Shown one piece after another: positions 1 to 64,000 of a stretch of 64,000 nt of DNA. The stretch is taken from positions 62,001 to 126,000 of the forward strand of contig NZ_BPEV01000006.1 in the NCBI RefSeq assembly GCF_019654955.1, read 5' to 3'. Source of the DNA: Shewanella sp. KT0246 (lineage in GTDB: Bacteria; Pseudomonadota; Gammaproteobacteria; Enterobacterales; Shewanellaceae). How positions within the stretch are numbered: position 1 is the stretch's first letter; each line of letters opens with the position of its first letter. A model generated the notes under the pieces. It made no database searches. It was given only the letters and a program-made list of their open reading frames with translations, and was not told the origin of the DNA. The translations under genes were made by a program, and so were the position numbers.

Positions 1-1187
1 ATACAAACAGCGCCAGAGAATACCGCTTGCTCAGTTTCGCTCACCACACCTTCAGCATCGGTAGATTGTAAAGTGATCGCTTTGTTTATAACGATGGTGC
101 CAGCATTAGCAAAGTCACCTGCAACATCTAAATTGATTGTGGTACCTGAACTTGCAGCTTCAATAGCCGCAACTAATTCATCAACAGTTTTGACCACTCC
201 TGGGTCAACAGGTGGAAGGCCAGGGTCCGTCTCTTCATCAGGTAAAAGGTTATCTGACTGAGTAGTATCACCAAACACATCGTAAAGTGCAGTTGATTGG
301 TCACTTGATTCACTTATTAAGAAACCAAACTTCTCAAAAGTATTGTCTGTGAATGTTGCTGCACAGTTTTTATTTTCTTGACCTAAGTTACTTGGCACAC
401 CAATAGTGGCGGCTTTTGTTGCATCATTGGCATTAATTTCTGCGAGAGCAAAAGTATTACCCGTCATTATTGAGCCAGTATCATTGGCGTAACTGCCACC
501 GCGTGATGCAGAGCTACCACAGTTCAGGTAAAGCATACTTTGTGCATCGGTAGATTTATTACTGAAAACACTGTTAGAGATATTCACTAACCCACGAGAG
601 TAAACCCAAGCTGCGCTGTCACTTGTAGACTCTTCAAAGCCTGTGCCATCAAAGGTTAAATTATCAAGAATCACCGGCGTTTTATCTTTACCGACTTTAC
701 CTATGTTAATAACTGAATTTGATGTGCTTTCACCGCTACCACAGCTGTCCATGGTAATGTTTTCAAAGCCAATATTTGAAATGCGTGCTTGGCTGCCACC
801 ACGTAATGTTTCAGCGGCTTCTGTAGGAATATCAATACAAATTGCGCCCGATAATACAGCTTGCTCCCCAGCAACAGGATCATCAATTGCACCTTCTGCA
901 TCAGAGGTAATTAAGGTAATCGCTTTATCAATGATCACAGTGCCGACATTTTTGAACGTGCCAGCAATGTTTAAACCAATCACATCACCCGCAGTTGCTG
1001 TATCAATGGCCGCTAATAATTCAGCAGAGCTTGATGCAACAACATCAGCCACATCTGGTGTTTCTACTGGTGGTAACCCAGGATCAGTACCGCCGTCTCC
1101 TGGTGGTTCATCATAAAAATCACAACCTGCTAATAAACTTGTAGATAAAGCAATGGCCACTAAAGCCGATAGTTTTTTAATTCTCAT
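1..1187 (-). CDS. Tandem-domain beta-helix-like lipoprotein (3' end outside window)
   Basis: Open frame from ATG at 1187 to the window edge (395 codons seen, no stop), so the C-terminus is missing. A lipoprotein signal with lipobox LAGC (Cys22) is followed by a Gly/Pro-rich linker. A domain at about residues 45-115 (SSAELLAAIDTATAGD..., IIDKAITL, SDAEG, AVLSGAIC) recurs at about 332-395 (TVDELVAAIEAASSGT, IVINKAITL, STDAEG, AVFSGAVC). Both copies are preceded by the linker DPGLPPV. Asn/Gly-rich strands between them resemble a right-handed parallel beta-helix. It starts 39 bp after the PL6 alginate lyase stop, so the two are probably co-transcribed. I infer an outer-membrane or surface alginate-binding or -cleaving protein. 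No catalytic residues can be assigned. Confidence 0.75.
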   Translation of the reverse strand, partial: MRIKKLSALVAIALSTSLLAGCDFYDEPPGDGGTDPGLPPVETPDVADVVASSSAELLAAIDTATAGDVIGLNIAGTFKNVGTVIIDKAITLITSDAEGAIDDPVAGEQAVLSGAICIDIPTEAAETLRGGSQARISNIGFENITMDSCGSGESTSNSVINIGKVGKDKTPVILDNLTFDGTGFEESTSDSAAWVYSRGLVNISNSVFSNKSTDAQSMLYLNCGSSASRGGSYANDTGSIMTGNTFALAEINANDATKAATIGVPSNLGQENKNCAATFTDNTFEKFGFLISESSDQSTALYDVFGDTTQSDNLLPDEETDPGLPPVDPGVVKTVDELVAAIEAASSGTTINLDVAGDFANAGTIVINKAITLQSTDAEGVVSETEQAVFSGAVC

Positions 1188-1226
1188 TTTACTGCCCCAT
1201 TAATGAGTTTAATGTTCATCTTGTTA

Positions 1227-2777
1227 TTATTTGATACGGTAACTAGCGCCTGTATCTTGAGTGGTTAAAACTTTTAAGCCTTTTGCGCCACCATCAAAAT
1301 TGGTCGCTTCTAGCAAGCCATTTTCAGCACGTTGTAGCTTAGGATTTCGGTAAATTACGCCATCCCATGGAAGCTCAATACCTGACACTGGGCCAAAATA
1401 TAAGTCATTCTCGTAGGTAGGATTTATGAGCGGCGCCACACTATCGTTGCCTTTTAACGTCAGTGTTCTAGACGCTTTGGCATAAGACAAATTGTTCTTA
1501 AAACTGATATCAGTCCCTGCAAATATGGTGCTGACTTTAGCGTTGTCATATAGGCTGACACGATGAGTTTTGGTGGAGTAAAGAATGTTTTGACGAGAGT
1601 CGACAATGGTGTTGTTTTCGATGCTGACCTTATAAGGCGTAGCTTGCTTATTTAGCTCTTTCCCTTTGACATCGTTATTTAAGGTCTCGCCATTTTCGAC
1701 ATCGGTAATACCTGTATTTACCGCAATGCCACCACGGACGTCACCAGTCCCCATGACTCGCTCAATATAGTTATTTCGAATGATATGGCCTGCATCGTAA
1801 AAGCGGATACCGCCTGACTGCTTTTTGTTATTACCTAAAATCACATTATCTTCGACAACGTTATTAGTACCGTGGCGCAAAGAAATCATCGAAGCGTTAT
1901 CAACGAAGGTATTGCCTCTTAATGTATTGCCACCAGATTTAAGAGAAACTAACTCAGTTTCGCCGTCACACTTGAGGAATAAGTTGTCTTCAATTAAGGT
2001 TTTCGAAGCATAAATAGAACTCTTTGAATCACCTAAACGAATAGCTTCCCAGCTGTTTGAGTTATAACGCACCGCATCAGGGTTATCGAACTCATTAAAC
2101 TGGTTATGTTGCTGATTATAAAAAAGGTTACCTTTGATGGTGTGGTGATCAGGCGTGGTATCACCTTTCTTTTTCTGCACGCCAATCAGGGTGCCACGTT
2201 TATGCTTACCTTCAAAAGTATTGTTAATTAGGCTGTTGTGCTTGCCATATAAAGAAATCCACAAGTATTTAGGGTATTCAGCGCGTTTATCGTCTGGCTG
2301 ATAAAGGTAATCGTCGTTGAAGAAGTAGAAAGTAGAGTTGGTCAGCGTATTATTATCACCACGGAAAACCACACCGCCCATTCTTTCAGCTGGGCCACCG
2401 TCGGTAAATACGACACCGTCTAAAGTAATGTTATTTCCACGTAAATTAAATTGCACTAACCCTGTAAACCAAACTTCGCCAGGATTCGCCGCTTTAATGG
2501 TGACATTGTTTGCTTTGATATCAAACTTACCAAGGTTGGCATATTTGCCAGCATCAATGACGAGTGTTTCGCCATCTTGGAGTGTGAGCAATTTATCTTT
2601 TAATGCGGCAGCATCTGCTGTTTGCAAAGATGTCGCATCAATAGCACTTTTATTATTTTGCTCAACCATTGGTCCTGTGATTGTTGCTGTCCCCACAACA
2701 TCAACCGCAGGCTCGGTAGCTGCACAACCTGCCAGCAATACCAAAGAAATAGCTGAAGCGATAATACGCTTTTTCAT
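1227..2777 (-). CDS. PL6-family alginate lyase (chondroitinase-B-like), lipoprotein
   Basis: Right-handed beta-helix lyase of the chondroitinase B/PL6 family, which cleaves alginate by beta-elimination. The start at 2777 is chosen over an in-frame ATG at 2810 because it is preceded by a purine-rich GGGGAAAG and begins directly with the signal MKKRIIASAISLVLLAGC (lipobox, Cys18). Numbered from this start (516 aa), the family motifs are visible: Glu273 and Glu275 in DGETELVSLKSGG (calcium ligands in the family), the Bronsted-base Lys280 and the acid Arg301 in SLRHG. NSWEAIRLGDS precedes them. Two TTGTATTAT boxes lie just upstream. It is followed by the tandem beta-helix lipoprotein. M-block or MG preference cannot be judged from sequence. 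Confidence 0.93.
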   Translation of the reverse strand: MKKRIIASAISLVLLAGCAATEPAVDVVGTATITGPMVEQNNKSAIDATSLQTADAAALKDKLLTLQDGETLVIDAGKYANLGKFDIKANNVTIKAANPGEVWFTGLVQFNLRGNNITLDGVVFTDGGPAERMGGVVFRGDNNTLTNSTFYFFNDDYLYQPDDKRAEYPKYLWISLYGKHNSLINNTFEGKHKRGTLIGVQKKKGDTTPDHHTIKGNLFYNQQHNQFNEFDNPDAVRYNSNSWEAIRLGDSKSSIYASKTLIEDNLFLKCDGETELVSLKSGGNTLRGNTFVDNASMISLRHGTNNVVEDNVILGNNKKQSGGIRFYDAGHIIRNNYIERVMGTGDVRGGIAVNTGITDVENGETLNNDVKGKELNKQATPYKVSIENNTIVDSRQNILYSTKTHRVSLYDNAKVSTIFAGTDISFKNNLSYAKASRTLTLKGNDSVAPLINPTYENDLYFGPVSGIELPWDGVIYRNPKLQRAENGLLEATNFDGGAKGLKVLTTQDTGASYRIK

Positions 2778-2794
2778 ACTTTCCCCTTTCCCAT

Positions 2795-2827
2795 TTGTAT
2801 TATTTAACACAAGCTTATTTGTATTAT
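2795..2827 (-). promoter_or_regulatory. Two candidate GntR-type operator half-sites upstream of PL6 gene
   Basis: TTGTATTAT occurs at 2795-2803 and again at 2819-2827, 24 bp apart in the same orientation, 18-50 bp before the PL6 start codon. The same core recurs ahead of the other alginate genes (3048, 8158, 8331, 22966, 23133). The full form TTGTATTACAA fits the FadR-subfamily pattern TNGTNNNACNA. Function is inferred. Confidence 0.45.
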
Positions 2828-3047
2828 TAATCTTTTGGTAGGAAAAACTGTGAGATTGTTCATAAACTAACTAATTAGGAGTATAAAATTGATTATCTTT
2901 TGTCACCCAAGCGAAAAAAACCTTAACAACAGAGCTTTCAGGGTAAACTTTAACCACAGAAATTAACAATAATCTCATTAATTGATTACTAATTGAGTAT
3001 AATATTAAAAATTTCTCCCACAAATTTGTTTTAAAAAGTAAGATATA

Positions 3048-3058
3048 TTGTCTTACAA
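3048..3058 (+). promoter_or_regulatory. Candidate GntR/FadR-type operator upstream of PL7 gene
   Basis: TTGTCTTACAA is a full dyad matching TNGTNNNACNA, ending 18 bp before the PL7 start codon. It differs by one base from the box at 23133 in front of kdgF. It also sits in a larger inverted repeat (GTAAGA at 3038, TCTTAC at 3051). Confidence 0.45.
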
Positions 3059-3076
3059 ATAAGGAAGGTTGTCGTT

Positions 3077-4030
3077 ATGTTAATGCGTATATTCATCTCT
3101 AATGTATTACTTATACTCCTTTTAGGTTGTTCAGGTTCTTCTGATTCACCTGAAATGCCTCCTGAAATGCCTCCTGAAACGCCTCCTGAAGAGCCTCCTT
3201 GCGAAACGTGTAATTGGACCATTGAGCAATGGAAGTTGACTATTCCTGAGAGTAAAGACAGCTTTTATGGTTCAGGGGGGACAAGCGCAGCAGAACTCAA
3301 ACCCTCCACATGCAGTAATAATCAAACCTTATCTAACGATACCGACATTGCCTATTTCTGGACTGAGAAAAGTCCACAGCAAATGGTGTTTAATGTTGAT
3401 TTAGGAATGGATGGCGCGACCACGCCTAATACTCAATATGTTCGCTCAGAATTACGAGAGCTTTATCGATTTGATACAGAAAACCCTTGTTCTGCGACCA
3501 ATCAGAATTGGGCGATCAGCGGTAAACACCAATTAGAGTCTTCGCTTAATATTATCCAGTACCCACAGATAACGTCGGTTAGTCCTAAAGTCATCGTCGG
3601 CCAAGTACATGGTAAAGATATCAAACAAGCATTAGTTAAAGTCCTATGGGAAGGTAGCGAGAAGCCTGTCAGGGTGATCTTAAATGATAGTTTTAAACCC
3701 GATAATCAAACTTGTGATAGCTGCCAACCATTTAGTATTGAGCTTGGTACAGCTAAAGCTTACGAAGATTGGCAATATGCAATTGAAGTCGATACTGCTG
3801 GCATAACACTGACAACGATAATTTCAGGCATTAGCACTCAGAAATTATTAAAGTGGGGCGAGCCCGTCATTGCTAACGATGGTAAAGAGTACACTTTAGA
3901 TACAGCTTGGCTTAATGAAGAATATTACTTTAAAGCCGGTATTTATCCGCAAATTGTCACTTCATCAGATTATGCTGGACAAATTTTTGAAGTTGGCTTT
4001 ACCGAACTCAAGGTGACTCATGCTCCATAG
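3077..4030 (+). CDS. PL7-family alginate lyase, lipoprotein
   Basis: Jelly-roll alginate lyase (alginate lyase 2 domain). The three signature strands are present: RSELRE at 123-128, QVH at 176-178 (the QIH/QVH element linked to substrate preference) and YFKAGIYPQ at 284-292. They supply the expected Arg, Gln/His and Tyr active-site residues. The N-terminus is a lipoprotein signal (LLLGC, Cys18), followed by a Ser/Asp stretch and a Pro-rich linker built on repeats of PEMP/PETP that should hold the domain off the membrane. Start supported by AAGGAAGG 9 bp upstream. At 317 aa it is a single catalytic domain with no carbohydrate-binding module. Likely an endolytic enzyme at the outer membrane. 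Confidence 0.93.
   Translation: MLMRIFISNVLLILLLGCSGSSDSPEMPPEMPPETPPEEPPCETCNWTIEQWKLTIPESKDSFYGSGGTSAAELKPSTCSNNQTLSNDTDIAYFWTEKSPQQMVFNVDLGMDGATTPNTQYVRSELRELYRFDTENPCSATNQNWAISGKHQLESSLNIIQYPQITSVSPKVIVGQVHGKDIKQALVKVLWEGSEKPVRVILNDSFKPDNQTCDSCQPFSIELGTAKAYEDWQYAIEVDTAGITLTTIISGISTQKLLKWGEPVIANDGKEYTLDTAWLNEEYYFKAGIYPQIVTSSDYAGQIFEVGFTELKVTHAP
3156..3200 (+). repeat. Short in-frame tandem repeat coding the Pro-rich linker
   Basis: A 12-base unit (roughly CTCCTGAAATGC) is repeated three to four times with drift in the PL7 gene, coding PEMPPEMPPETPPEEPP. Slippage here would change linker length without a frameshift. Confidence 0.7.
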
Positions 4031-4138
4031 TTAGGCTATAGCCGTAACTGCTCAGGCTGCTTAAATTTTCATGCAGCTTGAGAAAATAGAGTTTAAGCTA
4101 GGTTAGATCATTAGTTATTTAATATTTAAGGTACAGAA

Positions 4139-6004
4139 ATGGACGAATCTTTACTTCCTAATGTCATCCAATTTATTGGACAAATCGATCCATTTGATAA
4201 ACTGCCTAAAACCGTGGTGCGCGATCTCGCTGAAGTGGTAAAAATTATCTATGTAGCCCAAGGCGAAGTGGTCGACTTATCTGCTGATAATGAAGAAAAG
4301 CACCTTTATATTGTTCGTTCAGGTGCCATGGAGCAACGTAAAAAAAGTGGCGTACTTCGCGCCCGTTTAGAAGCTGAAGACTTATTCGGTTTTACCTTTC
4401 TAGATTCTGATGTTGATGATGATCAAGGATATCAAGCCACCGCCATTGAACCTTGCTTACTGTATCTAATCCCACACTCTGCGCTTCAATCCTTATTCAC
4501 TAAGACCCCAGAATATGCCGAGCATTTCGCATCTCAAGCTCAGGTACGCTTAAACTCAGCATTAGATGTTGTATGGTCGAATAAGGAAAAAGGGCTCTTT
4601 ATACGTAAAGTTAAAGATGTGGCCAGTGGCCGTATCGCGGTGGTTACCGCAGATATGAGCATTCAGGCTGTTGCCCATGAAATGCGTATGATTAAGCGCA
4701 CCTCATGCGCGGTGATTTATGAGAATGAAAAAATTGTTGGTTTGATTACCGATCGAGACATGACCAAACGCGTCATCGTTGAAGGCTATCCAATTGATAA
4801 CCCTATTAAAGATGTGATGACGTCAAACCCGTTAACGGTCACCCCAGACGATCTTGTGTTGCAAGCTGCATCACTTATGATGCAATACAATGTGCGAAAC
4901 CTACCTGTAGTTGAAAACAATAAAGTAGTGGGCTTATTAACCACCACTCACTTGGTGCAAAATCACCGCATGCAGGCAATCTTCCTAATAGAAAAGATTA
5001 AGTATGCCGTCAGCGTTAAAGAATTAGCCGAGTTAAACCCTGAGCGCCAAGCTATTTTCGAAGCCTTAGTTGAAGGAAAAGTCGTTCCTGAAACCATAGG
5101 TAAAGTGATGGCAATGATTTTTGATGCTTACACGCGAAGGTTAATCAATATTATGATTGATCAACTTGGTGCGCCGCCTTGTGATTTTGCCTGGATTGTC
5201 GCAGGTTCCCACGCCCGTAATGAGGTTCATTGTTTAACAGACCAAGATAGCGCGATCGTTTTAGCAGACAATGCCACCGATAATGATCGTATTTACTTTA
5301 AACATTTGGCTGACTTTGTCACTCAAGGGCTTGATCGCTGTGACTTCCCATTATGTACTGGTCATTACATGCCGACTACCGAGAAGTGGCGCCAACCTTT
5401 ATTAATGTGGAAACAGTATTATAAGAAGTGGGTCGCTAATCCTGAATACGAACGCCTATTAAATATCAGTGTCTTTTTAGAAATCAGAACTGTATTTGGT
5501 AACCCAACCTATGAGCAAGAACTGCATCAGTCAATGCATAGCCACATTCGCAACAATGCCGAGTTCTTGGGTATTTTGGTAAAAGATGCCACCAACACGA
5601 GTCCACCACTCGGTATTTTTAATTCCTTGGTTTTAGAAAAAAGTGGTGAGAACAATAAAACCCTCAATATTAAGAAATACGCGATTAATTTAATTATCGA
5701 TTTAGCGCGGATTTACGCTTTAGCTGTGGGCAGTGATGCGTTACAAACCGAGGCTAGATTTGAGGCTGCCAATAAAGCTGGAGTGTTAAGCGATGACGCC
5801 TTTAAAAATATCATGGGGGCTTATCGGTTTATTTTATCGTTCAGATATAGCCATCAATTAACCGCTTTAAAAGAAGGCAAAGTTCCAGACAATCACATTA
5901 ATCCAGACACCTTTGGCAGCTTCGAGCGTAAACATTTAAAAGATGCCTTTAGGATCATTGCAGATCAACAAGATGCGGCTAAATTGCGCTTTGGAAATAT
6001 CTAA
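4139..6004 (+). CDS. cNMP-binding / CBS-pair / DUF294 nucleotidyltransferase-like protein
   Basis: A 621-aa putative signalling protein with the common order: a cyclic-nucleotide-binding-like domain (about 15-135), two CBS motifs (about 165-280, with ITDRDMTKRVIVEG and VVENNKVVGLLTTTHLV), a DUF294 nucleotidyltransferase-like domain (about 300-440, GSHARNEVHCLTDQDSAIVL with the G-S...D-x-D pattern) and a DUF294 C-terminal helical domain. The product is probably cytoplasmic because no signal or membrane segment is seen. Its stop overlaps the start of a DnaQ-like exonuclease (TAATG), so the two are translationally coupled. In related bacteria this pair often accompanies acetate or cation/solute symporters, but here it sits between two alginate lyase genes. 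The substrate is unknown. Confidence 0.88.
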   Translation: MDESLLPNVIQFIGQIDPFDKLPKTVVRDLAEVVKIIYVAQGEVVDLSADNEEKHLYIVRSGAMEQRKKSGVLRARLEAEDLFGFTFLDSDVDDDQGYQATAIEPCLLYLIPHSALQSLFTKTPEYAEHFASQAQVRLNSALDVVWSNKEKGLFIRKVKDVASGRIAVVTADMSIQAVAHEMRMIKRTSCAVIYENEKIVGLITDRDMTKRVIVEGYPIDNPIKDVMTSNPLTVTPDDLVLQAASLMMQYNVRNLPVVENNKVVGLLTTTHLVQNHRMQAIFLIEKIKYAVSVKELAELNPERQAIFEALVEGKVVPETIGKVMAMIFDAYTRRLINIMIDQLGAPPCDFAWIVAGSHARNEVHCLTDQDSAIVLADNATDNDRIYFKHLADFVTQGLDRCDFPLCTGHYMPTTEKWRQPLLMWKQYYKKWVANPEYERLLNISVFLEIRTVFGNPTYEQELHQSMHSHIRNNAEFLGILVKDATNTSPPLGIFNSLVLEKSGENNKTLNIKKYAINLIIDLARIYALAVGSDALQTEARFEAANKAGVLSDDAFKNIMGAYRFILSFRYSHQLTALKEGKVPDNHINPDTFGSFERKHLKDAFRIIADQQDAAKLRFGNI

Positions 6005-6723
6005 TGAGTCTTTTAGATTACTTTCATCCCCTGTCAGCTTTAAAAAGGCAGCGTGAAAATTTTAAGATTAAAGACAGCTTAATTAGTAGTTTAGTCGAGC
6101 CAACCTCAGCGCCATTACCTGAGCTTAACGCCTTGTGCAGTGAACAGAGTTACGTGGTACTTGATATTGAAACCACAGGGTTTGATCCTGTCGAAGATGA
6201 AATACTCAGCATGGGCTGGGTAGTGATAAAAAATCAACAAATTGATTTAGCCAATAGCCAGCATGTTTATATAAAGCATTTTGATAAGGTAAAACCTGAG
6301 TCAGCAGTGATTAACCATATCACGCCGCAAATGTTGGCTAACGGAGTATCGCTTCATGAAGCCATGAGTTACTTCTTCACTCATCTTAGCGACAAGGTGT
6401 TAGTGGCTCACGGTTCGGTGATTGAAGCTGAATTTATCAATTACTACGCAAAAAAATATTGGCAACTACCAACCCTACCCTTACTTTGGCTCGACACCTT
6501 ATGCTTAGAAAAGCACTTTGCTACTGCAATCGATCATTATTCAGATGTCGACTTAACATTAGCTGGAACCCGAAAACGCTACGGATTACCTGAATATAAT
6601 AGCCACAATGCCTTAGTCGATGCCCTCGGCGCAGCAGAATTGTTATTAGCTCAACAAAAAAGACTATCAAGAGGCAGTCGTGATAGCTTTGCCCGCTTAT
6701 ATAGGCTCAGTCAACGTAAATAG
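6004..6723 (+). CDS. DnaQ-like 3'-5' exonuclease (DEDDh)
   Basis: Exonuclease of 239 aa. Motif I is LDIETTG with Asp54 and Glu56. Motif III is HNALVDA with His201 and Asp206. Motif II reads AHGSVIEAEF, where Glu141 stands where most family members have Asp, a variant seen in this PolC-like subgroup. The ATG overlaps the previous stop codon, so it is read as a two-gene operon with the CBS/DUF294 protein. The substrate is unknown, and proofreading by the replicative polymerase is unlikely for this subgroup. Confidence 0.88.
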   Translation: MSLLDYFHPLSALKRQRENFKIKDSLISSLVEPTSAPLPELNALCSEQSYVVLDIETTGFDPVEDEILSMGWVVIKNQQIDLANSQHVYIKHFDKVKPESAVINHITPQMLANGVSLHEAMSYFFTHLSDKVLVAHGSVIEAEFINYYAKKYWQLPTLPLLWLDTLCLEKHFATAIDHYSDVDLTLAGTRKRYGLPEYNSHNALVDALGAAELLLAQQKRLSRGSRDSFARLYRLSQRK

Positions 6724-6777
6724 AAGTATGTAAAAGTTAGACATGACAAATGGCTGACAACCAAAAGAGCAAATAAC

Positions 6778-6824
6778 AAAAAGCGAATACCCCCTGAATT
6801 CAACTCCTAGGTATTCGCTTTTTT
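6778..6824. terminator. Bidirectional rho-independent terminator
   Basis: A 14-bp stem (AAAAAGCGAATACC / GGTATTCGCTTTTT) with an 18-base loop and T-runs on both strands lies between the convergent exonuclease and PF05426 lyase genes. Confidence 0.85.
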
Positions 6825-6883
6825 ATTTAACCTGAACTTTGATTAAGAGGCTTATTAAACTCGCTTAAAACTGTTATTAGCAA

Positions 6884-8137
6884 CTACTCAGCACGATACA
6901 ACAATTCAATTTCACGTTGAGCCCATACTTCTGCCAAGTTTTTACTCACAGTATATTGGCTAAAGTCAGTGTCTTTAGCTAACTTAATCCACTGATTATT
7001 ATCTAATACCTGACCCGCTTTTAAGTATATTGGCGACATACGCGCGATCCTGCGGCTATCTTTTTCAGGAAACGGCCACTTTGCTTGAGGGTCGTTATAC
7101 TTCGCCATAAAATCGATGCCTTTTGATAATGACACTCCTTGTTGATTTTCATAGTGCCATAAATCAACCCCCACTTTATCGCCAAGCTGAGCAATGCCCA
7201 CTAGTGGATCTAAGCTAAAGTAATGATAGTGATACGAACGAGTACGCTGGGCCTCATGGGGCTGCGAGCCATCTTCAGCAAACTGAGTATCAACTCGCAC
7301 CTTACCTTTTTGTACCATTTGCTTAGTTAAATGTGCATTCCCAAGGAAATAAGCAATACCTGCCATTTGATAATCGTACCAAGTGCCATGATTATTAGGG
7401 GCATAAGCTTCACCTTTTGGTCCGCCGCTTAAGTCATCTTCAATCAACCAATCAAGATAATCGCTATACCATTGGTTAATCCCTTGCTCATCTTTGTCTG
7501 TCCAAGCAGGGGATTGAGATAAAATAGCTATCGCATCTAAGTTTCGTTCAACCAGCGTTCGGGTATCAATCAAGCCACTGCGTCTTCCATCGGCAACACC
7601 AGGAACACCTTGACCGAAATTAACATTCGGATTCATCCGAGTCGCATCATCTATATACCAAGCTCGAACTAGCTCAATAGCTTTATTGGCATAAGCCTCA
7701 TCTTCACTGAAGTAATAAGCCAACGCTAACGCACGCACAGTACGAGTAAAAGTACCAATACGCACTGAATCCGTTTCGTCAGATTTAGACGCAGGATTCG
7801 TTTTCCCATCAAAACGTATCCAAGGCAGGCCATCCACTTTAGTTTCATCAGGCCACCAATAAGGACTAATACTCATATAGTCATTTTTATCACCGCTAGG
7901 AGGAGTGAACCCTTTATGTGCAACACTAAAAATGCCTACTTGCTTACCAATTTCCGCTTCTTCTATTAATTGCTGATAACTGTGTTGCATAGCTTTTGGC
8001 GCATTATCTGACTGTAATAAAGCACGATTAGTCGCCAATGTGGCCTCGTCTAAAAAAACAAAATTTGCAGCCCATGCAGAACTATTGGCAAAAACGCCCA
8101 TTAAGGCGACTGCACATAAAGATTTTGGGACTTTCAT
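6884..8137 (-). CDS. Exported alginate lyase, PF05426 (PL5/PL38-type)
   Basis: An (alpha/alpha) toroid lyase of 417 aa. A Sec signal peptide ends near AWA-AN (residue 23-24). The PF05426 landmarks are DYMSISPYWWPD (86-97), NPASKSDETD, NNHGTWYD with Asn249 and His250, and RTRSYHYHYFSLDP (298-310) carrying the Arg/Tyr residues used by this fold. The YWWPD and NNHGTW wording is closer to the PL38-like branch than to biofilm AlgL. Both branches act on mannuronate-rich polymers or glucuronan, so I call alginate lyase with PL family open. It has no lipobox and is therefore periplasmic or secreted. It is divergent from the symporter gene, with TTGTATTAC boxes between them. Confidence 0.85.
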   Translation of the reverse strand: MKVPKSLCAVALMGVFANSSAWAANFVFLDEATLATNRALLQSDNAPKAMQHSYQQLIEEAEIGKQVGIFSVAHKGFTPPSGDKNDYMSISPYWWPDETKVDGLPWIRFDGKTNPASKSDETDSVRIGTFTRTVRALALAYYFSEDEAYANKAIELVRAWYIDDATRMNPNVNFGQGVPGVADGRRSGLIDTRTLVERNLDAIAILSQSPAWTDKDEQGINQWYSDYLDWLIEDDLSGGPKGEAYAPNNHGTWYDYQMAGIAYFLGNAHLTKQMVQKGKVRVDTQFAEDGSQPHEAQRTRSYHYHYFSLDPLVGIAQLGDKVGVDLWHYENQQGVSLSKGIDFMAKYNDPQAKWPFPEKDSRRIARMSPIYLKAGQVLDNNQWIKLAKDTDFSQYTVSKNLAEVWAQREIELLYRAE

Positions 8138-8157
8138 TTGCTACCTCCAACTATTAA

Positions 8158-8166
8158 GTAATACAA
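8158..8166 (-). promoter_or_regulatory. Candidate GntR-type box before PF05426 lyase
   Basis: GTAATACAA, i.e. TTGTATTAC on the coding strand, 20 bp upstream of the lyase ATG. Same core as 22966-22974 and 23133-23143. Confidence 0.4.
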
Positions 8167-8330
8167 ATATAGCACAAGGTAAAAGCAATTCAGTGATTTC
8201 GATCATGAAAAATCACAATCCATAATTCAAAAATAAAACATTAAATCATAAATAACAGCAACTTAAAGAAAATGACGTTCTAATTTGATAAATACTGCAA
8301 TGAAATATGACCCGCATCTCACAATTGATA

Positions 8331-8339
8331 TTGTATTAT
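8331..8339 (+). promoter_or_regulatory. Candidate GntR-type box upstream of symporter
   Basis: TTGTATTAT inside ATATTGTATTATGTTAG. The surrounding ATATTGTATTA matches the box before kdgF (ATATTGTATTACAA), but it is far (387 bp) from the symporter start. Confidence 0.35.
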
Positions 8340-8725
8340 GTTAGTATCATTTTATTAATTTAGTGAGAATTCAGTTAACAGTCCTTACCTTGTTTAGCCG
8401 ATAGGGTTCCAGTGGACATGATGAATTAAGTCTTATTAATGCTTTTATCGCTAACAAATGAGTAAGCACCTTTTACTAACAAAATTGATAAAAGGTCTAA
8501 CTGAAGTTAGCCACTGACGCAATGAGTAAGCGGTTGCTATCAGTTTTTTGAACGGCAATTGAGCCATTCATACAAAAAGAGTTATTAACGTTTTTAATAA
8601 AGTCAGTCTGATTACATAGTGACTAATTTACACAATGATTAGTTTGCACGGTAATAAAGACTTGTTTTTCAGCATTGCTGCTGAAGTTGGTTCCCATAGA
8701 TTTACTCTTAGAAAAGGTTATAAAA

Positions 8726-10501
8726 ATGGAGCTAAATACAATCATTGTAGGTATCTATTTTCTATTCTTAATTGCGATAGGATGGATGTTCCGGACATTT
8801 ACAAGCAATACTAGTGACTATTTCCGTGGGGGCGGAAGTATGTTGTGGTGGATGGTAGGGGCAACTGCCTTTATGACCCAATTCAGCGCATGGACATTTA
8901 CAGGCGCTGCCGGTAAAGCCTACACAGACGGCTTTAGTGTCGCGATTCTTTTCTTAGCCAATGCCTTTGGTTACTTAATGAATTACGTTTACTTCGCACC
9001 TAAATTCCGCCAACTCCGCGTTGTAACGGTAATTGAAGCGATTCGTATGCGATTCGGTAATGCCAATGAACAAGTTTTTACTTGGACAGGCATGCCTAAC
9101 AGCGTCATCACTGCTGGTATTTGGTTGAATGGTCTGGCAATTATTGCTTCAGGTATCTTCGGCTTTGATATGACCACCACCATAGTACTAACTGGCTTGG
9201 TTGTATTAGTCATGTCAGTAACTGGTGGCTCATGGGCGGTCATCGCATCTGACTTTATGCAAATGGTTATCATCATGGCGGTGACAATTACCTGTGCGGT
9301 AATGGCTTATGTTCATGGCGGTGGTATCACCAATATTATTGATAACTTCCCGACAGATTCATTTGTCTCTGGCGGTGATTTAAATTACCTAAGTATCTTT
9401 GGTGTTTGGGCTGTATTTATCTTCTTAAAGCAATTCAGTATTACCAACAACATGCTGAATTCGTACCGTTACCTTGCAGCAAAAGATTCTAAAAATGCAC
9501 GAAAAGCGGCATTACTTGCCTGTATTCTAATGAGTATTGGTCCAGTTATCTGGTTCCTACCAAGCTGGTACTTAGCAGGTTCTGGTGTCGATTTAGCAGC
9601 GATATACCCTGAAGCGGGTAGCAAAGCAGCAGACTTCGCATACCTATACTTTGTTCAAGAATATATGCCAGTGGGTATGGTAGGGCTATTGATTGCTGCC
9701 ATGTTTGCAGCAACCATGTCGTCTATGGATTCGGGTCTTAACCGTAACTCAGGCATTTTTGTTAAAAACTTCTACGAGCCAGTGGTTCGTCCACATGCCA
9801 GTGAAAAAGAATTGATGTTAGTGTCTAAACTGACTTCAACCTTCTTTGGTATTGCCATTATCTTAGTATCGTTATTTATTAACTCACTTAAAGGGTTAAG
9901 CCTATTTGATACCATGATGTATGTAGGTGCCTTAATCGGCTTCCCAATGACAATTCCAGCATTCTGTGGTTTCTTTATTAAGAAAACACCTGATTGGGCA
10001 GCTTGGGGAACGCTCGTTGTGGGTGGTTTTGTTTCTTACATTGTCGGTTTCGTTATTACTGCTGAAATGGTTGAAAACGCACTGGGTCTTGAGCACGCAT
10101 TAACTGGGCGTGAATGGTCTGACTTAACGGTAGCAATTGGTCTGATGGCCCACGTTGTGTTCACTGCTGGTTTCTTTGTTGCTTCAACTTTATTCTACAA
10201 ACCTTTGACTGAAGAGCGTCAAAAGAATGTTGATAAGTTCTTCGAAAACTTAGCCACACCGCTAGTATCTGAAGGTAACGCTCAGAAGCAATTGGATAAC
10301 AAGCAACGTCGTATGTTAGGTACCCTAATTGCAGTAGCAGGTATCTTTGTTATGGCAATGTTCCTTCTGCCTAATCCATTCTGGTCTCGCATGATATTCG
10401 TATTATGTGGTGCGATTGTGCTCTCTGTTGGCTTGTTATTGGTCAATGCGGTTGATAGCAAAATCGAGGATGAAGCAGCAGCAGAAGCTGAAGCGAAATA
10501 A
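8726..10501 (+). CDS. Sodium:solute symporter (SSS family), likely oligoalginate/uronate importer
   Basis: A 591-aa polytopic membrane protein of the sodium/glucose-type SSS family. About 13-14 hydrophobic segments are visible. The family region around GGSWAVIASDFMQMVIIM and MFAATMSSMDSGLNRNSGIFVKNFY is present. The start is placed at 8726 (MELNTIIVGIYF) because AAAAGG lies 8 bp upstream and the 17-residue extension from 8675 adds nothing family-like. Position between an alginate lyase and a GntR regulator suggests import of unsaturated alginate mono- or oligosaccharides, in the manner of the ToaA/ToaB symporters described in alginolytic Vibrio. The exact substrate is inferred. The acidic/Ala-rich C-terminal tail is probably cytoplasmic. 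Confidence 0.87.
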   Translation: MELNTIIVGIYFLFLIAIGWMFRTFTSNTSDYFRGGGSMLWWMVGATAFMTQFSAWTFTGAAGKAYTDGFSVAILFLANAFGYLMNYVYFAPKFRQLRVVTVIEAIRMRFGNANEQVFTWTGMPNSVITAGIWLNGLAIIASGIFGFDMTTTIVLTGLVVLVMSVTGGSWAVIASDFMQMVIIMAVTITCAVMAYVHGGGITNIIDNFPTDSFVSGGDLNYLSIFGVWAVFIFLKQFSITNNMLNSYRYLAAKDSKNARKAALLACILMSIGPVIWFLPSWYLAGSGVDLAAIYPEAGSKAADFAYLYFVQEYMPVGMVGLLIAAMFAATMSSMDSGLNRNSGIFVKNFYEPVVRPHASEKELMLVSKLTSTFFGIAIILVSLFINSLKGLSLFDTMMYVGALIGFPMTIPAFCGFFIKKTPDWAAWGTLVVGGFVSYIVGFVITAEMVENALGLEHALTGREWSDLTVAIGLMAHVVFTAGFFVASTLFYKPLTEERQKNVDKFFENLATPLVSEGNAQKQLDNKQRRMLGTLIAVAGIFVMAMFLLPNPFWSRMIFVLCGAIVLSVGLLLVNAVDSKIEDEAAAEAEAK

Positions 10502-10573
10502 GATTAAGCGACATAAGATTAACTCACAGGCAATAAGTAATAAGTGAGTTAATCCAATATAATGCTTAGCCAT

Positions 10574-10604
10574 AAAAAAACGCAGACCTTAGTCTGCGTT
10601 TTTT
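10574..10604. terminator. Bidirectional rho-independent terminator
   Basis: Stem AAAACGCAGAC / GTCTGCGTTTT with poly-A and poly-T flanks, between the convergent symporter and GntR genes. Confidence 0.88.
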
Positions 10605-10646
10605 ATTGCATATATTTTGTATGTTTAACAGTAAAACAATTACAAC

Positions 10647-11360
10647 TTAGTCATCGATTCGATGATTAATCGACTGTAAATGATCTTGAGACATCTCACG
10701 CGCTTTAGCGGCATCCCCAATCATAATCGCTTCATAAATCAATTTATGCTCATTAAAGCAGGTGCCACCTTCTTCAGATGAATGCGCAATAAAGTGCTCA
10801 AACATGGTCGTAAGGATATTGCCAAACGGCAGGTAAAAATCATTACCTGTTGAAAAGAAAATAATTCGATGAAATTGAATATCAATTTTAATCCACGCTT
10901 CAGTATCCAGCTCCGGAGCTGAGTTTAATTCACTCATTTGTTGGAATACTGACGACAACTCTTTGCGCTGCTCTACCGTGGCATTTTGAGCTGCTAAAGC
11001 ACAGGCTTCAGGCTCGATAGCGCGGCGAAAGCCCAAGAACTGATTGCAAAAGTCATTAATATCAGTCAATCCATCCATCCACTCAATTAACTGAGGGTCT
11101 AAAAAATTCCAGTTGCTCTTTTCAACAACTCGAGTACCGATTTTAGGACGTGATTGTAGTAAGCCTTTGGATGTCAGCAGTTTTACTGCTTCTCTTAGTG
11201 CAGTTCGGCTGATACCAAATTGTTCACACAGCACCATCTCGCTTGGAATAATGCTGCCTTGAGCAAGTTCGCCAGAAAGGATGGCACGGGCGATTTCGCG
11301 GGCAACGTGTAAATGCAAGCTACGTTTAGCCCCTGATATTGAATTGAAGCCATTCGACAT
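10647..11360 (-). CDS. GntR-family regulator, FadR subfamily (FCD), alginate locus
   Basis: A 237-aa regulator. The winged HTH is at about 12-80 (ISRTALREAVKLLTSKGLL) and the FCD effector domain at about 100-230. The FCD metal/ligand residues are complete: Asp160, His164, His205 and His227. FCD regulators of uronate pathways usually respond to a pathway intermediate, so DEH or KDG is a plausible effector. It is convergent with the symporter and divergent, across an 887-bp gap, from a second similar GntR protein. I infer that it represses the alginate genes through the recurrent TTGTATTAC boxes, though the assignment between the two paralogues is open. Confidence 0.88.
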   Translation of the reverse strand: MSNGFNSISGAKRSLHLHVAREIARAILSGELAQGSIIPSEMVLCEQFGISRTALREAVKLLTSKGLLQSRPKIGTRVVEKSNWNFLDPQLIEWMDGLTDINDFCNQFLGFRRAIEPEACALAAQNATVEQRKELSSVFQQMSELNSAPELDTEAWIKIDIQFHRIIFFSTGNDFYLPFGNILTTMFEHFIAHSSEEGGTCFNEHKLIYEAIMIGDAAKAREMSQDHLQSINHRIDD

Positions 11361-12247
11361 TTTGTTTTCACAACGCTGATTTTAAGAATTATTGACGTAA
11401 TATAGCATGATAAATATGAGACTAAAATGCTATCGATTTGCACTTTACGGCTGATTTATAACAAGTTTAATCACAGTTGACCAGCATAAATCATACAAAT
11501 AAAAGCAAGTTCATTAAGAGATGAAATAGCTAAAGACAATATAGAATATGAAACTAACGCGCTTCAGCCCAAAGTAATTTATTCTTTTTCATAACAATCA
11601 TAACTTTACAAATTTTAATCAATTGGTAACTTCGGAATGTTAAATAGCACAAGCCAAACAAACTTGTTATAACTGAATAACTTAGCAAATCTTCATCGAT
11701 TAGGCTCCCAAACCCAACTAATTTGTACGACAATATAGTGCTATTATCGTCAATTTTATCGATTAAAAAATAATTAAAAAACGCTTTAAAAAATCAATAA
11801 AAATACAAATATTATTAATATATGTGAGTTACAACAACTTTTAATACCCCTTGATAACATAAACGGGTTTTCTAAAACCCTCACATATTGTAGTATAATA
11901 CAACAGAAAAAGATGAGCGTTATAGGTCCATATTTCGGTACAAGGTTAGCCTTTTAGTACCGCGTTACACCAGTAATCTAGATGCTAGGCGTTTTATGCT
12001 CACGCTATTGTTACGGTATAAATATGAATTGATATGTTTCAAATTCATCAATACCCCGATCTATAACAACCTTTTAAGCAGTAAATCCATATAGATTTAT
12101 TGCCGCCAACAAGAAATACCACTTTTATCACTATCTGTGATGGACACTGACATCAATCAACTGCGCTAGGCGCGTTTTTGTTAACCAATGTTCTGAGCAT
12201 ATCGATATTTTTGAACCCGTTTTCATATTTAAAAGGATCGAGAGATC
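11361..12247. other. Long AT-rich intergenic region between two gntR genes
   Basis: An 887-bp stretch with no credible ORF in either strand and no tRNA-like fold noticed. It contains a palindrome GGGTTTTCTAAAACCC (11865-11880) and a dyad TTGTAGTATAATACAA (11888-11903). The region is far longer than a promoter pair needs. It may hold a regulatory RNA or be the remnant of a lost gene. Confidence 0.5.
11888..11903 (+). promoter_or_regulatory. Candidate operator dyad upstream of second gntR
   Basis: TTGTA-N6-TACAA, preceded by CATA as in the box before kdgF. It shares the TTGTA/TACAA arms with the other boxes, but the spacing is wider by five bases. It lies 345 bp from the downstream gntR start. 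Confidence 0.35.
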
Positions 12248-12958
12248 ATGTTCATACAAGTAGAAGATTCAAGCAGACGAGTCCATGTGCAAGTCGCTAG
12301 ACAAATTGCTCGTAAAATACTGTCTGGTGAAATCGAACCTTTGCAAAGGCTTCCTTGTGAAATGGAATTATGTGAAATGTTTGGTGTAAGCCGAACGGCA
12401 TTACGTGAATCAACGAAGTTATTATCAGCAAAAGGCTTAATTGAGTCACGACCTAAAGTGGGCACCACAGTCAGAGCACGCGCTAACTGGCACTTTTTAG
12501 ATCCACAATTACTAGACTGGATCCAAGGACTTGAAAATACTGAAGTGTTTTTAAGCAAGTTTTTAGGCTTACGCAAAGCAATTGAACCTGAAGCTTGTGC
12601 CCTCGCAGCAACCTTTGCCACTATCGAACAACGTAAACAGCTCTCGGTTTTAATGCAGAACATGATAAAAGCTGCTGAAGAGTTCGATTATGAACAGTGG
12701 ACCATTAACGATCATTTATTCCATCAAACGATCTATTTATCGACTGACAACCAGTTTTATATTCCGTTCGGCAATATATTAACCACCATCTTTAAGCTGT
12801 TTATTGACCATTCAGCCGAAGGCGGCCGCTTTTGTATTAATGAACATAAAGGCATATATGATTCCATTATGTCAGGTGATGCCGACCAAGCGCGCAGCTA
12901 CTGTCAGCAATTATTAAAAGATGACAATCAAAGGTTCTCTGAAGTGCCTGCCGCTTAA
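12248..12958 (+). CDS. GntR-family regulator, FadR subfamily (FCD), second paralogue
   Basis: A 236-aa paralogue of the regulator at 10647-11360, with shared blocks in the HTH (VSRTALRES/TKLLSAKGL, SRPKVGT), in FLDPQL and in FCD (FYIPFGNILTT, INEHKGIYDSIMSGDA). Asp155, His159 and His200 of the metal site are kept, but the fourth position, His227 in the paralogue, aligns with Leu222 here. Metal or effector binding may therefore be altered. AAAAGGATCGAGAG precedes the ATG. It is followed by a MATE transporter on the same strand, with a short overlapping ORF between them. It probably regulates alginate genes, the MATE gene or its paralogue. Confidence 0.87.
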   Translation: MFIQVEDSSRRVHVQVARQIARKILSGEIEPLQRLPCEMELCEMFGVSRTALRESTKLLSAKGLIESRPKVGTTVRARANWHFLDPQLLDWIQGLENTEVFLSKFLGLRKAIEPEACALAATFATIEQRKQLSVLMQNMIKAAEEFDYEQWTINDHLFHQTIYLSTDNQFYIPFGNILTTIFKLFIDHSAEGGRFCINEHKGIYDSIMSGDADQARSYCQQLLKDDNQRFSEVPAA

Positions 12959-13024
12959 TTACTGACGTTACAAGCTTCGATTGCATAATCGACTCAATCG
13001 AAGCTTAAATTCAAGGAAGAATTC

Positions 13025-13069
13025 ATGATGAAACCTTTACTAAATTTAGGTGAACATGCAACTCATTAA
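13025..13069 (+). CDS. Possible 14-codon leader ORF overlapping the MATE start
   Basis: ATGATGAAACC... reads MMKPLLNLGEHATH then TAA. It has AAGGAAG 6 bp upstream, a better ribosome site than the MATE gene itself has. It overlaps the MATE start (GTG 13050 or ATG 13056) in another frame, which would allow translational coupling. Without conservation data this could be chance. Confidence 0.3.
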   Translation: MMKPLLNLGEHATH

Positions 13070-14444
13070 TCATTATATTCGCAACCAATACGTACGTAAC
13101 AATATTGCTTTAGCGTGGCCGTTAGCGCTAAACGCATTACTGATGCAGTCAATGTTAATGATTGACACCTTGCTAGTCTCACCACTCGGTGAAATTCCAT
13201 TAGCCGCCATGGGCATTGCGACAACCATCGTTGCTTTTATCATGGGTATTCAAATGGCGTTGGCGAATGGTTCTCAATTAGTCATGAGCCGCGCAGTAGG
13301 TTCGAAAAATTCCCTCGCACTGACAAAATCATGCTGGTCAGGCATGAGCATCAACTTTTCTGTGGCATTGCTTTTTTGGTCGATACTATTACTGTTTGAA
13401 CAATCAATTGTTGAACTCATCACCAGCGATACGGCCTTGCAAGCTGAGGTGCTTCGCTACTTAAGTGTCGCTAAATATGTGGTGTTATTTAATGCCATCA
13501 CCCAAGTTTGTATTGCCTTATTTAATAGCTTAGGGAAAACAAAAATCGCCTTCAAAGGCTATTTAATCGAGCTACCAATCAACGCCGCCTTGTCCTATGC
13601 CTTTATTTACGGTATCGCAATAAATGGCACTAACATTACCCCTGAACTAGGTGTGGTAGGCGCTGCAGTAGGTAGTTTAGTCGCTATTTTTGTGCGCTTT
13701 ATTTATCTCGCTTTGTGCATATCGACCCTTGATAACATCAACCTTAAACTGGCAGTAAACCCGCAAGAAGGGCTCATTAATATGCGTAAGCATTTTATTG
13801 AGATTTTCCCTGTGGCCGCCAATGTCACCATGCTCTCTATTGGCGTCAGTGTTTATCAGCTGCTCTACTCACAATTATCGATTAATGCTTATGTTGCCAT
13901 TACCCTTGTTTTACCTTGGATGCGAGCTGGCGGGCAGTTTATAACGGCTTGGGCCCACTCTTCAGCGATTTCAATAAGCCAAGCAATTGGTTCTAAAAAG
14001 CTCCATGATTTAGAAGAAAACGTTAATATCAGCATCAGATTGGCTATGGCAATATCACTGATTACCATGGGTTTTTTCTTCGTGTTAAGTTTTTGGATTG
14101 CAGATATTTATCCAGATATGGCAGACGAAACTTACCAAGCACTAGCCATCATCGCGCCTATTTATATCATCTTGCCACTCGTGCGAGGTTACAACACAGT
14201 TCATGGTCATGTACTCAGAGCCATGGGACACACTACTGCAGTATTTAAAATCAACTTCACTGGGCAGTGGGTAATATCAATTCCCTTATGCGCCCTACTT
14301 ATTTTGTATTTTGATGCATCAATATTCTGGGCATTTGCGATTCAACCTTTCGAAGAAATTATCAAAGCATTTCCTTTTAGGTTCTTAGCTCGTAAAGCGG
14401 TTAAAGAGTTCAGTCACCATGATGCCGAGAAGCTGAGTTATTGA
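13056..14444 (+). CDS. MATE-family efflux transporter
   Basis: A 462-aa membrane protein with about 12 hydrophobic segments in two similar halves, typical of MATE (DinF/NorM-like) cation-coupled exporters. N-terminal family features are LAWPLALNALLMQSMLMIDTLLVSPLGEIPLAAMGIA. A GTG at 13050 is in frame two codons earlier. ATG at 13056 has AGGTGA just upstream and is preferred. It follows the second gntR by about 100 bp and may be co-transcribed. Its position in the alginate locus suggests export of a sugar acid or toxic intermediate, but the substrate cannot be told from sequence. Confidence 0.87.
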   Translation: MQLINHYIRNQYVRNNIALAWPLALNALLMQSMLMIDTLLVSPLGEIPLAAMGIATTIVAFIMGIQMALANGSQLVMSRAVGSKNSLALTKSCWSGMSINFSVALLFWSILLLFEQSIVELITSDTALQAEVLRYLSVAKYVVLFNAITQVCIALFNSLGKTKIAFKGYLIELPINAALSYAFIYGIAINGTNITPELGVVGAAVGSLVAIFVRFIYLALCISTLDNINLKLAVNPQEGLINMRKHFIEIFPVAANVTMLSIGVSVYQLLYSQLSINAYVAITLVLPWMRAGGQFITAWAHSSAISISQAIGSKKLHDLEENVNISIRLAMAISLITMGFFFVLSFWIADIYPDMADETYQALAIIAPIYIILPLVRGYNTVHGHVLRAMGHTTAVFKINFTGQWVISIPLCALLILYFDASIFWAFAIQPFEEIIKAFPFRFLARKAVKEFSHHDAEKLSY

Positions 14445-14760
14445 TATCAACTCTTAACATTCAGCGACGAGTTTAAGTGTTCAGTAGTTAAGAACAAGCG
14501 GATAGTAACTGGTCACTAATTGGCCTTCAATCGTTTCAATAAAAGCTGTAAAGCACATAGAATGTAATACAAACCAAATCCCATGGCATTGCCTATATAA
14601 AGTTGTTCTGTGCTATCATTTTAAAGATTCTTTCTAATTTAGTTTACGACAAGCCCTCAATATGAAGAAACTCATCCCTCTTTTAAAGCAACCAAGAATC
14701 CATTGACTCTGCTAACTTCGAGCATTTTTATCAACATTTAATTCGAGTTAGAGGTGAGTT
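14445..14760. other. Intergenic, no gene recognised
   Basis: 316 bp between the MATE and acetyltransferase genes. No strong terminator was seen after the MATE gene. A 14-codon ATG frame at 14662 lacks a ribosome site. GAGTTAGAGGTGAG just before 14761 is the Shine-Dalgarno of the next gene. Confidence 0.5.
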
Positions 14761-15399
14761 ATGCAAAAAAAACACTGGTCAAAATTTCAATTACTGCATG
14801 AAGTTGTGACTAACGATAATATTATCGTTAAAGGCGAGCACAGCTACTACAGTGACTGCTGGGATAAAGGGTTTGAAGAATCAGTAGTCAGGTATTTACA
14901 CGGAGACGAAATCAGTCGCCATTGGGAACCTCGCTGGACTATAGATAAACTGTTTATTGGTGATTACGTCTGTATCGGAGCCGAAGTCATTATATTAATG
15001 GGAGGCAATCATACCCATCGAGCCGATTGGTTCTGCTTATATCCATTTATGGATGTGATTGAGGATGCGTATATTGGCAAAGGGGATACTCATATTGACG
15101 ATGGAGCTTGGCTAGGCATGAGAGCCATGGTAATGCCAGGTATCACTATTGGAGAAGGTGCTGTCATTGCGGCAAATAGTGTCGTTACAAAAGATGTAGA
15201 ACCTTATTCCGTCGTCGCAGGCTCACCAGCTAAACGGGTTAAATATCGTTTCGAGCCGCAAGTGATTGAAGCATTATTATCATTCAATATTTATGAATGG
15301 ACGACTGATAAATTTGCAGCCATGAAACCATTCTTATGTGATTCTAATATCGATAAACTCAAGCAAGCGATTGCTTCATTTGATGCGAAAACTAGCTAA
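14761..15399 (+). CDS. Hexapeptide-repeat acetyltransferase, CatB/VatD-like
   Basis: A 212-aa left-handed beta-helix acyltransferase of the xenobiotic acetyltransferase group (CatB/Vat). Isoleucine-patch hexapeptides run through 65-80 and 100-160 (IGDYVCIGAEVIIL, IDDGAWLGMRAMVMPGITIGEGAVIAANSVVTKDVEPYSVVAGSPAK). The protruding loop GGNHTHRADWFCLYPF holds the probable catalytic His84. It would acetylate a hydroxyl acceptor using acetyl-CoA. Many environmental members have no resistance role, so I do not claim drug resistance. AGAGGTGAG precedes the ATG. It appears to be a stand-alone unit ending at a strong terminator. Confidence 0.85.
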   Translation: MQKKHWSKFQLLHEVVTNDNIIVKGEHSYYSDCWDKGFEESVVRYLHGDEISRHWEPRWTIDKLFIGDYVCIGAEVIILMGGNHTHRADWFCLYPFMDVIEDAYIGKGDTHIDDGAWLGMRAMVMPGITIGEGAVIAANSVVTKDVEPYSVVAGSPAKRVKYRFEPQVIEALLSFNIYEWTTDKFAAMKPFLCDSNIDKLKQAIASFDAKTS

Positions 15400-15417
15400 T
15401 TATTTAGCTGAAAAATG

Positions 15418-15476
15418 AAAGGCCAACGCTCACTAACACGAATTCTCGTTCTTAGTATAAGCGTTGGCCTTTGTTA
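15418..15476. terminator. Bidirectional rho-independent terminator
   Basis: A 13-bp stem AAAGGCCAACGCT / AGCGTTGGCCTTT lies between the convergent acetyltransferase and VOC genes. Confidence 0.8.
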
Positions 15477-15489
15477 TTTATTGCGGCTT

Positions 15490-15975
15490 TTACTCGTATT
15501 CTGCAGCGTATGTTTCTTCATATGTGTGAGAGTAAAGCTCAAACAGGTTTCCAAATGGGTCTTCTAAATACACCATTTGCGCAGTGTTATTATCACTTTC
15601 TGGGTGGTATCGCATAATGTCCATGCGCACTTTACCGCCCATTTCTTGGGTGCGTTTAATTACCCCATGAAAGTCATCTGTTTGTAGACAGAAATGGAAG
15701 ATGCCAATGCGAGAAAAGTCTACTTCATGACGCTCTTGACGCTCTTTCATTTCAAACAGTTCAAAGCCGATGCCATCAGAAGTAAGTAAGTGAGCGATGT
15801 TAAAGCCTTTAAAGCCTTCACCAAATACCGCAATACACATTCTACCAATGGCAGTTTCACGCTCTTCTGTCACTTTGGTATTGCCCATAACCACTTTCAT
15901 ATCAAGTGCTTTAGTGTAAAACTCTACAGCTTTGTTCATGTCGCCAACCATGATACCTACGTGATTCATTTTCAT
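15490..15975 (-). CDS. VOC-family (glyoxalase/dioxygenase fold) protein
   Basis: A 161-aa vicinal-oxygen-chelate protein with two beta-alpha-beta-beta-beta halves. MNHVGIMVGDMNKAVEFY opens the first half and supplies a His ligand. IFHFCLQTDDF supplies a second His, and YLEDPFGNLFELYSH a Glu. This is the metal-site layout of glyoxalase I and extradiol dioxygenases. The ATG is preceded by GAGGTAAG. It is monocistronic. Function beyond the fold is unknown. Confidence 0.82.
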   Translation of the reverse strand: MKMNHVGIMVGDMNKAVEFYTKALDMKVVMGNTKVTEERETAIGRMCIAVFGEGFKGFNIAHLLTSDGIGFELFEMKERQERHEVDFSRIGIFHFCLQTDDFHGVIKRTQEMGGKVRMDIMRYHPESDNNTAQMVYLEDPFGNLFELYSHTYEETYAAEYE

Positions 15976-16156
15976 AACTTACCTCAAATATTGTGTTAAT
16001 TAGTTCGTGTTCTGTTTCGATGAGGTAATATTAAGCTCACAAATAAATAAATAAAAATTATTAGATTTTATAATTTTGATAATTTAAATTTATTGAACCA
16101 TATATCGCTTCAAGCAAATTAAAAGACTTACAGATATGGGTGTAACTTACAGCTAT

Positions 16157-16184
16157 AAAAATGGGAAGCTATTGCTTCCCATTT
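16157..16184. terminator. Terminator hairpin, copy 1
   Basis: AAAATGGGAAGC-TATT-GCTTCCCATTTT is a perfect 12-bp stem downstream of the DUF1254/DUF1214 gene. An almost identical hairpin is at 18513-18541, on the other side of the same two-gene unit. Confidence 0.8.
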
Positions 16185-16237
16185 TAGGCTTAAGATTCGT
16201 CAGATTTTACTACTTAGCCCTTAATCAATATCTCTTA

Positions 16238-17314
16238 TTACTGAGCTTGTACAAGTGGTAGGATACGAAATCCATCCACTTTTACTTTATCGCTTGGCTG
16301 ATAATGACGGATACCAATGTTAAACACACCTGAGCCATTGTCCGTAGCAATATTATTTATCGCATCTGCGCCGCAGCCAAAGCTCACAGTATAAGTGCCA
16401 TCACTGTTAACCTTTGCGGTATTAGAGCTAACATTGGCGACATCGTTAAACATAAATCCAGACTTGTTATATACGGTGATAGACCAAAATGCGCGGTTGT
16501 TAGGGTCTGCAAAAGTAGCCTGATGACACGTTTGAGTAGGGAAATTACCTGACACTTCGTAAATGTTATCTTTCGCTTGCGCTCCCCCCCAACCTATCGC
16601 TGCGCCCACTTCATACTTCTCTTGGGTAAATATCTGGTTTGATTCATCATCAACATCAGTAAACATACCTTGCAGGGCGTCACTACCATCGCGCTGATTA
16701 ATCATCGGCATTTTAGCTTTAAGCTCATCTTCGACACGTTTGAAAGAGGCTTTATCTACCGTTTCAGAGGTAAACTTATTAGCGCTATTGGCACTAATGC
16801 TCATTTGGCCTTGATACATAGCCGCTTCAGCTTCAGTGAAGGTGGCATCAAGTCGCACAACTAAATATAAGTGCTCTCCAATATGAGTTGATAGGTTAAA
16901 GGTACCCGCACCGTAATACATTGGTTGAATGCGATGGTCTTCTGTAATCGGCTGCACTGAAATGTATTTACCTTCAGGAAGCTCAGGCATTGTCACTGTT
17001 GCCCCTTTTGAAATATCAACGACAGCCATTGAATAGTATGTGTCGCGGTTCATGCGTACCACGGGTTGCTCATTGGTTGGCGTTAGCTGACGCTTATGTA
17101 AAAACTTGTTCACTCCAACCAAATCTTGGTTTTTTAGAAGTTGATGAGAAGTCTCATGTGTAGGGTAAGTATCAGGTGTCACTATGCTGCCATCTTCGGC
17201 AAAAAAGCCATTCAGGTTTTCTGTAGTTGATGATGCTATTTGCGCTGCAGAAGCAAAGCTAACAGTCGCAATTGCACTGAATAAAATACCGCGAGTAATT
17301 GGTGATAGTTTCAT
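16238..17314 (-). CDS. DUF1254/DUF1214 exported protein
   Basis: A 358-aa protein with a Sec signal (MKLSPITRGILFSAIATVSFASAAQ). The N-terminal part has the DUF1254 pattern (VVRMNRDTYYSMAVVDI, KYISVQPITEDHRIQPMYYGAGTF). The C-terminal part has the DUF1214 pattern (CHQATFADPNNRAFWSITVYNKSGFMFND). Probably periplasmic. The family has no firmly assigned biochemical role. It is divergent from a LysR regulator, with a dyad in the shared 216-bp promoter, so LysR control is likely. Confidence 0.82.
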   Translation of the reverse strand: MKLSPITRGILFSAIATVSFASAAQIASSTTENLNGFFAEDGSIVTPDTYPTHETSHQLLKNQDLVGVNKFLHKRQLTPTNEQPVVRMNRDTYYSMAVVDISKGATVTMPELPEGKYISVQPITEDHRIQPMYYGAGTFNLSTHIGEHLYLVVRLDATFTEAEAAMYQGQMSISANSANKFTSETVDKASFKRVEDELKAKMPMINQRDGSDALQGMFTDVDDESNQIFTQEKYEVGAAIGWGGAQAKDNIYEVSGNFPTQTCHQATFADPNNRAFWSITVYNKSGFMFNDVANVSSNTAKVNSDGTYTVSFGCGADAINNIATDNGSGVFNIGIRHYQPSDKVKVDGFRILPLVQAQ

Positions 17315-17409
17315 GGTGTAGCTCCAGTGAAGTTGTTTAATTAGATGCTGTTTTCAAGCTTGGATGAATAATAGCCAAAAAATGATATCTACAGAAATCA
17401 TAAAATTTA

Positions 17410-17432
17410 ATACCTGATATACTTATAGGTAA
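17410..17432. promoter_or_regulatory. Candidate LysR operator
   Basis: TACCT (17411) and AGGTA (17427) form an interrupted dyad inside ATACCTGATATACTTATAGGTAAT, midway between the divergent DUF1254 and lysR genes. The spacing (T-N11-A like) suits LysR regulators. Inferred. Confidence 0.4.
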
Positions 17433-17530
17433 TATCTTTAAACGATATGAATTTCACTATTGAAGCCCCGCTTAATAGCGAGTGATGAGCATTGCGGTAT
17501 CTCTACTCCGACACAGCATTAAGGAAGATA

Positions 17531-18481
17531 ATGAAAACACTGGAACAAGAACTCTCACGAATCGATTTAAACTTATTAGTGTCGTTAAGTGTGTTGATTA
17601 AAGAAAGAAATGTGTCACGAGCGGCTGAAAAACTGTACTTATCACAACCTGCAATGAGTCGAATACTGGCACGCCTAAGGGATGTTTTTGATGATCCACT
17701 GTTTTATCGAGAATCTAATGGCCTGCAGCCCACCGCTAAAACCTTAGAGCTTGAAGGTCAGTTAGATAGCATCCTATTTTCCATCGACAGCCTAGTTAAT
17801 AGCTCAAACTTTTCACCAGCATTGTGTGAAAAGACCTTTAGGATCTCAACGCCGCCGTTGATGAGCAAGCTCATGACACCGCTTATTGTTAAAGCAATAA
17901 ATGCAGCTGCGCCTAAAGTGACTCTCGAAGAATATCCTTCAGCGATTGATCCCAGTTTATTGCTCAAAGAAGGCTCGGTAGATTTTTCTATCCATGTCAC
18001 TGATACTGTCATTGCTGATGAATACTACTCTGAAAAGGTCGGTCATACTTATCCAGTAATTTACGGCGCTGCAGATCATCCATTATTGCAAATGCAGAGC
18101 GTGAGTATCGATGACTGCCTTAAGTATGCATTTGTCGATTTGTCTTTAGATATCCGCTCTACTGGCGAATATCTTAACACCTTAGATGTTGAGCTCATGA
18201 CCCAAGGGAAGAGCCGGAATGTGGCCTTGAAATCGGGACAGCTTTCCACCTTAGTGGAATCAATTCACGGAACCGATAGGTTGATGATTGCTGGGCATTT
18301 ACTTGAACAAGATGCAACGGACGAGGCTAACTTTAAAGCGATAAAATCGTTTAACCACCAGCCTTACATCACCAATATTTATCTGATTGAACACAAAAGA
18401 ACGCTGAGTAGTCAGCCCCATAAATGGTTTCGAGATTTGATCACACAATCCATTCGCAAAACCTTTGGGATGTCAGATTAA
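17531..18481 (+). CDS. LysR-family transcriptional regulator
   Basis: A 316-aa regulator. The HTH is at about 12-70 (LNLLVSLSVLIKERNVSRAAEKLYLSQPAMSRILARLRDVFDDPLFYR split over the usual helices), followed by a periplasmic-binding-like effector domain. Start placed at 17531, because AAGGAAG lies 3 bp before it; an in-frame TTG at 17492 has no ribosome site. The gene is divergent from the DUF1254/DUF1214 gene, its likely target. The pair is bracketed by two nearly identical terminators. Confidence 0.87.
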   Translation: MKTLEQELSRIDLNLLVSLSVLIKERNVSRAAEKLYLSQPAMSRILARLRDVFDDPLFYRESNGLQPTAKTLELEGQLDSILFSIDSLVNSSNFSPALCEKTFRISTPPLMSKLMTPLIVKAINAAAPKVTLEEYPSAIDPSLLLKEGSVDFSIHVTDTVIADEYYSEKVGHTYPVIYGAADHPLLQMQSVSIDDCLKYAFVDLSLDIRSTGEYLNTLDVELMTQGKSRNVALKSGQLSTLVESIHGTDRLMIAGHLLEQDATDEANFKAIKSFNHQPYITNIYLIEHKRTLSSQPHKWFRDLITQSIRKTFGMSD

Positions 18482-18512
18482 TAGTTAGTGATAAAACTAC
18501 ATTTTATCCATA

Positions 18513-18541
18513 AAAAATGGGAAGCGATTGCTTCCCATTTT
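18513..18541. terminator. Terminator hairpin, copy 2
   Basis: AAAAATGGGAAGC-GATT-GCTTCCCATTTT lies between the convergent lysR and PL17 genes. It is identical to the hairpin at 16157-16184 apart from the loop. Confidence 0.85.
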
Positions 18542-18577
18542 AGTATCAAGTTTATTATCTATTTAAGCTGGATCAGT

Positions 18578-20752
18578 TTATTCAGGCTCTACATCCGTAG
18601 GCTCAATTTGAGCAAATGCGCCTGTCCAAGTGTAGTAGTGCGAGTCAAACTTCACTGTGCGAGTTTCAGCATGTTTTGCTTCTTGTTCGTTTGAAATAGC
18701 AAAGTAATAGTCGTTACCTTTAACTGTTTCAATACGGATAACCGTACCAATGTCGTCATGGCCCATTACATTAACTGACTTCACTTCACCGCGAGCATTT
18801 AGTGATGCTTCGGTAGACTCGTTAAAGTAGCCGTGAGTTTCAAGTACTGAGGCAAACACATGGTTTTTACCTGACTGACGCATAATAAATGCAGGCTCGC
18901 TGCGCATATTAAAATCTGGATCATTTGCGCCTGTGCGAGCAAATATCACTTCGCTATTTTCAACTGCGCTCGTCACTAAGCTGTAGTAACTGCTGTCGTG
19001 TAACCAAGTCACTAAAGCACTGGCTTCCACTTTACCGCTACCGACATTCCATAAATGCTCATAACCATTGTCTTCGCCTAATGGGCGTAGCTTGCTTTCA
19101 ACTTGGTAGTCAAAGTCAGTGCGAATGATTTGGCCAGAGTAATGTACAGGCAAGTCATATTGATGTTCGGCATCGGCTTCAATTAAATAAACATCAATCA
19201 CTAATGGTTTTTCAAACTCTTCAAGCTCAGCCAATATCACGCTGCGCTGCATAGTAATGCCATCATAGTAATCGCTGATAACGCCACTCATACCTTGCAG
19301 TGCTGGGTTATCTGCTACAAAGAAGTGCTTTTGACCAAACTTAGACTCTGCAGTTGCTGTATCAAATTTGTTTTGCGTTTTCTGATCAACGGTTACCGTA
19401 TTATGGGCAACTGTTTGCTTACAGTATGACTTGTTTTCTGGAATATAACGGCCGCCAAACTTCGGCTCAACGTTAACCCAGCGACCAAACCCATAATCGT
19501 TTAACACTTCATGGCCGCGATTAAACACGCTTAAATGCAAACCATCATAATGACCATGATCTAACGCTGAATGGTACTGATGATCACTACCATGCTGACC
19601 AAACCAAATCAGCGCCATGGTGTCGTCGTCTTGCGCATCACGGTGACGTAAAATACTCACGCCGCCCTTCTCGCCTTCTGGCCCATCGGTCACAAACAAG
19701 CTACCCCAGTTAAAGGGTTTAATATTGTCTGCATTGGCTACTGCTGTTGATAATGTTTGACCTGAAGAATGAACCCACACATCTTGTTGATGGTTAGCCA
19801 TACCAAGCAAGGTTTCAGTTTGCTCGTAACGATGGAAACATACTGATGTTGCCATGATTACACCTTCATCATTGATCGAAATCGTTTTCGATGAATCGTT
19901 TAATGCAGGTAAAGAGCCGTCTGGAAATGCGGTTTTAAATACAGCATAAGATGTGGTTTTAATCACTGAGTCATTGAACTGGTAAATACCGATATCAGGT
20001 TGGCGACGCTCAATGGCTTCTGCAAACAAGTAAATTGGGCGCAGTGAAAAACGGTGATAGTAAGGACCTTCCATGTAATAGCCATCAGGCGAAAACAATT
20101 GGTCTAATTGAGCCAAGAAACCACCACTCACTTTATCAAGCTTTAAGCCGTATAGTGCTTTATCTACTGATTCTTGGTCATTAATGGCATAACCACAAAT
20201 ACCTACTGCCGCAACCGCCCATAAGCCATGGTTATGCACAATGTCAAAGTCATGGGCATAAGTCACCACAAACATTTCGATCATTTGCTTTAATAAATCA
20301 TCTTCGATCAAACGTTTTTGATCGTCACTTAAGGTGTGGTAAATACAGCTATATGCGCAAGAGGCGTAAAGCATCCACATGTTTTCATTCAACGTTTGGT
20401 GGAACAACTTACCCGGTGGATTAGAGTCCTTACTGACGTTGCTTTCAAGTGTTGGGTAAACTGTCGCGTATGCCGTAAGCATGTCGACAATGTAATCACG
20501 GTACTTAGTTTCTTCAGTTATTAAGAACAAACGGCCAGCAAGATCCATATGGATATAGTTTTGCTTATGACGGTTATGCTCATAACCGCCGCCTTCGCCA
20601 TGGCCCGGCACTTCAATGCCAACTTCAGCCATGTAGGTATCGGTTTGTTTAATGTCACGGCTTAAGGCATTACCTAATAATGTTTCTTTGCCTAACTCTT
20701 TACGCAGCTCGATGGCTTCATCAAAGCTAATTAATAATGGTTGATAGCTCAT
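18578..20752 (-). CDS. Oligoalginate lyase, PL17 (heparinase II/III-like), copy 2
   Basis: A 724-aa enzyme with an N-terminal (alpha/alpha) toroid and a C-terminal heparinase II/III beta-sandwich. The PL17 active-site elements are seen: HNHG with Asn174 and His175, GPYYHR with Tyr231-Tyr232-His233-Arg234, and the later HGHYDGLHLSVFNRGHEVL. The family acts exolytically on alginate oligomers, giving unsaturated monouronate. Start at 20752 (MSYQPLLISF) is preceded by AGGAGAAG and lies one base after the upstream gene's stop, so the two are coupled. The longer frame from 20866 lies inside the upstream gene. No signal peptide, so the enzyme is cytoplasmic. Confidence 0.92.
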   Translation of the reverse strand: MSYQPLLISFDEAIELRKELGKETLLGNALSRDIKQTDTYMAEVGIEVPGHGEGGGYEHNRHKQNYIHMDLAGRLFLITEETKYRDYIVDMLTAYATVYPTLESNVSKDSNPPGKLFHQTLNENMWMLYASCAYSCIYHTLSDDQKRLIEDDLLKQMIEMFVVTYAHDFDIVHNHGLWAVAAVGICGYAINDQESVDKALYGLKLDKVSGGFLAQLDQLFSPDGYYMEGPYYHRFSLRPIYLFAEAIERRQPDIGIYQFNDSVIKTTSYAVFKTAFPDGSLPALNDSSKTISINDEGVIMATSVCFHRYEQTETLLGMANHQQDVWVHSSGQTLSTAVANADNIKPFNWGSLFVTDGPEGEKGGVSILRHRDAQDDDTMALIWFGQHGSDHQYHSALDHGHYDGLHLSVFNRGHEVLNDYGFGRWVNVEPKFGGRYIPENKSYCKQTVAHNTVTVDQKTQNKFDTATAESKFGQKHFFVADNPALQGMSGVISDYYDGITMQRSVILAELEEFEKPLVIDVYLIEADAEHQYDLPVHYSGQIIRTDFDYQVESKLRPLGEDNGYEHLWNVGSGKVEASALVTWLHDSSYYSLVTSAVENSEVIFARTGANDPDFNMRSEPAFIMRQSGKNHVFASVLETHGYFNESTEASLNARGEVKSVNVMGHDDIGTVIRIETVKGNDYYFAISNEQEAKHAETRTVKFDSHYYTWTGAFAQIEPTDVEPE

Positions 20753-20753
20753 C

Positions 20754-22916
20754 TTACTTCTCCTGCGCTGTAGCTGAGATTGCTGTACTTGAAACAGCAT
20801 AGAAGCCTGTCCAAGTATAAGTTTGACCGTTAAAGTCAATATGATGTTCAGTGCTGTTAGTCGCATCCGCTTGGTTGCTTATCATCACTGTTACCACAGT
20901 GTTAGCCGTTTCAATTTCGACGACTGATCCCACTTCGTTGTGACCAATCACCTTAATGTTTTTAACTTGACCACGCGCATTAACTGACTGCTCAAACTCT
21001 TCATTAAAATAGCCATGCGTTTCTAACACTGAGGCGAATAAAGTATTGCCGCCTTTGCTACGAAGCGTGAATGCTGGCTCGCTACGTAAATTAAAGCTTG
21101 GGTCGTTAGCACCTGTACGGGTAAAGATAACTTCATCATTATCGTTAGAGCTTGTGCCTAACCAAGTGTAGTAATTGTTATTTTGCAGCCAGCTCACTAA
21201 TGCAGTGTCATTCACTTTACCGTCTGCCACATGCCATAAATGTTGGTAACCATCTTTGTCACCTAAAGTATCGAGTTCTTTATGGGTGGTGTAATCAAAG
21301 TTGGTACGAATAATTTGGCCGTCGTATTGGTGCGAGTAATCGTACTGGTGCTCACCTTCGCCATTTAAGCGGTAAAGGTCTAACAGTAATGGCGCTTCTA
21401 ACTCTTCGATGTTTAGCATAAACACACTGCGCTGCATGGTGAATCCATCGTAATGGTCATTAGCAAAAGCACTCATTCCTTTAATGCTGTCACTGTCGAC
21501 TGCGAAAAAGTGAGGAATACCATGCACGCCATCAGCACGGGCTACATCAAAGTAGTTTTGGCAGGTTTCATCAATCGTCACTAAGTTATGTGCGATAGTT
21601 TGACGAGCATATGATTTGTTTTCATCTAAGTAACGACCGCCAAATTTTGGCTCTACGTTCACCCAGCGTCCAAAGCCATATTCACGTAATACTTCTTGGC
21701 CACGGTTAAAGTAAGTAATACCCAAAGTATCGAAGTTACCATGACCCATACCGTGTTGACCGTAGTTCATCACCAGTTGGAATACGTCTTGTTTTTTATC
21801 CTGCATACGGATAAAACCTTGTGCACCACTTTGGCCTTCAGGGCCTTCATTAAGCTCAACACTTGGCCAAAATGGCATGCCAATTTCACGTTTTTCACTG
21901 GCTTTTTCAAATGCTTGCGATAAGGCTAAACCACATGGGTGCATCCATACTGCATCTTGAATTTTTGCCATGCCTAGTAAGTTGTCATCTAAGCCGTAGT
22001 GTTTGCTGTAAACACTGACTGCGACTTGCACGCCCATATCGGTAATACCCATAGTGCGAGAAGCATCATTCAATGCAGGGAATTCACCATTAGGATAAGC
22101 AGTAGATAATAGCGCTTGAACGGTATTGCCAATAACGCCATCTTTGTATTTATAGATATCAACTTCTGGCATGTGACGATGCAAGACTTCAGCAAACACA
22201 CACGTTGGACGAATGGCATATCGGTGGTAGTACGGGCCTTCCATGTAATAACCCGACGGGGCAAATAACTGTGATATTTGCGCAAGGAAACCGCCAGTAT
22301 CATCACGGTCTAAACCATAAACAGCGTGCTCTAAATACTCACGTTTACCAATGGCTAAGCCACATATGCCCACTGCGGCTACCGCCCATATGCCATGATT
22401 ATGAATGCGGTCAAAATCATGGGCATATTTAACAGTGAACATATCTAGCATAGGTTCAAAAATTCGCGCTTTAATGCGTTCTTGTTGTGCTTCGCTCATT
22501 TGTGAAGCCACACAAGAATAGGCAATACTGGTGTAAAACAACCAGCAATGCTCGTTCAAAATTTGATGGAATAAACGCCCTGTTGGGTTGGTATTTTTTT
22601 GAACGTGGAAATCAAATGTCAGGTACTTATCTGCATACTGCTCTAATACAGCAATAACAAAGTCTGCATACTTCTGCTCTTTAGTGATCAGAAATAATCG
22701 ACTCGCTAAATTCATATAGGTGTAATTTTGCTTATGGCGATTATGCTCATATCCGCCCGCTTCACCATGCCCTGGTATATCAATTGGCAGTTGCATAAAT
22801 GCATCGACATCTTTCTTGTTAGCCGCAATGGTTTTGCCCATCAGGCTTGAACGACCGACTTCTTTACTTAACAGTGAAATCTCGGCTTCAGTTAGCAATA
22901 TAGGTTGCGTTGCCAT
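20754..22916 (-). CDS. Oligoalginate lyase, PL17 (heparinase II/III-like), copy 1
   Basis: A 720-aa paralogue of the gene just downstream, with the same blocks throughout (IPGHGEAGGYEHNRHKQNY, WAVAAVGICG, GFGRWVNVEPKFGGRY). Active-site candidates, numbered from the start used here, are Asn173-His174 and Tyr229-Tyr230-His231-Arg232. ATG at 22916 is preferred: AAAAGG lies about 10 bp before it, while a GTG at 22928 overlaps that site. There is no signal peptide. It is the first gene of a two-gene operon, divergent from kdgF-kdgK-eda across a region with two operator-like boxes. The two copies may differ in preference for mannuronate or guluronate ends. Confidence 0.92.
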   Translation of the reverse strand: MATQPILLTEAEISLLSKEVGRSSLMGKTIAANKKDVDAFMQLPIDIPGHGEAGGYEHNRHKQNYTYMNLASRLFLITKEQKYADFVIAVLEQYADKYLTFDFHVQKNTNPTGRLFHQILNEHCWLFYTSIAYSCVASQMSEAQQERIKARIFEPMLDMFTVKYAHDFDRIHNHGIWAVAAVGICGLAIGKREYLEHAVYGLDRDDTGGFLAQISQLFAPSGYYMEGPYYHRYAIRPTCVFAEVLHRHMPEVDIYKYKDGVIGNTVQALLSTAYPNGEFPALNDASRTMGITDMGVQVAVSVYSKHYGLDDNLLGMAKIQDAVWMHPCGLALSQAFEKASEKREIGMPFWPSVELNEGPEGQSGAQGFIRMQDKKQDVFQLVMNYGQHGMGHGNFDTLGITYFNRGQEVLREYGFGRWVNVEPKFGGRYLDENKSYARQTIAHNLVTIDETCQNYFDVARADGVHGIPHFFAVDSDSIKGMSAFANDHYDGFTMQRSVFMLNIEELEAPLLLDLYRLNGEGEHQYDYSHQYDGQIIRTNFDYTTHKELDTLGDKDGYQHLWHVADGKVNDTALVSWLQNNNYYTWLGTSSNDNDEVIFTRTGANDPSFNLRSEPAFTLRSKGGNTLFASVLETHGYFNEEFEQSVNARGQVKNIKVIGHNEVGSVVEIETANTVVTVMISNQADATNSTEHHIDFNGQTYTWTGFYAVSSTAISATAQEK

Positions 22917-22965
22917 AAGTTTAGTCACCTTTTAACAGTCATGAAATTTAAGAGCTAGACATAAA

Positions 22966-22974
22966 GTAATACAA
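22966..22974 (-). promoter_or_regulatory. Candidate GntR-type box before PL17 operon
   Basis: GTAATACAATATG, i.e. CATATTGTATTAC on the PL17 coding strand, 50 bp upstream of the start. The 13-base string is the same as that in the box before kdgF (23129-23141), in inverted orientation relative to the map. Confidence 0.5.
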
Positions 22975-23132
22975 TATGCGTTATTGTTGTATCTAATCCT
23001 ATCAAAAAAATGAACTTGATCACATTCGCAACCACTAGCCCAACATTCAAGGTATACAACGTTTTACAGATGAATATCTGACTTTTCAGTCGATAAATAA
23101 TACTTGATTTAGCTCACACAAATAAAAACATA

Positions 23133-23143
23133 TTGTATTACAA
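23133..23143 (+). promoter_or_regulatory. Candidate GntR-type operator before kdgF
   Basis: TTGTATTACAA is a complete dyad fitting the FadR-subfamily pattern TNGTNNNACNA. It lies 73 bp before the kdgF ATG and is the best-formed member of the recurrent box set in this locus. Confidence 0.5.
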
Positions 23144-23215
23144 ATCAAAAGTAAGCATTATGATAAACAAATATTGATGATAAGCAATGTTTTTAACACC
23201 CTTTGGAGCAACAAG

Positions 23216-23551
23216 ATGAACGTATTTTTTAAAGCTGATGAACATCCATGGGAAGTCATTGAAGAAGGGATCAAGAGAAAGATTGTTGGTTTTACCGATG
23301 ATCTAATGGTTGTTCATGTGTGTTTTGATAAAGGTGCTGTTGGCACTCCCCACACTCATGAAATCCACGATCAAATTGGCTATGTTGTTCAAGGTAAATT
23401 TGAAGCACAAATAAACGGCGAAAAACAAATTTTGAATCCTGGCGATGCGTTCATTGCGCGTAAGCACTTTGAACATGGTGCCGTAGCTTTAGAACAAGAC
23501 AGTGTACTGGTCGATGTATTCTCGCCTTCTAGAGAAGACTTTCTTAAGTAA
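23216..23551 (+). CDS. kdgF: KdgF, cupin acting on unsaturated uronates
   Basis: A single-domain cupin of 111 aa. KdgF speeds conversion of 4,5-unsaturated monouronates from pectin or alginate into the linear keto sugar. The metal ligands reported for KdgF align exactly: His46, His48, Gln53 and His87 (TPHTHEIHDQIGYVVQG, HFEHG). Start at 23216 has GGAG 8 bp upstream; an upstream in-frame ATG at 23174 has none. It is first in a kdgF-kdgK-eda operon, divergent from the two PL17 genes that make its substrate. Confidence 0.92.
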   Translation: MNVFFKADEHPWEVIEEGIKRKIVGFTDDLMVVHVCFDKGAVGTPHTHEIHDQIGYVVQGKFEAQINGEKQILNPGDAFIARKHFEHGAVALEQDSVLVDVFSPSREDFLK

Positions 23552-23578
23552 CAGATAATCCTAAATAGGCACTTGAAT

Positions 23579-24514
23579 ATGAAAAATCAAAAAATTGCGA
23601 TAATTGGCGAATGCATGGTTGAGCTAAGGCCATCAGGCGAGATGCTAACGCAAAACTTTGGTGGAGACACATTAAATACCGCACTGTATTTAGCGCGACT
23701 AACCCAAGATGCCGATTTAGAGACCTATTATGTTACGGCATTAGGCCATGACCCTTTCAGCAGTTCAATGAAATCAACTTGGCAAGCCGAAGGGATCAAT
23801 ACCGAGCATGTTTTACATGTCGAAGGTAAGCAGCCAGGTTTGTATTACATTGAGACTGATGATAATGGCGAGCGCTCATTCTTTTACTGGCGAAATGAAG
23901 CTGCCGCCAAGTATTTATTTGAACAAGCTGACAGTAATCAACTCGCGAAATCACTACTGAAGTTTGATGCCATTTATTTAAGTGGTATTTCAATAGCGAT
24001 TCTGACCCCAGAAAGCCTTGCCGTATTATTCAATGTATTGAAACAGTTCAAACAAAAAGGCGGCAAAGTCATTTTTGACAATAATTACCGTCCGCAATTA
24101 TGGCAAGACAAGTCCCAAGCTATAGCAAGCTATAAAACCATGTTGGAATTTACCGATATTGCATGTTTAACCTTTGAGGACGAACAAGCGTTATACGGTG
24201 ATACCGATATTGAGCAATGTATTTCGCGCACTCAAGCACTTGGTGCCACTGAGATCGTAGTCAAACTTGGTAGTGAACCTTGTTTAGTCATAACCCCAGA
24301 TGAACGTATCAGCGTAGCAGCCACTTTAGTAGACAAAGTGGTTGATACTACCGCAGCTGGTGATTCTTTTAGCGCAGGTTATCTAGCTAAAAGACTGACG
24401 GGCGGCAGCACTGAAGCTGCAGCAAAAGCCGGACATTTACTAGCAGGAACCGTCATTCAGCATGCAGGCGCAATTATTAGCCCGCAAGCTATGCCTAAGT
24501 TAGGTCTAAGTTAA
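23579..24514 (+). CDS. kdgK: 2-keto-3-deoxygluconate kinase
   Basis: PfkB-family sugar kinase of 311 aa, phosphorylating KDG to KDPG. The N-terminal IGECMVELRP and FGGDTLNTALYLARL are characteristic of KdgK. The C-terminal signature is DTTAAGDSFSAGYLA, with the catalytic Asp at about 262. An in-frame TTG at 23573 is less likely than ATG at 23579, which has TAGGCA upstream. It follows kdgF by 27 bp and precedes eda by about 34 bp. Confidence 0.93.
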   Translation: MKNQKIAIIGECMVELRPSGEMLTQNFGGDTLNTALYLARLTQDADLETYYVTALGHDPFSSSMKSTWQAEGINTEHVLHVEGKQPGLYYIETDDNGERSFFYWRNEAAAKYLFEQADSNQLAKSLLKFDAIYLSGISIAILTPESLAVLFNVLKQFKQKGGKVIFDNNYRPQLWQDKSQAIASYKTMLEFTDIACLTFEDEQALYGDTDIEQCISRTQALGATEIVVKLGSEPCLVITPDERISVAATLVDKVVDTTAAGDSFSAGYLAKRLTGGSTEAAAKAGHLLAGTVIQHAGAIISPQAMPKLGLS

Positions 24515-24548
24515 GCCTTTTGAATTCAAGTAATAAGTGAGAAGTATT

Positions 24549-25172
24549 GTGCCAACATTAAATGAAAAGTTATCTCAATTAAAAGTCATTCCAGTTATCG
24601 CGATTGAAAAAGCGGATGATGCAATTCCACTAGGTAAAGCATTAGTTGAAAACGGCATGAATTGCGCTGAAGTGACCTACAGAACAGCTTGTGCCTCACA
24701 AGCGATTCGTAATATGCGTGAAGCCTTTCCTGATATGTTGATTGGTGCTGGTACTATTCTAACTACTGAACAAGTGGATGATGCTATCGATTCGGGCGTA
24801 GATTTTATTGTTAGCCCTGGATTTAATCCAAAAATTGTTCAGTACTGTTTAGATAAAAACATTCCAATTATTCCTGGAGTTAATAACCCAAGCTTAGTTG
24901 AGCAAGCTATGGAGATGGGCTTAAAAACAGTTAAGTTCTTCCCAGCTGAACCATCTGGCGGCATTCCAATGCTAAAGGCGTTAACTGCCGTATATCCAGT
25001 ATCGTTTATGCCAACAGGCGGCGTGAGCTTAGCCAATGTTGATAAGTACCTTGCTATTCCTGCGGTACTGGCTTGTGGTGGCACTTGGATGTTACCGCCA
25101 AAAATGATTGCTGATGGTCAATGGGATGAAATTGGTCGCTTAGTTAAAGAAGCAGTGGCTCACGTCGCTTAA
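24549..25172 (+). CDS. eda: KDPG/KHG aldolase
   Basis: A 207-aa class I aldolase cleaving 2-keto-3-deoxy-6-phosphogluconate to pyruvate and glyceraldehyde-3-phosphate, the last step of the alginate route. Catalytic Glu41 and Arg45 are in CAEVTYRT, and the Schiff-base Lys129 in TVKFFPAE. GVNNPS and PTGGVS phosphate-binding loops are present. The start is uncertain: GTG 24549 gives MPTLNEKL as in most Eda proteins, while GTG 24537 adds four residues. Third gene of the kdgF operon, ended by the hairpin at 25276. Confidence 0.93.
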   Translation: MPTLNEKLSQLKVIPVIAIEKADDAIPLGKALVENGMNCAEVTYRTACASQAIRNMREAFPDMLIGAGTILTTEQVDDAIDSGVDFIVSPGFNPKIVQYCLDKNIPIIPGVNNPSLVEQAMEMGLKTVKFFPAEPSGGIPMLKALTAVYPVSFMPTGGVSLANVDKYLAIPAVLACGGTWMLPPKMIADGQWDEIGRLVKEAVAHVA

Positions 25173-25275
25173 TCACTGATGATTCAGTGCGATAAACGTT
25201 AATGCTGATGTAAAAATTAACAACAAAAAAAAGCTGTTTGATCAGCACTTGCCTTAAATCATCAGTAGGCAACTC

Positions 25276-25320
25276 AACACTGACCGTTCTTGATGCATGC
25301 TCGGACGTCAGTGTTTTTTT
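25276..25320 (+). terminator. Terminator of kdgF-kdgK-eda
   Basis: AACACTGAC / GTCAGTGTT stem with a 22-base loop and a T7 tail. Confidence 0.75.
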
Positions 25321-25373
25321 GTGCCTGTAATACCAACTCACGATTATTGTTTAAACCCTGATTCAAAAGCGAT

Positions 25374-25402
25374 AAAAAAGCCACCTACAAGCTAGATGGC
25401 TT
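25374..25402 (-). terminator. Terminator of the PIN-PhoH gene
   Basis: On the minus strand AAGCCATCT / AGGTGGCTT form a stem with one G-T pair, followed by T6. Confidence 0.7.
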
Positions 25403-25475
25403 AATACTGAAGCGACTATAGATTCATATCATCAGTCTTCGAGACTGTGGTTTATCCTTATGCTTAGAACTAAGA

Positions 25476-26870
25476 CTATAAATGCTCCTCAGCAAACTCA
25501 GCCAAGCGTGAACGAACTACTCCATTAAGATAAATATTAGCGCTACCGTCAAAATCTTTAAAACGCTCAACAATATAAGTGAGTCCTGAGGTTACTGCCG
25601 TTAAGTAAGTGGAGTCAATCTGGGATAAATTGCCGCAACAAACTAACTTCGTCCCCTCCCCCATACGCGTAATCATGGTTTTTATTTGAGATGCCGTAAG
25701 ATTTTGGCATTCATCTAAAATCACCACCGAGTTTTGTATAGAGCGTCCGCGCATAAAGTTTATCGACTTAAACTGCACATTGGCCTTTTCCATGATGTAA
25801 TTCATGCTGCCTTGAGGGTTTACATCGTTTTTATGTAGTACCTCTAGCGTATCGGTAATTGCAGCCAACCATGGTGCCATTTTCTCTTCTTCGGTGCCGG
25901 GTAAAAAACCTATGGATTCGGCAATTTCAGGGGTATTACGGGTCACAATGACCTTTTCGTATTGCTTCTTCTCAACCACTAACTCAAGTGCTGCAGCCAT
26001 CGCGATTAAGGTTTTACCACAACCTGCTGGACCTGTGAGAATTACCAAGTCGATTTCAGGGTCAAGTAAGGCATTTAACGCCATACCTTGATAGATATTT
26101 TTCGGTTTAATTCCCCAAGCTTGCAAGTGCTCTAAGCGATCACGGCCATAATCAATAATATTAAGGTGTGTTTCAGTGCGACTAGCAACCTTACCGCAAA
26201 ACTCGGTATCTTCATCAATCAAATACTGGTTTTTGTAAAAAGGCTCGTTACCCACTTCATCAATATTCACTTGGTGAACGGTTTTACCACCAACACGATC
26301 GGTTGAGACTTTATCGACATTGCCCCAAAAATCACCGTCGAACTGATAAAAACCTTTGGCAAGAAAGCGAATGTCATCAATTAACTGATCGGTGCGATAG
26401 TCTTCCACCCTCTCAATACCTGCACCTTTCGCTTTAAGACGCATATTAATGTCTTTAGTAACGAGTACAACCTGCCTTGGATGATGTAATTTTTGGAGGT
26501 GAAGTGCGGTATTAATGATGCGGTTATCGTTGTTATCACCGGGTAAGGTGCCAGTTGTAAAGTCGATTTGATGGTCTGGAAAAATGGATAAGCTGCCTGA
26601 AACGTCTAAATGGCCTTCGCGGCTGGGGAGTGAAACACCGTTAAGAATTTGTTCTGGTGAAGTTTTCCCTCCGAGAATATCTTCTAACGCCCTAATGGCG
26701 ACTCGCGCGTCACGACTAATGTCGTGCTTTCTGTCCTTAATATTGTCTAACTCTTCTAACACTGTCATTGGGATGATTACGTCATGTTCCTTAAACGAAT
26801 ATATCGCTAAAGGTTCATGCAGTAACACATTGGTATCCAGTACAAACAACTTTCTGTCGTTATGTTCCAT
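25476..26870 (-). CDS. PIN-domain PhoH-family ATPase
   Basis: A 464-aa protein with an N-terminal PIN nuclease-like domain (FVLDTNVLLHEP, Asp12; acidic residues at 39-40 and VVLVTKDINMRLKA around Asp140) and a C-terminal PhoH ATPase (Walker A GPAGCGKT at 280-287; Walker B VVILDECQNL). This PhoH2/YlaK-like arrangement is linked to RNA cleavage and unwinding. It is a stand-alone gene divergent from rapA. Unrelated to the alginate locus. Confidence 0.9.
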   Translation of the reverse strand: MEHNDRKLFVLDTNVLLHEPLAIYSFKEHDVIIPMTVLEELDNIKDRKHDISRDARVAIRALEDILGGKTSPEQILNGVSLPSREGHLDVSGSLSIFPDHQIDFTTGTLPGDNNDNRIINTALHLQKLHHPRQVVLVTKDINMRLKAKGAGIERVEDYRTDQLIDDIRFLAKGFYQFDGDFWGNVDKVSTDRVGGKTVHQVNIDEVGNEPFYKNQYLIDEDTEFCGKVASRTETHLNIIDYGRDRLEHLQAWGIKPKNIYQGMALNALLDPEIDLVILTGPAGCGKTLIAMAAALELVVEKKQYEKVIVTRNTPEIAESIGFLPGTEEEKMAPWLAAITDTLEVLHKNDVNPQGSMNYIMEKANVQFKSINFMRGRSIQNSVVILDECQNLTASQIKTMITRMGEGTKLVCCGNLSQIDSTYLTAVTSGLTYIVERFKDFDGSANIYLNGVVRSRLAEFAEEHL

Positions 26871-27215
26871 GGCGCCTCCAGAGTGCTCAATGCATAGGGG
26901 TAACTAAGGGATTAATCCAATTTAAACTCCTGATATTAAATACATAATAAACTTACAACGATAGATAATCTCCATCAGTGCACAATTAAACTATGCCAGC
27001 AAATTTACTAACTCTCAATAGTTAATCGGATGTATACAGGGTCAGTTTAGGGGGGTAAAGATGTCATTGAGATGACAATAATGTGTCAAATTCAGCTCTA
27101 GCTAAATAAAATTGCCCATCATGAATATTTAAATCGCTGCTAGAATTTAAATCTAGTAGCGTTTGTTATAACATACGCGCCCTTTGTATATATCTGTTCC
27201 GAATGAGAGTAAAAA
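26871..27215. other. Divergent promoter region, phoH-like / rapA
   Basis: 345 bp, AT-rich. No ORF, repeat or strong hairpin was noticed. GAGAGT just before 27216 is the rapA ribosome site. Confidence 0.5.
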
Positions 27216-30122
27216 ATGCCGTTTGCTTTAGGTCAACGTTGGATTAGTGATACCGAGTCAGAACTTGGTTTAGGTACCGTAGTCGCAGTCGAAGGACGCA
27301 TGGTTACAGTACTGTTTGCTGCCGCTGATGAAAACCGTCTGTTTTCACGCGATGAAGCTCCATTAACTCGTGTTATTTTTAATCCAGGTGACTCAATTGA
27401 AAGCCATGAAGGCTGGAAACTTACCGTCAATGAAGTCGAAGAAAAAGATGGTTTAGTGACCTATATCGGCATTCACAGTGAAACAAATGAAAGTGTTCGT
27501 TTACGTGAAACCTTGTTGAACCACAATATTCGTTTTAATAAGCCACAAGACCGCTTATTTGCAGGCCAAATTGACCGTTTAGAACGTTTTGGTATTCGCT
27601 ATCAAAGCCAGCTTTTACGCCATAAATTAGCCACCTCTGATTTACTGGGTCAGCAAGGTCCTCGTGTCGGTTTAATCCCGCACCAGCAGTGGATTGCTCA
27701 CGAAGTCGGTCGTCGTTATGCTCCACGTGTTTTACTGGCCGATGAAGTTGGTTTGGGTAAAACCATTGAAGCAGGTTTGATTATTCACCAGCAACTACTT
27801 ACTGGCCGCGCTGAGCGTATTTTAGTGATTGTGCCTGACACATTACGCCATCAGTGGTTGGTCGAAATGCTACGCCGCTTTAACTTAAAGTTTTCAATCT
27901 TTGATGAAGACCGCTGTGTTGAAGCTTACGCCGATAATGACAACCCGTTTTATACAGAACAATTAGTCATTTGTTCGCTTGAGCTATTACGTAAAAAACG
28001 TCGTTTAGAACAAGCTATCGATGCTGATTGGGACTTAATGGTGGTTGATGAAGCCCATCACCTTGAGTGGAGCGAAACTGCCCCAAGTCGCGCTTATCAA
28101 ATCGTTGAAGCCTTAAGTGAAGAAGTGCCAGGTGTCTTACTATTAACCGCGACCCCAGATCAGCTCGGCCATCAAAGTCACTTTGCCCGTTTACGTTTAC
28201 TCGACCCTGATCGTTTCTACGATTACGAAGCATTTCTTGAAGAAGAGAAAAGCTACCAAAGTGTGGCTGAAGCCGCAGAAGCGCTTACCGCCAACACTAA
28301 ACTAGCTGATAGTGCCATAAATAGCTTAACTGAGCTTCTTAGCGAAAAAGACATTATGCCTAGCATCAATGTAATTCAAGCTGAAGATGTTGCTGATGAC
28401 GTTAAACAGACCGCTCGCGAAGAGTTATTGCAAGAATTACTCGACCGTCATGGTACGGGCCGTATTTTGTATCGTAATAGCCGCGCATCTGTCAGTGGTT
28501 TCCCGCAAAGGTTCTTTAACCCACATCCATTAGCGATGCCGCAGGAGTATGTTACTGCTGAGCGTGTTAATGCCATGATGGGCTCTAAAAAGTCACCTCA
28601 AGATCAAGCCAAGCAATCACTGAGTCCTGAAAAGCTATACCAAGCGTTTGAAAGTGACAGTGCCAGTTGGTGGAAGTTTGATCCGCGCGTTGATTGGTTA
28701 ATCGATTTCTTAAAAGAACATCGCAGCAAAAAAGTGCTGATTATTGCTAGCCAAGCCGAAACAGCTTTAAGCCTTGAAGAAGCTTTGCGTACTCGTGAAG
28801 GTATTCAAGCAACCGTATTCCATGAAGGCATGTCCATTATCGAACGTGACAAAGCCGGTGCTTATTTTGCTCAAGAAGAAGGCGGCGCTCAGGCATTAAT
28901 TTGTTCTGAAATTGGATCTGAAGGTCGTAACTTCCAGTTTGCCAGTCACCTTGTGTTATTCGATTTGCCATTAAACCCAGACTTACTGGAACAACGCATC
29001 GGTCGCTTAGACCGTATCGGTCAGCAAAATGATATTCAAATTCACCTGCCTTACTTAAAGGACACGGCGCAAGAGCGTTTAATGAATTGGTATCACCAAG
29101 GTCTAAATTCATTCGAACTCACTTGTCCAAGTGGGCATGTGCTTTACTCAGAATTTGCTGATGAGTTAACTGCAGTGCTTAATGATTCTGACCCAGAATT
29201 AATGACACAATTGCTTAATCACACTCAAAGCCGTTACCAAGAGCTTAAACAGGCGATGGAGCAAGGGCGTGATAAGTTACTAGAAATCAATTCTCATGGC
29301 GGCGAGCAGTCTAAAAAGTTAGTTGAGCGTTTAGCTGAGCGAGATTCAGATACTCACTTAATCGGCTCTGTTATCCGTTTATGGGACATTATCGGTGTAG
29401 ATCAAGAAGATCGCGGTGAGAACTCAATCGTTTTACGCCCAAGTGAACACATGCTATTCCCATCTTACCCAGGGTTACCTGAAGATGGTGTGTCAGTGAC
29501 CTTTGACCGTGAAACCGCTCTTTCTCGTGATGATATTGCTTTTATCTCTCAAGAGCATCCGTTGGTGCAAACTGCATTAGATTTAATCACTGACTCTGAA
29601 ACTGGCACCACCAGTGTAGCTGTGCTTAAAAACAAAGCATTACCTGCTGGCACCTTGTTCTTAGAACTGATTTATATGGCAGATGTGACAGCCCCTAAAT
29701 CATCGCAGCTATACCGTTATATGCCGCCAACACCTATTCGCGTGTTATTGGATAAAAATGGTTTAAACCTTGCCGACAAGGTCGACTATGCAAGCTTTGA
29801 TAAACAACTTAGCGCTGTGAATCGTCATATTGCCAGTAAACTTGTTAACGCATCGCAGCCTATCTTGCATCCGTTGCTTGCCAAAGGTGAAGCACAAGCA
29901 CAAGCGGCTTTAGCTGAATTAGTGACACAAGCACGTGAAAAAATGACCCTGCAACTCAATGGCGAATTATCACGTTTAGAAGCACTTAAAGCGGTTAACC
30001 CGAACATTCGCGACTCAGAGCTAGATTACATTCGTAATCAAATGGCGGAACTGAATGGCTATATTGATGACAGCCAATACCAGCTAGATGCTATTAGAAT
30101 GGTATTAGTTAGCCACGTATAA
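27216..30122 (+). CDS. rapA: RNA polymerase-associated ATPase RapA
   Basis: SWI2/SNF2-type ATPase of 968 aa that binds core RNA polymerase and aids its recycling. Full length for the family. N-terminal Tudor-like segments start with [20 protein letters not shown]. The helicase core has motif I DEVGLGKT (from Asp176), the DEAH box (from Asp278), LLTATP, and motif [15 protein letters not shown]. The C-terminal RapA domain ends in the [12 protein letters not shown] region. It is monocistronic, with a terminator 20 bp after the stop. Confidence 0.97.
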
Positions 30123-30141
30123 TACACTGCTAACACGAAGT

Positions 30142-30180
30142 AAAAAGCCCTGTACTTCTTATGCAGTACAGGGCTTTTTT
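30142..30180 (+). terminator. rapA terminator
   Basis: AAAAAGCCCTGTACT / AGTACAGGGCTTTTTT, a 14-15 bp stem with a T6 tail. Confidence 0.92.
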
Positions 30181-30215
30181 GTATTTATCCTACAGGTTTT
30201 GTATAAGTTATCGCG

Positions 30216-31217
30216 ATGAGACTAATTCGACTAACAAAGCTAATTCAGCTAACTGAGCTAGCTAAAATCACTAGGCAGCCTTTTCACTCTCAATCCAACA
30301 CGTTGATTGTTATCGGCTTACTTATATTGCTGAGCTTAGTATCATTCAATGCCCACAGTTCAGCTTTAATTAGTAATCGTTTAATCAGTACAAGCTTAGT
30401 GAGTGTCAGCTTATTATCCGAAAGTATTTTTACCCCAATCAGTAACAGCGAAAAGCAACAAATAACCGTCCAAGATAAAACCATCGAAATATTAGTTAAA
30501 CCATGGCAAGGTAAAAAACAGCGCGGCGCAGTCGTTGTCGTTGGACCTTCCGACACTCAAGCCAGTGGTCGAGGTTTTGTCCGTTATTTACGGCAAGAGA
30601 TTCCAGCAAAAGGCTGGGCAAGTATCAGCTTAAAACCCACAGAAGGGTTATATCGTCCCAATTTTGCTACCTCTGTTGATCAAGTAACTAAAGCAGGTGA
30701 AAAACAAATTGCATTAGATCCTCACCAAGTGACTCCTAAATACAGTTCTAGTCAGCTTTTAGAATTGAGAAACTTTCAACAAAATATAATGAACGAGTGC
30801 TTAGCCGAGCTGGATGATATTGGTGCACAATTCCCAGGAAAACGCATTTTAATCGCAACTGACGATAGTGCAGGAATGGTGGTTAACCTTCTTCACCAAG
30901 ACAAGCTAGCTAAACCTGATTTGCTGGTAGTGATTAACCCTTACCGAGAATTCGAACAATTAGTTGATGAACAAAGCCGTGACTTGTCCATTGCTATGCA
31001 GTTAAAGGAACTCGATATTCCAGTTTTGGATTTACAGTCAGCGAATGCCAACCAAGTGTCAATTTCTGAAGCTAAAGACCGAAAGCAGCAAAATGAAATC
31101 AAGTCGAGTCAACTTTACCGTCAATACATTATGCAGTTAGATCTGAATAATCTAGGGGGCTGGGAAGAAGCAATGGAATATATTGAAGGATTTGCCCGTA
31201 AAATTGTTGGCCGCTAG
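30216..31217 (+). CDS. DUF3530-family protein
   Basis: A 333-aa protein with a hydrophobic signal or anchor at about 28-45 after a basic N-terminus. The body carries KPWQGKKQRGAVVVVGPSDTQASGRGFVRYLRQEIPAKGWASISLKPTEG, the DUF3530 pattern of an alpha/beta-hydrolase-like fold, here with GPSD and TDDSAG rather than a clear G-x-S-x-G nucleophile. Probably envelope-located and of unknown function. The first 20 residues (RLTKLIQLTELAK) are coded by a low-complexity stretch, so the true start may be downstream. Confidence 0.72.
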   Translation: MRLIRLTKLIQLTELAKITRQPFHSQSNTLIVIGLLILLSLVSFNAHSSALISNRLISTSLVSVSLLSESIFTPISNSEKQQITVQDKTIEILVKPWQGKKQRGAVVVVGPSDTQASGRGFVRYLRQEIPAKGWASISLKPTEGLYRPNFATSVDQVTKAGEKQIALDPHQVTPKYSSSQLLELRNFQQNIMNECLAELDDIGAQFPGKRILIATDDSAGMVVNLLHQDKLAKPDLLVVINPYREFEQLVDEQSRDLSIAMQLKELDIPVLDLQSANANQVSISEAKDRKQQNEIKSSQLYRQYIMQLDLNNLGGWEEAMEYIEGFARKIVGR

Positions 31218-31245
31218 TGCAGCCAACATCTCACTTCGGTGGTTT

Positions 31246-31746
31246 TTACTCTTTTTTATCTTTGCTCAGCATCAGTGACAGTGCAACAAGTACCACAATG
31301 ATACCCATATACAATAAATCTAACATCGACTCAGGCTTCATCTCAGTAAAGTAAGAAAAAACCTTTATAATCAACATCATCAATATCACTTTACCTAATT
31401 TACTTTTTAGGGAGTCGATACTGCTAATCACTAAAATTCGACCACCACTATTAGTGTCATTGGCATTTTTTAAATCACTAATAAATAGCTCGTAAAGGCC
31501 AAAAGCAAAAATCAGCATCACCGATCCCAGTAAGAAGGTATCCAATATCTCGACCACCACCATAATGATGTCATTGCGAATTTCATGACTGCCGCTAATG
31601 AGATAGTTCCAAAGTAACTCGAGTAAATGGACAACATCTTTTATGCCAACAGCAAAAATAACCAAAGCCCCGACAACACAGGCTACCACTCCAACGGTTA
31701 CTGAAAGCCGGCTACTCCACAATAACTTCTCAAAAAAACCACGCAT
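31246..31746 (-). CDS. UPF0114/YqhA-family membrane protein
   Basis: A 166-aa protein with four hydrophobic segments. The N-terminus FFEKLLWSSRLSVTVGVVACVVGAL and the central IVEILDTFLLGSVMLIFAFGLYELFIS identify the YqhA/UPF0114 family. Inner membrane, function unknown. It is convergent with the DUF3530 gene. Confidence 0.87.
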   Translation of the reverse strand: MRGFFEKLLWSSRLSVTVGVVACVVGALVIFAVGIKDVVHLLELLWNYLISGSHEIRNDIIMVVVEILDTFLLGSVMLIFAFGLYELFISDLKNANDTNSGGRILVISSIDSLKSKLGKVILMMLIIKVFSYFTEMKPESMLDLLYMGIIVVLVALSLMLSKDKKE

Positions 31747-31911
31747 GTCTCTATCTCATAAAATATATAGGTATTAGCCATGATCTTAGCAAGGAATTAT
31801 TGCACCAGCATAAATTCTTTAAACTCGCTAAATACTCAAAACATTAAAATATATCTATAGCGATTGAAGTTACCTCAAAATTGTAGTTTAAATCTTAAAT
31901 CCTGAATCTAG

Positions 31912-32718
31912 CTACCAGCCTGACTGCCTATTTTGATAAGGTTTGTCAGATTTTTTGATTTCTCTATGCCCAGCAATACTACGATTTTTTCCCACAAGTA
32001 AGCGAATTTGGCTCAAAGATTCACGGCTTAATAAACTGCGTAACGTCCCCGACCAGTTATTGTTAATACTCAGCTTTACAGCGGCATTGGTATCAGGCGA
32101 ACGTTGCATGAGCTTTTCGGCAAATAACAAGGCTTGCTGATGCGGGTTTTCATACACTTTGGTAACCAAACCAAACTCTAAGGCTTTATCGGCACTAATA
32201 ATATCTGCGGTATACGTCAGCTGTAGCGCCTTATCTTTAGGCATGATTTGCCTTAACCCTGCAAGCCCCGCCATGTCAGGTAATAGTCCCCATTTAGATT
32301 CCATTATAGATAACTGCGCATCTTTACTCGCAAATCTAAAGTCTGCACCTAGGGCAATTTGTACCCCGCCGCCATAACAAAAACCTTCGATAACCGCGAT
32401 AACAGGGATAGGCAATTTTTGCCAACCCAATGATACCCTTTGAGCCAAATTAGCATTACCTGGTAACCACTTAAATAATAATTTCAACGCTGGCATAATC
32501 GATTTAGACACACTTTTCACATCCAAACCTGAACTAAAATTACCTTCAGCACCCGATAAAATAACCACTTTTACTGATTTATTCTTATGTAGTTTGTTGA
32601 TGGTTTTATCTATAGCCTGAAATAATTCAATATTTAATGCATTGTATTTATCAGGCCTATTTAACATGACATGGGCAATGCCATTTTCAACCTTTAACTC
32701 AACGAGTTTATTATCCAT
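31912..32718 (-). CDS. Enoyl-CoA hydratase/isomerase (crotonase) family protein
   Basis: A 268-aa crotonase-fold enzyme. Family blocks are MLNRPDKYNALNIELFQAID, the oxyanion-hole segment GNFSSGLDVKSV, and EGFCYGGGVQIALGADFRFAS. A Glu in MESKWGLLPDMAG and the downstream Gly-rich segment are consistent with a hydratase or isomerase. No neighbouring beta-oxidation gene is seen, so the acyl-CoA substrate is open. Confidence 0.88.
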   Translation of the reverse strand: MDNKLVELKVENGIAHVMLNRPDKYNALNIELFQAIDKTINKLHKNKSVKVVILSGAEGNFSSGLDVKSVSKSIMPALKLLFKWLPGNANLAQRVSLGWQKLPIPVIAVIEGFCYGGGVQIALGADFRFASKDAQLSIMESKWGLLPDMAGLAGLRQIMPKDKALQLTYTADIISADKALEFGLVTKVYENPHQQALLFAEKLMQRSPDTNAAVKLSINNNWSGTLRSLLSRESLSQIRLLVGKNRSIAGHREIKKSDKPYQNRQSGW

Positions 32719-33093
32719 GGTTCATCCTTTACTGGTCAGTCCAGATTGCAAGTTATCACACATAGGCAATTTGGCGAATAGTTAACCATTATTAAATCCA
32801 TAAAAAATTTAACCAAATCAAACAACAAAAAACACCACCCCCAAACAGATGTAACCACCACAACATAAAAAACTGCCATAAAAGATACAAAATAACGACA
32901 AACGCCAAAAAACTGTCGAATTTTAATGCTAATTGTCAGCAATAAGTTGTAAAATATTGTTTAATAAATGTAGGATGCACTAAAGTGACCATTTCAATAG
33001 CTAACTCACTGTTGCTTAATGAAATATGTTCGATTAATAAATTTGTCGACTACACTCAATAATAATAACCCTGTAAAAGGATCATCAGTCTCT
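32719..33093. other. Intergenic, no gene recognised
   Basis: 375 bp between the divergent crotonase gene and the response regulator. It is AT-rich, with an A/C-rich tract (32816-32870). AAAAGG at 33075 is the ribosome site of the next gene. No hairpin or known riboswitch noticed. Confidence 0.45.
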
Positions 33094-34089
33094 ATGACTA
33101 TTCCTATTTTGATATGCGATGACTCAGGATTAGCCAGAAAGCAAATGGCCCGAACCTTGCCCAAAGAATGGGACGTTGATATCAGTTATGCCACCAATGG
33201 CGCTGAAGGACTCGAGGTTATTCGAGCAGGTAAAGGCGAGATAGTATTTCTCGACCTTAATATGCCTGTTATGGACGGTTATGAAGTATTAGAAGCCATT
33301 CAAAAAGAAGACTTACCCGCGCTGGTCATCGTGGTGTCTGGTGATATTCAAATTAAAGCCCATGAGCGAGTCAAAGCTCTAGGTGCACTCGACTTTATAC
33401 AAAAGCCTGTTAGTGCAGAATCCATTAGTAATATCCTCGAAGAATACGGCATTCTCACATTAGCGTTGAAAGATGCAAGTAATGACACCCCAATGTTTGA
33501 AGTCGATTTACGTGATGCTTGCCAAGAAATAGCCAACGTTGCAATGGGACGAGCCGCAGACTTATTAGCGACTCTATTAGATGTGTTTGTCATGCTGCCT
33601 ATCCCTAATGTTAACGTCCTCGAAGTGAGTGAGCTCACTATGGCGCTAAAAGCGACCGAAGAAAGCTCAAAAATATCAGCTTTATGCCAAGGCTTTATCG
33701 GTGCAGGAGTGGCTGGTGAAGCATTACTGTTATTCCATGATTCAAGCTTTGAAGACATGGCAAAACTAATGGGCCATAAAAACCCAAAAGATGCTAACAA
33801 TGAAATTGAAGTGTTAATCGACACCGGTAATGTACTTATCGGCGCGTTTCTAAATGGTATTTCTGAGCAACTAGACATGAAGTTTAGCCAAGGGCACCCT
33901 GTGGTTTTAGGGCGTCACTGCACAGTTAATGAACTCATTCATGATAACTCTGAAAAATGGCAGCGCACCTTAGCAATGGAGATCAATTACCAAATTGAAA
34001 ACCATGATGTTCAGTGTGATTTATTACTGCTATTTACTGAAGACTCAATACCAACGCTTAATTTTAAGCTGGGTTACTTACTCGATTAA
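33094..34089 (+). CDS. Response regulator, REC plus CheC/CheX-like domain
   Basis: A 331-aa protein. Its receiver domain (1-120) has the acidic pair in ICDDSG, the phospho-Asp in FLDLNMPVMDG and the Lys in FIQKP. The C-terminal half (about 140-330) resembles CheC/CheX-type phosphatase domains (IEVLIDTGNVLIGAFLNGISEQL). Start at 33094 brings the receiver directly to the N-terminus; the upstream ATG at 33019 adds a 25-residue Asn-rich tail. A PAS-GGDEF gene follows by about 60 bp, so the two probably form a signalling operon. Confidence 0.85.
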   Translation: MTIPILICDDSGLARKQMARTLPKEWDVDISYATNGAEGLEVIRAGKGEIVFLDLNMPVMDGYEVLEAIQKEDLPALVIVVSGDIQIKAHERVKALGALDFIQKPVSAESISNILEEYGILTLALKDASNDTPMFEVDLRDACQEIANVAMGRAADLLATLLDVFVMLPIPNVNVLEVSELTMALKATEESSKISALCQGFIGAGVAGEALLLFHDSSFEDMAKLMGHKNPKDANNEIEVLIDTGNVLIGAFLNGISEQLDMKFSQGHPVVLGRHCTVNELIHDNSEKWQRTLAMEINYQIENHDVQCDLLLLFTEDSIPTLNFKLGYLLD

Positions 34090-34149
34090 TCACACTTATT
34101 AGCGAAAATTCGCAAATAATTAAAATAATAAAAATGTTGGATGTTACTC

Positions 34150-35109
34150 ATGTCTACTGATCAAAATGCAATGAACGAACTTCACTGGCTGATTGATATG
34201 GTGCAAACCATAGAAGTTGGGCTGGTCGTATTAGATCGTAATTACAACATCCAACTATGGAACGGGTTCATGGAAAACCACAGTGGTGTGTCGCCTAACA
34301 CCATTAAGGGTAAAAACCTGTTTGAAACCTTTCCTGATTTACCTAATGAGTGGCTTACCCAAAAAATGGAGTCGGTTTTCTTACTTAGAAACCGCTCATT
34401 CATCAGCTGGGAACAACGGCCCAATGTGTTCGAGTTTAAAAACTATCGTCCAATTACTGGCCGTGCAGATCACATGTACCAAAACATCACTTTGCTGCCA
34501 CTGGCTTCGCTCACTGGCAATATTACACATATCAGCATCATTGTTTATGACGTCACAGATGTCGCCATCAACAAACTCCAACTAAAAGCTGCTAATGAGC
34601 AATTAGAAAAGCTCAGCCAAACCGATAGCCTGACTCAACTGTTCAATCGTCGCCACTGGCAAGAGTGCTTTGAGAAAGAGTACGAACGCTTTGCGCGTTA
34701 TGGGGAAAGCGGCAGCATGATCATGATTGATATCGATAATTTCAAACAAGTTAATGATAAATACGGTCATCCAGCAGGCGATAAAGTGATTCAGAGTATT
34801 GCCCACATATTAAAGCAATCATTACGTGAAACCGACTTTGCTGGCCGTTATGGCGGTGAAGAGTTTGCGGTAGTGCTGACCAATACAAACGCTGACGAAT
34901 CAAAATACTTTACTGAGCGCTTACGTAAAAAAATCGAAGCTTCTCAAGTGGTATACAAGAATCAAATAATTAAGGTGACGATTAGTATTGGAGTCAATGC
35001 CTTAACTGAGGACGTCAAAACAAGTTCGAGTTGGTTATCTGGTGCTGACAAGGCCTTGTACCTTTCAAAAGAGAATGGTCGTAACCAAACGTCGATATAC
35101 AAAGATTAG
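34150..35109 (+). CDS. Diguanylate cyclase, PAS-GGDEF
   Basis: A 319-aa soluble protein. A PAS domain (about 10-125, LDRNYNIQLWNGFMENHSG) leads into a short coiled linker and a GGDEF domain (about 150-315). RYGGEEF is the catalytic loop, TDSLTQLFNRRHW the start of the domain and MIDIDNFKQVNDKYGHPAGD the metal site. No RxxD inhibitory site is evident just before GGEEF (ETDF precedes it). Two ATGs, 34141 and 34150, are possible; GGA upstream favours 34150. Predicted to make c-di-GMP under control of the adjacent REC-CheX protein. Confidence 0.9.
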   Translation: MSTDQNAMNELHWLIDMVQTIEVGLVVLDRNYNIQLWNGFMENHSGVSPNTIKGKNLFETFPDLPNEWLTQKMESVFLLRNRSFISWEQRPNVFEFKNYRPITGRADHMYQNITLLPLASLTGNITHISIIVYDVTDVAINKLQLKAANEQLEKLSQTDSLTQLFNRRHWQECFEKEYERFARYGESGSMIMIDIDNFKQVNDKYGHPAGDKVIQSIAHILKQSLRETDFAGRYGGEEFAVVLTNTNADESKYFTERLRKKIEASQVVYKNQIIKVTISIGVNALTEDVKTSSSWLSGADKALYLSKENGRNQTSIYKD

Positions 35110-35143
35110 TGCTAAACAATATGAAATGGCCCTGTGCAGAAAT

Positions 35144-35173
35144 AAAAAGCCCACTCATATGAGTGGGCTTTTT
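35144..35173. terminator. Bidirectional terminator
   Basis: AAAAAGCCCACTCATATGAGTGGGCTTTTT is a perfect palindrome between the convergent GGDEF and rraB genes. Confidence 0.93.
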
Positions 35174-35207
35174 ATTATCTTTTGAGATGAGGTGCTAAGA
35201 GAGTCGC

Positions 35208-35606
35208 TTAAAACTCCTCTTCTTCACCTTCTTCGTCATCAAGGTCTTCTTCATCACCGACAAAGAATGTCCCCCAACCGTCATAATCCACTTTTTGCTT
35301 TTGCGCTAAAATCATTAATTGCTCACAAGCTTTATCTAATAAGTCAGCTTCAAGCGCATGGTTAGCAATCGCATCAAAACAGAAAATAATTGAGCCATCT
35401 TCGAGCTCCATTTCTTCGGCATCATTCACTTCAAAACCAAGTTTAAATGCATCAACCGCCGCTTTTTCTAAACGGTCAAAATTAGTCGAAGAAAAGTGAT
35501 GCTCAATAGTGTATTCGGCATCGGCTTGCGAACCATCATCAAGCAAAGCTTGAATAATTTCACGATTCTCAGCAAACTGCTCTTTTAATAGACCTTCAAT
35601 AGACAT
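35208..35606 (-). CDS. rraB: RNase E activity regulator RraB
   Basis: A 132-aa acidic protein. RraB binds the C-terminal scaffold of RNase E and dampens its activity. Family features are [30 protein letters not shown] and [15 protein letters not shown], with a highly acidic C-terminal tail ending EEGEEEEF. Monocistronic, ending at a shared terminator. Confidence 0.93.
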
Positions 35607-35661
35607 GGAGTAACTCCGTTAACAAAATAATGCGGCTAATCGCTAATTATACGTGATAAAT

Positions 35662-36393
35662 CTACTGAGGTTTAGCCATTAATGCCGATGCTTCTTGATT
35701 TAATTCCGCCAAACGTGCTGACATGGCTTCATGCACTTTTGCACAGAGCTTTTTAACATCCGCTTTATCAACATTTTCAGTAGACATTGGTGCCATCATT
35801 TCCACAATCACCACACCGTTATTCCAACGATTTAATTTAATGTGATTTTGACAAGAGGCCAGCACAGGAACAATAGATGCCTTGGCAGCAATAGCAGTAT
35901 GAAAAGCGCCGACTTTAAAAGGTAATAAGCCACGCCCTCTAGAACGTGTTCCTTCAGGGAAAATCCACACTGAAAGTAACTTATTTTTCATTTTTTCAAC
36001 GGTTTTAGCCATCGTATCAAAAGCACTATGGCGATTTTTACGGTCGATTAAAATATTACCCGACAGCCAATATATTTGCCCAAACAGCGGCATCCACGCC
36101 AAACTTTTCTTACCTAGGCTCACCGTTGCTTTAGGCACTGCAGATGTATGAGTAAACAAATCAAAGTTGTTTTGATGGTTAGCTAAATATATTTTTGGTT
36201 CTTTTTGAGTTTCTTCAGTGGCATGACGGGTGATCACCTTTATGCCAAGAATGGGTGCAACTGAAGAAAAAATTCTAGCGATAACATGGACATTATCACG
36301 ATGCATAGGTCTAACAAGACAAAGAATTATTGCGAAAAAAAACGCCAGTGTTAATAACACTGCAAGAATAATTGAACGAGCAATTAACAGCAC
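35662..36393 (-). CDS. plsC: 1-acylglycerol-3-phosphate acyltransferase (PlsC type)
   Basis: A 243-aa enzyme forming phosphatidic acid from lysophosphatidic acid. The acyltransferase motif NHQNNFD gives His73 and Asp78, and PEGTRS gives Glu145 and Arg148. An N-terminal hydrophobic segment (about 5-27) anchors it in the inner membrane. Its length matches the family. Other PlsC paralogues may exist elsewhere, so the symbol is by family. Confidence 0.88.
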   Translation of the reverse strand: MLLIARSIILAVLLTLAFFFAIILCLVRPMHRDNVHVIARIFSSVAPILGIKVITRHATEETQKEPKIYLANHQNNFDLFTHTSAVPKATVSLGKKSLAWMPLFGQIYWLSGNILIDRKNRHSAFDTMAKTVEKMKNKLLSVWIFPEGTRSRGRGLLPFKVGAFHTAIAAKASIVPVLASCQNHIKLNRWNNGVVIVEMMAPMSTENVDKADVKKLCAKVHEAMSARLAELNQEASALMAKPQ

Positions 36394-36510
36394 AAGCAGA
36401 CTCCTGCGAAGAAAGTGGCGACAGTATAGCCAGCACAGTTGCTGGACTCAATGGTTTGTTTAATTTCAGTTTACATTTGTAAGCTTAAAATATTATACAC
36501 TAGCCCAGAT

Positions 36511-36543
36511 AAAAGAATGGTGCGTTAACATTAACGCACCATT
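36511..36543 (-). terminator. Terminator of the zinc operon
   Basis: A perfect palindromic stem, AATGGTGCGTTAA / TTAACGCACCATT, followed on the minus strand by CTTTTATC, lies downstream of the permease gene. Confidence 0.7.
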
Positions 36544-36596
36544 AATTCTGTAACCTGGCCGCTCAACACGACACCACTACGCTTTGCAATAAGCCA

Positions 36597-37370
36597 TTAA
36601 TCAACCGCTTTAGACTGATTAAATGACAAAATTGTCCGCATAGTAATGGCACTGAAAGCTAACGCTGCCACAATGGCCGCACCGCTAGGCAGATCATAAC
36701 TGGCCGAGAGTATAAGCCCTGCAAGGTATCCAACAAATCCAACCACATAAGCAAGAGCAAGTTGCCCTTTGCCTAAATACTTGTTCAATGCAAGCGCTGG
36801 CAATATCAAAGTACTAAAGACTAAATACACACCAACAAGCTCAACTGATAGTGTAATCACTATCGCGAACAAGAAGTAGAACCCAGAACCATCAAGTACT
36901 TGTGGTCTAAACACCACAAGTAGCAATATCGCAGCAGAGACTATGGCTGGCAACACAAGCTGAGACCAATTAACCCATAATATTTGACCCGACATTAATT
37001 GCTTTAATAACTCTGCTCCATGAGGATCATTTGACAGCAGCAGCATAGCTGCCACAGCACTAAGCACATAAAAGCAACCAATGATCGCTTCAAGCTCATC
37101 AGCAAAGCGTTTTGAAAGCCAAGCAATAAAGCCAGCTCCCGCTATAGCGAACAATGCTGGCATCCATACATGCGAGAAAGGTAACTCCTCAATGCTATGA
37201 TCCATATGCGATACAATCGCGCCTAAAGCCGCCACTTGTGCTATCGCTAAATCGATGAAGATTATTCCGCGCTTGAGCACTTGACGGCCTAATACCACAT
37301 GCGTAGACAGCACCAGTATCCCCGCAACAAATGCGGGGAACAGTATTGGAAGCAGCTCAAGATCTAGCAT
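36597..37370 (-). CDS. Metal (zinc-type) ABC transporter permease
   Basis: A 257-aa ABC-3 family permease with seven or so hydrophobic segments. The family stretch ILSTHVVLGRQVLKRGIIFIDLAIAQVAALGAIV is at the N-terminus. It follows the binding-protein gene by 3 bp. ZnuB-like by family and context. There is no ATPase gene after it, because the operon ends in a terminator. The ATP-binding partner must be coded elsewhere, or the transporter borrows one. Confidence 0.87.
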   Translation of the reverse strand: MLDLELLPILFPAFVAGILVLSTHVVLGRQVLKRGIIFIDLAIAQVAALGAIVSHMDHSIEELPFSHVWMPALFAIAGAGFIAWLSKRFADELEAIIGCFYVLSAVAAMLLLSNDPHGAELLKQLMSGQILWVNWSQLVLPAIVSAAILLLVVFRPQVLDGSGFYFLFAIVITLSVELVGVYLVFSTLILPALALNKYLGKGQLALAYVVGFVGYLAGLILSASYDLPSGAAIVAALAFSAITMRTILSFNQSKAVD

Positions 37371-37373
37371 AAG

Positions 37374-38282
37374 CTATTTCACCTCAGTGAGTAACGTAAG
37401 CACGCTATCATAGAGGCTAAATAGATCCTTGCTATCATCATTACCGCCCACAGACATCGGTAACATCAACACAGGCAAATCAGTTCTTTCACCAAGCCAA
37501 TTTGCTCCGCGCTCATCTTGATATGAAGTGTATAATATCGCCATCACATCACCTTCTTGGCTACGGCTAACAAGCTTAGCTAAATGGCTACTGCTAGGTG
37601 GGATCCCAGGTTTAGGTTCTAAATCAGCAACTTGCTCCATTCCTAGCCAGTTAAACAAGTAACGAAAGCTTGAGTGGTAAGCAATCACTTTCTTACCTTT
37701 AAGCCCTGCTGCTTTTTCTTCCCACAGAGGAATCGCTTTTTGCCACTTTTCAGTAAATGCAGCAAGGTTTGCTTGATAACTCGCCGCCGAATCGGGATCG
37801 AGTTGACTCATCTTGGCCGATAACGCACCTGCGACTTGCAAGAGTCTTCGAGGATCAAAATGCAAGTGTGGATTACCTTTAGCGTGCACATCCCCCATTG
37901 AGCGATCAACTTGCTCAAGTTGATCGAGTGTTTCAATGTGTTCTGCCGCATAAAACAAACCAGCATCTGTTGAACGCACCTTATTATTCGATGCTTTCAT
38001 TTGCAGCATCGGCAGCCAACCTACTTCAAGGTCTGCACCAGCACAAACAACAAGGTCTGCTTGACGCATTTTGGCAATCAAGCTTGGTCTAGCTTGTACT
38101 TGATGCGGGTCTTGTAGAGCACTCGTCGCCGAATACACTTTCGCATCGGGTGCTAGCTCTTGTGCTAACGCAGCGTACTCAGGCTCACATGCAAACACAT
38201 TTAATTTTGCATTTGCAGAGCCTGCCAAAAAGGCACTGCATAAAGCACCTATGGCGATAAGTTTCTTAGAATTGATGCGCAC
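37374..38282 (-). CDS. Metal (zinc-type) ABC transporter substrate-binding protein
   Basis: A 302-aa cluster A-I (ZnuA-like) periplasmic protein with a signal peptide ending near ANA-K. Metal-ligand candidates are His60 (DPHQVQ), His139/His141 (GNPHLHFDP) and His203 (AYHSSF). The long His-rich loop of E. coli ZnuA is missing. The start is a GTG at 38282 inside the porin gene, whose last codons overlap it by 17 bp, with AGGAG upstream. Translational coupling to the porin gene is likely. Confidence 0.88.
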   Translation of the reverse strand: MRINSKKLIAIGALCSAFLAGSANAKLNVFACEPEYAALAQELAPDAKVYSATSALQDPHQVQARPSLIAKMRQADLVVCAGADLEVGWLPMLQMKASNNKVRSTDAGLFYAAEHIETLDQLEQVDRSMGDVHAKGNPHLHFDPRRLLQVAGALSAKMSQLDPDSAASYQANLAAFTEKWQKAIPLWEEKAAGLKGKKVIAYHSSFRYLFNWLGMEQVADLEPKPGIPPSSSHLAKLVSRSQEGDVMAILYTSYQDERGANWLGERTDLPVLMLPMSVGGNDDSKDLFSLYDSVLTLLTEVK

Positions 38283-39474
38283 CGTGAGCTCCTAATGTCA
38301 TAACATACTGAAGAGTGACGATGTTATCGTCTTCAAAACCATCAAAGTTGGTACCCTTCTGATTAGTATATTGTAGACGTACTGTTGAGAAGTGACTGTG
38401 ATGCCACGCTAAACTAAGCTCGGTTTCTTTAAGCTTTTGCGCATCTAAATGATCGCCATGAGCTTCGAATGTATCAACTTCACCGTAACGTAAACCCGCT
38501 GACCAATTAGGAGAGAACTGGTAAACACTGCTTAAGTACCAACCTTCATGGTAGTCATTATTACTTTCTTCACCGTGAGCATCATGCTCTTCATGATCAT
38601 GTTCCTCTTCAAATGAGAAGATATCATTCACACGGAAGTACTCACCGCTCACTGTTAAGTGTTGGTATTTATAGTTACCATTTGGAGCCCATTTGTAGAC
38701 GAAGTCGGCGATGTAAGTGTTTTCACCCGTGTAGGATGCACTATGAGTATGACCTTCATGATCGTGGTCGTCATCAGTATGTTCTTCGTGCTCATCTTCG
38801 CCTTCTACAACACCTTGACCATTTGAGTTACGTAAGTAGCTTAAGCCCACCTGCCATGAACTTGATAAGCCAATATCACCACCAAATTTAGTGAAAGCTG
38901 AATAAACACCTACCGTGTCGAAATCGCGCTCGCCATGCTCATCTTCGGCGCGCATCTTGTCACCTTTGAACGCTTCAACACCCATTGTCCAATATAGATC
39001 AGTTGGCGCAACATAAGTTAAACGCACACCGTCATCAAAATAATGGCCACCCATAAAGGCACGGTAAGCACCGGGACGGTCTACGAATGCATCTGTGTGT
39101 AAATGCTGGTTATTTAAGTAACCCACATCAGATAAGAAACGACCTGCACGAATACCTAAACCAGCTGGTAGACCCATGGTTTGAATAAAGGCTTCTTCAA
39201 GTTCAATTTCAGTTTCGCCATCGTGGCTTTCTAATATTGCGGTCACTTTACCGTAAAACATGTCATCTATATTGGCACTGATGGCCAGTTCAGTTTCACC
39301 TAAACCAAATCCTTCTTCACGGCCGCCTAAGCCACGATCGCCAGATTGATAAAAACCATCAAGCACAGCACTGATATTAGGGTTAGTTAAACTTGAATCT
39401 TCTGCAATCGCATGTGATGAAACGATAGCGCACGCAGCGGCAACCAATGAAAGGCGTTTGTTTAAATAAGACAT
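38266..39474 (-). CDS. His-rich outer-membrane porin-like protein of the zinc operon
   Basis: A 402-aa predicted beta-barrel with signal peptide (ASSHAIA-ED region) and C-terminal aromatic residue (HQF). Two insertions are dense in His, Asp and Glu, near residues 225-250 (EDEHEEHTDDDHDHEGHTH) and 295-315 (EEEHDHEEHDAHGEE). They are probably extracellular loops that gather zinc. Start at 39474 has GGAG upstream; the longer frame from 39528 adds an unlikely 18 residues before the signal. It overlaps the binding-protein start. The substrate is inferred from the operon. Confidence 0.85.
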   Translation of the reverse strand: MSYLNKRLSLVAAACAIVSSHAIAEDSSLTNPNISAVLDGFYQSGDRGLGGREEGFGLGETELAISANIDDMFYGKVTAILESHDGETEIELEEAFIQTMGLPAGLGIRAGRFLSDVGYLNNQHLHTDAFVDRPGAYRAFMGGHYFDDGVRLTYVAPTDLYWTMGVEAFKGDKMRAEDEHGERDFDTVGVYSAFTKFGGDIGLSSSWQVGLSYLRNSNGQGVVEGEDEHEEHTDDDHDHEGHTHSASYTGENTYIADFVYKWAPNGNYKYQHLTVSGEYFRVNDIFSFEEEHDHEEHDAHGEESNNDYHEGWYLSSVYQFSPNWSAGLRYGEVDTFEAHGDHLDAQKLKETELSLAWHHSHFSTVRLQYTNQKGTNFDGFEDDNIVTLQYVMTLGAHGAHQF

Positions 39475-39594
39475 TTTATCTCCAAAATACAACAAGTATT
39501 CGGCTATCCATTTTGATAGTCGAATCAATTGCTCACACGTAAACCAATAAACGGCCGTGTTTAATGAGCATAATAATTATTAAAAATATGTTGA

Positions 39595-39894
39595 TTAGGA
39601 GAAAACAGGAGGGGCGCGACTGTGATAAACGACCTGATGTACGCTGTATGAAACAACAATAAACTCAACTTCAGACTCAAAGGTTTGTTTAGCTACTGCA
39701 AGTTTGAATTCAGTACTAGGAAGTGTTTTATTTAACTGATGTTGATGAAAGCATAAAGTACAGTGTGTACTTGCCCCTTCATCATGATGGCTTGAGTCAT
39801 GTGCAGATACCGCAAACGACAAAAGCACCAGCATGGCTGAAAGCCAAACTGCTATTCCTTGTCTTATTCGCGTCGAATTAATCAATGCACACAT
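39595..39894 (-). CDS. Small His/Cys-rich exported protein (zinc chaperone-like)
   Basis: A 99-aa protein with an N-terminal signal (WLSAMLVLLSFAVSAHD) followed by HDSSHHDEGASTHCTLCFHQHQ, a cluster of His and two Cys suited to zinc binding. It resembles the DUF2946-like proteins annotated as zinc-uptake chaperones in Shewanella. First gene of the operon with the His-rich porin, binding protein and permease. Probably controlled by Zur, but I could not identify a convincing Zur box. Confidence 0.75.
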   Translation of the reverse strand: MCALINSTRIRQGIAVWLSAMLVLLSFAVSAHDSSHHDEGASTHCTLCFHQHQLNKTLPSTEFKLAVAKQTFESEVEFIVVSYSVHQVVYHSRAPPVFS

Positions 39895-40106
39895 CTCAAT
39901 TAGTTTTAAAAATCGTGCTTATATTAAAAAATATTTAAAAAAAAGCAACCAATAGAATGTTACAAATCACTTTTTACAAAAATTTGTGACTTACAATAGC
40001 AACTTAAGCCGAACAAGATTATGCTATTTAAGATTAGCTTAAGCTGAAAAAGCTAAAATATTAGCCATATATAGCAACTTATACAGCCTAAATAGAGGAT
40101 TTAACT

Positions 40107-40232
40107 ATGATGAATTTGCTCAAAGACAACATCGGTATTATTTTAACCATGGTGATCATTGGTGTTGTTGTACTTGGCGGTATTTATTACGTTGAAGCAG
40201 CTTTAGAAAACCAAGTACAAGTTGTTGACTAA
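40107..40232 (+). CDS. 41-residue single-TM membrane protein
   Basis: MMNLLKDNIGIILTMVIIG... to ...QVQVVD, 41 aa, with GAGG 8 bp before the ATG. A charged N-terminus (K6, D7) is followed by a long hydrophobic helix (about 9-29) and a polar tail. I do not recognise the family. The good ribosome site and clean amphipathic layout support a real gene. It stands alone between the zinc operon and a convergent zinc-ribbon gene. Confidence 0.65.
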   Translation: MMNLLKDNIGIILTMVIIGVVVLGGIYYVEAALENQVQVVD

Positions 40233-40270
40233 TATTCAATTGATGGGTCTGTTATTTAAGCCCTTTTGAT

Positions 40271-40582
40271 TTAAGCATCTTCCTCAGGTGCTTCTATCAC
40301 AAGAAGATGATCCATCAAATGCGTTACCCCTGTTAATATCAGCGATAGCATAATCACAGGGGTAATGATATTAGCAAGTCCTGCCACAAAATATCCTGTA
40401 ATAGCTGCAATCAAAGCCGTATAAAACCCTATCACTTTTAGCACTGTTAATATTCCGTGGCGCCCTAACCATGCCTGACAGTGGTAACACTGTATATGCG
40501 CAGAAAACCCTTTGCCACGAGTTCCTGTAATTTTAGTCACTGAAATGGGTTTGTGACAATGAGCGCATTGCAAAACAGCCAT
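40271..40582 (-). CDS. Zinc-ribbon, two-TM membrane protein of unknown function
   Basis: A 103-aa protein. The N-terminal CAHC...CYHC pairs (about residues 6-9 and 32-35) form a likely zinc ribbon. Two hydrophobic segments follow (about 47-68 and 70-90), then an acidic tail. I do not recognise a named family. It is divergent from the mscS-like gene. Confidence 0.7.
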   Translation of the reverse strand: MAVLQCAHCHKPISVTKITGTRGKGFSAHIQCYHCQAWLGRHGILTVLKVIGFYTALIAAITGYFVAGLANIITPVIMLSLILTGVTHLMDHLLVIEAPEEDA

Positions 40583-40689
40583 ATTAAATCTACCGAAAAA
40601 TAAAAAGTGCGTAAGTCTAGCAAATTATCGTCAAACTTCCCGCAATAACTTATCATTAGATTTCTACTATATTGACAGGAAGTTTTACC

Positions 40690-42315
40690 ATGCCAAGAAT
40701 TCTGTTTATTATTTGCTGTTTTTTCAGTGTAATTAGCTTTTCTGGTGCCAGTTATGCAGCTGAAGTCAGCCCAGCAACCGATAATAAAATTCAACAATTA
40801 CAACAAAAGATTGATACCGATATTATCTGGCTCAAAACCGCTAAAGGTGAATTAAAAGACGTCAGCGAATATCGTATCCGAAACAAAACCAATTTATTAC
40901 GTGAAGAATTGGCGACCCTCGTAAATCAACCTGATCCAGATGTTGGATACCTAGTACCACAGGTAAACAAACAATTGGTGTTTCTTGATAAAGTTGGTCA
41001 GTACCTTGACGAAAGAGTCAATGAATTAAAGCTTCAATTAGGCGGTGATAATGATGCGTCAATTATGCAGAAAATCATCAAGCGAGAAGAAGACCGCGAT
41101 CATTTTCTTGAAGCTGAACTCGAAACCATTAATTGGGGCAAGACCCTTAACATTAATGTCGACAATGCTGAAGCTGCATTGAAAGCAGAAGTACTACTCC
41201 GCGCTGATTATTTTGAAAGTTTAGTAACCTATACTCAGGCACAGTTAAAAATTGCCATAGCCGATGCATCTGATGCAGGAGCCGATATTACCGCAGAGCA
41301 AAAAAGTGAAGTCAATTTGCTTAAAGATCGCCTAGCCATGCACACAGAAAGCTTAAATGTTGCTGTTAATATGATGGAATCATTAGGCGAAGATACCACG
41401 CAGATTAAACAAACCCTATTTAGTGTTTCAGGAGATATCACTCAAGATGTACTTAATTTTGATGTAGCGTCAAGCCTAATTGAAGAATGGATGACTATTG
41501 CTAAAAACCAAGCATTAGAGAATGGCGCAGGTATTACGTTTAAAGTGATCATCTTTTTAATCATTTTATTTTTAGCAAGCTTAGTCGCTAAGCTAGTTCG
41601 TAAGGTCGTTCGCAAAGCCGTTAATTCATCTAAATTAAATTTCAGTATGCTACTGCAAGATTTCTTTACCTCAATCTCAGGTAACGTTATTTATGTGCTG
41701 GGTTTGCTGATTGCGCTATCACAGCTTGGGTTTGAGTTAGCACCATTATTGGCTGGTTTCGGTATTGCTGGTGTAATTATTGGTTTTGCATTGCAAGACA
41801 CCTTATCAAACTTTGCGTCTGGCATGATGATCTTAGTCTACCGTCCTTTCGATGTCGGCGACTTGATAAATGCTGCGGGTGTCACAGGACGAGTAAGTCA
41901 CATGAGCTTAGTGTCAACCACAGTTAAAACCTTAGATAATCAACGATTAATTGTTCCAAACAACAAAATTTGGGGTGATACCATTAATAATATCACCGTA
42001 GAGCGAGAACGCCGTGTGGATATGACATTTGGGATTGGTTACGGTGATGATATTCCTAAAGCTGAAAAGATTCTTACTGATATTGTTATGGCCCACCCTA
42101 AAGTGAAGCAATTCCCTGAGCCGATGATAAAGTTACACCTACTAGGTGAGTCATCAGTTGACTTTATTGTTCGCCCTTGGGCAGACCCAATCGATTATTG
42201 GGACGTTTATTGGGACATTACTCGCGAAGTGAAAATGCAGTTTGACGCACAAGGTGTGAGCATTCCATTCCCACAGCGCGATGTACATATTTACCACGAG
42301 AAAGCAGCGGACTAG
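40690..42315 (+). CDS. Mechanosensitive channel, MscS family
   Basis: A 541-aa protein with a signal peptide (SGASYA-AE), a long periplasmic helical/coiled region (about 25-260), three or so TM segments (about 275-380) and a cytoplasmic MscS domain. The pore helix and beta-domain motif GFGIAGVIIGFALQDTLSNFASGMMILVYRPFDVGD is clear. Start at 40690 has AGGAAG upstream. Larger than E. coli MscS (286 aa) because of the N-terminal extension, as in YbdG/YnaI/MscM-like channels. Protects against hypo-osmotic shock. Confidence 0.92.
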   Translation: MPRILFIICCFFSVISFSGASYAAEVSPATDNKIQQLQQKIDTDIIWLKTAKGELKDVSEYRIRNKTNLLREELATLVNQPDPDVGYLVPQVNKQLVFLDKVGQYLDERVNELKLQLGGDNDASIMQKIIKREEDRDHFLEAELETINWGKTLNINVDNAEAALKAEVLLRADYFESLVTYTQAQLKIAIADASDAGADITAEQKSEVNLLKDRLAMHTESLNVAVNMMESLGEDTTQIKQTLFSVSGDITQDVLNFDVASSLIEEWMTIAKNQALENGAGITFKVIIFLIILFLASLVAKLVRKVVRKAVNSSKLNFSMLLQDFFTSISGNVIYVLGLLIALSQLGFELAPLLAGFGIAGVIIGFALQDTLSNFASGMMILVYRPFDVGDLINAAGVTGRVSHMSLVSTTVKTLDNQRLIVPNNKIWGDTINNITVERERRVDMTFGIGYGDDIPKAEKILTDIVMAHPKVKQFPEPMIKLHLLGESSVDFIVRPWADPIDYWDVYWDITREVKMQFDAQGVSIPFPQRDVHIYHEKAAD

Positions 42316-42354
42316 CTCTGTAACTAGTCTTATAAATATTTTGACTACTGCAAC

Positions 42355-42386
42355 AAAAAGCCCGAGTGAATTCACTCGGGCTTTTT
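42355..42386. terminator. Bidirectional terminator
   Basis: AAAAAGCCCGAGTGAATTCACTCGGGCTTTTT, perfect palindrome between the convergent mscS-like and maoC-like genes. Confidence 0.93.
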
Positions 42387-42426
42387 AATTAGTTTTATTT
42401 AACTCTTGCCAGTTAATCGCTTTCAA

Positions 42427-43296
42427 CTAATCAAGGTAAGTCATGTTACCGAGTAAGTGTGGGCGACGACCTTTGATATCGCGCATTTCAAAGCGCTTAC
42501 CATTTTCCATACTTTCAAAAGCAAATGTCACTTGCGAAGGCATAAATACCGGCAATTTAAATTCAACCTCGACTTTGAAAGGACGATGACCAATAAATTG
42601 CATGAGTGCCGCTAGCGATCGTGCTTTAGACCACATGCCATGAGCCAACACACGTTCAAACCCAAAACGTTTAGACACTACAGGATGTAAGTGGATTAAA
42701 TTATAATCTCCAGATGCTTTGGCATATTTACGGCCTAAGTCTTCCGGTAATGTCCACGTTTGGACATCTTCCCATGCCATATCAGATGCCCGTGGTGGTC
42801 TTGCTCTACGCCCTTTTGACTCGATACGATAAAGGTAAGTTGATAACGCTTCCCAAACGAGTTCATCACCAACATAAATTTTAGAAACAAGTTCGAATTC
42901 AAGACCGGCATCTGTCGTTTGACTTGAAGTCAGCTCACAATGCACATCAAACACTTCATCTGCACCAATTGGGCGATATAAGCTGATACTGTTCTTTAAA
43001 TGGATCATTCCGAGCAGCGGAAAGGTAATCGCTTTATCGGTAAAAATCGTGGCGTGCAATCTAAATGCAAGCACATACAAGAAGGTTGGCGGCAGAATTT
43101 TACCGTCAAAATCAAACTCGCACACTTCAGCATACTGGTTGATTTTCTTGCCAGCGACTTCAATCCCTTTAGCCTGTACTTTCACATTCGGCAAAGGTTG
43201 TTCATCCCAACCGGGCTTACGGGTCAGTAATATCTTTCGATATAATGACAACAAAGATGGCATCGAAGCTAATTCTATAGCGTAATCGTTACTCAA
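42427..43296 (-). CDS. MaoC-like (hot-dog fold) acyl dehydratase
   Basis: A 289-aa double hot-dog protein. The C-terminal half carries the hydratase-2 motif YAKASGDYNLIHLHP, with the catalytic Asp and His, followed by LAHGMWSKARSLAAL. The N-terminal half lacks the motif, as is usual for double hot-dog enzymes. Acts on (R)-3-hydroxyacyl/enoyl thioesters; exact substrate unknown. Confidence 0.85.
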   Translation of the reverse strand: MSNDYAIELASMPSLLSLYRKILLTRKPGWDEQPLPNVKVQAKGIEVAGKKINQYAEVCEFDFDGKILPPTFLYVLAFRLHATIFTDKAITFPLLGMIHLKNSISLYRPIGADEVFDVHCELTSSQTTDAGLEFELVSKIYVGDELVWEALSTYLYRIESKGRRARPPRASDMAWEDVQTWTLPEDLGRKYAKASGDYNLIHLHPVVSKRFGFERVLAHGMWSKARSLAALMQFIGHRPFKVEVEFKLPVFMPSQVTFAFESMENGKRFEMRDIKGRRPHLLGNMTYLD

Positions 43297-43455
43297 ATGA
43301 GTTACCTTTTCTGTAAATAACGGAAAACGCAGTATTTAGCTAACCTAAACACTGCGTCATAAATTGTTTCATTGGCATTATTATACATCTAGATTGGTAA
43401 CATCAGTCAAAAAATGACTAACATTGCTAATTAATCAAGAATTAAATTCACATTC

Positions 43456-44367
43456 CTAATACGCATTACACCTCATTTCCCAACAATCAACCACGCTTAG
43501 CCCTGATTTTTGTAACAACTCTGGCAGGGCTTGCTGACCAACAACATGGCCAGCACCGACGATCACAAACAGTTTTTGGTAATCGGTTTGGGCTAACATA
43601 TCAACAATTCGCTGCGTCATAGTATGGTTTCGCTGCCAAAGTAATTTGTCGAGTAACTCATCAGAATCTTCTGCTTGGTGCTCCATAATATCTGCAATGG
43701 CTTGATGGTCGCCGCTACGCCACGCCGAAACAAGTTTTAGCATTTCGTCATCGGTTGCATTGATCGCTTCATCCAATAATTGCGCTTGGGTTTTATCTGA
43801 AAAAGAAGAAATGAGGTCAAACTGAAATTCCACGCTTTCTAGTTCAAGTAATGGTTTTGCAGGATCCCGAGCTATAAAAGTCACATCGACCCCCGCTTCA
43901 GGTGTTAAGCCTAAAGCAGCAAATCGCCATACCCCAATTTGATTTGCTTGTAGCCAAGTAGCTAAAGGCTTTAATCCATCACACATGGTTTGATTCTGGC
44001 CACAAAACACTGGATATAAGCGGGCAATATCTGGCTGTTTTGCTTTGGCAAAACCATACTCTTGCAGAAGCTGTTGCACATTAGCTCTAGTCACATCCGC
44101 TTCAATCACTAAGGCATCAGACTCCACAAAAGCTTGCTCAATCTGCAGTGGTAAAGGATAAAAATCAGCTTTACCAATATGAATAGAACCTAATAAGTAG
44201 ACTTCTTTGCCTTGGTAGTTTGCTTTAAAAAATGGTGGTTTATCTGAATCTGCGGCAAAGACACTACCACCAACTAACAATGATAAAACCACCAGTGCGG
44301 ATACTTTTTTGCTGTAAAACTGCAGCATCATTGCGATTTTTAACGGTATTTGACTTGTTAGTACCAT
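43456..44367 (-). CDS. TraB/GumN-family protein
   Basis: A 303-aa protein with a hydrophobic signal segment (about 24-38). The TraB/GumN markers are YLLGSIHIGKADFYPLP, the acidic VIEADVTR and, near the C-terminus, LFVIVGAGHVVGQQALPELL. Members are thought to be metal-dependent peptidase-like proteins of the Tiki superfamily. Start at 44367 has AAGGGG upstream; a downstream ATG pair at 44331/44328 lacks one. It ends in a Cys pair (CWEMRCNAY). Probably periplasmic. Confidence 0.85.
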   Translation of the reverse strand: MVLTSQIPLKIAMMLQFYSKKVSALVVLSLLVGGSVFAADSDKPPFFKANYQGKEVYLLGSIHIGKADFYPLPLQIEQAFVESDALVIEADVTRANVQQLLQEYGFAKAKQPDIARLYPVFCGQNQTMCDGLKPLATWLQANQIGVWRFAALGLTPEAGVDVTFIARDPAKPLLELESVEFQFDLISSFSDKTQAQLLDEAINATDDEMLKLVSAWRSGDHQAIADIMEHQAEDSDELLDKLLWQRNHTMTQRIVDMLAQTDYQKLFVIVGAGHVVGQQALPELLQKSGLSVVDCWEMRCNAY

Positions 44368-44417
44368 GCCAGCCCCTTATAATTTAGCTTAATATTATGA
44401 TGTTAAATGAGGCTATC

Positions 44418-44729
44418 ATGCCGTATACCCAAGTTATCCATCAATTAAAAGAAAGTCTACAAACAGGATACCGCCAAGCCATTGATGCCGATAAAAGACT
44501 CGATGAGTTGCGTCAAGCTGGCCATGGCAAGTTTGTGGCAATTTTCACAGAAGAACAAGGCTTTAGCCAAAAAAGCAACCGCTTTTTACCCTATGTTCAG
44601 GAACTTGCGAATGAGTTAGAAGAGCTACAAGGCCTAACCCATATTCCACCTGAAGCGCTGGAAGCCCACGTGAAAAAAATTGGTGCTTTACTGCAAACCC
44701 TGCATTTGTTTAAGCAAAATACTAAATAA
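44418..44729 (+). CDS. Hypothetical helical protein
   Basis: A 103-aa protein, start at 44418 with GAGG 5 bp upstream. Predicted all-helical and cytoplasmic (MPYTQVIHQLKESLQTGYRQAIDADKRLDELRQAG, then LANELEELQGL). No cysteine or catalytic motif. I do not recognise the family. Divergent from the TraB-like gene, with a terminator 25 bp after its stop. Confidence 0.75.
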   Translation: MPYTQVIHQLKESLQTGYRQAIDADKRLDELRQAGHGKFVAIFTEEQGFSQKSNRFLPYVQELANELEELQGLTHIPPEALEAHVKKIGALLQTLHLFKQNTK

Positions 44730-44750
44730 GCCAACTAAGCATATTCACGT

Positions 44751-44774
44751 AACGCAGCCTTCTGGCTGCGTTTT
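44751..44774 (+). terminator. Rho-independent terminator
   Basis: AACGCAGCC-TTCT-GGCTGCGTTTT, a 9-bp GC-rich stem with a stable tetraloop and short T-run. Confidence 0.85.
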
Positions 44775-45003
44775 AGTTTTATCGACAGCTTTATCATCTG
44801 AAACAAAATACTCCGCACAAATCACTCATACAAAACACTCAAAAACTTTTAGTCGCCCATATTCACACTTGAAGACTTTATTTCACCATGAACACTTTTC
44901 AAGTTAATACTCTGATTTTAATAACTTACTCAGCATAGCCGACATAATTCTGTCATTTTTCTGCAATAGACTGACCCAATTACTTTTTGATGGGATTGAT
45001 AGA

Positions 45004-46746
45004 ATGAGCGTTATAGATCTAGAAAAAGAACTGACTAAGATTATAAATAAGCAATCTATTAAAGCCATTTTTCAGCCTATTTTTAATATTGGCAATCAAA
45101 AGGTTCATGGCTTTGAAGCTTTAAGCCGCGGCCCTGAACACAGCACACTTTATTCACCCGTTCCATTATTCAAAACCGCAGAGCATCATGGAAAACTCAG
45201 CGAGTTAGAAACCCTTTGTCGCAGCATTTCTATCAATGCTTTTAAAACCAGTAAGCTTAACGGTAAGCTTTTTATCAATATTTCTCCAAAAGCATTACTC
45301 GACCCTGAGCATCCAAAAGGCTTAACCTTACAGCTGATAAATCAAATGGGGTTGCGACCAGAAGATGTCGTAATTGAGTTGTCTGAGCAATACCCTGCTG
45401 ACGATATCGATTTACTCAAAGATTGCTTAAATCATTATCGAAATCAGGGGTTTTTAACTGCAATTGATGACTTAGGCGCTGGCTATTCAGGTTTACGTTT
45501 ATGGTCAGAATTATCACCGGATTATGTCAAAATTGATCGTCACTTCATTCATCAAATTGATAGCACCGCAGTCAAGCAAGAGTTTGTCCGCTCAATCGTC
45601 GAGTTATGCCAAAATTTAACCTGCAAAGTTATTGCCGAAGGCATCGAAACCCCAGCAGAACTGACGATGCTTAAGCAACTCGGTGTCACATATTGCCAAG
45701 GCTACTTACTGGGGCGTCCCAATGCAAAACCTAATACCTATATGGATTCAGAATTGGTTTCCATTCCGATGGCTCCGCAAAATCGATACTGCGAAACAGC
45801 TGAGAGCTTATGCGTCCCAGCCAATATTGCCACACCAGATACGAAACTAAAGCAACTTAGTGAGCAATTTATTAACCAGCCAGCGTTACAAGCCATTGTT
45901 ATTGCTGATAACGGACAAGCTCAAGGTATTGTCAGCCGAAATCATATCTTGGAATTATTTAGTACTCCCTACGGCAGAGCACTACATGAAAACCACCCTG
46001 CAAATGCGGTAATGGATAAACAAGTACTACAAATTGATGCCTGTGAGCCGTTATCGACTGTCAGCCAGTTACTGACATCAGAGCATTCAACCACTGTAGC
46101 GCAGCAATTTATTATTTTGCGCCATGATAAATTGATAGGAATAGGACATACCAAAGACCTATTGCAACGTATTACTGAACACCGAATTAAAGTCGCAAGG
46201 CATGCCAATCCCCTCAGCAACCTACCTGGAAACGTGCCAATTCAAGAAGAGTTAAAACGCTTACGAGCCCAGAAAAAATCCTTCTACTTAGCTTACTTCG
46301 ACTTATGTCATTTTAAACCTTATAACGATATTTACGGTTTTTCACGTGGTGATGAAGTCATAATGGAAGTGGCGAATCTATTAACTCAACATCAGCATGA
46401 ACGCTGCTTCGTTGGGCATGTGGGCGGGGATGATTTTGTGATGATTTGTACCTGCTTTGAGGCAATAAATCATAGCCAAGCAATTATTGAACAATTTGAG
46501 CATAGTAAACGCGCATTTTACAGTGAAGAACATTGGCTAGCACAAACGATACATGCCAAAGATCGACAAGACAATATGGTTGACCATCCACTGATATCCC
46601 TTTGTGTTGGCGTTTTATCACCTGAAGTCACTGTGAATACAACGGATCATGAGTTATCAATGCTTAGCGCTGAAGCGAAGAAACAAGCAAAGTTTGCTAA
46701 AAATGGCTTTTACGCCTTAAATCATAGCCAACAAAAAACGGCTTAA
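45004..46746 (+). CDS. EAL-CBS-GGDEF c-di-GMP protein
   Basis: A 580-aa soluble protein. The N-terminal EAL domain (about 1-250) looks active: EALSR, NISPKAL, ELSEQ, IDDLGAGYSG, KIDR, AEGIET and CQGYLLGRP supply the known metal and catalytic residues. A CBS pair follows (about 265-395). The C-terminal GGDEF domain (about 405-575) reads VGGDDF in place of GGDEF, and the inhibitory-site region differs, so cyclase activity is doubtful. I predict a phosphodiesterase with a regulatory GGDEF domain and nucleotide-sensing CBS. The palindromic terminator overlaps the stop codon. Confidence 0.9.
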   Translation: MSVIDLEKELTKIINKQSIKAIFQPIFNIGNQKVHGFEALSRGPEHSTLYSPVPLFKTAEHHGKLSELETLCRSISINAFKTSKLNGKLFINISPKALLDPEHPKGLTLQLINQMGLRPEDVVIELSEQYPADDIDLLKDCLNHYRNQGFLTAIDDLGAGYSGLRLWSELSPDYVKIDRHFIHQIDSTAVKQEFVRSIVELCQNLTCKVIAEGIETPAELTMLKQLGVTYCQGYLLGRPNAKPNTYMDSELVSIPMAPQNRYCETAESLCVPANIATPDTKLKQLSEQFINQPALQAIVIADNGQAQGIVSRNHILELFSTPYGRALHENHPANAVMDKQVLQIDACEPLSTVSQLLTSEHSTTVAQQFIILRHDKLIGIGHTKDLLQRITEHRIKVARHANPLSNLPGNVPIQEELKRLRAQKKSFYLAYFDLCHFKPYNDIYGFSRGDEVIMEVANLLTQHQHERCFVGHVGGDDFVMICTCFEAINHSQAIIEQFEHSKRAFYSEEHWLAQTIHAKDRQDNMVDHPLISLCVGVLSPEVTVNTTDHELSMLSAEAKKQAKFAKNGFYALNHSQQKTA

Positions 46747-46760
46747 TGAATAAGCCGTTT
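46736..46760 (+). terminator. Terminator hairpin overlapping stop codon
   Basis: AAACGGCTTA-ATGAA-TAAGCCGTTT, a perfect 10-bp stem. The preceding ORF stops inside it (TAA 46744-46746). Confidence 0.65.
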
Positions 46761-46839
46761 AGGTGTTGTTGCTACGATGAACTTAATGCTTAATGCTTAA
46801 CGCTTGAACCATCAAATAGATAAGCCTAAGAGTTAGCTG

Positions 46840-47370
46840 TTAAAGCTTTGGTTCAACCGTTTTCTTTAACCAGTCTTTTAGCATGTCTGACTCATACTGA
46901 AATGGCTTTTGATTTCGCTTTGAGCTAGTTCCATACATAAAGTTCATATCAACTAACTTCTCGTCACCTGCCATAATCACTTTATCACCTTCAGTGATGC
47001 TGTAGGTAAAAGTCATTCTTGGCGGATATAAATCCTTCACGATACGAAGCTCGTTAGCCGTTGTTGCGCCAAATGTAGGACGTAAATCCCCCGCTAAATC
47101 AACATCCGAAACTTGCATCTCAAGCTTCTGATTCGGTTTAAGAAACTTTTCAGCTTCTTTATTCAAATTTTCAGTGATGGTATCAAAAAAGCGCTGCTGA
47201 AAACGCGACTTAACTTCTGTCGCAGTTTTCAAGTCTCGATAATTTTTAGGCTCTTGCCATTCGACTTTAACTACCCCTTCCTCAGTGACTGGATTTGGGA
47301 CCACTTCTTCGTCTGCAATCGCTACATTACACATTAATGCGCCTGCAATAAGTAGATGTTTAATTTTCAT
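46840..47370 (-). CDS. DUF3016-family periplasmic protein
   Basis: A 176-aa protein with a signal peptide (MKIKHLLIAGALMCNVAIA-DE). VKVEWQEPKNYRDLKTATEVKSRFQQRFFDTITENLNKEAEKFL is the DUF3016 pattern. Periplasmic, function unknown. Single gene. Confidence 0.82.
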   Translation of the reverse strand: MKIKHLLIAGALMCNVAIADEEVVPNPVTEEGVVKVEWQEPKNYRDLKTATEVKSRFQQRFFDTITENLNKEAEKFLKPNQKLEMQVSDVDLAGDLRPTFGATTANELRIVKDLYPPRMTFTYSITEGDKVIMAGDEKLVDMNFMYGTSSKRNQKPFQYESDMLKDWLKKTVEPKL

Positions 47371-47693
47371 ATGTCGTCTCCTGGCTGTATATAACTCAAA
47401 CCTAATTTATGCCATTAGTATAAAACCCTAACCTGTATATCAGCTTAACGTAAAGTGTTTAGGTTTGCTGTAGGAAATCGCCCCATTTACATGCAAGGTA
47501 AACAATTAATGGTTGAAATAACACCAATACCTGTTCAGTTTCTATTCAGCAAGCTTTCGCTAATATACATCCCAAGCAAACGCACAGAGCCAAACAAGGC
47601 AGCAGATAAACAAAAATCTGTTAGCGTCACTGCACATTATCGCTCAAGGAATTAGCGCAAATACTAACCTACGTGTACTACTGGAGTAATAAT
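47371..47693. other. Divergent intergenic region
   Basis: 323 bp. A 66-codon frame at 47455-47655 has no ribosome site or recognisable sequence and is rejected. CTGGAGTAAT is the ribosome site of the next gene. Confidence 0.45.
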
Positions 47694-48020
47694 ATGAACA
47701 ACATCGCAACTCAAAAGACTTTTTCTACTGCCGGCATGACTAAAAAACTTTCTTTAGCCGCGACCTTCTTCGTTGCCCTAGTCGTTTCATCTTCAAGTTT
47801 CGCTTATCAATTTGATGTTGATGCTCAAGGCGAGCAAGCGATTAAAGAACATCACCAGTTAATGGAGCAACATATGGCTTCAGCAGAGCAAGAATACTCT
47901 GCAGAACTGAATCAAGACTTCGACAAGCAAATGAAAACGGCTGAAAGTAAGTTTTTAGACCAGAAATGCGAACAACGTGGAATGGACTTTGATAGCCAAT
48001 CTGAGGTTTGCGAAGGCTAA
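47694..48020 (+). CDS. Small exported helical protein
   Basis: A 108-aa protein; start at 47694 with GGAG 7 bp upstream. The signal peptide ends near SSFA-YQ. The mature part is highly charged and helical (QAIKEHHQLMEQHMASAEQEYSAELN) with two C-terminal Cys (QKCEQRG, EVCEG) that could form a disulfide. Family not recognised; probably periplasmic. Confidence 0.75.
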   Translation: MNNIATQKTFSTAGMTKKLSLAATFFVALVVSSSSFAYQFDVDAQGEQAIKEHHQLMEQHMASAEQEYSAELNQDFDKQMKTAESKFLDQKCEQRGMDFDSQSEVCEG

Positions 48021-48043
48021 TCAGATAGAATACAAATACCATA

Positions 48044-48083
48044 AAAAATGCAGTCACTGATTAAGCAGTGGCTGCATTTTTTA
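48044..48083. terminator. Bidirectional terminator
   Basis: AAAAAATGCAG / CTGCATTTTTT arms, extended inward by TCACTG / CAGTGG with one mismatch, between convergent genes. Confidence 0.85.
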
Positions 48084-48150
48084 TGGGTAAATCATTAAGG
48101 CTGACTCATAAGAGATGCTTCATTAAAGATGATTCTTTAGCAATCGTTCA

Positions 48151-48660
48151 CTAAAACGGAAAACGATCACTTAATTTAGGATAGTTTTTTCTCAAATCCT
48201 TTTTCTTGGTACTAAACTTTTTACCTTGAGGAGTATGCTGACCAGAAGGAACAAACGGTAATTCATCACCTGTTCTATCTTCATAAAGCTGACCTGCAAC
48301 TAAATCATAATCTTCAATAAACGGGTAAGCAGAGCCGTCTTTAGTTGGCCACAAAGCTAACTCACCTAAAGTGTCAGGTTCAGCAATGATTTTGTTGTAC
48401 CACTGCTCACCTAATGACAGTATGAACCCTCTAAACTCAGCAAAGGCATAATCTGAATCACAACCAGTTATGATGTATGCAGCCCCCCAGATTGCCCAAC
48501 TGTAACTGCGGCGCATCTGTTGACCAAACATTTTATCAAATGCCGCCAATGACTCATCATCAAGCAAAGCCAGTTTCTCTTTTAAGGCATCGTGGCACTC
48601 TTGCTCGGATTGTTGTGGTGCACTTCGAGTCACTAGAGACCAAAATTCTGCGTCTGTCAT
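48151..48660 (-). CDS. DUF4240 protein
   Basis: A 169-aa cytoplasmic protein. TDAEFWSLV, MRRSYSWAIWGAAYIITGCDSDYAFAEFRGFILSLGEQWY and the following acidic segment fit DUF4240, a family often found near contact-dependent or immunity genes but of unknown function. Here the neighbours give no clue. Confidence 0.82.
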   Translation of the reverse strand: MTDAEFWSLVTRSAPQQSEQECHDALKEKLALLDDESLAAFDKMFGQQMRRSYSWAIWGAAYIITGCDSDYAFAEFRGFILSLGEQWYNKIIAEPDTLGELALWPTKDGSAYPFIEDYDLVAGQLYEDRTGDELPFVPSGQHTPQGKKFSTKKKDLRKNYPKLSDRFPF

Positions 48661-48764
48661 TTTAATTTTCCTAAATTCTTTTCAAACAACTCACAAAACA
48701 GAGTCTACTCGCGCTATTCTACACCACATAAAATCTAAAACCTTACAGCCTATATCTAATCGTT

Positions 48765-49172
48765 ATGAATAAACTCAGCACAATCAGCATTAAACCGCCG
48801 CGCAGGCTTATCATTTTGATGGCATTTTACGTATTGCTTTCTATTTTAGCGTTACTGCGTTCTTACTCCATTCAAGGTATAGACCTATTTACTATTGGTG
48901 TTATTCCTGTCCTTTTTGGGCTAATAAAACGTAGTCACTGGGCGGGAATGGTATTTAAAATTTATCTTGGAATCCAAACCCTTGCCGCATTAGCGTTAAC
49001 AACCACTGCTGTCATCGCCTATCAAATTACCCCAGAGGATGTAAAAGTTGAATTTAATGGCATCAACATTCCCATTTCAGCAATTGCATTGTCAGTCTTT
49101 ATCATTCTTGGGTTTCAGTATTGGGTCGCATTAAGTAAAAAAACCAAAGAATACTTGCAGCAAGTTTGTTAG
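48765..49172 (+). CDS. Four-TM membrane protein of unknown function
   Basis: A 135-aa protein with hydrophobic segments at about 15-30, 40-55, 65-85 and 103-122 and a basic N-terminus. No conserved motif recognised. ATG has only a weak ribosome site. Confidence 0.65.
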   Translation: MNKLSTISIKPPRRLIILMAFYVLLSILALLRSYSIQGIDLFTIGVIPVLFGLIKRSHWAGMVFKIYLGIQTLAALALTTTAVIAYQITPEDVKVEFNGINIPISAIALSVFIILGFQYWVALSKKTKEYLQQVC

Positions 49173-49261
49173 TGGAAAACTGCGCAGATGTGTATTCAGG
49201 ACCAAGCTTAAGTTAAAATAGGCGTTATAAGACTCAATTCAAATAATAAGAAGTAATAAAA

Positions 49262-50059
49262 ATGAGCCATTTATCACCCAGTGAGTTATCCATTTTGCTG
49301 TTAGAACCTTCTGATGTTCAACGTAAAATTATCACAGCCAGATTAAATCAAGAAGGCGTTAATAGCATTCAAACCGCTTCGAGTATTACTGAAGCAAAAG
49401 AGATTATCGCCCGCCATACGCCAGATCTCATTGTCAGTGCATTACATTTTGAAGACGGTGAAGCAACCGAACTTTTAAGCTTCATTAAACAGAATAAAGC
49501 TTACCAAGATATTCAATTTATGCTGGTTTCTAGCGAATGCCGCCGTGAACAATTAGAGATATTTAGACAATCAGGTGTCGTTGCAATCTTACCCAAACCC
49601 TTTGATGCTGATCATCTCGCTACCGCACTGAACTCAACCATTGACTTAATCAGTAATGATGAGCTGGATTTGAGCCATTTTGATGTCCAAGATATTCGTA
49701 CTTTGGTGGTTGATGATAGCCGCATGGCCCGTAACGTCATTAAACGTACCATTGGTAACTTAGGTATCAGAGTTATCAGTGAAGCAGAAGATGGCGCTCA
49801 GGCTATTGAATTAATGCAACAGCAAATGTTCGATTTGGTCATCACCGATTACAATATGCCAAGTGTTGATGGTTTAGCCTTGACACAATACATTCGCAAC
49901 GAAAGTCAGCAATCACATATTCCCATTTTAATGGTTTCCTCTGAGGCCAATGATACTCATTTAAGCAATGTCTCTAGTGCCGGAGTTAACGCTTTGTGTG
50001 ATAAGCCTTTTGAACCCAAACTTGTTAAACAACTCTTGTATCAACTGTTAGAGGAATAA
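49262..50059 (+). CDS. Tandem-receiver response regulator (first receiver degenerate)
   Basis: A 265-aa protein made of two receiver domains and no output domain. Receiver 2 (about 145-265) is complete: VVDDSRMARN, phospho-Asp in VITDYNMPSVDG and Lys in CDKPFEP. In receiver 1 (about 8-125) the equivalent of the phospho-Asp segment reads DLIVSALHFEDG, with Ala at the aspartate position, so it cannot be phosphorylated there. LPKPFD keeps the Lys. Such proteins work by protein-protein contact. No kinase gene is adjacent. Confidence 0.87.
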   Translation: MSHLSPSELSILLLEPSDVQRKIITARLNQEGVNSIQTASSITEAKEIIARHTPDLIVSALHFEDGEATELLSFIKQNKAYQDIQFMLVSSECRREQLEIFRQSGVVAILPKPFDADHLATALNSTIDLISNDELDLSHFDVQDIRTLVVDDSRMARNVIKRTIGNLGIRVISEAEDGAQAIELMQQQMFDLVITDYNMPSVDGLALTQYIRNESQQSHIPILMVSSEANDTHLSNVSSAGVNALCDKPFEPKLVKQLLYQLLEE

Positions 50060-50270
50060 TATTTAGCTTTAGCTATTTAAGCTGACTGACATAATTGACT
50101 AGTCATATACGCCTTTGAAGTAGCTCAATCAGGTAATTTATCCCTAAAATGTCGTTTAAATGCCTTATAGCTACACATTTATCAGATAAAAGGCTTTCAA
50201 AGCCCCATGGCTTATGGCATGTTAATCTAGTTTTAAATAAACACATCTATGGAAAGCAGAGAATATCAAC

Positions 50271-50543
50271 ATGAACAAAAGTGAATTAATTGCAAAAATT
50301 GCAGAAAATGCTGAGTTAACTAAAGCTGAAGCTGGTCGCGCACTAAAGTCTTTTGAAGAAGCTGTTACTGAAGCCATGAAAAGTGGTGACAAAATTTCTA
50401 TCGTAGGTTTTGGTTCTTTTGAAACCTCAGTTCGTGCAGCACGTACTGGCCGTAACCCACAGACCGGCAAAGAAATTCAAATCGCTGAAGCGACTGTACC
50501 AAAATTCAAAGCTGGTAAAACACTAAAAGATAGCGTTAATTAA
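50271..50543 (+). CDS. hup: HU-family DNA-binding protein
   Basis: A 90-aa nucleoid protein starting [12 protein letters not shown], with the diagnostic [20 protein letters not shown] and [14 protein letters not shown]. The Pro in RNPQTG is the intercalating residue at the arm tip. Alpha or beta form cannot be told. Single gene with its own terminator. Confidence 0.95.
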
Positions 50544-50561
50544 TTTAACAGCTTGAATTAT

Positions 50562-50587
50562 AAAACCTCCTACTTGGAGGTTTTTTT
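50562..50587 (+). terminator. HU gene terminator
   Basis: AAACCTCC-TACTT-GGAGGTTT followed by T-run. Confidence 0.9.
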
Positions 50588-50839
50588 ATGCCTCAAACTT
50601 AATGCTACCTACTGAATCCTGCTGTAATAACGCACAACAAAAGTGCGCCTCCGCCTCATTTTAATGCAACATTTTTGCTACAAGTCGGTGCAAAATACAC
50701 CAACCTCATGATATTAATGAATTTTTAAACATGGCACACCATTAGCAACACCTCATACAGATAAAATCAACATTGAACCAAGCTGCCCGATGAGCAAGCA
50801 ATAGGTGCAATGAATAAGAAAAACTTGAGGGAATGAAAA

Positions 50840-51532
50840 ATGAAAAAATCGTTATATAAAGCTATTGCGCTATCAACAGGTTTATTACTCAGTGGATCAG
50901 CATTAGCTGAAGTTACAGGTAATATTGGTGCGACATCTAACTACCTATGGCGTGGTGTGAGCCAAACAGATAATGGCGCTGCAGTTCAAGGTGGCATTGA
51001 TTATGCTGCAGACTCTGGTTTTTATGTTGGCGGTTGGGCTTCAAATGTCGACTTTGGTGACGGCACCTCATACGAGCTGGATATTTACGCAGGTTACGGT
51101 GGCAATATCACAGAAGACTTAAGCTATGACATCAATTATCTTTATTACGCATACCCAGACTCTCCTGGTAGCGTAGATTTTGGTGAAGTGACTGTTGGTC
51201 TAGCATGGAAATGGTTAGATGTTTCATACTCTCATACAGTGAATGGCGGAGATGATATCGCTGCTGAACCATTAGATTCAAAAGACATGATGTATGCGCA
51301 AGCTAACCTAACCTTCCCATTAACTGAAAAGTTATCACTGGGCGTGCATTACGGTTACTCAGATGGTGATGTCATCACAAGCTGGTTCGGTACAGATAGC
51401 TACTCAGAATACAATGTTTCACTCAGTGCAGATACTGATTACGGTACAGTTTCATTTACTGCATCAGATACTGACTTAGACGAAGATGATGCTAAAATTG
51501 TACTAGGTTACTCATATAGCTTTGGATTATAA
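50840..51532 (+). CDS. TorF/Gcw_chp-family putative porin
   Basis: A 230-aa outer-membrane beta-barrel with signal peptide (SGSALA-EV). The N-terminal GNIGATSNYLWRGVSQTDNGAAVQGGIDYAADSGFYVGGWASNVDF is the Gcw_chp (TIGR02001) pattern and the C-terminal YSYSFGL gives the barrel's aromatic/hydrophobic end. The strong GAGGG ribosome site suggests high expression. The solute is unknown. Confidence 0.9.
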   Translation: MKKSLYKAIALSTGLLLSGSALAEVTGNIGATSNYLWRGVSQTDNGAAVQGGIDYAADSGFYVGGWASNVDFGDGTSYELDIYAGYGGNITEDLSYDINYLYYAYPDSPGSVDFGEVTVGLAWKWLDVSYSHTVNGGDDIAAEPLDSKDMMYAQANLTFPLTEKLSLGVHYGYSDGDVITSWFGTDSYSEYNVSLSADTDYGTVSFTASDTDLDEDDAKIVLGYSYSFGL

Positions 51533-51586
51533 GACTTAATTAACGCTTTCAAAATTATGAAAGCTTGATTTAAGCATGTTAAGCAC

Positions 51587-51617
51587 AAAAAACGCCACTC
51601 ATTTGAGTGGCGTTTTT
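51587..51617 (+). terminator. Rho-independent terminator
   Basis: AAAAACGCCACTC-ATTT-GAGTGGCGTTTTT. Confidence 0.93.
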
Positions 51618-51863
51618 AATGACAAAAATAAAAGTTTTCAATTCTACAACTAAGCAAATATTTAAATAGCTGCTACATTCAAATTATGTCGCTAATTTGA
51701 TGTTTTCGCTTATGTCTATTAGCCCAACTTTATCGTTTTACTAAACATTGACGTTGCTGGCACCAAGTAACCTGTGACACTCAGGGCAGATTTACCTTTC
51801 GCTTTTCACACTTGTTTGAGCACAGGCTCAGCATCGTCAGTTAACAATGACATAGAGGGTAGA
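51618..51863. other. Intergenic before the PA3496-like gene
   Basis: No gene or strong signal seen beyond the ribosome site GAGGGT at 51855. Confidence 0.4.
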
Positions 51864-52040
51864 ATGATGGCCAATATTACTGAAACCATTCCCAATGACA
51901 CTGAAATTGAAGCTATGGTCACGCCTAGAAACAAACGTTCAGCAGAAATAATTGAACGTAAAAGGCAGGTTAAACGACGTCTAGATGATTATTTAGAACA
52001 GGCAGAATTACGAAAAAATCTTGATGATGAGTTTTTTTGA
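51864..52040 (+). CDS. Small charged protein, PA3496-like
   Basis: A 58-aa protein. Start at 51864 (or 51867) with AGAGGG upstream; the longer frame from 51774 is unlikely. The C-terminal part RSAEIIERKRQVKRRLDDYLEQAELRKNLDDEFF resembles the PA3496 family of putative envelope-integrity proteins in its helical, charge-rich pattern ending in an acidic/aromatic tail. No signal or TM. Followed by a long hairpin. Confidence 0.65.
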   Translation: MMANITETIPNDTEIEAMVTPRNKRSAEIIERKRQVKRRLDDYLEQAELRKNLDDEFF

Positions 52041-52043
52041 ATC

Positions 52044-52087
52044 AATTAACTCACTTATTGCTCGAGATTTTTATAAGTGAGTTAATT
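52044..52087. terminator. Long-stem hairpin
   Basis: AATTAACTCACTTAT / ATAAGTGAGTTAATT, a 15-bp stem with a 14-base loop, between convergent genes. AT-rich and with little T-tail, so termination strength is uncertain. Confidence 0.6.
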
Positions 52088-52109
52088 AAGCTAGCTGCAC
52101 TTTTAATCA

Positions 52110-52508
52110 TTACGATTTTAAAAAATAAGCAAGTCCACTGCATTCTAAATAAATAGAACAAGCTGGATAAATCATTTCACCGCAGTCAGCAATAATAAGC
52201 GCATTACCGCCTCTTTCTTTCGTTTGAACTTTCAGTTCTTTTTGCAAAGTATTCAAACTAGGCGCACCAAATTCTATTTGTTCGCGGGTGCTGGCGCAAA
52301 ATGTTGTCACCACTTCACCTAATGGTTCGTTGTCGTGGTTATAAAGTTCGCTCGGTTGATATACCTCAACAGTAGAGGCTACTGCTTGATAGGTAATATA
52401 TTGATCTGCATTGGTTCTAAATGACACGCCATTGCAACCACTTAGAAGTGCTGCTCCAATAAGTAATCCGCTGAAGGTTTGTATCGCTTTTCTATTGAGT
52501 TTTATCAT
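52110..52508 (-). CDS. RcsF-like outer-membrane lipoprotein
   Basis: A 132-aa lipoprotein (LLSGC, Cys25). The C-terminal half has the RcsF arrangement: a Cys in TTFCAST, then the segment KERGGNALIIADCGEM...ACSIYLECSGLAY, giving four Cys in the RcsF spacing that forms two disulfides, and the GGNAL loop. RcsF senses envelope stress for the Rcs phosphorelay. No rcsB/C/D genes are in the window and the relay is typically enterobacterial, so the partner is unknown. Confidence 0.75.
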   Translation of the reverse strand: MIKLNRKAIQTFSGLLIGAALLSGCNGVSFRTNADQYITYQAVASTVEVYQPSELYNHDNEPLGEVVTTFCASTREQIEFGAPSLNTLQKELKVQTKERGGNALIIADCGEMIYPACSIYLECSGLAYFLKS

Positions 52509-52530
52509 TTAATATCCCTTTAAAAGTAAA

Positions 52531-52554
52531 GGCATACACTCCCCTGTGTATGCC
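52531..52554 (-). terminator. Terminator after AGCS symporter
   Basis: GGCATACAC / GTGTATGCC, 9-bp stem with 6-base loop, followed on the minus strand by a T-rich tail. Confidence 0.7.
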
Positions 52555-52580
52555 ATAACATCAAACTAGCTAGAGGTTAA

Positions 52581-53945
52581 TTAGTTTTCTAAAGCTTGCG
52601 CTTTTTGCTTAGCAAAGTACTCACGTGTTAGGGCAAATACCACAGGGCTCAATAATGCGAGCGCAATCAAGTTTGGAATTGCCATCATAGCGTTCAGCGT
52701 GTCCGCCAATAACCAGATAAATTCAAGAGAGCTCACTGCGCCAATAGGTACGACGAGAGTCCACACTAATCTAAACGGTTTTACTACCTTGTCACCAAAC
52801 AAGTACTGCATACATTTTTCACTGTAAAAACTCCAGCCTAGGATAGTGGTAAATGCAAATACAGCCAGAGCGATAGCAACAATATAATTACCCATAGGCA
52901 ATGCATGAGAAAAGGCAAATGATGTTAATGCCGCGCCATTTTCGCCTGATGTCCAAGCGCCAGAAACGATAATTGCCAAGCCTGTAATAGAACAGACAAT
53001 GATGGTATCAATGAATGTACCTAGCATTGCAACTAACCCCTGTTTAACAGGTTCATTAGTTTGTGCTGCGGCATGGGCGATAGGCGCACTACCTAAGCCA
53101 GCTTCATTTGAAAATACACCACGGGCGACACCAAAACGAATCGCAGCCCAAACAGCCGCACCTGCAAAACCACCTTGAGCAGCAACGGGGTTAAAAGCAC
53201 TGTGAACAATTAATTGAAATGCAGCCGGAATTTGGTCTGCATAGACCACTAATACCGCTAAGCCTGCCGTGATATAGAATAAAGTCATTAACGGTACTAA
53301 TTTACCTGCAACATCTGCAATACGCTTAATACCGCCCATTAGTACAGCACCAACTAATACCATTAACACTAAACCTGTGACCCAATTGGGTACACCAAAA
53401 TTACTGCTCATCGCATCAGCTACAGAGTTAGTTTGCACCGTATTACCAATACCGAAACCAGCAAGTGAACCTAGAACGGCAAATGCTGTACCTAACCAAG
53501 CCCACTTACTGCCAAGACCATTTTTTATGTAATACATCGGCCCGCCGACATGATTACCGTTACCGTCTTTTTCACGGAACTTTACCGCTAATACGGCTTC
53601 AGCAAACTTAGTTGCCATACCGACTAACGCTGTACACCACATCCAAAATAGTGCGCCTGGGCCACCCAAGAATATGGCTGTTGCCACACCTGCAATATTA
53701 CCTGTACCAATGGTTGCTGATAGTGAGGTCATTAATGCATTGAAAGGGCTAATTTCGCCTTTTTCATCTTTACCTGACTCACCGCGTCCTGACCATAACA
53801 GCTTAAAACCTGTGCCTAATTTTAGGATTGGCATTAATTTCAATCCAATGGATAAAAATAATCCCACTCCTAAAATCATCACCAACATGGGAACGCCCCA
53901 TACGATGCCGTTAACCGTGTTTACAAATGCTGTAACCTGTTCCAT
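52581..53945 (-). CDS. Alanine/glycine:cation symporter (AGCS family)
   Basis: A 454-aa membrane protein with about 10-11 hydrophobic segments. AGCS hallmarks are GTGNIAGVATAIFLGGPGALFWMW, KFAEAVLAVKFREKDGNGNHVGGPMYYI and GVARGVFSNEAGLGSAPIAHAAA. It takes up alanine, glycine or a related amino acid with sodium. In Vibrio an AGCS gene is preceded by a glycine riboswitch, but I see no such element in the 5' region here. Confidence 0.93.
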   Translation of the reverse strand: MEQVTAFVNTVNGIVWGVPMLVMILGVGLFLSIGLKLMPILKLGTGFKLLWSGRGESGKDEKGEISPFNALMTSLSATIGTGNIAGVATAIFLGGPGALFWMWCTALVGMATKFAEAVLAVKFREKDGNGNHVGGPMYYIKNGLGSKWAWLGTAFAVLGSLAGFGIGNTVQTNSVADAMSSNFGVPNWVTGLVLMVLVGAVLMGGIKRIADVAGKLVPLMTLFYITAGLAVLVVYADQIPAAFQLIVHSAFNPVAAQGGFAGAAVWAAIRFGVARGVFSNEAGLGSAPIAHAAAQTNEPVKQGLVAMLGTFIDTIIVCSITGLAIIVSGAWTSGENGAALTSFAFSHALPMGNYIVAIALAVFAFTTILGWSFYSEKCMQYLFGDKVVKPFRLVWTLVVPIGAVSSLEFIWLLADTLNAMMAIPNLIALALLSPVVFALTREYFAKQKAQALEN

Positions 53946-54171
53946 CTAAAACCTCATAATGAGTTAAGTATTTATTGTTATTTTCATTATTGTTAGTTGT
54001 TGTTATCACTTAAGTTTTAATCAGCAACTATGTCCCGTATTTGCATCAAGCAAAAAAGAAGAGAATTCAGATTACCTGCATTACACACAAATTGGAAACA
54101 CCAACGCGATAATCATCTAAAATTAACTCATTAACTGTATTAAATCAGCAGATTGATTGGATTAAATTATT

Positions 54172-54204
54172 AAAAAAGGCACTTCTAATATGATAGTGCC
54201 TTTT
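54172..54204. terminator. Isolated terminator-like hairpin
   Basis: AAAAAAGGCACT / AGTGCCTTTTG, with no gene directly upstream on the plus strand. It may mark the 3' end of an unrecognised small RNA. Confidence 0.5.
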
Positions 54205-54364
54205 GCAATAGTTTTAATATTGCCGCTTTCAAAGCAGGCTTATTAACAAGGCAAAGCTGTATGGCTTACGAGCAAAGCAGAAGGGGAAAATTATTTATTA
54301 AGTATCATCTGCAAGTTATCAGCCCTGCTTGTAAGTCATTACTATATGGCGGTTTCAAAGTTCA

Positions 54365-54401
54365 TCAACATCTACACCAACACCAACACCAACACCAACA
54401 T
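54365..54401. repeat. Hexanucleotide microsatellite
   Basis: About five copies of CACCAA (ACACCAACACCAACACC...). Low-complexity, likely variable in copy number. Confidence 0.7.
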
Positions 54402-54463
54402 GACAATCATCGGCTAATTCATTTGGCCGCAAAAGACCCAAGTTACATGCGTTTGTTGCTCGT

Positions 54464-54715
54464 CTATTGAGTTAATTTTTTATAGCAGTCTTGGCAAACA
54501 CAGGCTTTGCCTGATAAGTCAGATAATAATTTCGGATCCACTTTTTTTTCAGCTGACTGAGTCAAACACCAGCAACTTTCAATCGATAAACCCGCTGTTA
54601 CCGCACACTGATTTTGTTTAAAGCATATTGGACAAATTAATGATTCACTCACCTCTTTCAAGTCAACTGCTTTATCATTTGGTTGAAATACCTGTACTGG
54701 GGGGACTTGTGCCAT
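54464..54715 (-). CDS. Cysteine-rich CWC-family protein
   Basis: An 83-aa cytoplasmic protein with CPICFKQNQCA, SCWC and CVCQDCYKKL, the CWC-family cysteine pattern, probably metal-binding. Start at 54715 (MAQVPPV) is preferred because GAGGAG lies 9 bp upstream; an upstream ATG at 54730 overlaps that site. Function unknown. Confidence 0.82.
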   Translation of the reverse strand: MAQVPPVQVFQPNDKAVDLKEVSESLICPICFKQNQCAVTAGLSIESCWCLTQSAEKKVDPKLLSDLSGKACVCQDCYKKLTQ

Positions 54716-54804
54716 TGAGGCTCTCCTCATTTCAAACCCATAGAGTATGAGTTTAGATTGGTTAACTTTACTTAACTGCGCTTAATTATGAGCCCAGAGT
54801 ATAA

Positions 54805-54833
54805 AACAAAAAATCGGTGCAAAAGCACCGATT
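54805..54833 (-). terminator. Terminator of the tsdBA unit
   Basis: AATCGGTGC-TTTT-GCACCGATT followed by T-run on the minus strand. Confidence 0.88.
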
Positions 54834-54884
54834 CTTTACTAACAAAAGCTTACTAACAAAAATTTACTAACTAAAAGTTTTCGT

Positions 54885-55940
54885 TTATTGCGATGCTGGG
54901 AATATTGGGAAAGCTTCTACGCCTAAGGTGACACTTGCATCTATTGGGCTTGGCTTGCCATAAAAACCATCATGCTGATGAAAACTGGCTTGAGTTTCAG
55001 CGATATGACCTTTAAACCTTGGGTCTTGTGGACGTTCATGAGCATTAACAAACGCTGCGACATCCCAAGCTTGCTGCACCGTTAGCTGCATGCTTTTACC
55101 CAACGGCATATTTTCATATATAAAATTAGCTGCAGTATTAACTCGGTGCATACCAGCCCCCCAGTTATAACTTTGTGGTCCCCACAATGGTGGTAATGAA
55201 CTAACTTCAGCCATCTTCAAGCCTTGGCCATCATCACCATGACATGCCTGACAATGGGCTTGATAAACGACCTCACCGCGCTGTACTGAATAAGCCAACT
55301 CAGGCTTAGCTAACTTTGGAAAACCTCGCCCAGGTAACATGGTGAGCGCTTTTTGATCGAGCTTTGAAGTGACCGCATCAGGTAAAGGAAAATCTTCTCT
55401 ATTACCGCCCTTAAGCAGCTCTCCATCAGTCATTTCAGGTACTGGGCCAGTAATGCCAAACTGATTCATTAATCCACTCATGGCTAACCAATAAGAATAA
55501 GCTGAAATGGCCACCAAAGACTCACTGCCAGATTCTGGCGCTTTACCATTCATTGAATAAGTAAAACAGCCTTGAATACGTTCTTCATAAGAGTTTACTT
55601 TATCGTTTTTCTTACGATATGCAGGATAAGCCAAATAAGCGCCCCAAAGCGGTGAAGCATTTGCCTTATTACCTGCATTCATATGGCAATTAACACAGTT
55701 TAATTCGTTACCCACGTAGGTATCGCGCATTTGCTGACTATTCACAAATAACTGATAACCCTTTCTGACTTTGTCACCAAATTCGCCCTTGGGAATAGTA
55801 GATAGTTCACTTGGCGTTAAATATTGTGCATTAGCATCTTTTGCAACAGAAGGAAGTTGCGCTTGTCTATCAGGTAACTCTGTTGCTGATAATCCCAAAC
55901 TTAGGAACACACCAGCCACTGAAAAGTAATATAGCTTCAT
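54885..55940 (-). CDS. tsdA: Diheme thiosulfate dehydrogenase TsdA
   Basis: A 351-aa periplasmic cytochrome c that joins two thiosulfates to tetrathionate, or runs in reverse. Signal peptide at 1-19. Heme 1 site is CVNCH (Cys82, Cys85, His86). Cys125 in ERIQGCF lies 43 residues after it, the spacing of the unusual axial Cys ligand of TsdA. Heme 2 site is CQACH (Cys230-His234), with Met264 and Met278 as possible distal ligands. The PPLWG and GAGM motifs are present. It follows tsdB by 9 bp. Confidence 0.88.
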   Translation of the reverse strand: MKLYYFSVAGVFLSLGLSATELPDRQAQLPSVAKDANAQYLTPSELSTIPKGEFGDKVRKGYQLFVNSQQMRDTYVGNELNCVNCHMNAGNKANASPLWGAYLAYPAYRKKNDKVNSYEERIQGCFTYSMNGKAPESGSESLVAISAYSYWLAMSGLMNQFGITGPVPEMTDGELLKGGNREDFPLPDAVTSKLDQKALTMLPGRGFPKLAKPELAYSVQRGEVVYQAHCQACHGDDGQGLKMAEVSSLPPLWGPQSYNWGAGMHRVNTAANFIYENMPLGKSMQLTVQQAWDVAAFVNAHERPQDPRFKGHIAETQASFHQHDGFYGKPSPIDASVTLGVEAFPIFPASQ

Positions 55941-55949
55941 AGTATGTCC

Positions 55950-56627
55950 TTATTTCTGAGCCGAAAAGTATTGGGTTAATGCATCAATTTCTGCAGCGGT
56001 GAGCTTTTTAGCAATATTGCCCATCATGTTGTCAGCATCCCCAGTACGGGTGCCTGTTTGCCATGCCAATAATTGATTTTTAAAGTAGGTGGGTTCTTGA
56101 CCAGCTAATCGGGGGAATTGACCCGCGCCAATACCTGACGGACCATGACAACTGGTACAAGCAGGAATATCCCGTTGCCAATCACCTTGATATGCCAGTT
56201 TCTCGCCAATATCGTCGATAACCACTTTATCACCGCGATATTGCAACTTAATAGCTGTAACAGGTTTTAATGCAAAAAAGTCCGACACTACTTTGATGTT
56301 ATCGCCTTGGACTGTCATCGCCATAGCCATCATTGTTGGGTTTTGACGTGAACCAGTCTGAAAATGGCTCACTTGCGTGGCAATATACTCGCTGGATAAC
56401 CCAGCTAGACGAGGCCCTGCAACTCCGAGCCCTTCACCATTGACACCATGACAGCTAAGACAAACTTGGGCAGCTGCTGGCACCTTTTGTAATAACTCTT
56501 TGGGTGATTCATCAGGAATATTAGCCATCGCACTAAAACTCATGACACTGCTTAAAAAGATACTAGCCCAAACGGCAGAATTTACACTCGTCAAACAGTC
56601 ATCCTTTAAACGATTATTTTTATTCAT
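55950..56627 (-). CDS. tsdB: Diheme cytochrome c, TsdB/c4-type
   Basis: A 225-aa periplasmic protein with a signal segment at about 14-35 and two CXXCH hemes (Cys56-His60 and Cys157-His161) in two similar c4-type domains, with GPRLAGL and FPRLAGQ after each. In TsdBA pairs it takes electrons from TsdA. Upstream of tsdA by 9 bp, so co-transcribed. The c4 family is broad, so the role rests on the pairing. Confidence 0.82.
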   Translation of the reverse strand: MNKNNRLKDDCLTSVNSAVWASIFLSSVMSFSAMANIPDESPKELLQKVPAAAQVCLSCHGVNGEGLGVAGPRLAGLSSEYIATQVSHFQTGSRQNPTMMAMAMTVQGDNIKVVSDFFALKPVTAIKLQYRGDKVVIDDIGEKLAYQGDWQRDIPACTSCHGPSGIGAGQFPRLAGQEPTYFKNQLLAWQTGTRTGDADNMMGNIAKKLTAAEIDALTQYFSAQK

Positions 56628-56759
56628 TTATCAGCCTCTTGTTGAAATCCATCTCCGACTTAATACCACTATAAACAAAAATGACATGCTTAAATAGATT
56701 GTTTTTCGTACAGATGTGTTGAGCGTTATATAATCGTTTTATCTCAAGTTTTTAGTCAC

Positions 56760-56794
56760 AAAAAAAGGCTTACTCCTATTAGGAATAAGCCTTT
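56760..56794 (-). terminator. metBL terminator
   Basis: On the minus strand AAAGGCTTA / TAAGCCTTT with T7 tail, 35 bp after the metL stop. Confidence 0.85.
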
Positions 56795-56827
56795 AATAAT
56801 TAATGTAAAACTGAACTACAGCACGAT

Positions 56828-59221
56828 TTACTCTTGCAGTAAGTCTTTGCAAATCTGCACTAAGTCAGATTGCACCGCCGCTGCCGTCACTTCTCTGCCA
56901 GCGCCAGGTCCTCGGATAATGAGCGGATTGCCTTGATAAAATGCACTACGGATAACAAACACATTATCACCAGGAGTTAAGTTGGCATAAGGATGATTGG
57001 AATCAACCCATTGAATACCCACTTCAGCATGCATCTTGCCATCCACTTTATCCAGTGATGCTACATAACGCAGTACTTTGTTCTGTTCAGAAGCCGCAGT
57101 AAATTGTTGCAACATACTTTGATCTAATTCGCTAATACGGACAAGAAAGTCATCCAGAGATAAATCGGCTAATTCTGCAGGCACTAACGAGTTTAAAACA
57201 ATATCTTCAAGCTCAATATCAAAGCCAATCTCTCGGGCTAAGATCAGCAACTTGCGCTGCATGTCTCTTCCTGAAAGATCGTCTCGAGGATCGGGCTCTG
57301 TTATCCCCAACCCTCGTGCTTCAACCACTAATTCTGAAAACGATTTTTGGCCATCATAATGTTCAAACAACCAACATAAGGTACCAGAGAAAATACCACC
57401 TACAGCCTCAATCGCATCACCACTATTACGCAAGTCGTTTAACGCATGCTGAATCGGCAGTCCCGCACCACAACTGGCATTATAACGCCAAAACAAGCGG
57501 CGATTACTGAGTTGTTGCTTTAACTCGCGATAAAACGGCAATGGTCCGGAGCCTGCAAGTTTATTGGCACTCACCATATGAATGCCACGAGCAAATAACT
57601 CAGGATACTGCAGCGTTAAGCTCGCACTTGCGCTGATATCTAATGCCACTAACTCATCACAATCAAGTTGTTCTAGCTGCTCAAATAAGCTCGGGTAGTC
57701 CCACTTTTGAGCTGTGGTATCGAAACTGTCTTGCCAGTTATTAATATCAATACCTTGTGGACAAATTAGCGCTTCTCTTGAACTAAGTAAGCCAACTAAC
57801 TGCACGGTAGCTTCTAGCTCACGGTTTAGCGCAGTTGATGAGCGCTGGAATAAATCAATCCAGGCCTCACCAATATTACCCACACCTAACAGCAACACTC
57901 CAATTCGCATACGCGGGCCTGCGCAGCGGCGATGCACTTTTTGAGTCAGTAAATTAACTTGAGCTTTAGGCACTAATGTCACCAAGCTCAATCCATCTTG
58001 ATATAACGGCTTAGCGTCACGACTTAGCAGACGAGCAAAACTGCGACGATAGTGCTCAGCGTCAGCGCTAACGAGTGCCACTAAACCTAAATCGTTATTC
58101 ACACGAATATCACTGATTGCCAACGCTTCAGCATGTAATTCGAGTAAACTATGAACCTGCTTCTGATTTTCAAGCGTAAAGGCTAATTCCACCTTATGGT
58201 GGGCAGAAGTCCAGTAAGCTAATGGCGCAATGCCTTCTTGAGCTAATACGGCAATTAAATCTTGAGCTTGAGACAGCTGCTTAATTCGAAACAACACCAC
58301 TTCATTAAGGTTAGTCACCACTGGCGCACTGGCCGATGAGCTTTGTGGCGCGATTAAAGTAAAGTCTGTGTGTGATGCATAGCTTGAACGTACTGCTAAG
58401 CTGACATTGGTATCAAATAATGGTTGTAAAGTGCGGTTATGCAGCACTGGAGAGCCCAGATGAGCAAGACGATCAGCTTCAACAAGTGACATGCTATTTA
58501 ATAATTTTGCATCACTGATTTTATTGGGATCAGCGTTAAATACCCCTTCAACATCCGTCCAAATCGTCACCCGTTCAATATCCGCTAAGCTCGCAATAAG
58601 GGTGGCGCTGTAATCAGAACCATTGCGGCCAAGTAACAAGGTTTCATTGTGCTCATTAGCACAAATAAAGCCGGTTATAACCAAACGCTCATCAGGGTGT
58701 GCTTCAAGAAGTGTTTGCACTCTTTGACGGGACTCTTCAATGCGAATATTAGGCACAACACCTTCGTCAGCCACAAGAATCGAGCAGGCATCAACATTGA
58801 TTGCTGCTACTCCTGACTCACGCAAAAGCGCCGCCATCAACCTTGCTGACCAACGCTCGCCAAAACTCAGTACATGGTTAAGCTGAAATTCGTTTCGCTG
58901 CTCTAAAGATAGCAAGCTGATGAGTTGTGATTTATCCGTTGACAAGCGTTCGCGTAAATCCCGAGCTTGCTCATTGGAAAGTAACTGTTCAATAAGGTTT
59001 TGCTGATAACTTACCAGCACTTGCAGTTCTTCTTGCCAAAGTTCGCCTGCTTCTCTTAGCGACAATAACTTATACAAAAAGTTAGTACTTTTACCCGCAG
59101 CTGACACAACGACTAAATCATCACAATTGCCATGAGTCAGCAAAATATGTGCGACGCGGCGATAGCAATCAGCATCAGCTAAACTTGAACCACCAAACTT
59201 ATGTAAATGACTGCGGGTCAT
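56828..59221 (-). CDS. metL: Bifunctional aspartate kinase/homoserine dehydrogenase (MetL)
   Basis: A 797-aa fusion. The N-terminal aspartokinase has HKFGGSSLAD and NGSDYSATLIASL. The C-terminal homoserine dehydrogenase (from about 465) has the nucleotide-binding GVLLLGVGNIGEAW and the motif around DLSGRDMQRKLLILARE. Start at 59221 has AAGGAG 8 bp upstream; the frame from 59266 adds 15 residues without support. Second gene after metB, as in the metBL operon of E. coli, so it is the MetL-type, methionine-regulated enzyme. A 370-bp gap with 90-bp repeats separates it from metB. Confidence 0.93.
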   Translation of the reverse strand: MTRSHLHKFGGSSLADADCYRRVAHILLTHGNCDDLVVVSAAGKSTNFLYKLLSLREAGELWQEELQVLVSYQQNLIEQLLSNEQARDLRERLSTDKSQLISLLSLEQRNEFQLNHVLSFGERWSARLMAALLRESGVAAINVDACSILVADEGVVPNIRIEESRQRVQTLLEAHPDERLVITGFICANEHNETLLLGRNGSDYSATLIASLADIERVTIWTDVEGVFNADPNKISDAKLLNSMSLVEADRLAHLGSPVLHNRTLQPLFDTNVSLAVRSSYASHTDFTLIAPQSSSASAPVVTNLNEVVLFRIKQLSQAQDLIAVLAQEGIAPLAYWTSAHHKVELAFTLENQKQVHSLLELHAEALAISDIRVNNDLGLVALVSADAEHYRRSFARLLSRDAKPLYQDGLSLVTLVPKAQVNLLTQKVHRRCAGPRMRIGVLLLGVGNIGEAWIDLFQRSSTALNRELEATVQLVGLLSSREALICPQGIDINNWQDSFDTTAQKWDYPSLFEQLEQLDCDELVALDISASASLTLQYPELFARGIHMVSANKLAGSGPLPFYRELKQQLSNRRLFWRYNASCGAGLPIQHALNDLRNSGDAIEAVGGIFSGTLCWLFEHYDGQKSFSELVVEARGLGITEPDPRDDLSGRDMQRKLLILAREIGFDIELEDIVLNSLVPAELADLSLDDFLVRISELDQSMLQQFTAASEQNKVLRYVASLDKVDGKMHAEVGIQWVDSNHPYANLTPGDNVFVIRSAFYQGNPLIIRGPGAGREVTAAAVQSDLVQICKDLLQE

Positions 59222-59281
59222 TTGTAACTCCTTAAACCACTTCAAACTACCACGCAAACTTAGCATGGCGGCAATAAAATC

Positions 59282-59640
59282 TTACTTGTCAACTTAAGAC
59301 TGTTTAACGATTCTCTCGCCTAAAATACTGCTACAGCAGCTAACCCAGCTTGAATATCGGTAACCAAATCTTACTTGTTCAACTTAAGACTGTTTAACGA
59401 CTCTCTCGCCTAAGATGCTGCTACAGCAGCTAACCCAGCTTGAATATCGGTAACCAAATCTTACTTGTTCAACTTAAGACTGTTTAACGACGCTCTCGAC
59501 TAAAATACTGCTTCAGCAGCTAACCCAGCTTGAATATCGGTAACCAAATCTTACTTGTTCAACTTAAGACTGTTTAACGACGCTCTCGACTAAAGTTCTG
59601 CTACAGCAGCTAACCCAGCTTGAATATCGGTAACCAAATC
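59282..59640. repeat. 90-bp tandem repeat including the 3' end of metB (~4 copies)
   Basis: Unit starts at 59282, 59371, 59461 and 59551. Period is 90 bp (first unit 89). Each unit holds TTACTTGTTCAACTTAAGAC, a variable middle and CAGCTAACCCAGCTTG...CCAAATC, which in the last copy is the final 16 codons of metB. In the three other copies the equivalent ends read ...AVF or ...AAS before a stop, but these are not translated with metB. They form most of the metB-metL spacer. Confidence 0.95.
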
Positions 59641-60750
59641 TTCAGCATCTTCAATACCGACAGATAGTCTCAATAATGTATCTTTAATACCAGCTTCATA
59701 GCGGGCTTCTGGCACCATTGCTCTATGGGTCATGGTTGCAGGTACGGCAACTAAGCTTTCCACTCCGCCTAAGCTTTCAGCAACACTGAAAATCGACAAG
59801 GCATCTAAAAATGCCACCACTTCAGCTTCGCCACCTTTAAGTTCAAAACTTAACATAGCGCCAAAGCCTTTTTGTTGTTTGGCTGCAATATCGTGACCTG
59901 GGTGGTCTTTTAAGCCTGGGTAATAGACTTTCTCAACAACATTACTAGCTTGTAGTACTTCAATCACCCGTTGAGCATTAGTTTGATGCTCACGAATACG
60001 CACTGCAAGGGTGCGAATACCGCGTAGGGTTAAGTAACTATCAAAAGCTGAACCGGTCAGGCCTAATGTGTTAGACCACCAATGCAGTAATTCGCCAAGC
60101 TCTGCATCTTTAGCAACCACTGCGCCACCAACCACATCGCTGTGACCATTAATGTATTTAGTGGTTGAATGCATCACAATGTCTGCGCCTAGTTCTAATG
60201 GCTGCTGTAATATAGGTGAAAGGAACGTGTTATCAACCACTACTAGCGCATCAACCTCATGGCTTGCAGCCACAATTGCTTCAATGTCTACCACTCTTAA
60301 TAAAGGGTTGGAAGGTGTTTCTAACCAAACCATTTTTGGCTTTTTAGCAATGGCATCAGCCAGTGCTTTTTCGTCTGTTTGATCAACAACGACTAATTTA
60401 AATTGACCTTTGCTGGCAAGATTAGTGAACAGTCGGTAACTGCCACCGTAACAATCGTGGGGAACCACAATTAAATCTTCTGGCCCCAATAAACTGGTAA
60501 CTAAGGTTATCGCCGCCATACCTGTGCATGTCACTACACCAGTCGCACCATGTTCAAGCTTGGCAATTGCCTCACCTAACACGCAACGAGTTGGGTTGCC
60601 AGAACGGCTATAGTCAAACTCTCTTGGGTTTGTGTGTCCATCGAACGAGTAATTGGTCGAAAGATAAATCGGCGGGACTACTGCGCCATATTGAGTATCT
60701 GATTCGATACCTTGGCGAACGGCAAGTGTAGCAGCACGATGTTTGGTCAT
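59590..60750 (-). CDS. metB: Cystathionine gamma-synthase
   Basis: A 386-aa PLP enzyme of the Cys/Met family, making cystathionine from an activated homoserine and cysteine. Lys198 in HSTTKYINGHSD is the PLP lysine. YSRSGNPTR and TCTGMAA bind cofactor phosphate. SVAESLGGVESLV and the C-terminal RLSVGIEDAEDLV are also typical. First gene of metB-metL, transcribed from a promoter with met boxes and divergent from metJ. Its last 16 codons are in the repeated unit. Confidence 0.95.
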   Translation of the reverse strand: MTKHRAATLAVRQGIESDTQYGAVVPPIYLSTNYSFDGHTNPREFDYSRSGNPTRCVLGEAIAKLEHGATGVVTCTGMAAITLVTSLLGPEDLIVVPHDCYGGSYRLFTNLASKGQFKLVVVDQTDEKALADAIAKKPKMVWLETPSNPLLRVVDIEAIVAASHEVDALVVVDNTFLSPILQQPLELGADIVMHSTTKYINGHSDVVGGAVVAKDAELGELLHWWSNTLGLTGSAFDSYLTLRGIRTLAVRIREHQTNAQRVIEVLQASNVVEKVYYPGLKDHPGHDIAAKQQKGFGAMLSFELKGGEAEVVAFLDALSIFSVAESLGGVESLVAVPATMTHRAMVPEARYEAGIKDTLLRLSVGIEDAEDLVTDIQAGLAAVAEL

Positions 60751-60793
60751 AATAAGCTCCTAAAGATTGACACACTAAAATAAAACAGCAAAG

Positions 60794-60817
60794 AGATGTC
60801 TAGATGGCTAAATGTAC
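60794..60817. promoter_or_regulatory. MetJ operator, cluster 1 (three met boxes)
   Basis: In-register 8-mers AGATGTCT, AGATGGCT and AAATGTAC, compared with the met box AGACGTCT, 44-67 bp upstream of metB. MetJ binds such tandem 8-mers. Confidence 0.8.
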
Positions 60818-60847
60818 CTAAGCTAAATCTGATCGTCAACACAAATT

Positions 60848-60879
60848 AGACGTTTAGACGTCTAAACATAAAGAAATCT
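60848..60879. promoter_or_regulatory. MetJ operator, cluster 2 (four met boxes)
   Basis: Consecutive 8-mers AGACGTTT, AGACGTCT (perfect), AAACATAA and AGAAATCT, in register, in the metB/metJ divergent promoter. Confidence 0.88.
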
Positions 60880-60971
60880 ATTTGCTTTCGTTATAGAATA
60901 GCAGCAATAATTTGACTGTAATAAATAAGCAGTTAAAATCTGCCACGAATCTATCGTATAAAGGTGAGTTA

Positions 60972-61289
60972 ATGACTGAATGGAATGGCGACTATATCAG
61001 CCCATATGCCGAACATGGCAAAAAAAATGAACAAGTTAAAAAAATCACGGTATCGATTCCTTTAAAAGTATTAAAAGTATTGACCGATGAGCGTACTCGC
61101 CGTCAGGTGAATAACTTGCGTCATGCGACCAACAGTGAGCTTTTATGTGAAGCATTTTTACACGCATACACTGGTCAGCCACTGCCAAATGATGATGACT
61201 TATCTAAAGAAGGCCCTGACAGCATCCCTAGTGAAGCAAAAGCATTAATGGATCAAATGGGTATTGAATGGGAAGACTTAGACGACTAA
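60972..61289 (+). CDS. metJ: Methionine repressor MetJ
   Basis: A 105-aa ribbon-helix-helix repressor that uses S-adenosylmethionine as corepressor. [63 protein letters not shown] is almost the E. coli protein. Start at 60972 gives the normal length (105 aa); the longer frame from 60912 is not supported. Divergent from metB, so it probably represses both itself and metBL through the met boxes. Confidence 0.97.
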
Positions 61290-61358
61290 GTTAAGCTGTA
61301 ACTAAATGAATCTTGAGCTTATGTTCCGATGTAAGCCCCATTAGTTTAGTTCACCCAC

Positions 61359-61391
61359 ATCGCCATATTACCCAATGTAATATGGCGATTT
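61359..61391 (+). terminator. metJ terminator
   Basis: ATCGCCATATTA-CCCAATG-TAATATGGCGATTT, 12-bp stem. Confidence 0.75.
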
Positions 61392-61421
61392 CTGAGTCAC
61401 CTCGTACTCATAGAGAAGTAT

Positions 61422-62162
61422 ATGGCATTTATCGATCCGCAAACCTTGATGCTTGCATCGGTTATTATATTTCTTGGCGCATTAACCCAAGGCCTTATCG
61501 GCTTTGGTTTAGCGGTTGTTGCAAGTCCCCTGCTTTATATTATTGACCCTCAACTCGTCCCAGTACCAGTTATTGCCTGTGGGTTTTCCATTGCCTTTTT
61601 GACCTTGCTACGGGAACGCACTTCGCTACAATTTAATGGTCTGCAATATGCTTTGATTGGGCGTATTCCAGGTGGGTTTCTCGGCGCTGCCTTACTGGTA
61701 TTTGCCCCGCAATCAGTATTAGGTCTCGCCATTGCCTTTATTGTTGCTTCAGCAGTCATTCTCAGTTTTTACAAAATTACCGCCCCCGTTAATCGTATAA
61801 CCTTATTTATTGCTGGAGTGCTATCGGGGGTTTTTGGCAATATAGCCGCAATTGGTGGTCCACCATTGGCTATTCTATTAGCTGGAAAAGACGCGCCACA
61901 ATTTCGCGCAGCATTGTCTATTTTCTTTGTATTCAGTTCGATGATAGCTATGGTGATCCTGGTCATTGTTGGCTTGGTTGAAACCAAACATGTTTGGCTG
62001 TCATTAATGCTATTACCATCGGTATTTTTAGGCAGCTACGTGGCAGGAAAACTTAGCAATAAAGTCGACAAACAGAAAACGCGCATGGCAACGCTTGTAT
62101 TATGTGGATTGAGCGCCTTAGTGTTAACCATAAAATCATTAATCGAACTCTTTGCGAGCTAA
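61422..62162 (+). CDS. TauE/SafE-family anion permease
   Basis: A 246-aa inner-membrane protein with seven or eight hydrophobic segments. The family motif GALTQGLIGFGLAVVASPLLYIIDP is at the N-terminus, and the second half repeats it as GVLSGVFGNIAAIGGPPLAILLAG. TauE/SafE proteins export sulfite or organosulfonate-derived anions; the substrate here is unknown. It may belong to sulfur metabolism with its metJ neighbour, but position is the only hint. Confidence 0.88.
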   Translation: MAFIDPQTLMLASVIIFLGALTQGLIGFGLAVVASPLLYIIDPQLVPVPVIACGFSIAFLTLLRERTSLQFNGLQYALIGRIPGGFLGAALLVFAPQSVLGLAIAFIVASAVILSFYKITAPVNRITLFIAGVLSGVFGNIAAIGGPPLAILLAGKDAPQFRAALSIFFVFSSMIAMVILVIVGLVETKHVWLSLMLLPSVFLGSYVAGKLSNKVDKQKTRMATLVLCGLSALVLTIKSLIELFAS

Positions 62163-62232
62163 AACGATAACCTTTAAATTGAGTAAGCCGCAAAAATTGA
62201 GTAAATCGTATAGATTAAATGTAAAGCGTAAA

Positions 62233-62270
62233 AGTTGATTTAGTTGATTTAGTTGATTTAGTTGATTTAG
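62233..62270. repeat. 9-bp tandem repeat
   Basis: AGTTGATTT repeated four times in the gap between the TauE-type gene and the TraF_2-type gene. Confidence 0.9.
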
Positions 62271-62339
62271 CGACATTGAAGTAAGCAGAGGTTAATACAA
62301 TCACAAAGATATTACGCCAAAACAGATGCTAGAAAATGG

Positions 62340-63566
62340 CTAGAAATGATAAGAGGTTTGAAGCACAGCGCCTATGGCATCATCTTCGCCATAGCTACCA
62401 CTCATATCAAGCTTAAAAGCCTGACCAATGGCAAAACCAGTACCAAAAGAGTAAATATCAACATTATTATCTTTTAGGTCATGACGATACCCCATACGCA
62501 AAGACAACCAATTTGTTGCTTTTACTTCACCGCCAACGCGCCAATATTGCACCGCATCAAGTTCTTTAAAACGAGTCTGGTCTACCAAATCAATATCTGT
62601 GGTTAGGGTCACTGACGCCCAATCATATGCGGCTCCAGCTGTTATAAGCGGCTCAACTTGATAATGAAATTCACGCCCTTGTGACTCAACTGTTTTAACG
62701 GATTTACTGAATACATTTCGCGCAGATAACCCAACGGTCAAAGCATCCATTGGCTCAAAAGCGACACCAATGTCGAGATTAAATAAATTCTCATCATTGC
62801 GATATTTATCATCGTCAAAATCATCGGCATCAAAGTTATTGGCATTGACAGAGTAGTGGTACGTATCTATACGCTGAAACTTAGGTGAAATCCCCACTCT
62901 TACTGGCATATTTACGATCGATAATGGGAAACTTAATGCCACGCCAAAGTCAGTGACTCCACCCGCCAGCACCACGCCTTGAGAGTCTAAGTCAGTGATT
63001 TCCGTTGGCGGATTAAGCGGGTCAAGTGTACTCAAGGTATCTATATCTGATTGAGCAATATCCGCAACCCCAACAGCATCTAGGTAGCTTTTATAAAACA
63101 CCGCCATAGGCAGATACTCATTAGGGATAACAAAAGCTGCGCCAATGCCAGCAGATACATTGGCGGTATTGCCTTTTAGTGACTCCAAATCAACAACTAA
63201 GTCATCTCGAAAGGTTTCAACGTCACTGGAATCACCGCTATTAATTGCAGCTTCAAGACCATCATAAGAGTCTTGCAGCGAATCAAATTTATCAATCATA
63301 TTATCGCTATCAGCACCTTCGGCGCCAACGGCTGGCAGCAATAAAGAAAACGCTTGCGTCTTCTTTATTTCTTCATTGGTATAGGTGGCATGCGGAGTAA
63401 GAATGGCCAATAAAGCAGGGTTAATAAAACTTGCGCCAACCCGGTTAGATGCTGCAACACCAGTACCACCCATACTGTCGCTGCGAGCTTCAAAATAAAG
63501 CCCGCTAGCTTGCACATTACTGGCAAGCATGAACAAACAGAAAGGTAGCGCTAGCCTTTTTAGCAT
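62340..63566 (-). CDS. TraF_2-type outer-membrane beta-barrel protein
   Basis: A 408-aa protein with signal peptide (MLKRLALPFCLFMLASNVQA-SG) followed by GLYFEARSDSMGGTGVAASNRVGASFINPALLA, a pattern of the PF13729 family annotated as conjugal transfer protein TraF but chromosomal and resembling FadL/OmpP1 barrels. The C-terminal YGEDDAIGAVLQTSYHF ends in Phe, as barrels do. I favour an outer-membrane protein of unknown substrate and no role in conjugation. Confidence 0.78.
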   Translation of the reverse strand: MLKRLALPFCLFMLASNVQASGLYFEARSDSMGGTGVAASNRVGASFINPALLAILTPHATYTNEEIKKTQAFSLLLPAVGAEGADSDNMIDKFDSLQDSYDGLEAAINSGDSSDVETFRDDLVVDLESLKGNTANVSAGIGAAFVIPNEYLPMAVFYKSYLDAVGVADIAQSDIDTLSTLDPLNPPTEITDLDSQGVVLAGGVTDFGVALSFPLSIVNMPVRVGISPKFQRIDTYHYSVNANNFDADDFDDDKYRNDENLFNLDIGVAFEPMDALTVGLSARNVFSKSVKTVESQGREFHYQVEPLITAGAAYDWASVTLTTDIDLVDQTRFKELDAVQYWRVGGEVKATNWLSLRMGYRHDLKDNNVDIYSFGTGFAIGQAFKLDMSGSYGEDDAIGAVLQTSYHF

Positions 63567-63687
63567 CCATCATTTCCCTATTTTTATTGTTATATAAAGA
63601 TAGTAGAAATATTAAAAAATGTGATGTTAATCACTTAGCAGCAAACCAGTAAAACAGAGTCTTTTGTCTGTCTCTAAAAAGATCTAT

Positions 63688-64000
63688 CTATAAATCAGGC
63701 AGATAAGTTTTAAATTTTTCATGGGTAAATTGTATAAATTTTTTTAAACGTTCAGGTTGAAATTTATCTTTATGATAAAGCACATAAAACGGCGTATCTG
63801 GTATGTGCCAATCACTAAATACCTCGACTAATTCATTGGTTCGAATTTCTTCAGAGCAATACAAATACGGCAACCTAACTATGCCGTTACCCGCTAACGC
63901 ACTGATTTTCATCGCGCGGCCATTTTTACATCTAAAGCTACCTTTAATCGCTACTTCTACGCCGTCTTTGTTTGAGCTTAGTTGCTCAAAACGCCAGTGA
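63688..64000 (-). CDS. LysR-family regulator, C-terminal part (5' end outside window)
   Basis: The frame is open from 64000 to the stop at 63688 (104 codons), with the start beyond the window. The segment HWRFEQL...VAIKGSFRCKNGRAMKISALAGNGIVRLPYLYCSEEI...LVEVFSDWHIPDTPFYVLYHKDKFQPERLKKFIQF matches the end of the LysR effector-binding domain. The DNA-binding half is not visible. It lies downstream of the TraF_2 promoter region on the same strand. Confidence 0.85.
   Translation of the reverse strand, partial: HWRFEQLSSNKDGVEVAIKGSFRCKNGRAMKISALAGNGIVRLPYLYCSEEIRTNELVEVFSDWHIPDTPFYVLYHKDKFQPERLKKFIQFTHEKFKTYLPDL

Follow-up and report, generated by a model that had tools for sequence, protein, structure and literature searches.

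The spacer between metB and metL in this Shewanella genome holds a tandem array in which the 3' end of metB is present four times. The array is probably an intercistronic minisatellite, an element of an already known kind, and probably neutral; the fuller reading, by which it is specific to its lineage, began with a slip at the motif AAGATTT, was later expanded to four units and is close to neutral, we consider very likely, the parts of it that we infer being the slip itself, the later expansion and the near-neutrality. Searches of open-licence papers returned no report of an array at this locus. Within the window, by which we mean the whole 64-kb stretch of DNA analysed, the array was confirmed on the minus strand at 59277-59642 (flanking 7 bp included), where Tandem Repeats Finder gave a period of 90, 4.1 copies, 95% matches and a score of 655, the highest of the 15 rows obtained for the window, the next row scoring 81. 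The features of the junction are as follows.

60972-61289: metJ, divergent, upstream of metB (PF01340)
59590..60750, minus strand: metB, cystathionine gamma-synthase (PF01053, 484.5 bits; TIGR02080, 657.6 bits, cut-off 504.55)
59636..59642, minus strand: upstream AAGATTT arm inside metB, with the same 7 bp there in S. olleyana, S. electrodiphila and TC10
59546..59635, minus strand: unit 1, 90 bp, ending AAVAEL, TAG at 59592-59590, then a 44 bp spacer
59456..59545, minus strand: unit 2, 90 bp, ending AAEAVF and TAG
59366..59455, minus strand: unit 3, 90 bp, ending AAVAAS and TAG
59277..59365, minus strand: unit 4, 89 bp, ending AAVAVF and TAG, its spacer part lacking one A
59277..59283, minus strand: second AAGATTT arm, the downstream edge of the array
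59222..59276, minus strand: unique spacer with a ribosome-binding-like AAGGAG before metL, read from the sequence
56828..59221, minus strand: metL, bifunctional aspartate kinase/homoserine dehydrogenase II (NF007003, 1167 bits, cut-off 582)

The start of metL was set at 59221, which is the homologous start in relatives and is preceded by AAGGAG; the ATG at 59266, from which the mechanically listed metL reading frame begins, is an in-frame upstream ATG. A tandem AGACGTTT/AGACGTCT at window positions 60840-60870, between metB and metJ, resembles a MetJ operator.

Each unit begins right after AAGATTT and closes with AAGATTT, the 7 bp being present at all unit edges, and comprises the last 14 codons of metB, the stop TAG and 44 bp of spacer (43 bp in unit 4, which lacks an A downstream of the stop), giving lengths along the gene strand of 90, 90, 90 and 89 bp. 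Unit 1 is the actual 3' end of metB. Eight sites vary among the units (seven substitutions and one deletion), and any two units differ by 3-5 substitutions per 90. The sequence-only reading of this DNA had described a duplicated metB 3' end that drifted after duplication, in four units with a frame-preserving period of 90 and different residues before each stop; the four differing tandem units bear out the duplication and drift, the residues and the period (a multiple of 3) were right, and the description of four such units holds for three of them, the 89-bp length of the last having been missed. With four head-to-tail units of 90 bp and 95% matches, the array has the tandem structure of a minisatellite or VNTR (head-to-tail units of about 10-200 bp with high identity). 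The copy number is read from a draft assembly (4.85 Mb in 183 contigs), in which units could be miscounted.

The unit is confined to a single locus. A search of its own genome, in which all 12 of the 12 candidates were scored, returned four matches, all inside the array, which speaks against a dispersed repeat of MIRU type; the earlier reading had named a dispersed repeat family as a finding that would refute its account. Among 128 other genomes of the genus (best seven or fewer candidates per genome), no matches at E <= 0.001 were obtained apart from those at the metB ends of four relatives.

The comparison among related species that had been proposed as a check could be made at the metB-metL junction in 128 of the 129 genus genomes searched, the window's own included; one (G091) was left out since its best match reached only E 2.9e-75. 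An array is found in one of these 128 genomes, each representing a species (four copies against one). The predicted change in spacing to metL was likewise seen: with starts and stops set by homology and the next in-frame stop, so that an error of some codons is possible in a few of the lengths, the spacer of the window measures 368 nt, the longest of all, and those of the other 127 genomes 0-170 nt, 98 of the 128 being at most 41 nt and 30 at least 53 nt. At three further loci from other records (L197, L202 and L205) it is 37, 2 and 13 nt. The longest exact periodic run in the spacer is 81 bp in the window and at most 13 bp elsewhere.

In the three nearest relatives, S. olleyana, S. electrodiphila and TC10, the stretch is present as a single copy in a spacer of 98-99 bp and is flanked, unduplicated, by both AAGATTT arms, which lie 87 bp apart from start to start as compared with 90 bp in the window. 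Unit 1 differs from these single copies at 26-29 of 90-91 alignment columns, whereas the units differ from each other at only 3-5 of 90 positions, which indicates that the expansion of the array postdates the split between the species.

Since AAGATTT stands at every unit edge and both arms are present in the relatives, a slipped duplication primed by the 7 bp is the best reading of the array's origin. During replication or repair a strand would have slipped between the AAGATTT close to the metB end and the AAGATTT of the spacer, and the slip would have duplicated the stretch that these two arms delimit. With two copies present, ordinary slippage or unequal recombination between the 90-bp repeats could have raised their number to four, and the copies would then have gained substitutions. 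The duplicated stretch would start inside metB and end beyond its stop, and the first copy would therefore still encode the whole of MetB; because a duplication of this kind leaves the first copy intact, the array is expected to have been tolerated and to be near neutral.

Two observations count against this course of events. The seven substitutions among the units are all confined to 23 of the 90 positions, around the stop (p = 0.0008 under random placement, a post hoc test), and simple drift does not predict such clustering. Furthermore, a study of Salmonella chemostat duplications, which resemble the array in being joined at a short shared sequence, reports that verified duplications had at least 11 bp at the junction, the deduced cut-off for true duplications, and that the 7-bp and 9-bp cases of its Table 1 were negative by padlock probe (PMC3411829); this speaks against an arm of 7 bp as enough for a duplication in a single step.

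Duplication at this junction may not be unique within the genus. In two other genomes, at loci L053 (G110) and L059 (G040, corresponding to S. hanedai JCM 20706), the spacer contains an old decayed copy of the metL start together with the sequence preceding that start, followed in L053 by a 57-nt piece resembling the metB end. The metL-start matches of both loci and the metB-end match of L053 exceeded all 300 base shuffles; the metB-end match of the L059 spacer is weak (0.04; base shuffles). Judged from these sequences, we infer at least two duplications of the junction in the genus, with breakpoints that differ, the event seen in L053 and L059 being older and independent. What this old duplication has left before metL is, by eye, a short reading frame that has a ribosome-binding-like sequence. 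Resemblances of the spacers of L022 and L038 to metB ends or metL starts, equalled by 1 and 2 of 300 shuffles, are of the order expected among 62 tests on 31 spacers and were disregarded.

The array resembles the intergenic minisatellites or VNTRs of bacteria in having units of tens to hundreds of bp that are arranged head to tail, share high identity and lie between genes, and in its lineage-specific copy number; it differs from them in that each unit includes the 3' end and stop of the upstream gene and in that the contrast in copy number is between species only. MIRU form a dispersed family present at many loci, unlike the metB unit, which occurs at one locus only and in which a promoter-like site was not found. 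Like the array, the MIRU of senX3-regX3 in Mycobacterium tuberculosis consist of tandem units (of 77 bp) between two genes; they differ between H37Rv and CDC1551 and are reported to drive regX3 independently of senX3 (PMC4213456). The tandem repeat units of archaeal Borgs are reported as perfect repeats (PMC9879509), in contrast with the drifted metB units, which lie on a bacterial chromosome.

Events of this kind appear to recur in the genome, which has similar arrays at the ends of two other genes. The Tandem Repeats Finder scan covered 2,064,000 bases, about 43% of the genome, made up of the 64-kb window and 100 stretches of 20 kb which all come from the 20 largest contigs and are not a random sample. 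Of the 217 rows returned, 10 had a period of at least 60, four of which belong to two tRNA clusters (Gly in L256, Arg in L273), leaving six distinct arrays: that of metB and the following five.

L248 4117-4481 (G000:C2:124117-124481): array at the end of a LysR-family gene, 3.1 x 119 bp, 97%
L303 10405-11612 (G000:C11:50405-51612): array at the end of a multiheme CymA-like cytochrome gene, with the stop and a terminator-like hairpin, 6.1 x 197 bp, 98%
L303 7545-7963: intragenic array, period 159, a multiple of three
L215 15371-15869: array that looks intergenic, 3.7 x 134 bp
L263: array that looks intergenic

Three of the six (metB, the LysR gene and the CymA-like cytochrome gene) span a gene end with its stop, and within the 2.06 Mb scanned no recognised gene start is spanned by any of them. 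The intragenic repeat encodes the motif YYCPMHPEETSHEAGRCSxCNMFLVK inside a protein that by eye resembles an efflux adaptor. The L215 array was found solely at that place in the genome, and a small reading frame near it looks transposase-like by eye. A mechanical reading frame of 90 residues starting inside the L263 array was not taken for a gene.

The unit edges of the LysR array carry AAACCTGT. The gene now ends in NLSS, a changed C-terminus, and to judge from the last copy of the array it would once have ended in NL. A match to the unit was found once in each of three relatives (best six candidates per genome), and their LysR gene ends do not have AAACCTGT at both places, so that an ancestral state with two arms is not seen for this array.

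The cytochrome gene at L303, which we take to be cymA, gave NCBIfam matches below their cut-offs (TorC 145 bits against 478.2; napC_nirT 134.8 bits against 310.6). By eye, each full unit in the genome of the window has a hairpin and a T run after the gene end, and GCAAGAAGGCGAC is found both within the gene and near the unit end. The copy number of this array changes between species, and the array has persisted through several of them: 6.1 copies in the genome of the window, 5.6 of 200 bp in S. electrodiphila (G027), at least 3.4 of 193 bp, up to the contig end, in TC10 (G093) and about 1.5 in S. olleyana (G062), followed there by what by eye is a transposase gene. Six other genomes read at the locus (G026, G086, G090, G045, G059 and G121) have no array. 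Copies from the three relatives match the unit of the window's genome at 78-90%, with one 78-nt piece at 94%, while copies within a genome match each other at 98% in that of the window, 94% in TC10 and 88% in S. electrodiphila, values which suggest homogenisation in the first two species and not in the third.

An alternative to near-neutrality is that the array acts as a functional leader tuning metL. The sequence-only reading had proposed a repeat-rich leader with a possible influence on translation or decay; in the version considered here, the spacing and the repeated RNA elements would weaken the coupling of metB and metL translation or change decay of the intercistronic RNA, and the copy number would serve as a rheostat. 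The unmatched length of the spacer (368 nt, the next being 170 nt) is in favour of this, as are the description of translational coupling as most efficient at small intergenic distances (PMC12548453) and the folding of the 420-nt region to -125 kcal/mol, a z of -3.26 against its own dinucleotide shuffles (-2.4 for the array alone). Tandem repetition by itself raises pairing, however, which makes tandem arrays of shuffled units the fairer control, and against these the fold does not go beyond what repetition gives: the real array reaches -102.5 and the controls a mean of -93.9 (sd 11.4), which corresponds to a z of -0.76, with 25 of 120 controls at least as stable. Unit 1 taken alone folds a little less stably than its shuffles do (z +0.68). 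No Rfam family reached threshold within 59100-61000, where the lone match, to a lncRNA family (E 0.46, 15.8 bits against a threshold of 48), was taken as chance; the array region has no promoter-like site, and its one weak terminator-like site, with 0.3 expected, is nothing beyond chance. Moreover, metL has its own ribosome-binding-like sequence, and close coupling had probably been lost before the array arose, the spacer in the nearest relatives being already about 100 nt, for which reason little effect of the longer spacing is expected. A leader function is therefore not borne out by these results and appears improbable.

We give even less credit to the idea that the array is a cassette for C-terminal diversity, recombination among the units swapping the tail of MetB with the frame kept. 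The swap is arithmetically possible, as had been pointed out, the period being a multiple of three and the four tails being different, and when the relatives serve as outgroup, units 2-4 go together at site 41 and units 1-2 at site 47, a conflict which, in a weakly aligned part, fits exchange between units; it suggests either such exchange or repeated mutation. On the other hand, the tail of MetB is variable across the genus, the final 12 residues taking 64 different forms in 128 genomes, and the Pfam match, which covers 7-380 of 386 residues, leaves out the last six, so that little effect of the tail is expected. The ending retained in unit 1, AAVAEL, is also that of S. electrodiphila, and the periods of the LysR and CymA-like arrays, 119 and 197, are not multiples of three, which shows that keeping the frame is not general to such arrays. 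A diversity-generating retroelement was set aside, the variable sites of the units not being confined to one base.

That the array is an assembly artefact, the true genome holding one unit or some other number, is just as hard to credit: the source is a draft of 183 contigs, and the CymA-like array of TC10, which extends to within 3 bases of a contig end, indicates that such arrays do trouble assemblers, but short-read assemblers are more prone to collapse repeats than to add them, and copies that differ from one another at eight sites, differences which an assembler does not invent, make pure assembly error unlikely.

With the slipped duplication retained as the preferred reading, the position of the arrays at gene ends could be explained by which duplications survive. 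A duplication starting in a gene and ending past its stop would, at any length, preserve the first copy and hence the protein completely or almost completely, while one lying wholly inside a gene would have to keep the frame. The gene-end clustering is a pattern to test and no result, as it concerns six arrays, one of which is the finding itself. It is conceivable, though in our estimate rather doubtful, that gene 3' ends are a favoured birthplace of minisatellites in this Shewanella clade and that the arrays could be adjustable spacers or terminators behind key genes.

Taken as a single locus, the metB-metL array is a small evolutionary curiosity from which no phenotype is expected. It is also a clean example of the birth of a minisatellite, in which the unit edges, the shared 7 bp and the two-armed single-copy state of the relatives are all readable. 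If strains vary, these arrays could be typing markers in this Shewanella group. What most deserves attention is that such arrays recur at gene 3' ends, which suggests a simple rule that can be tested across genomes.
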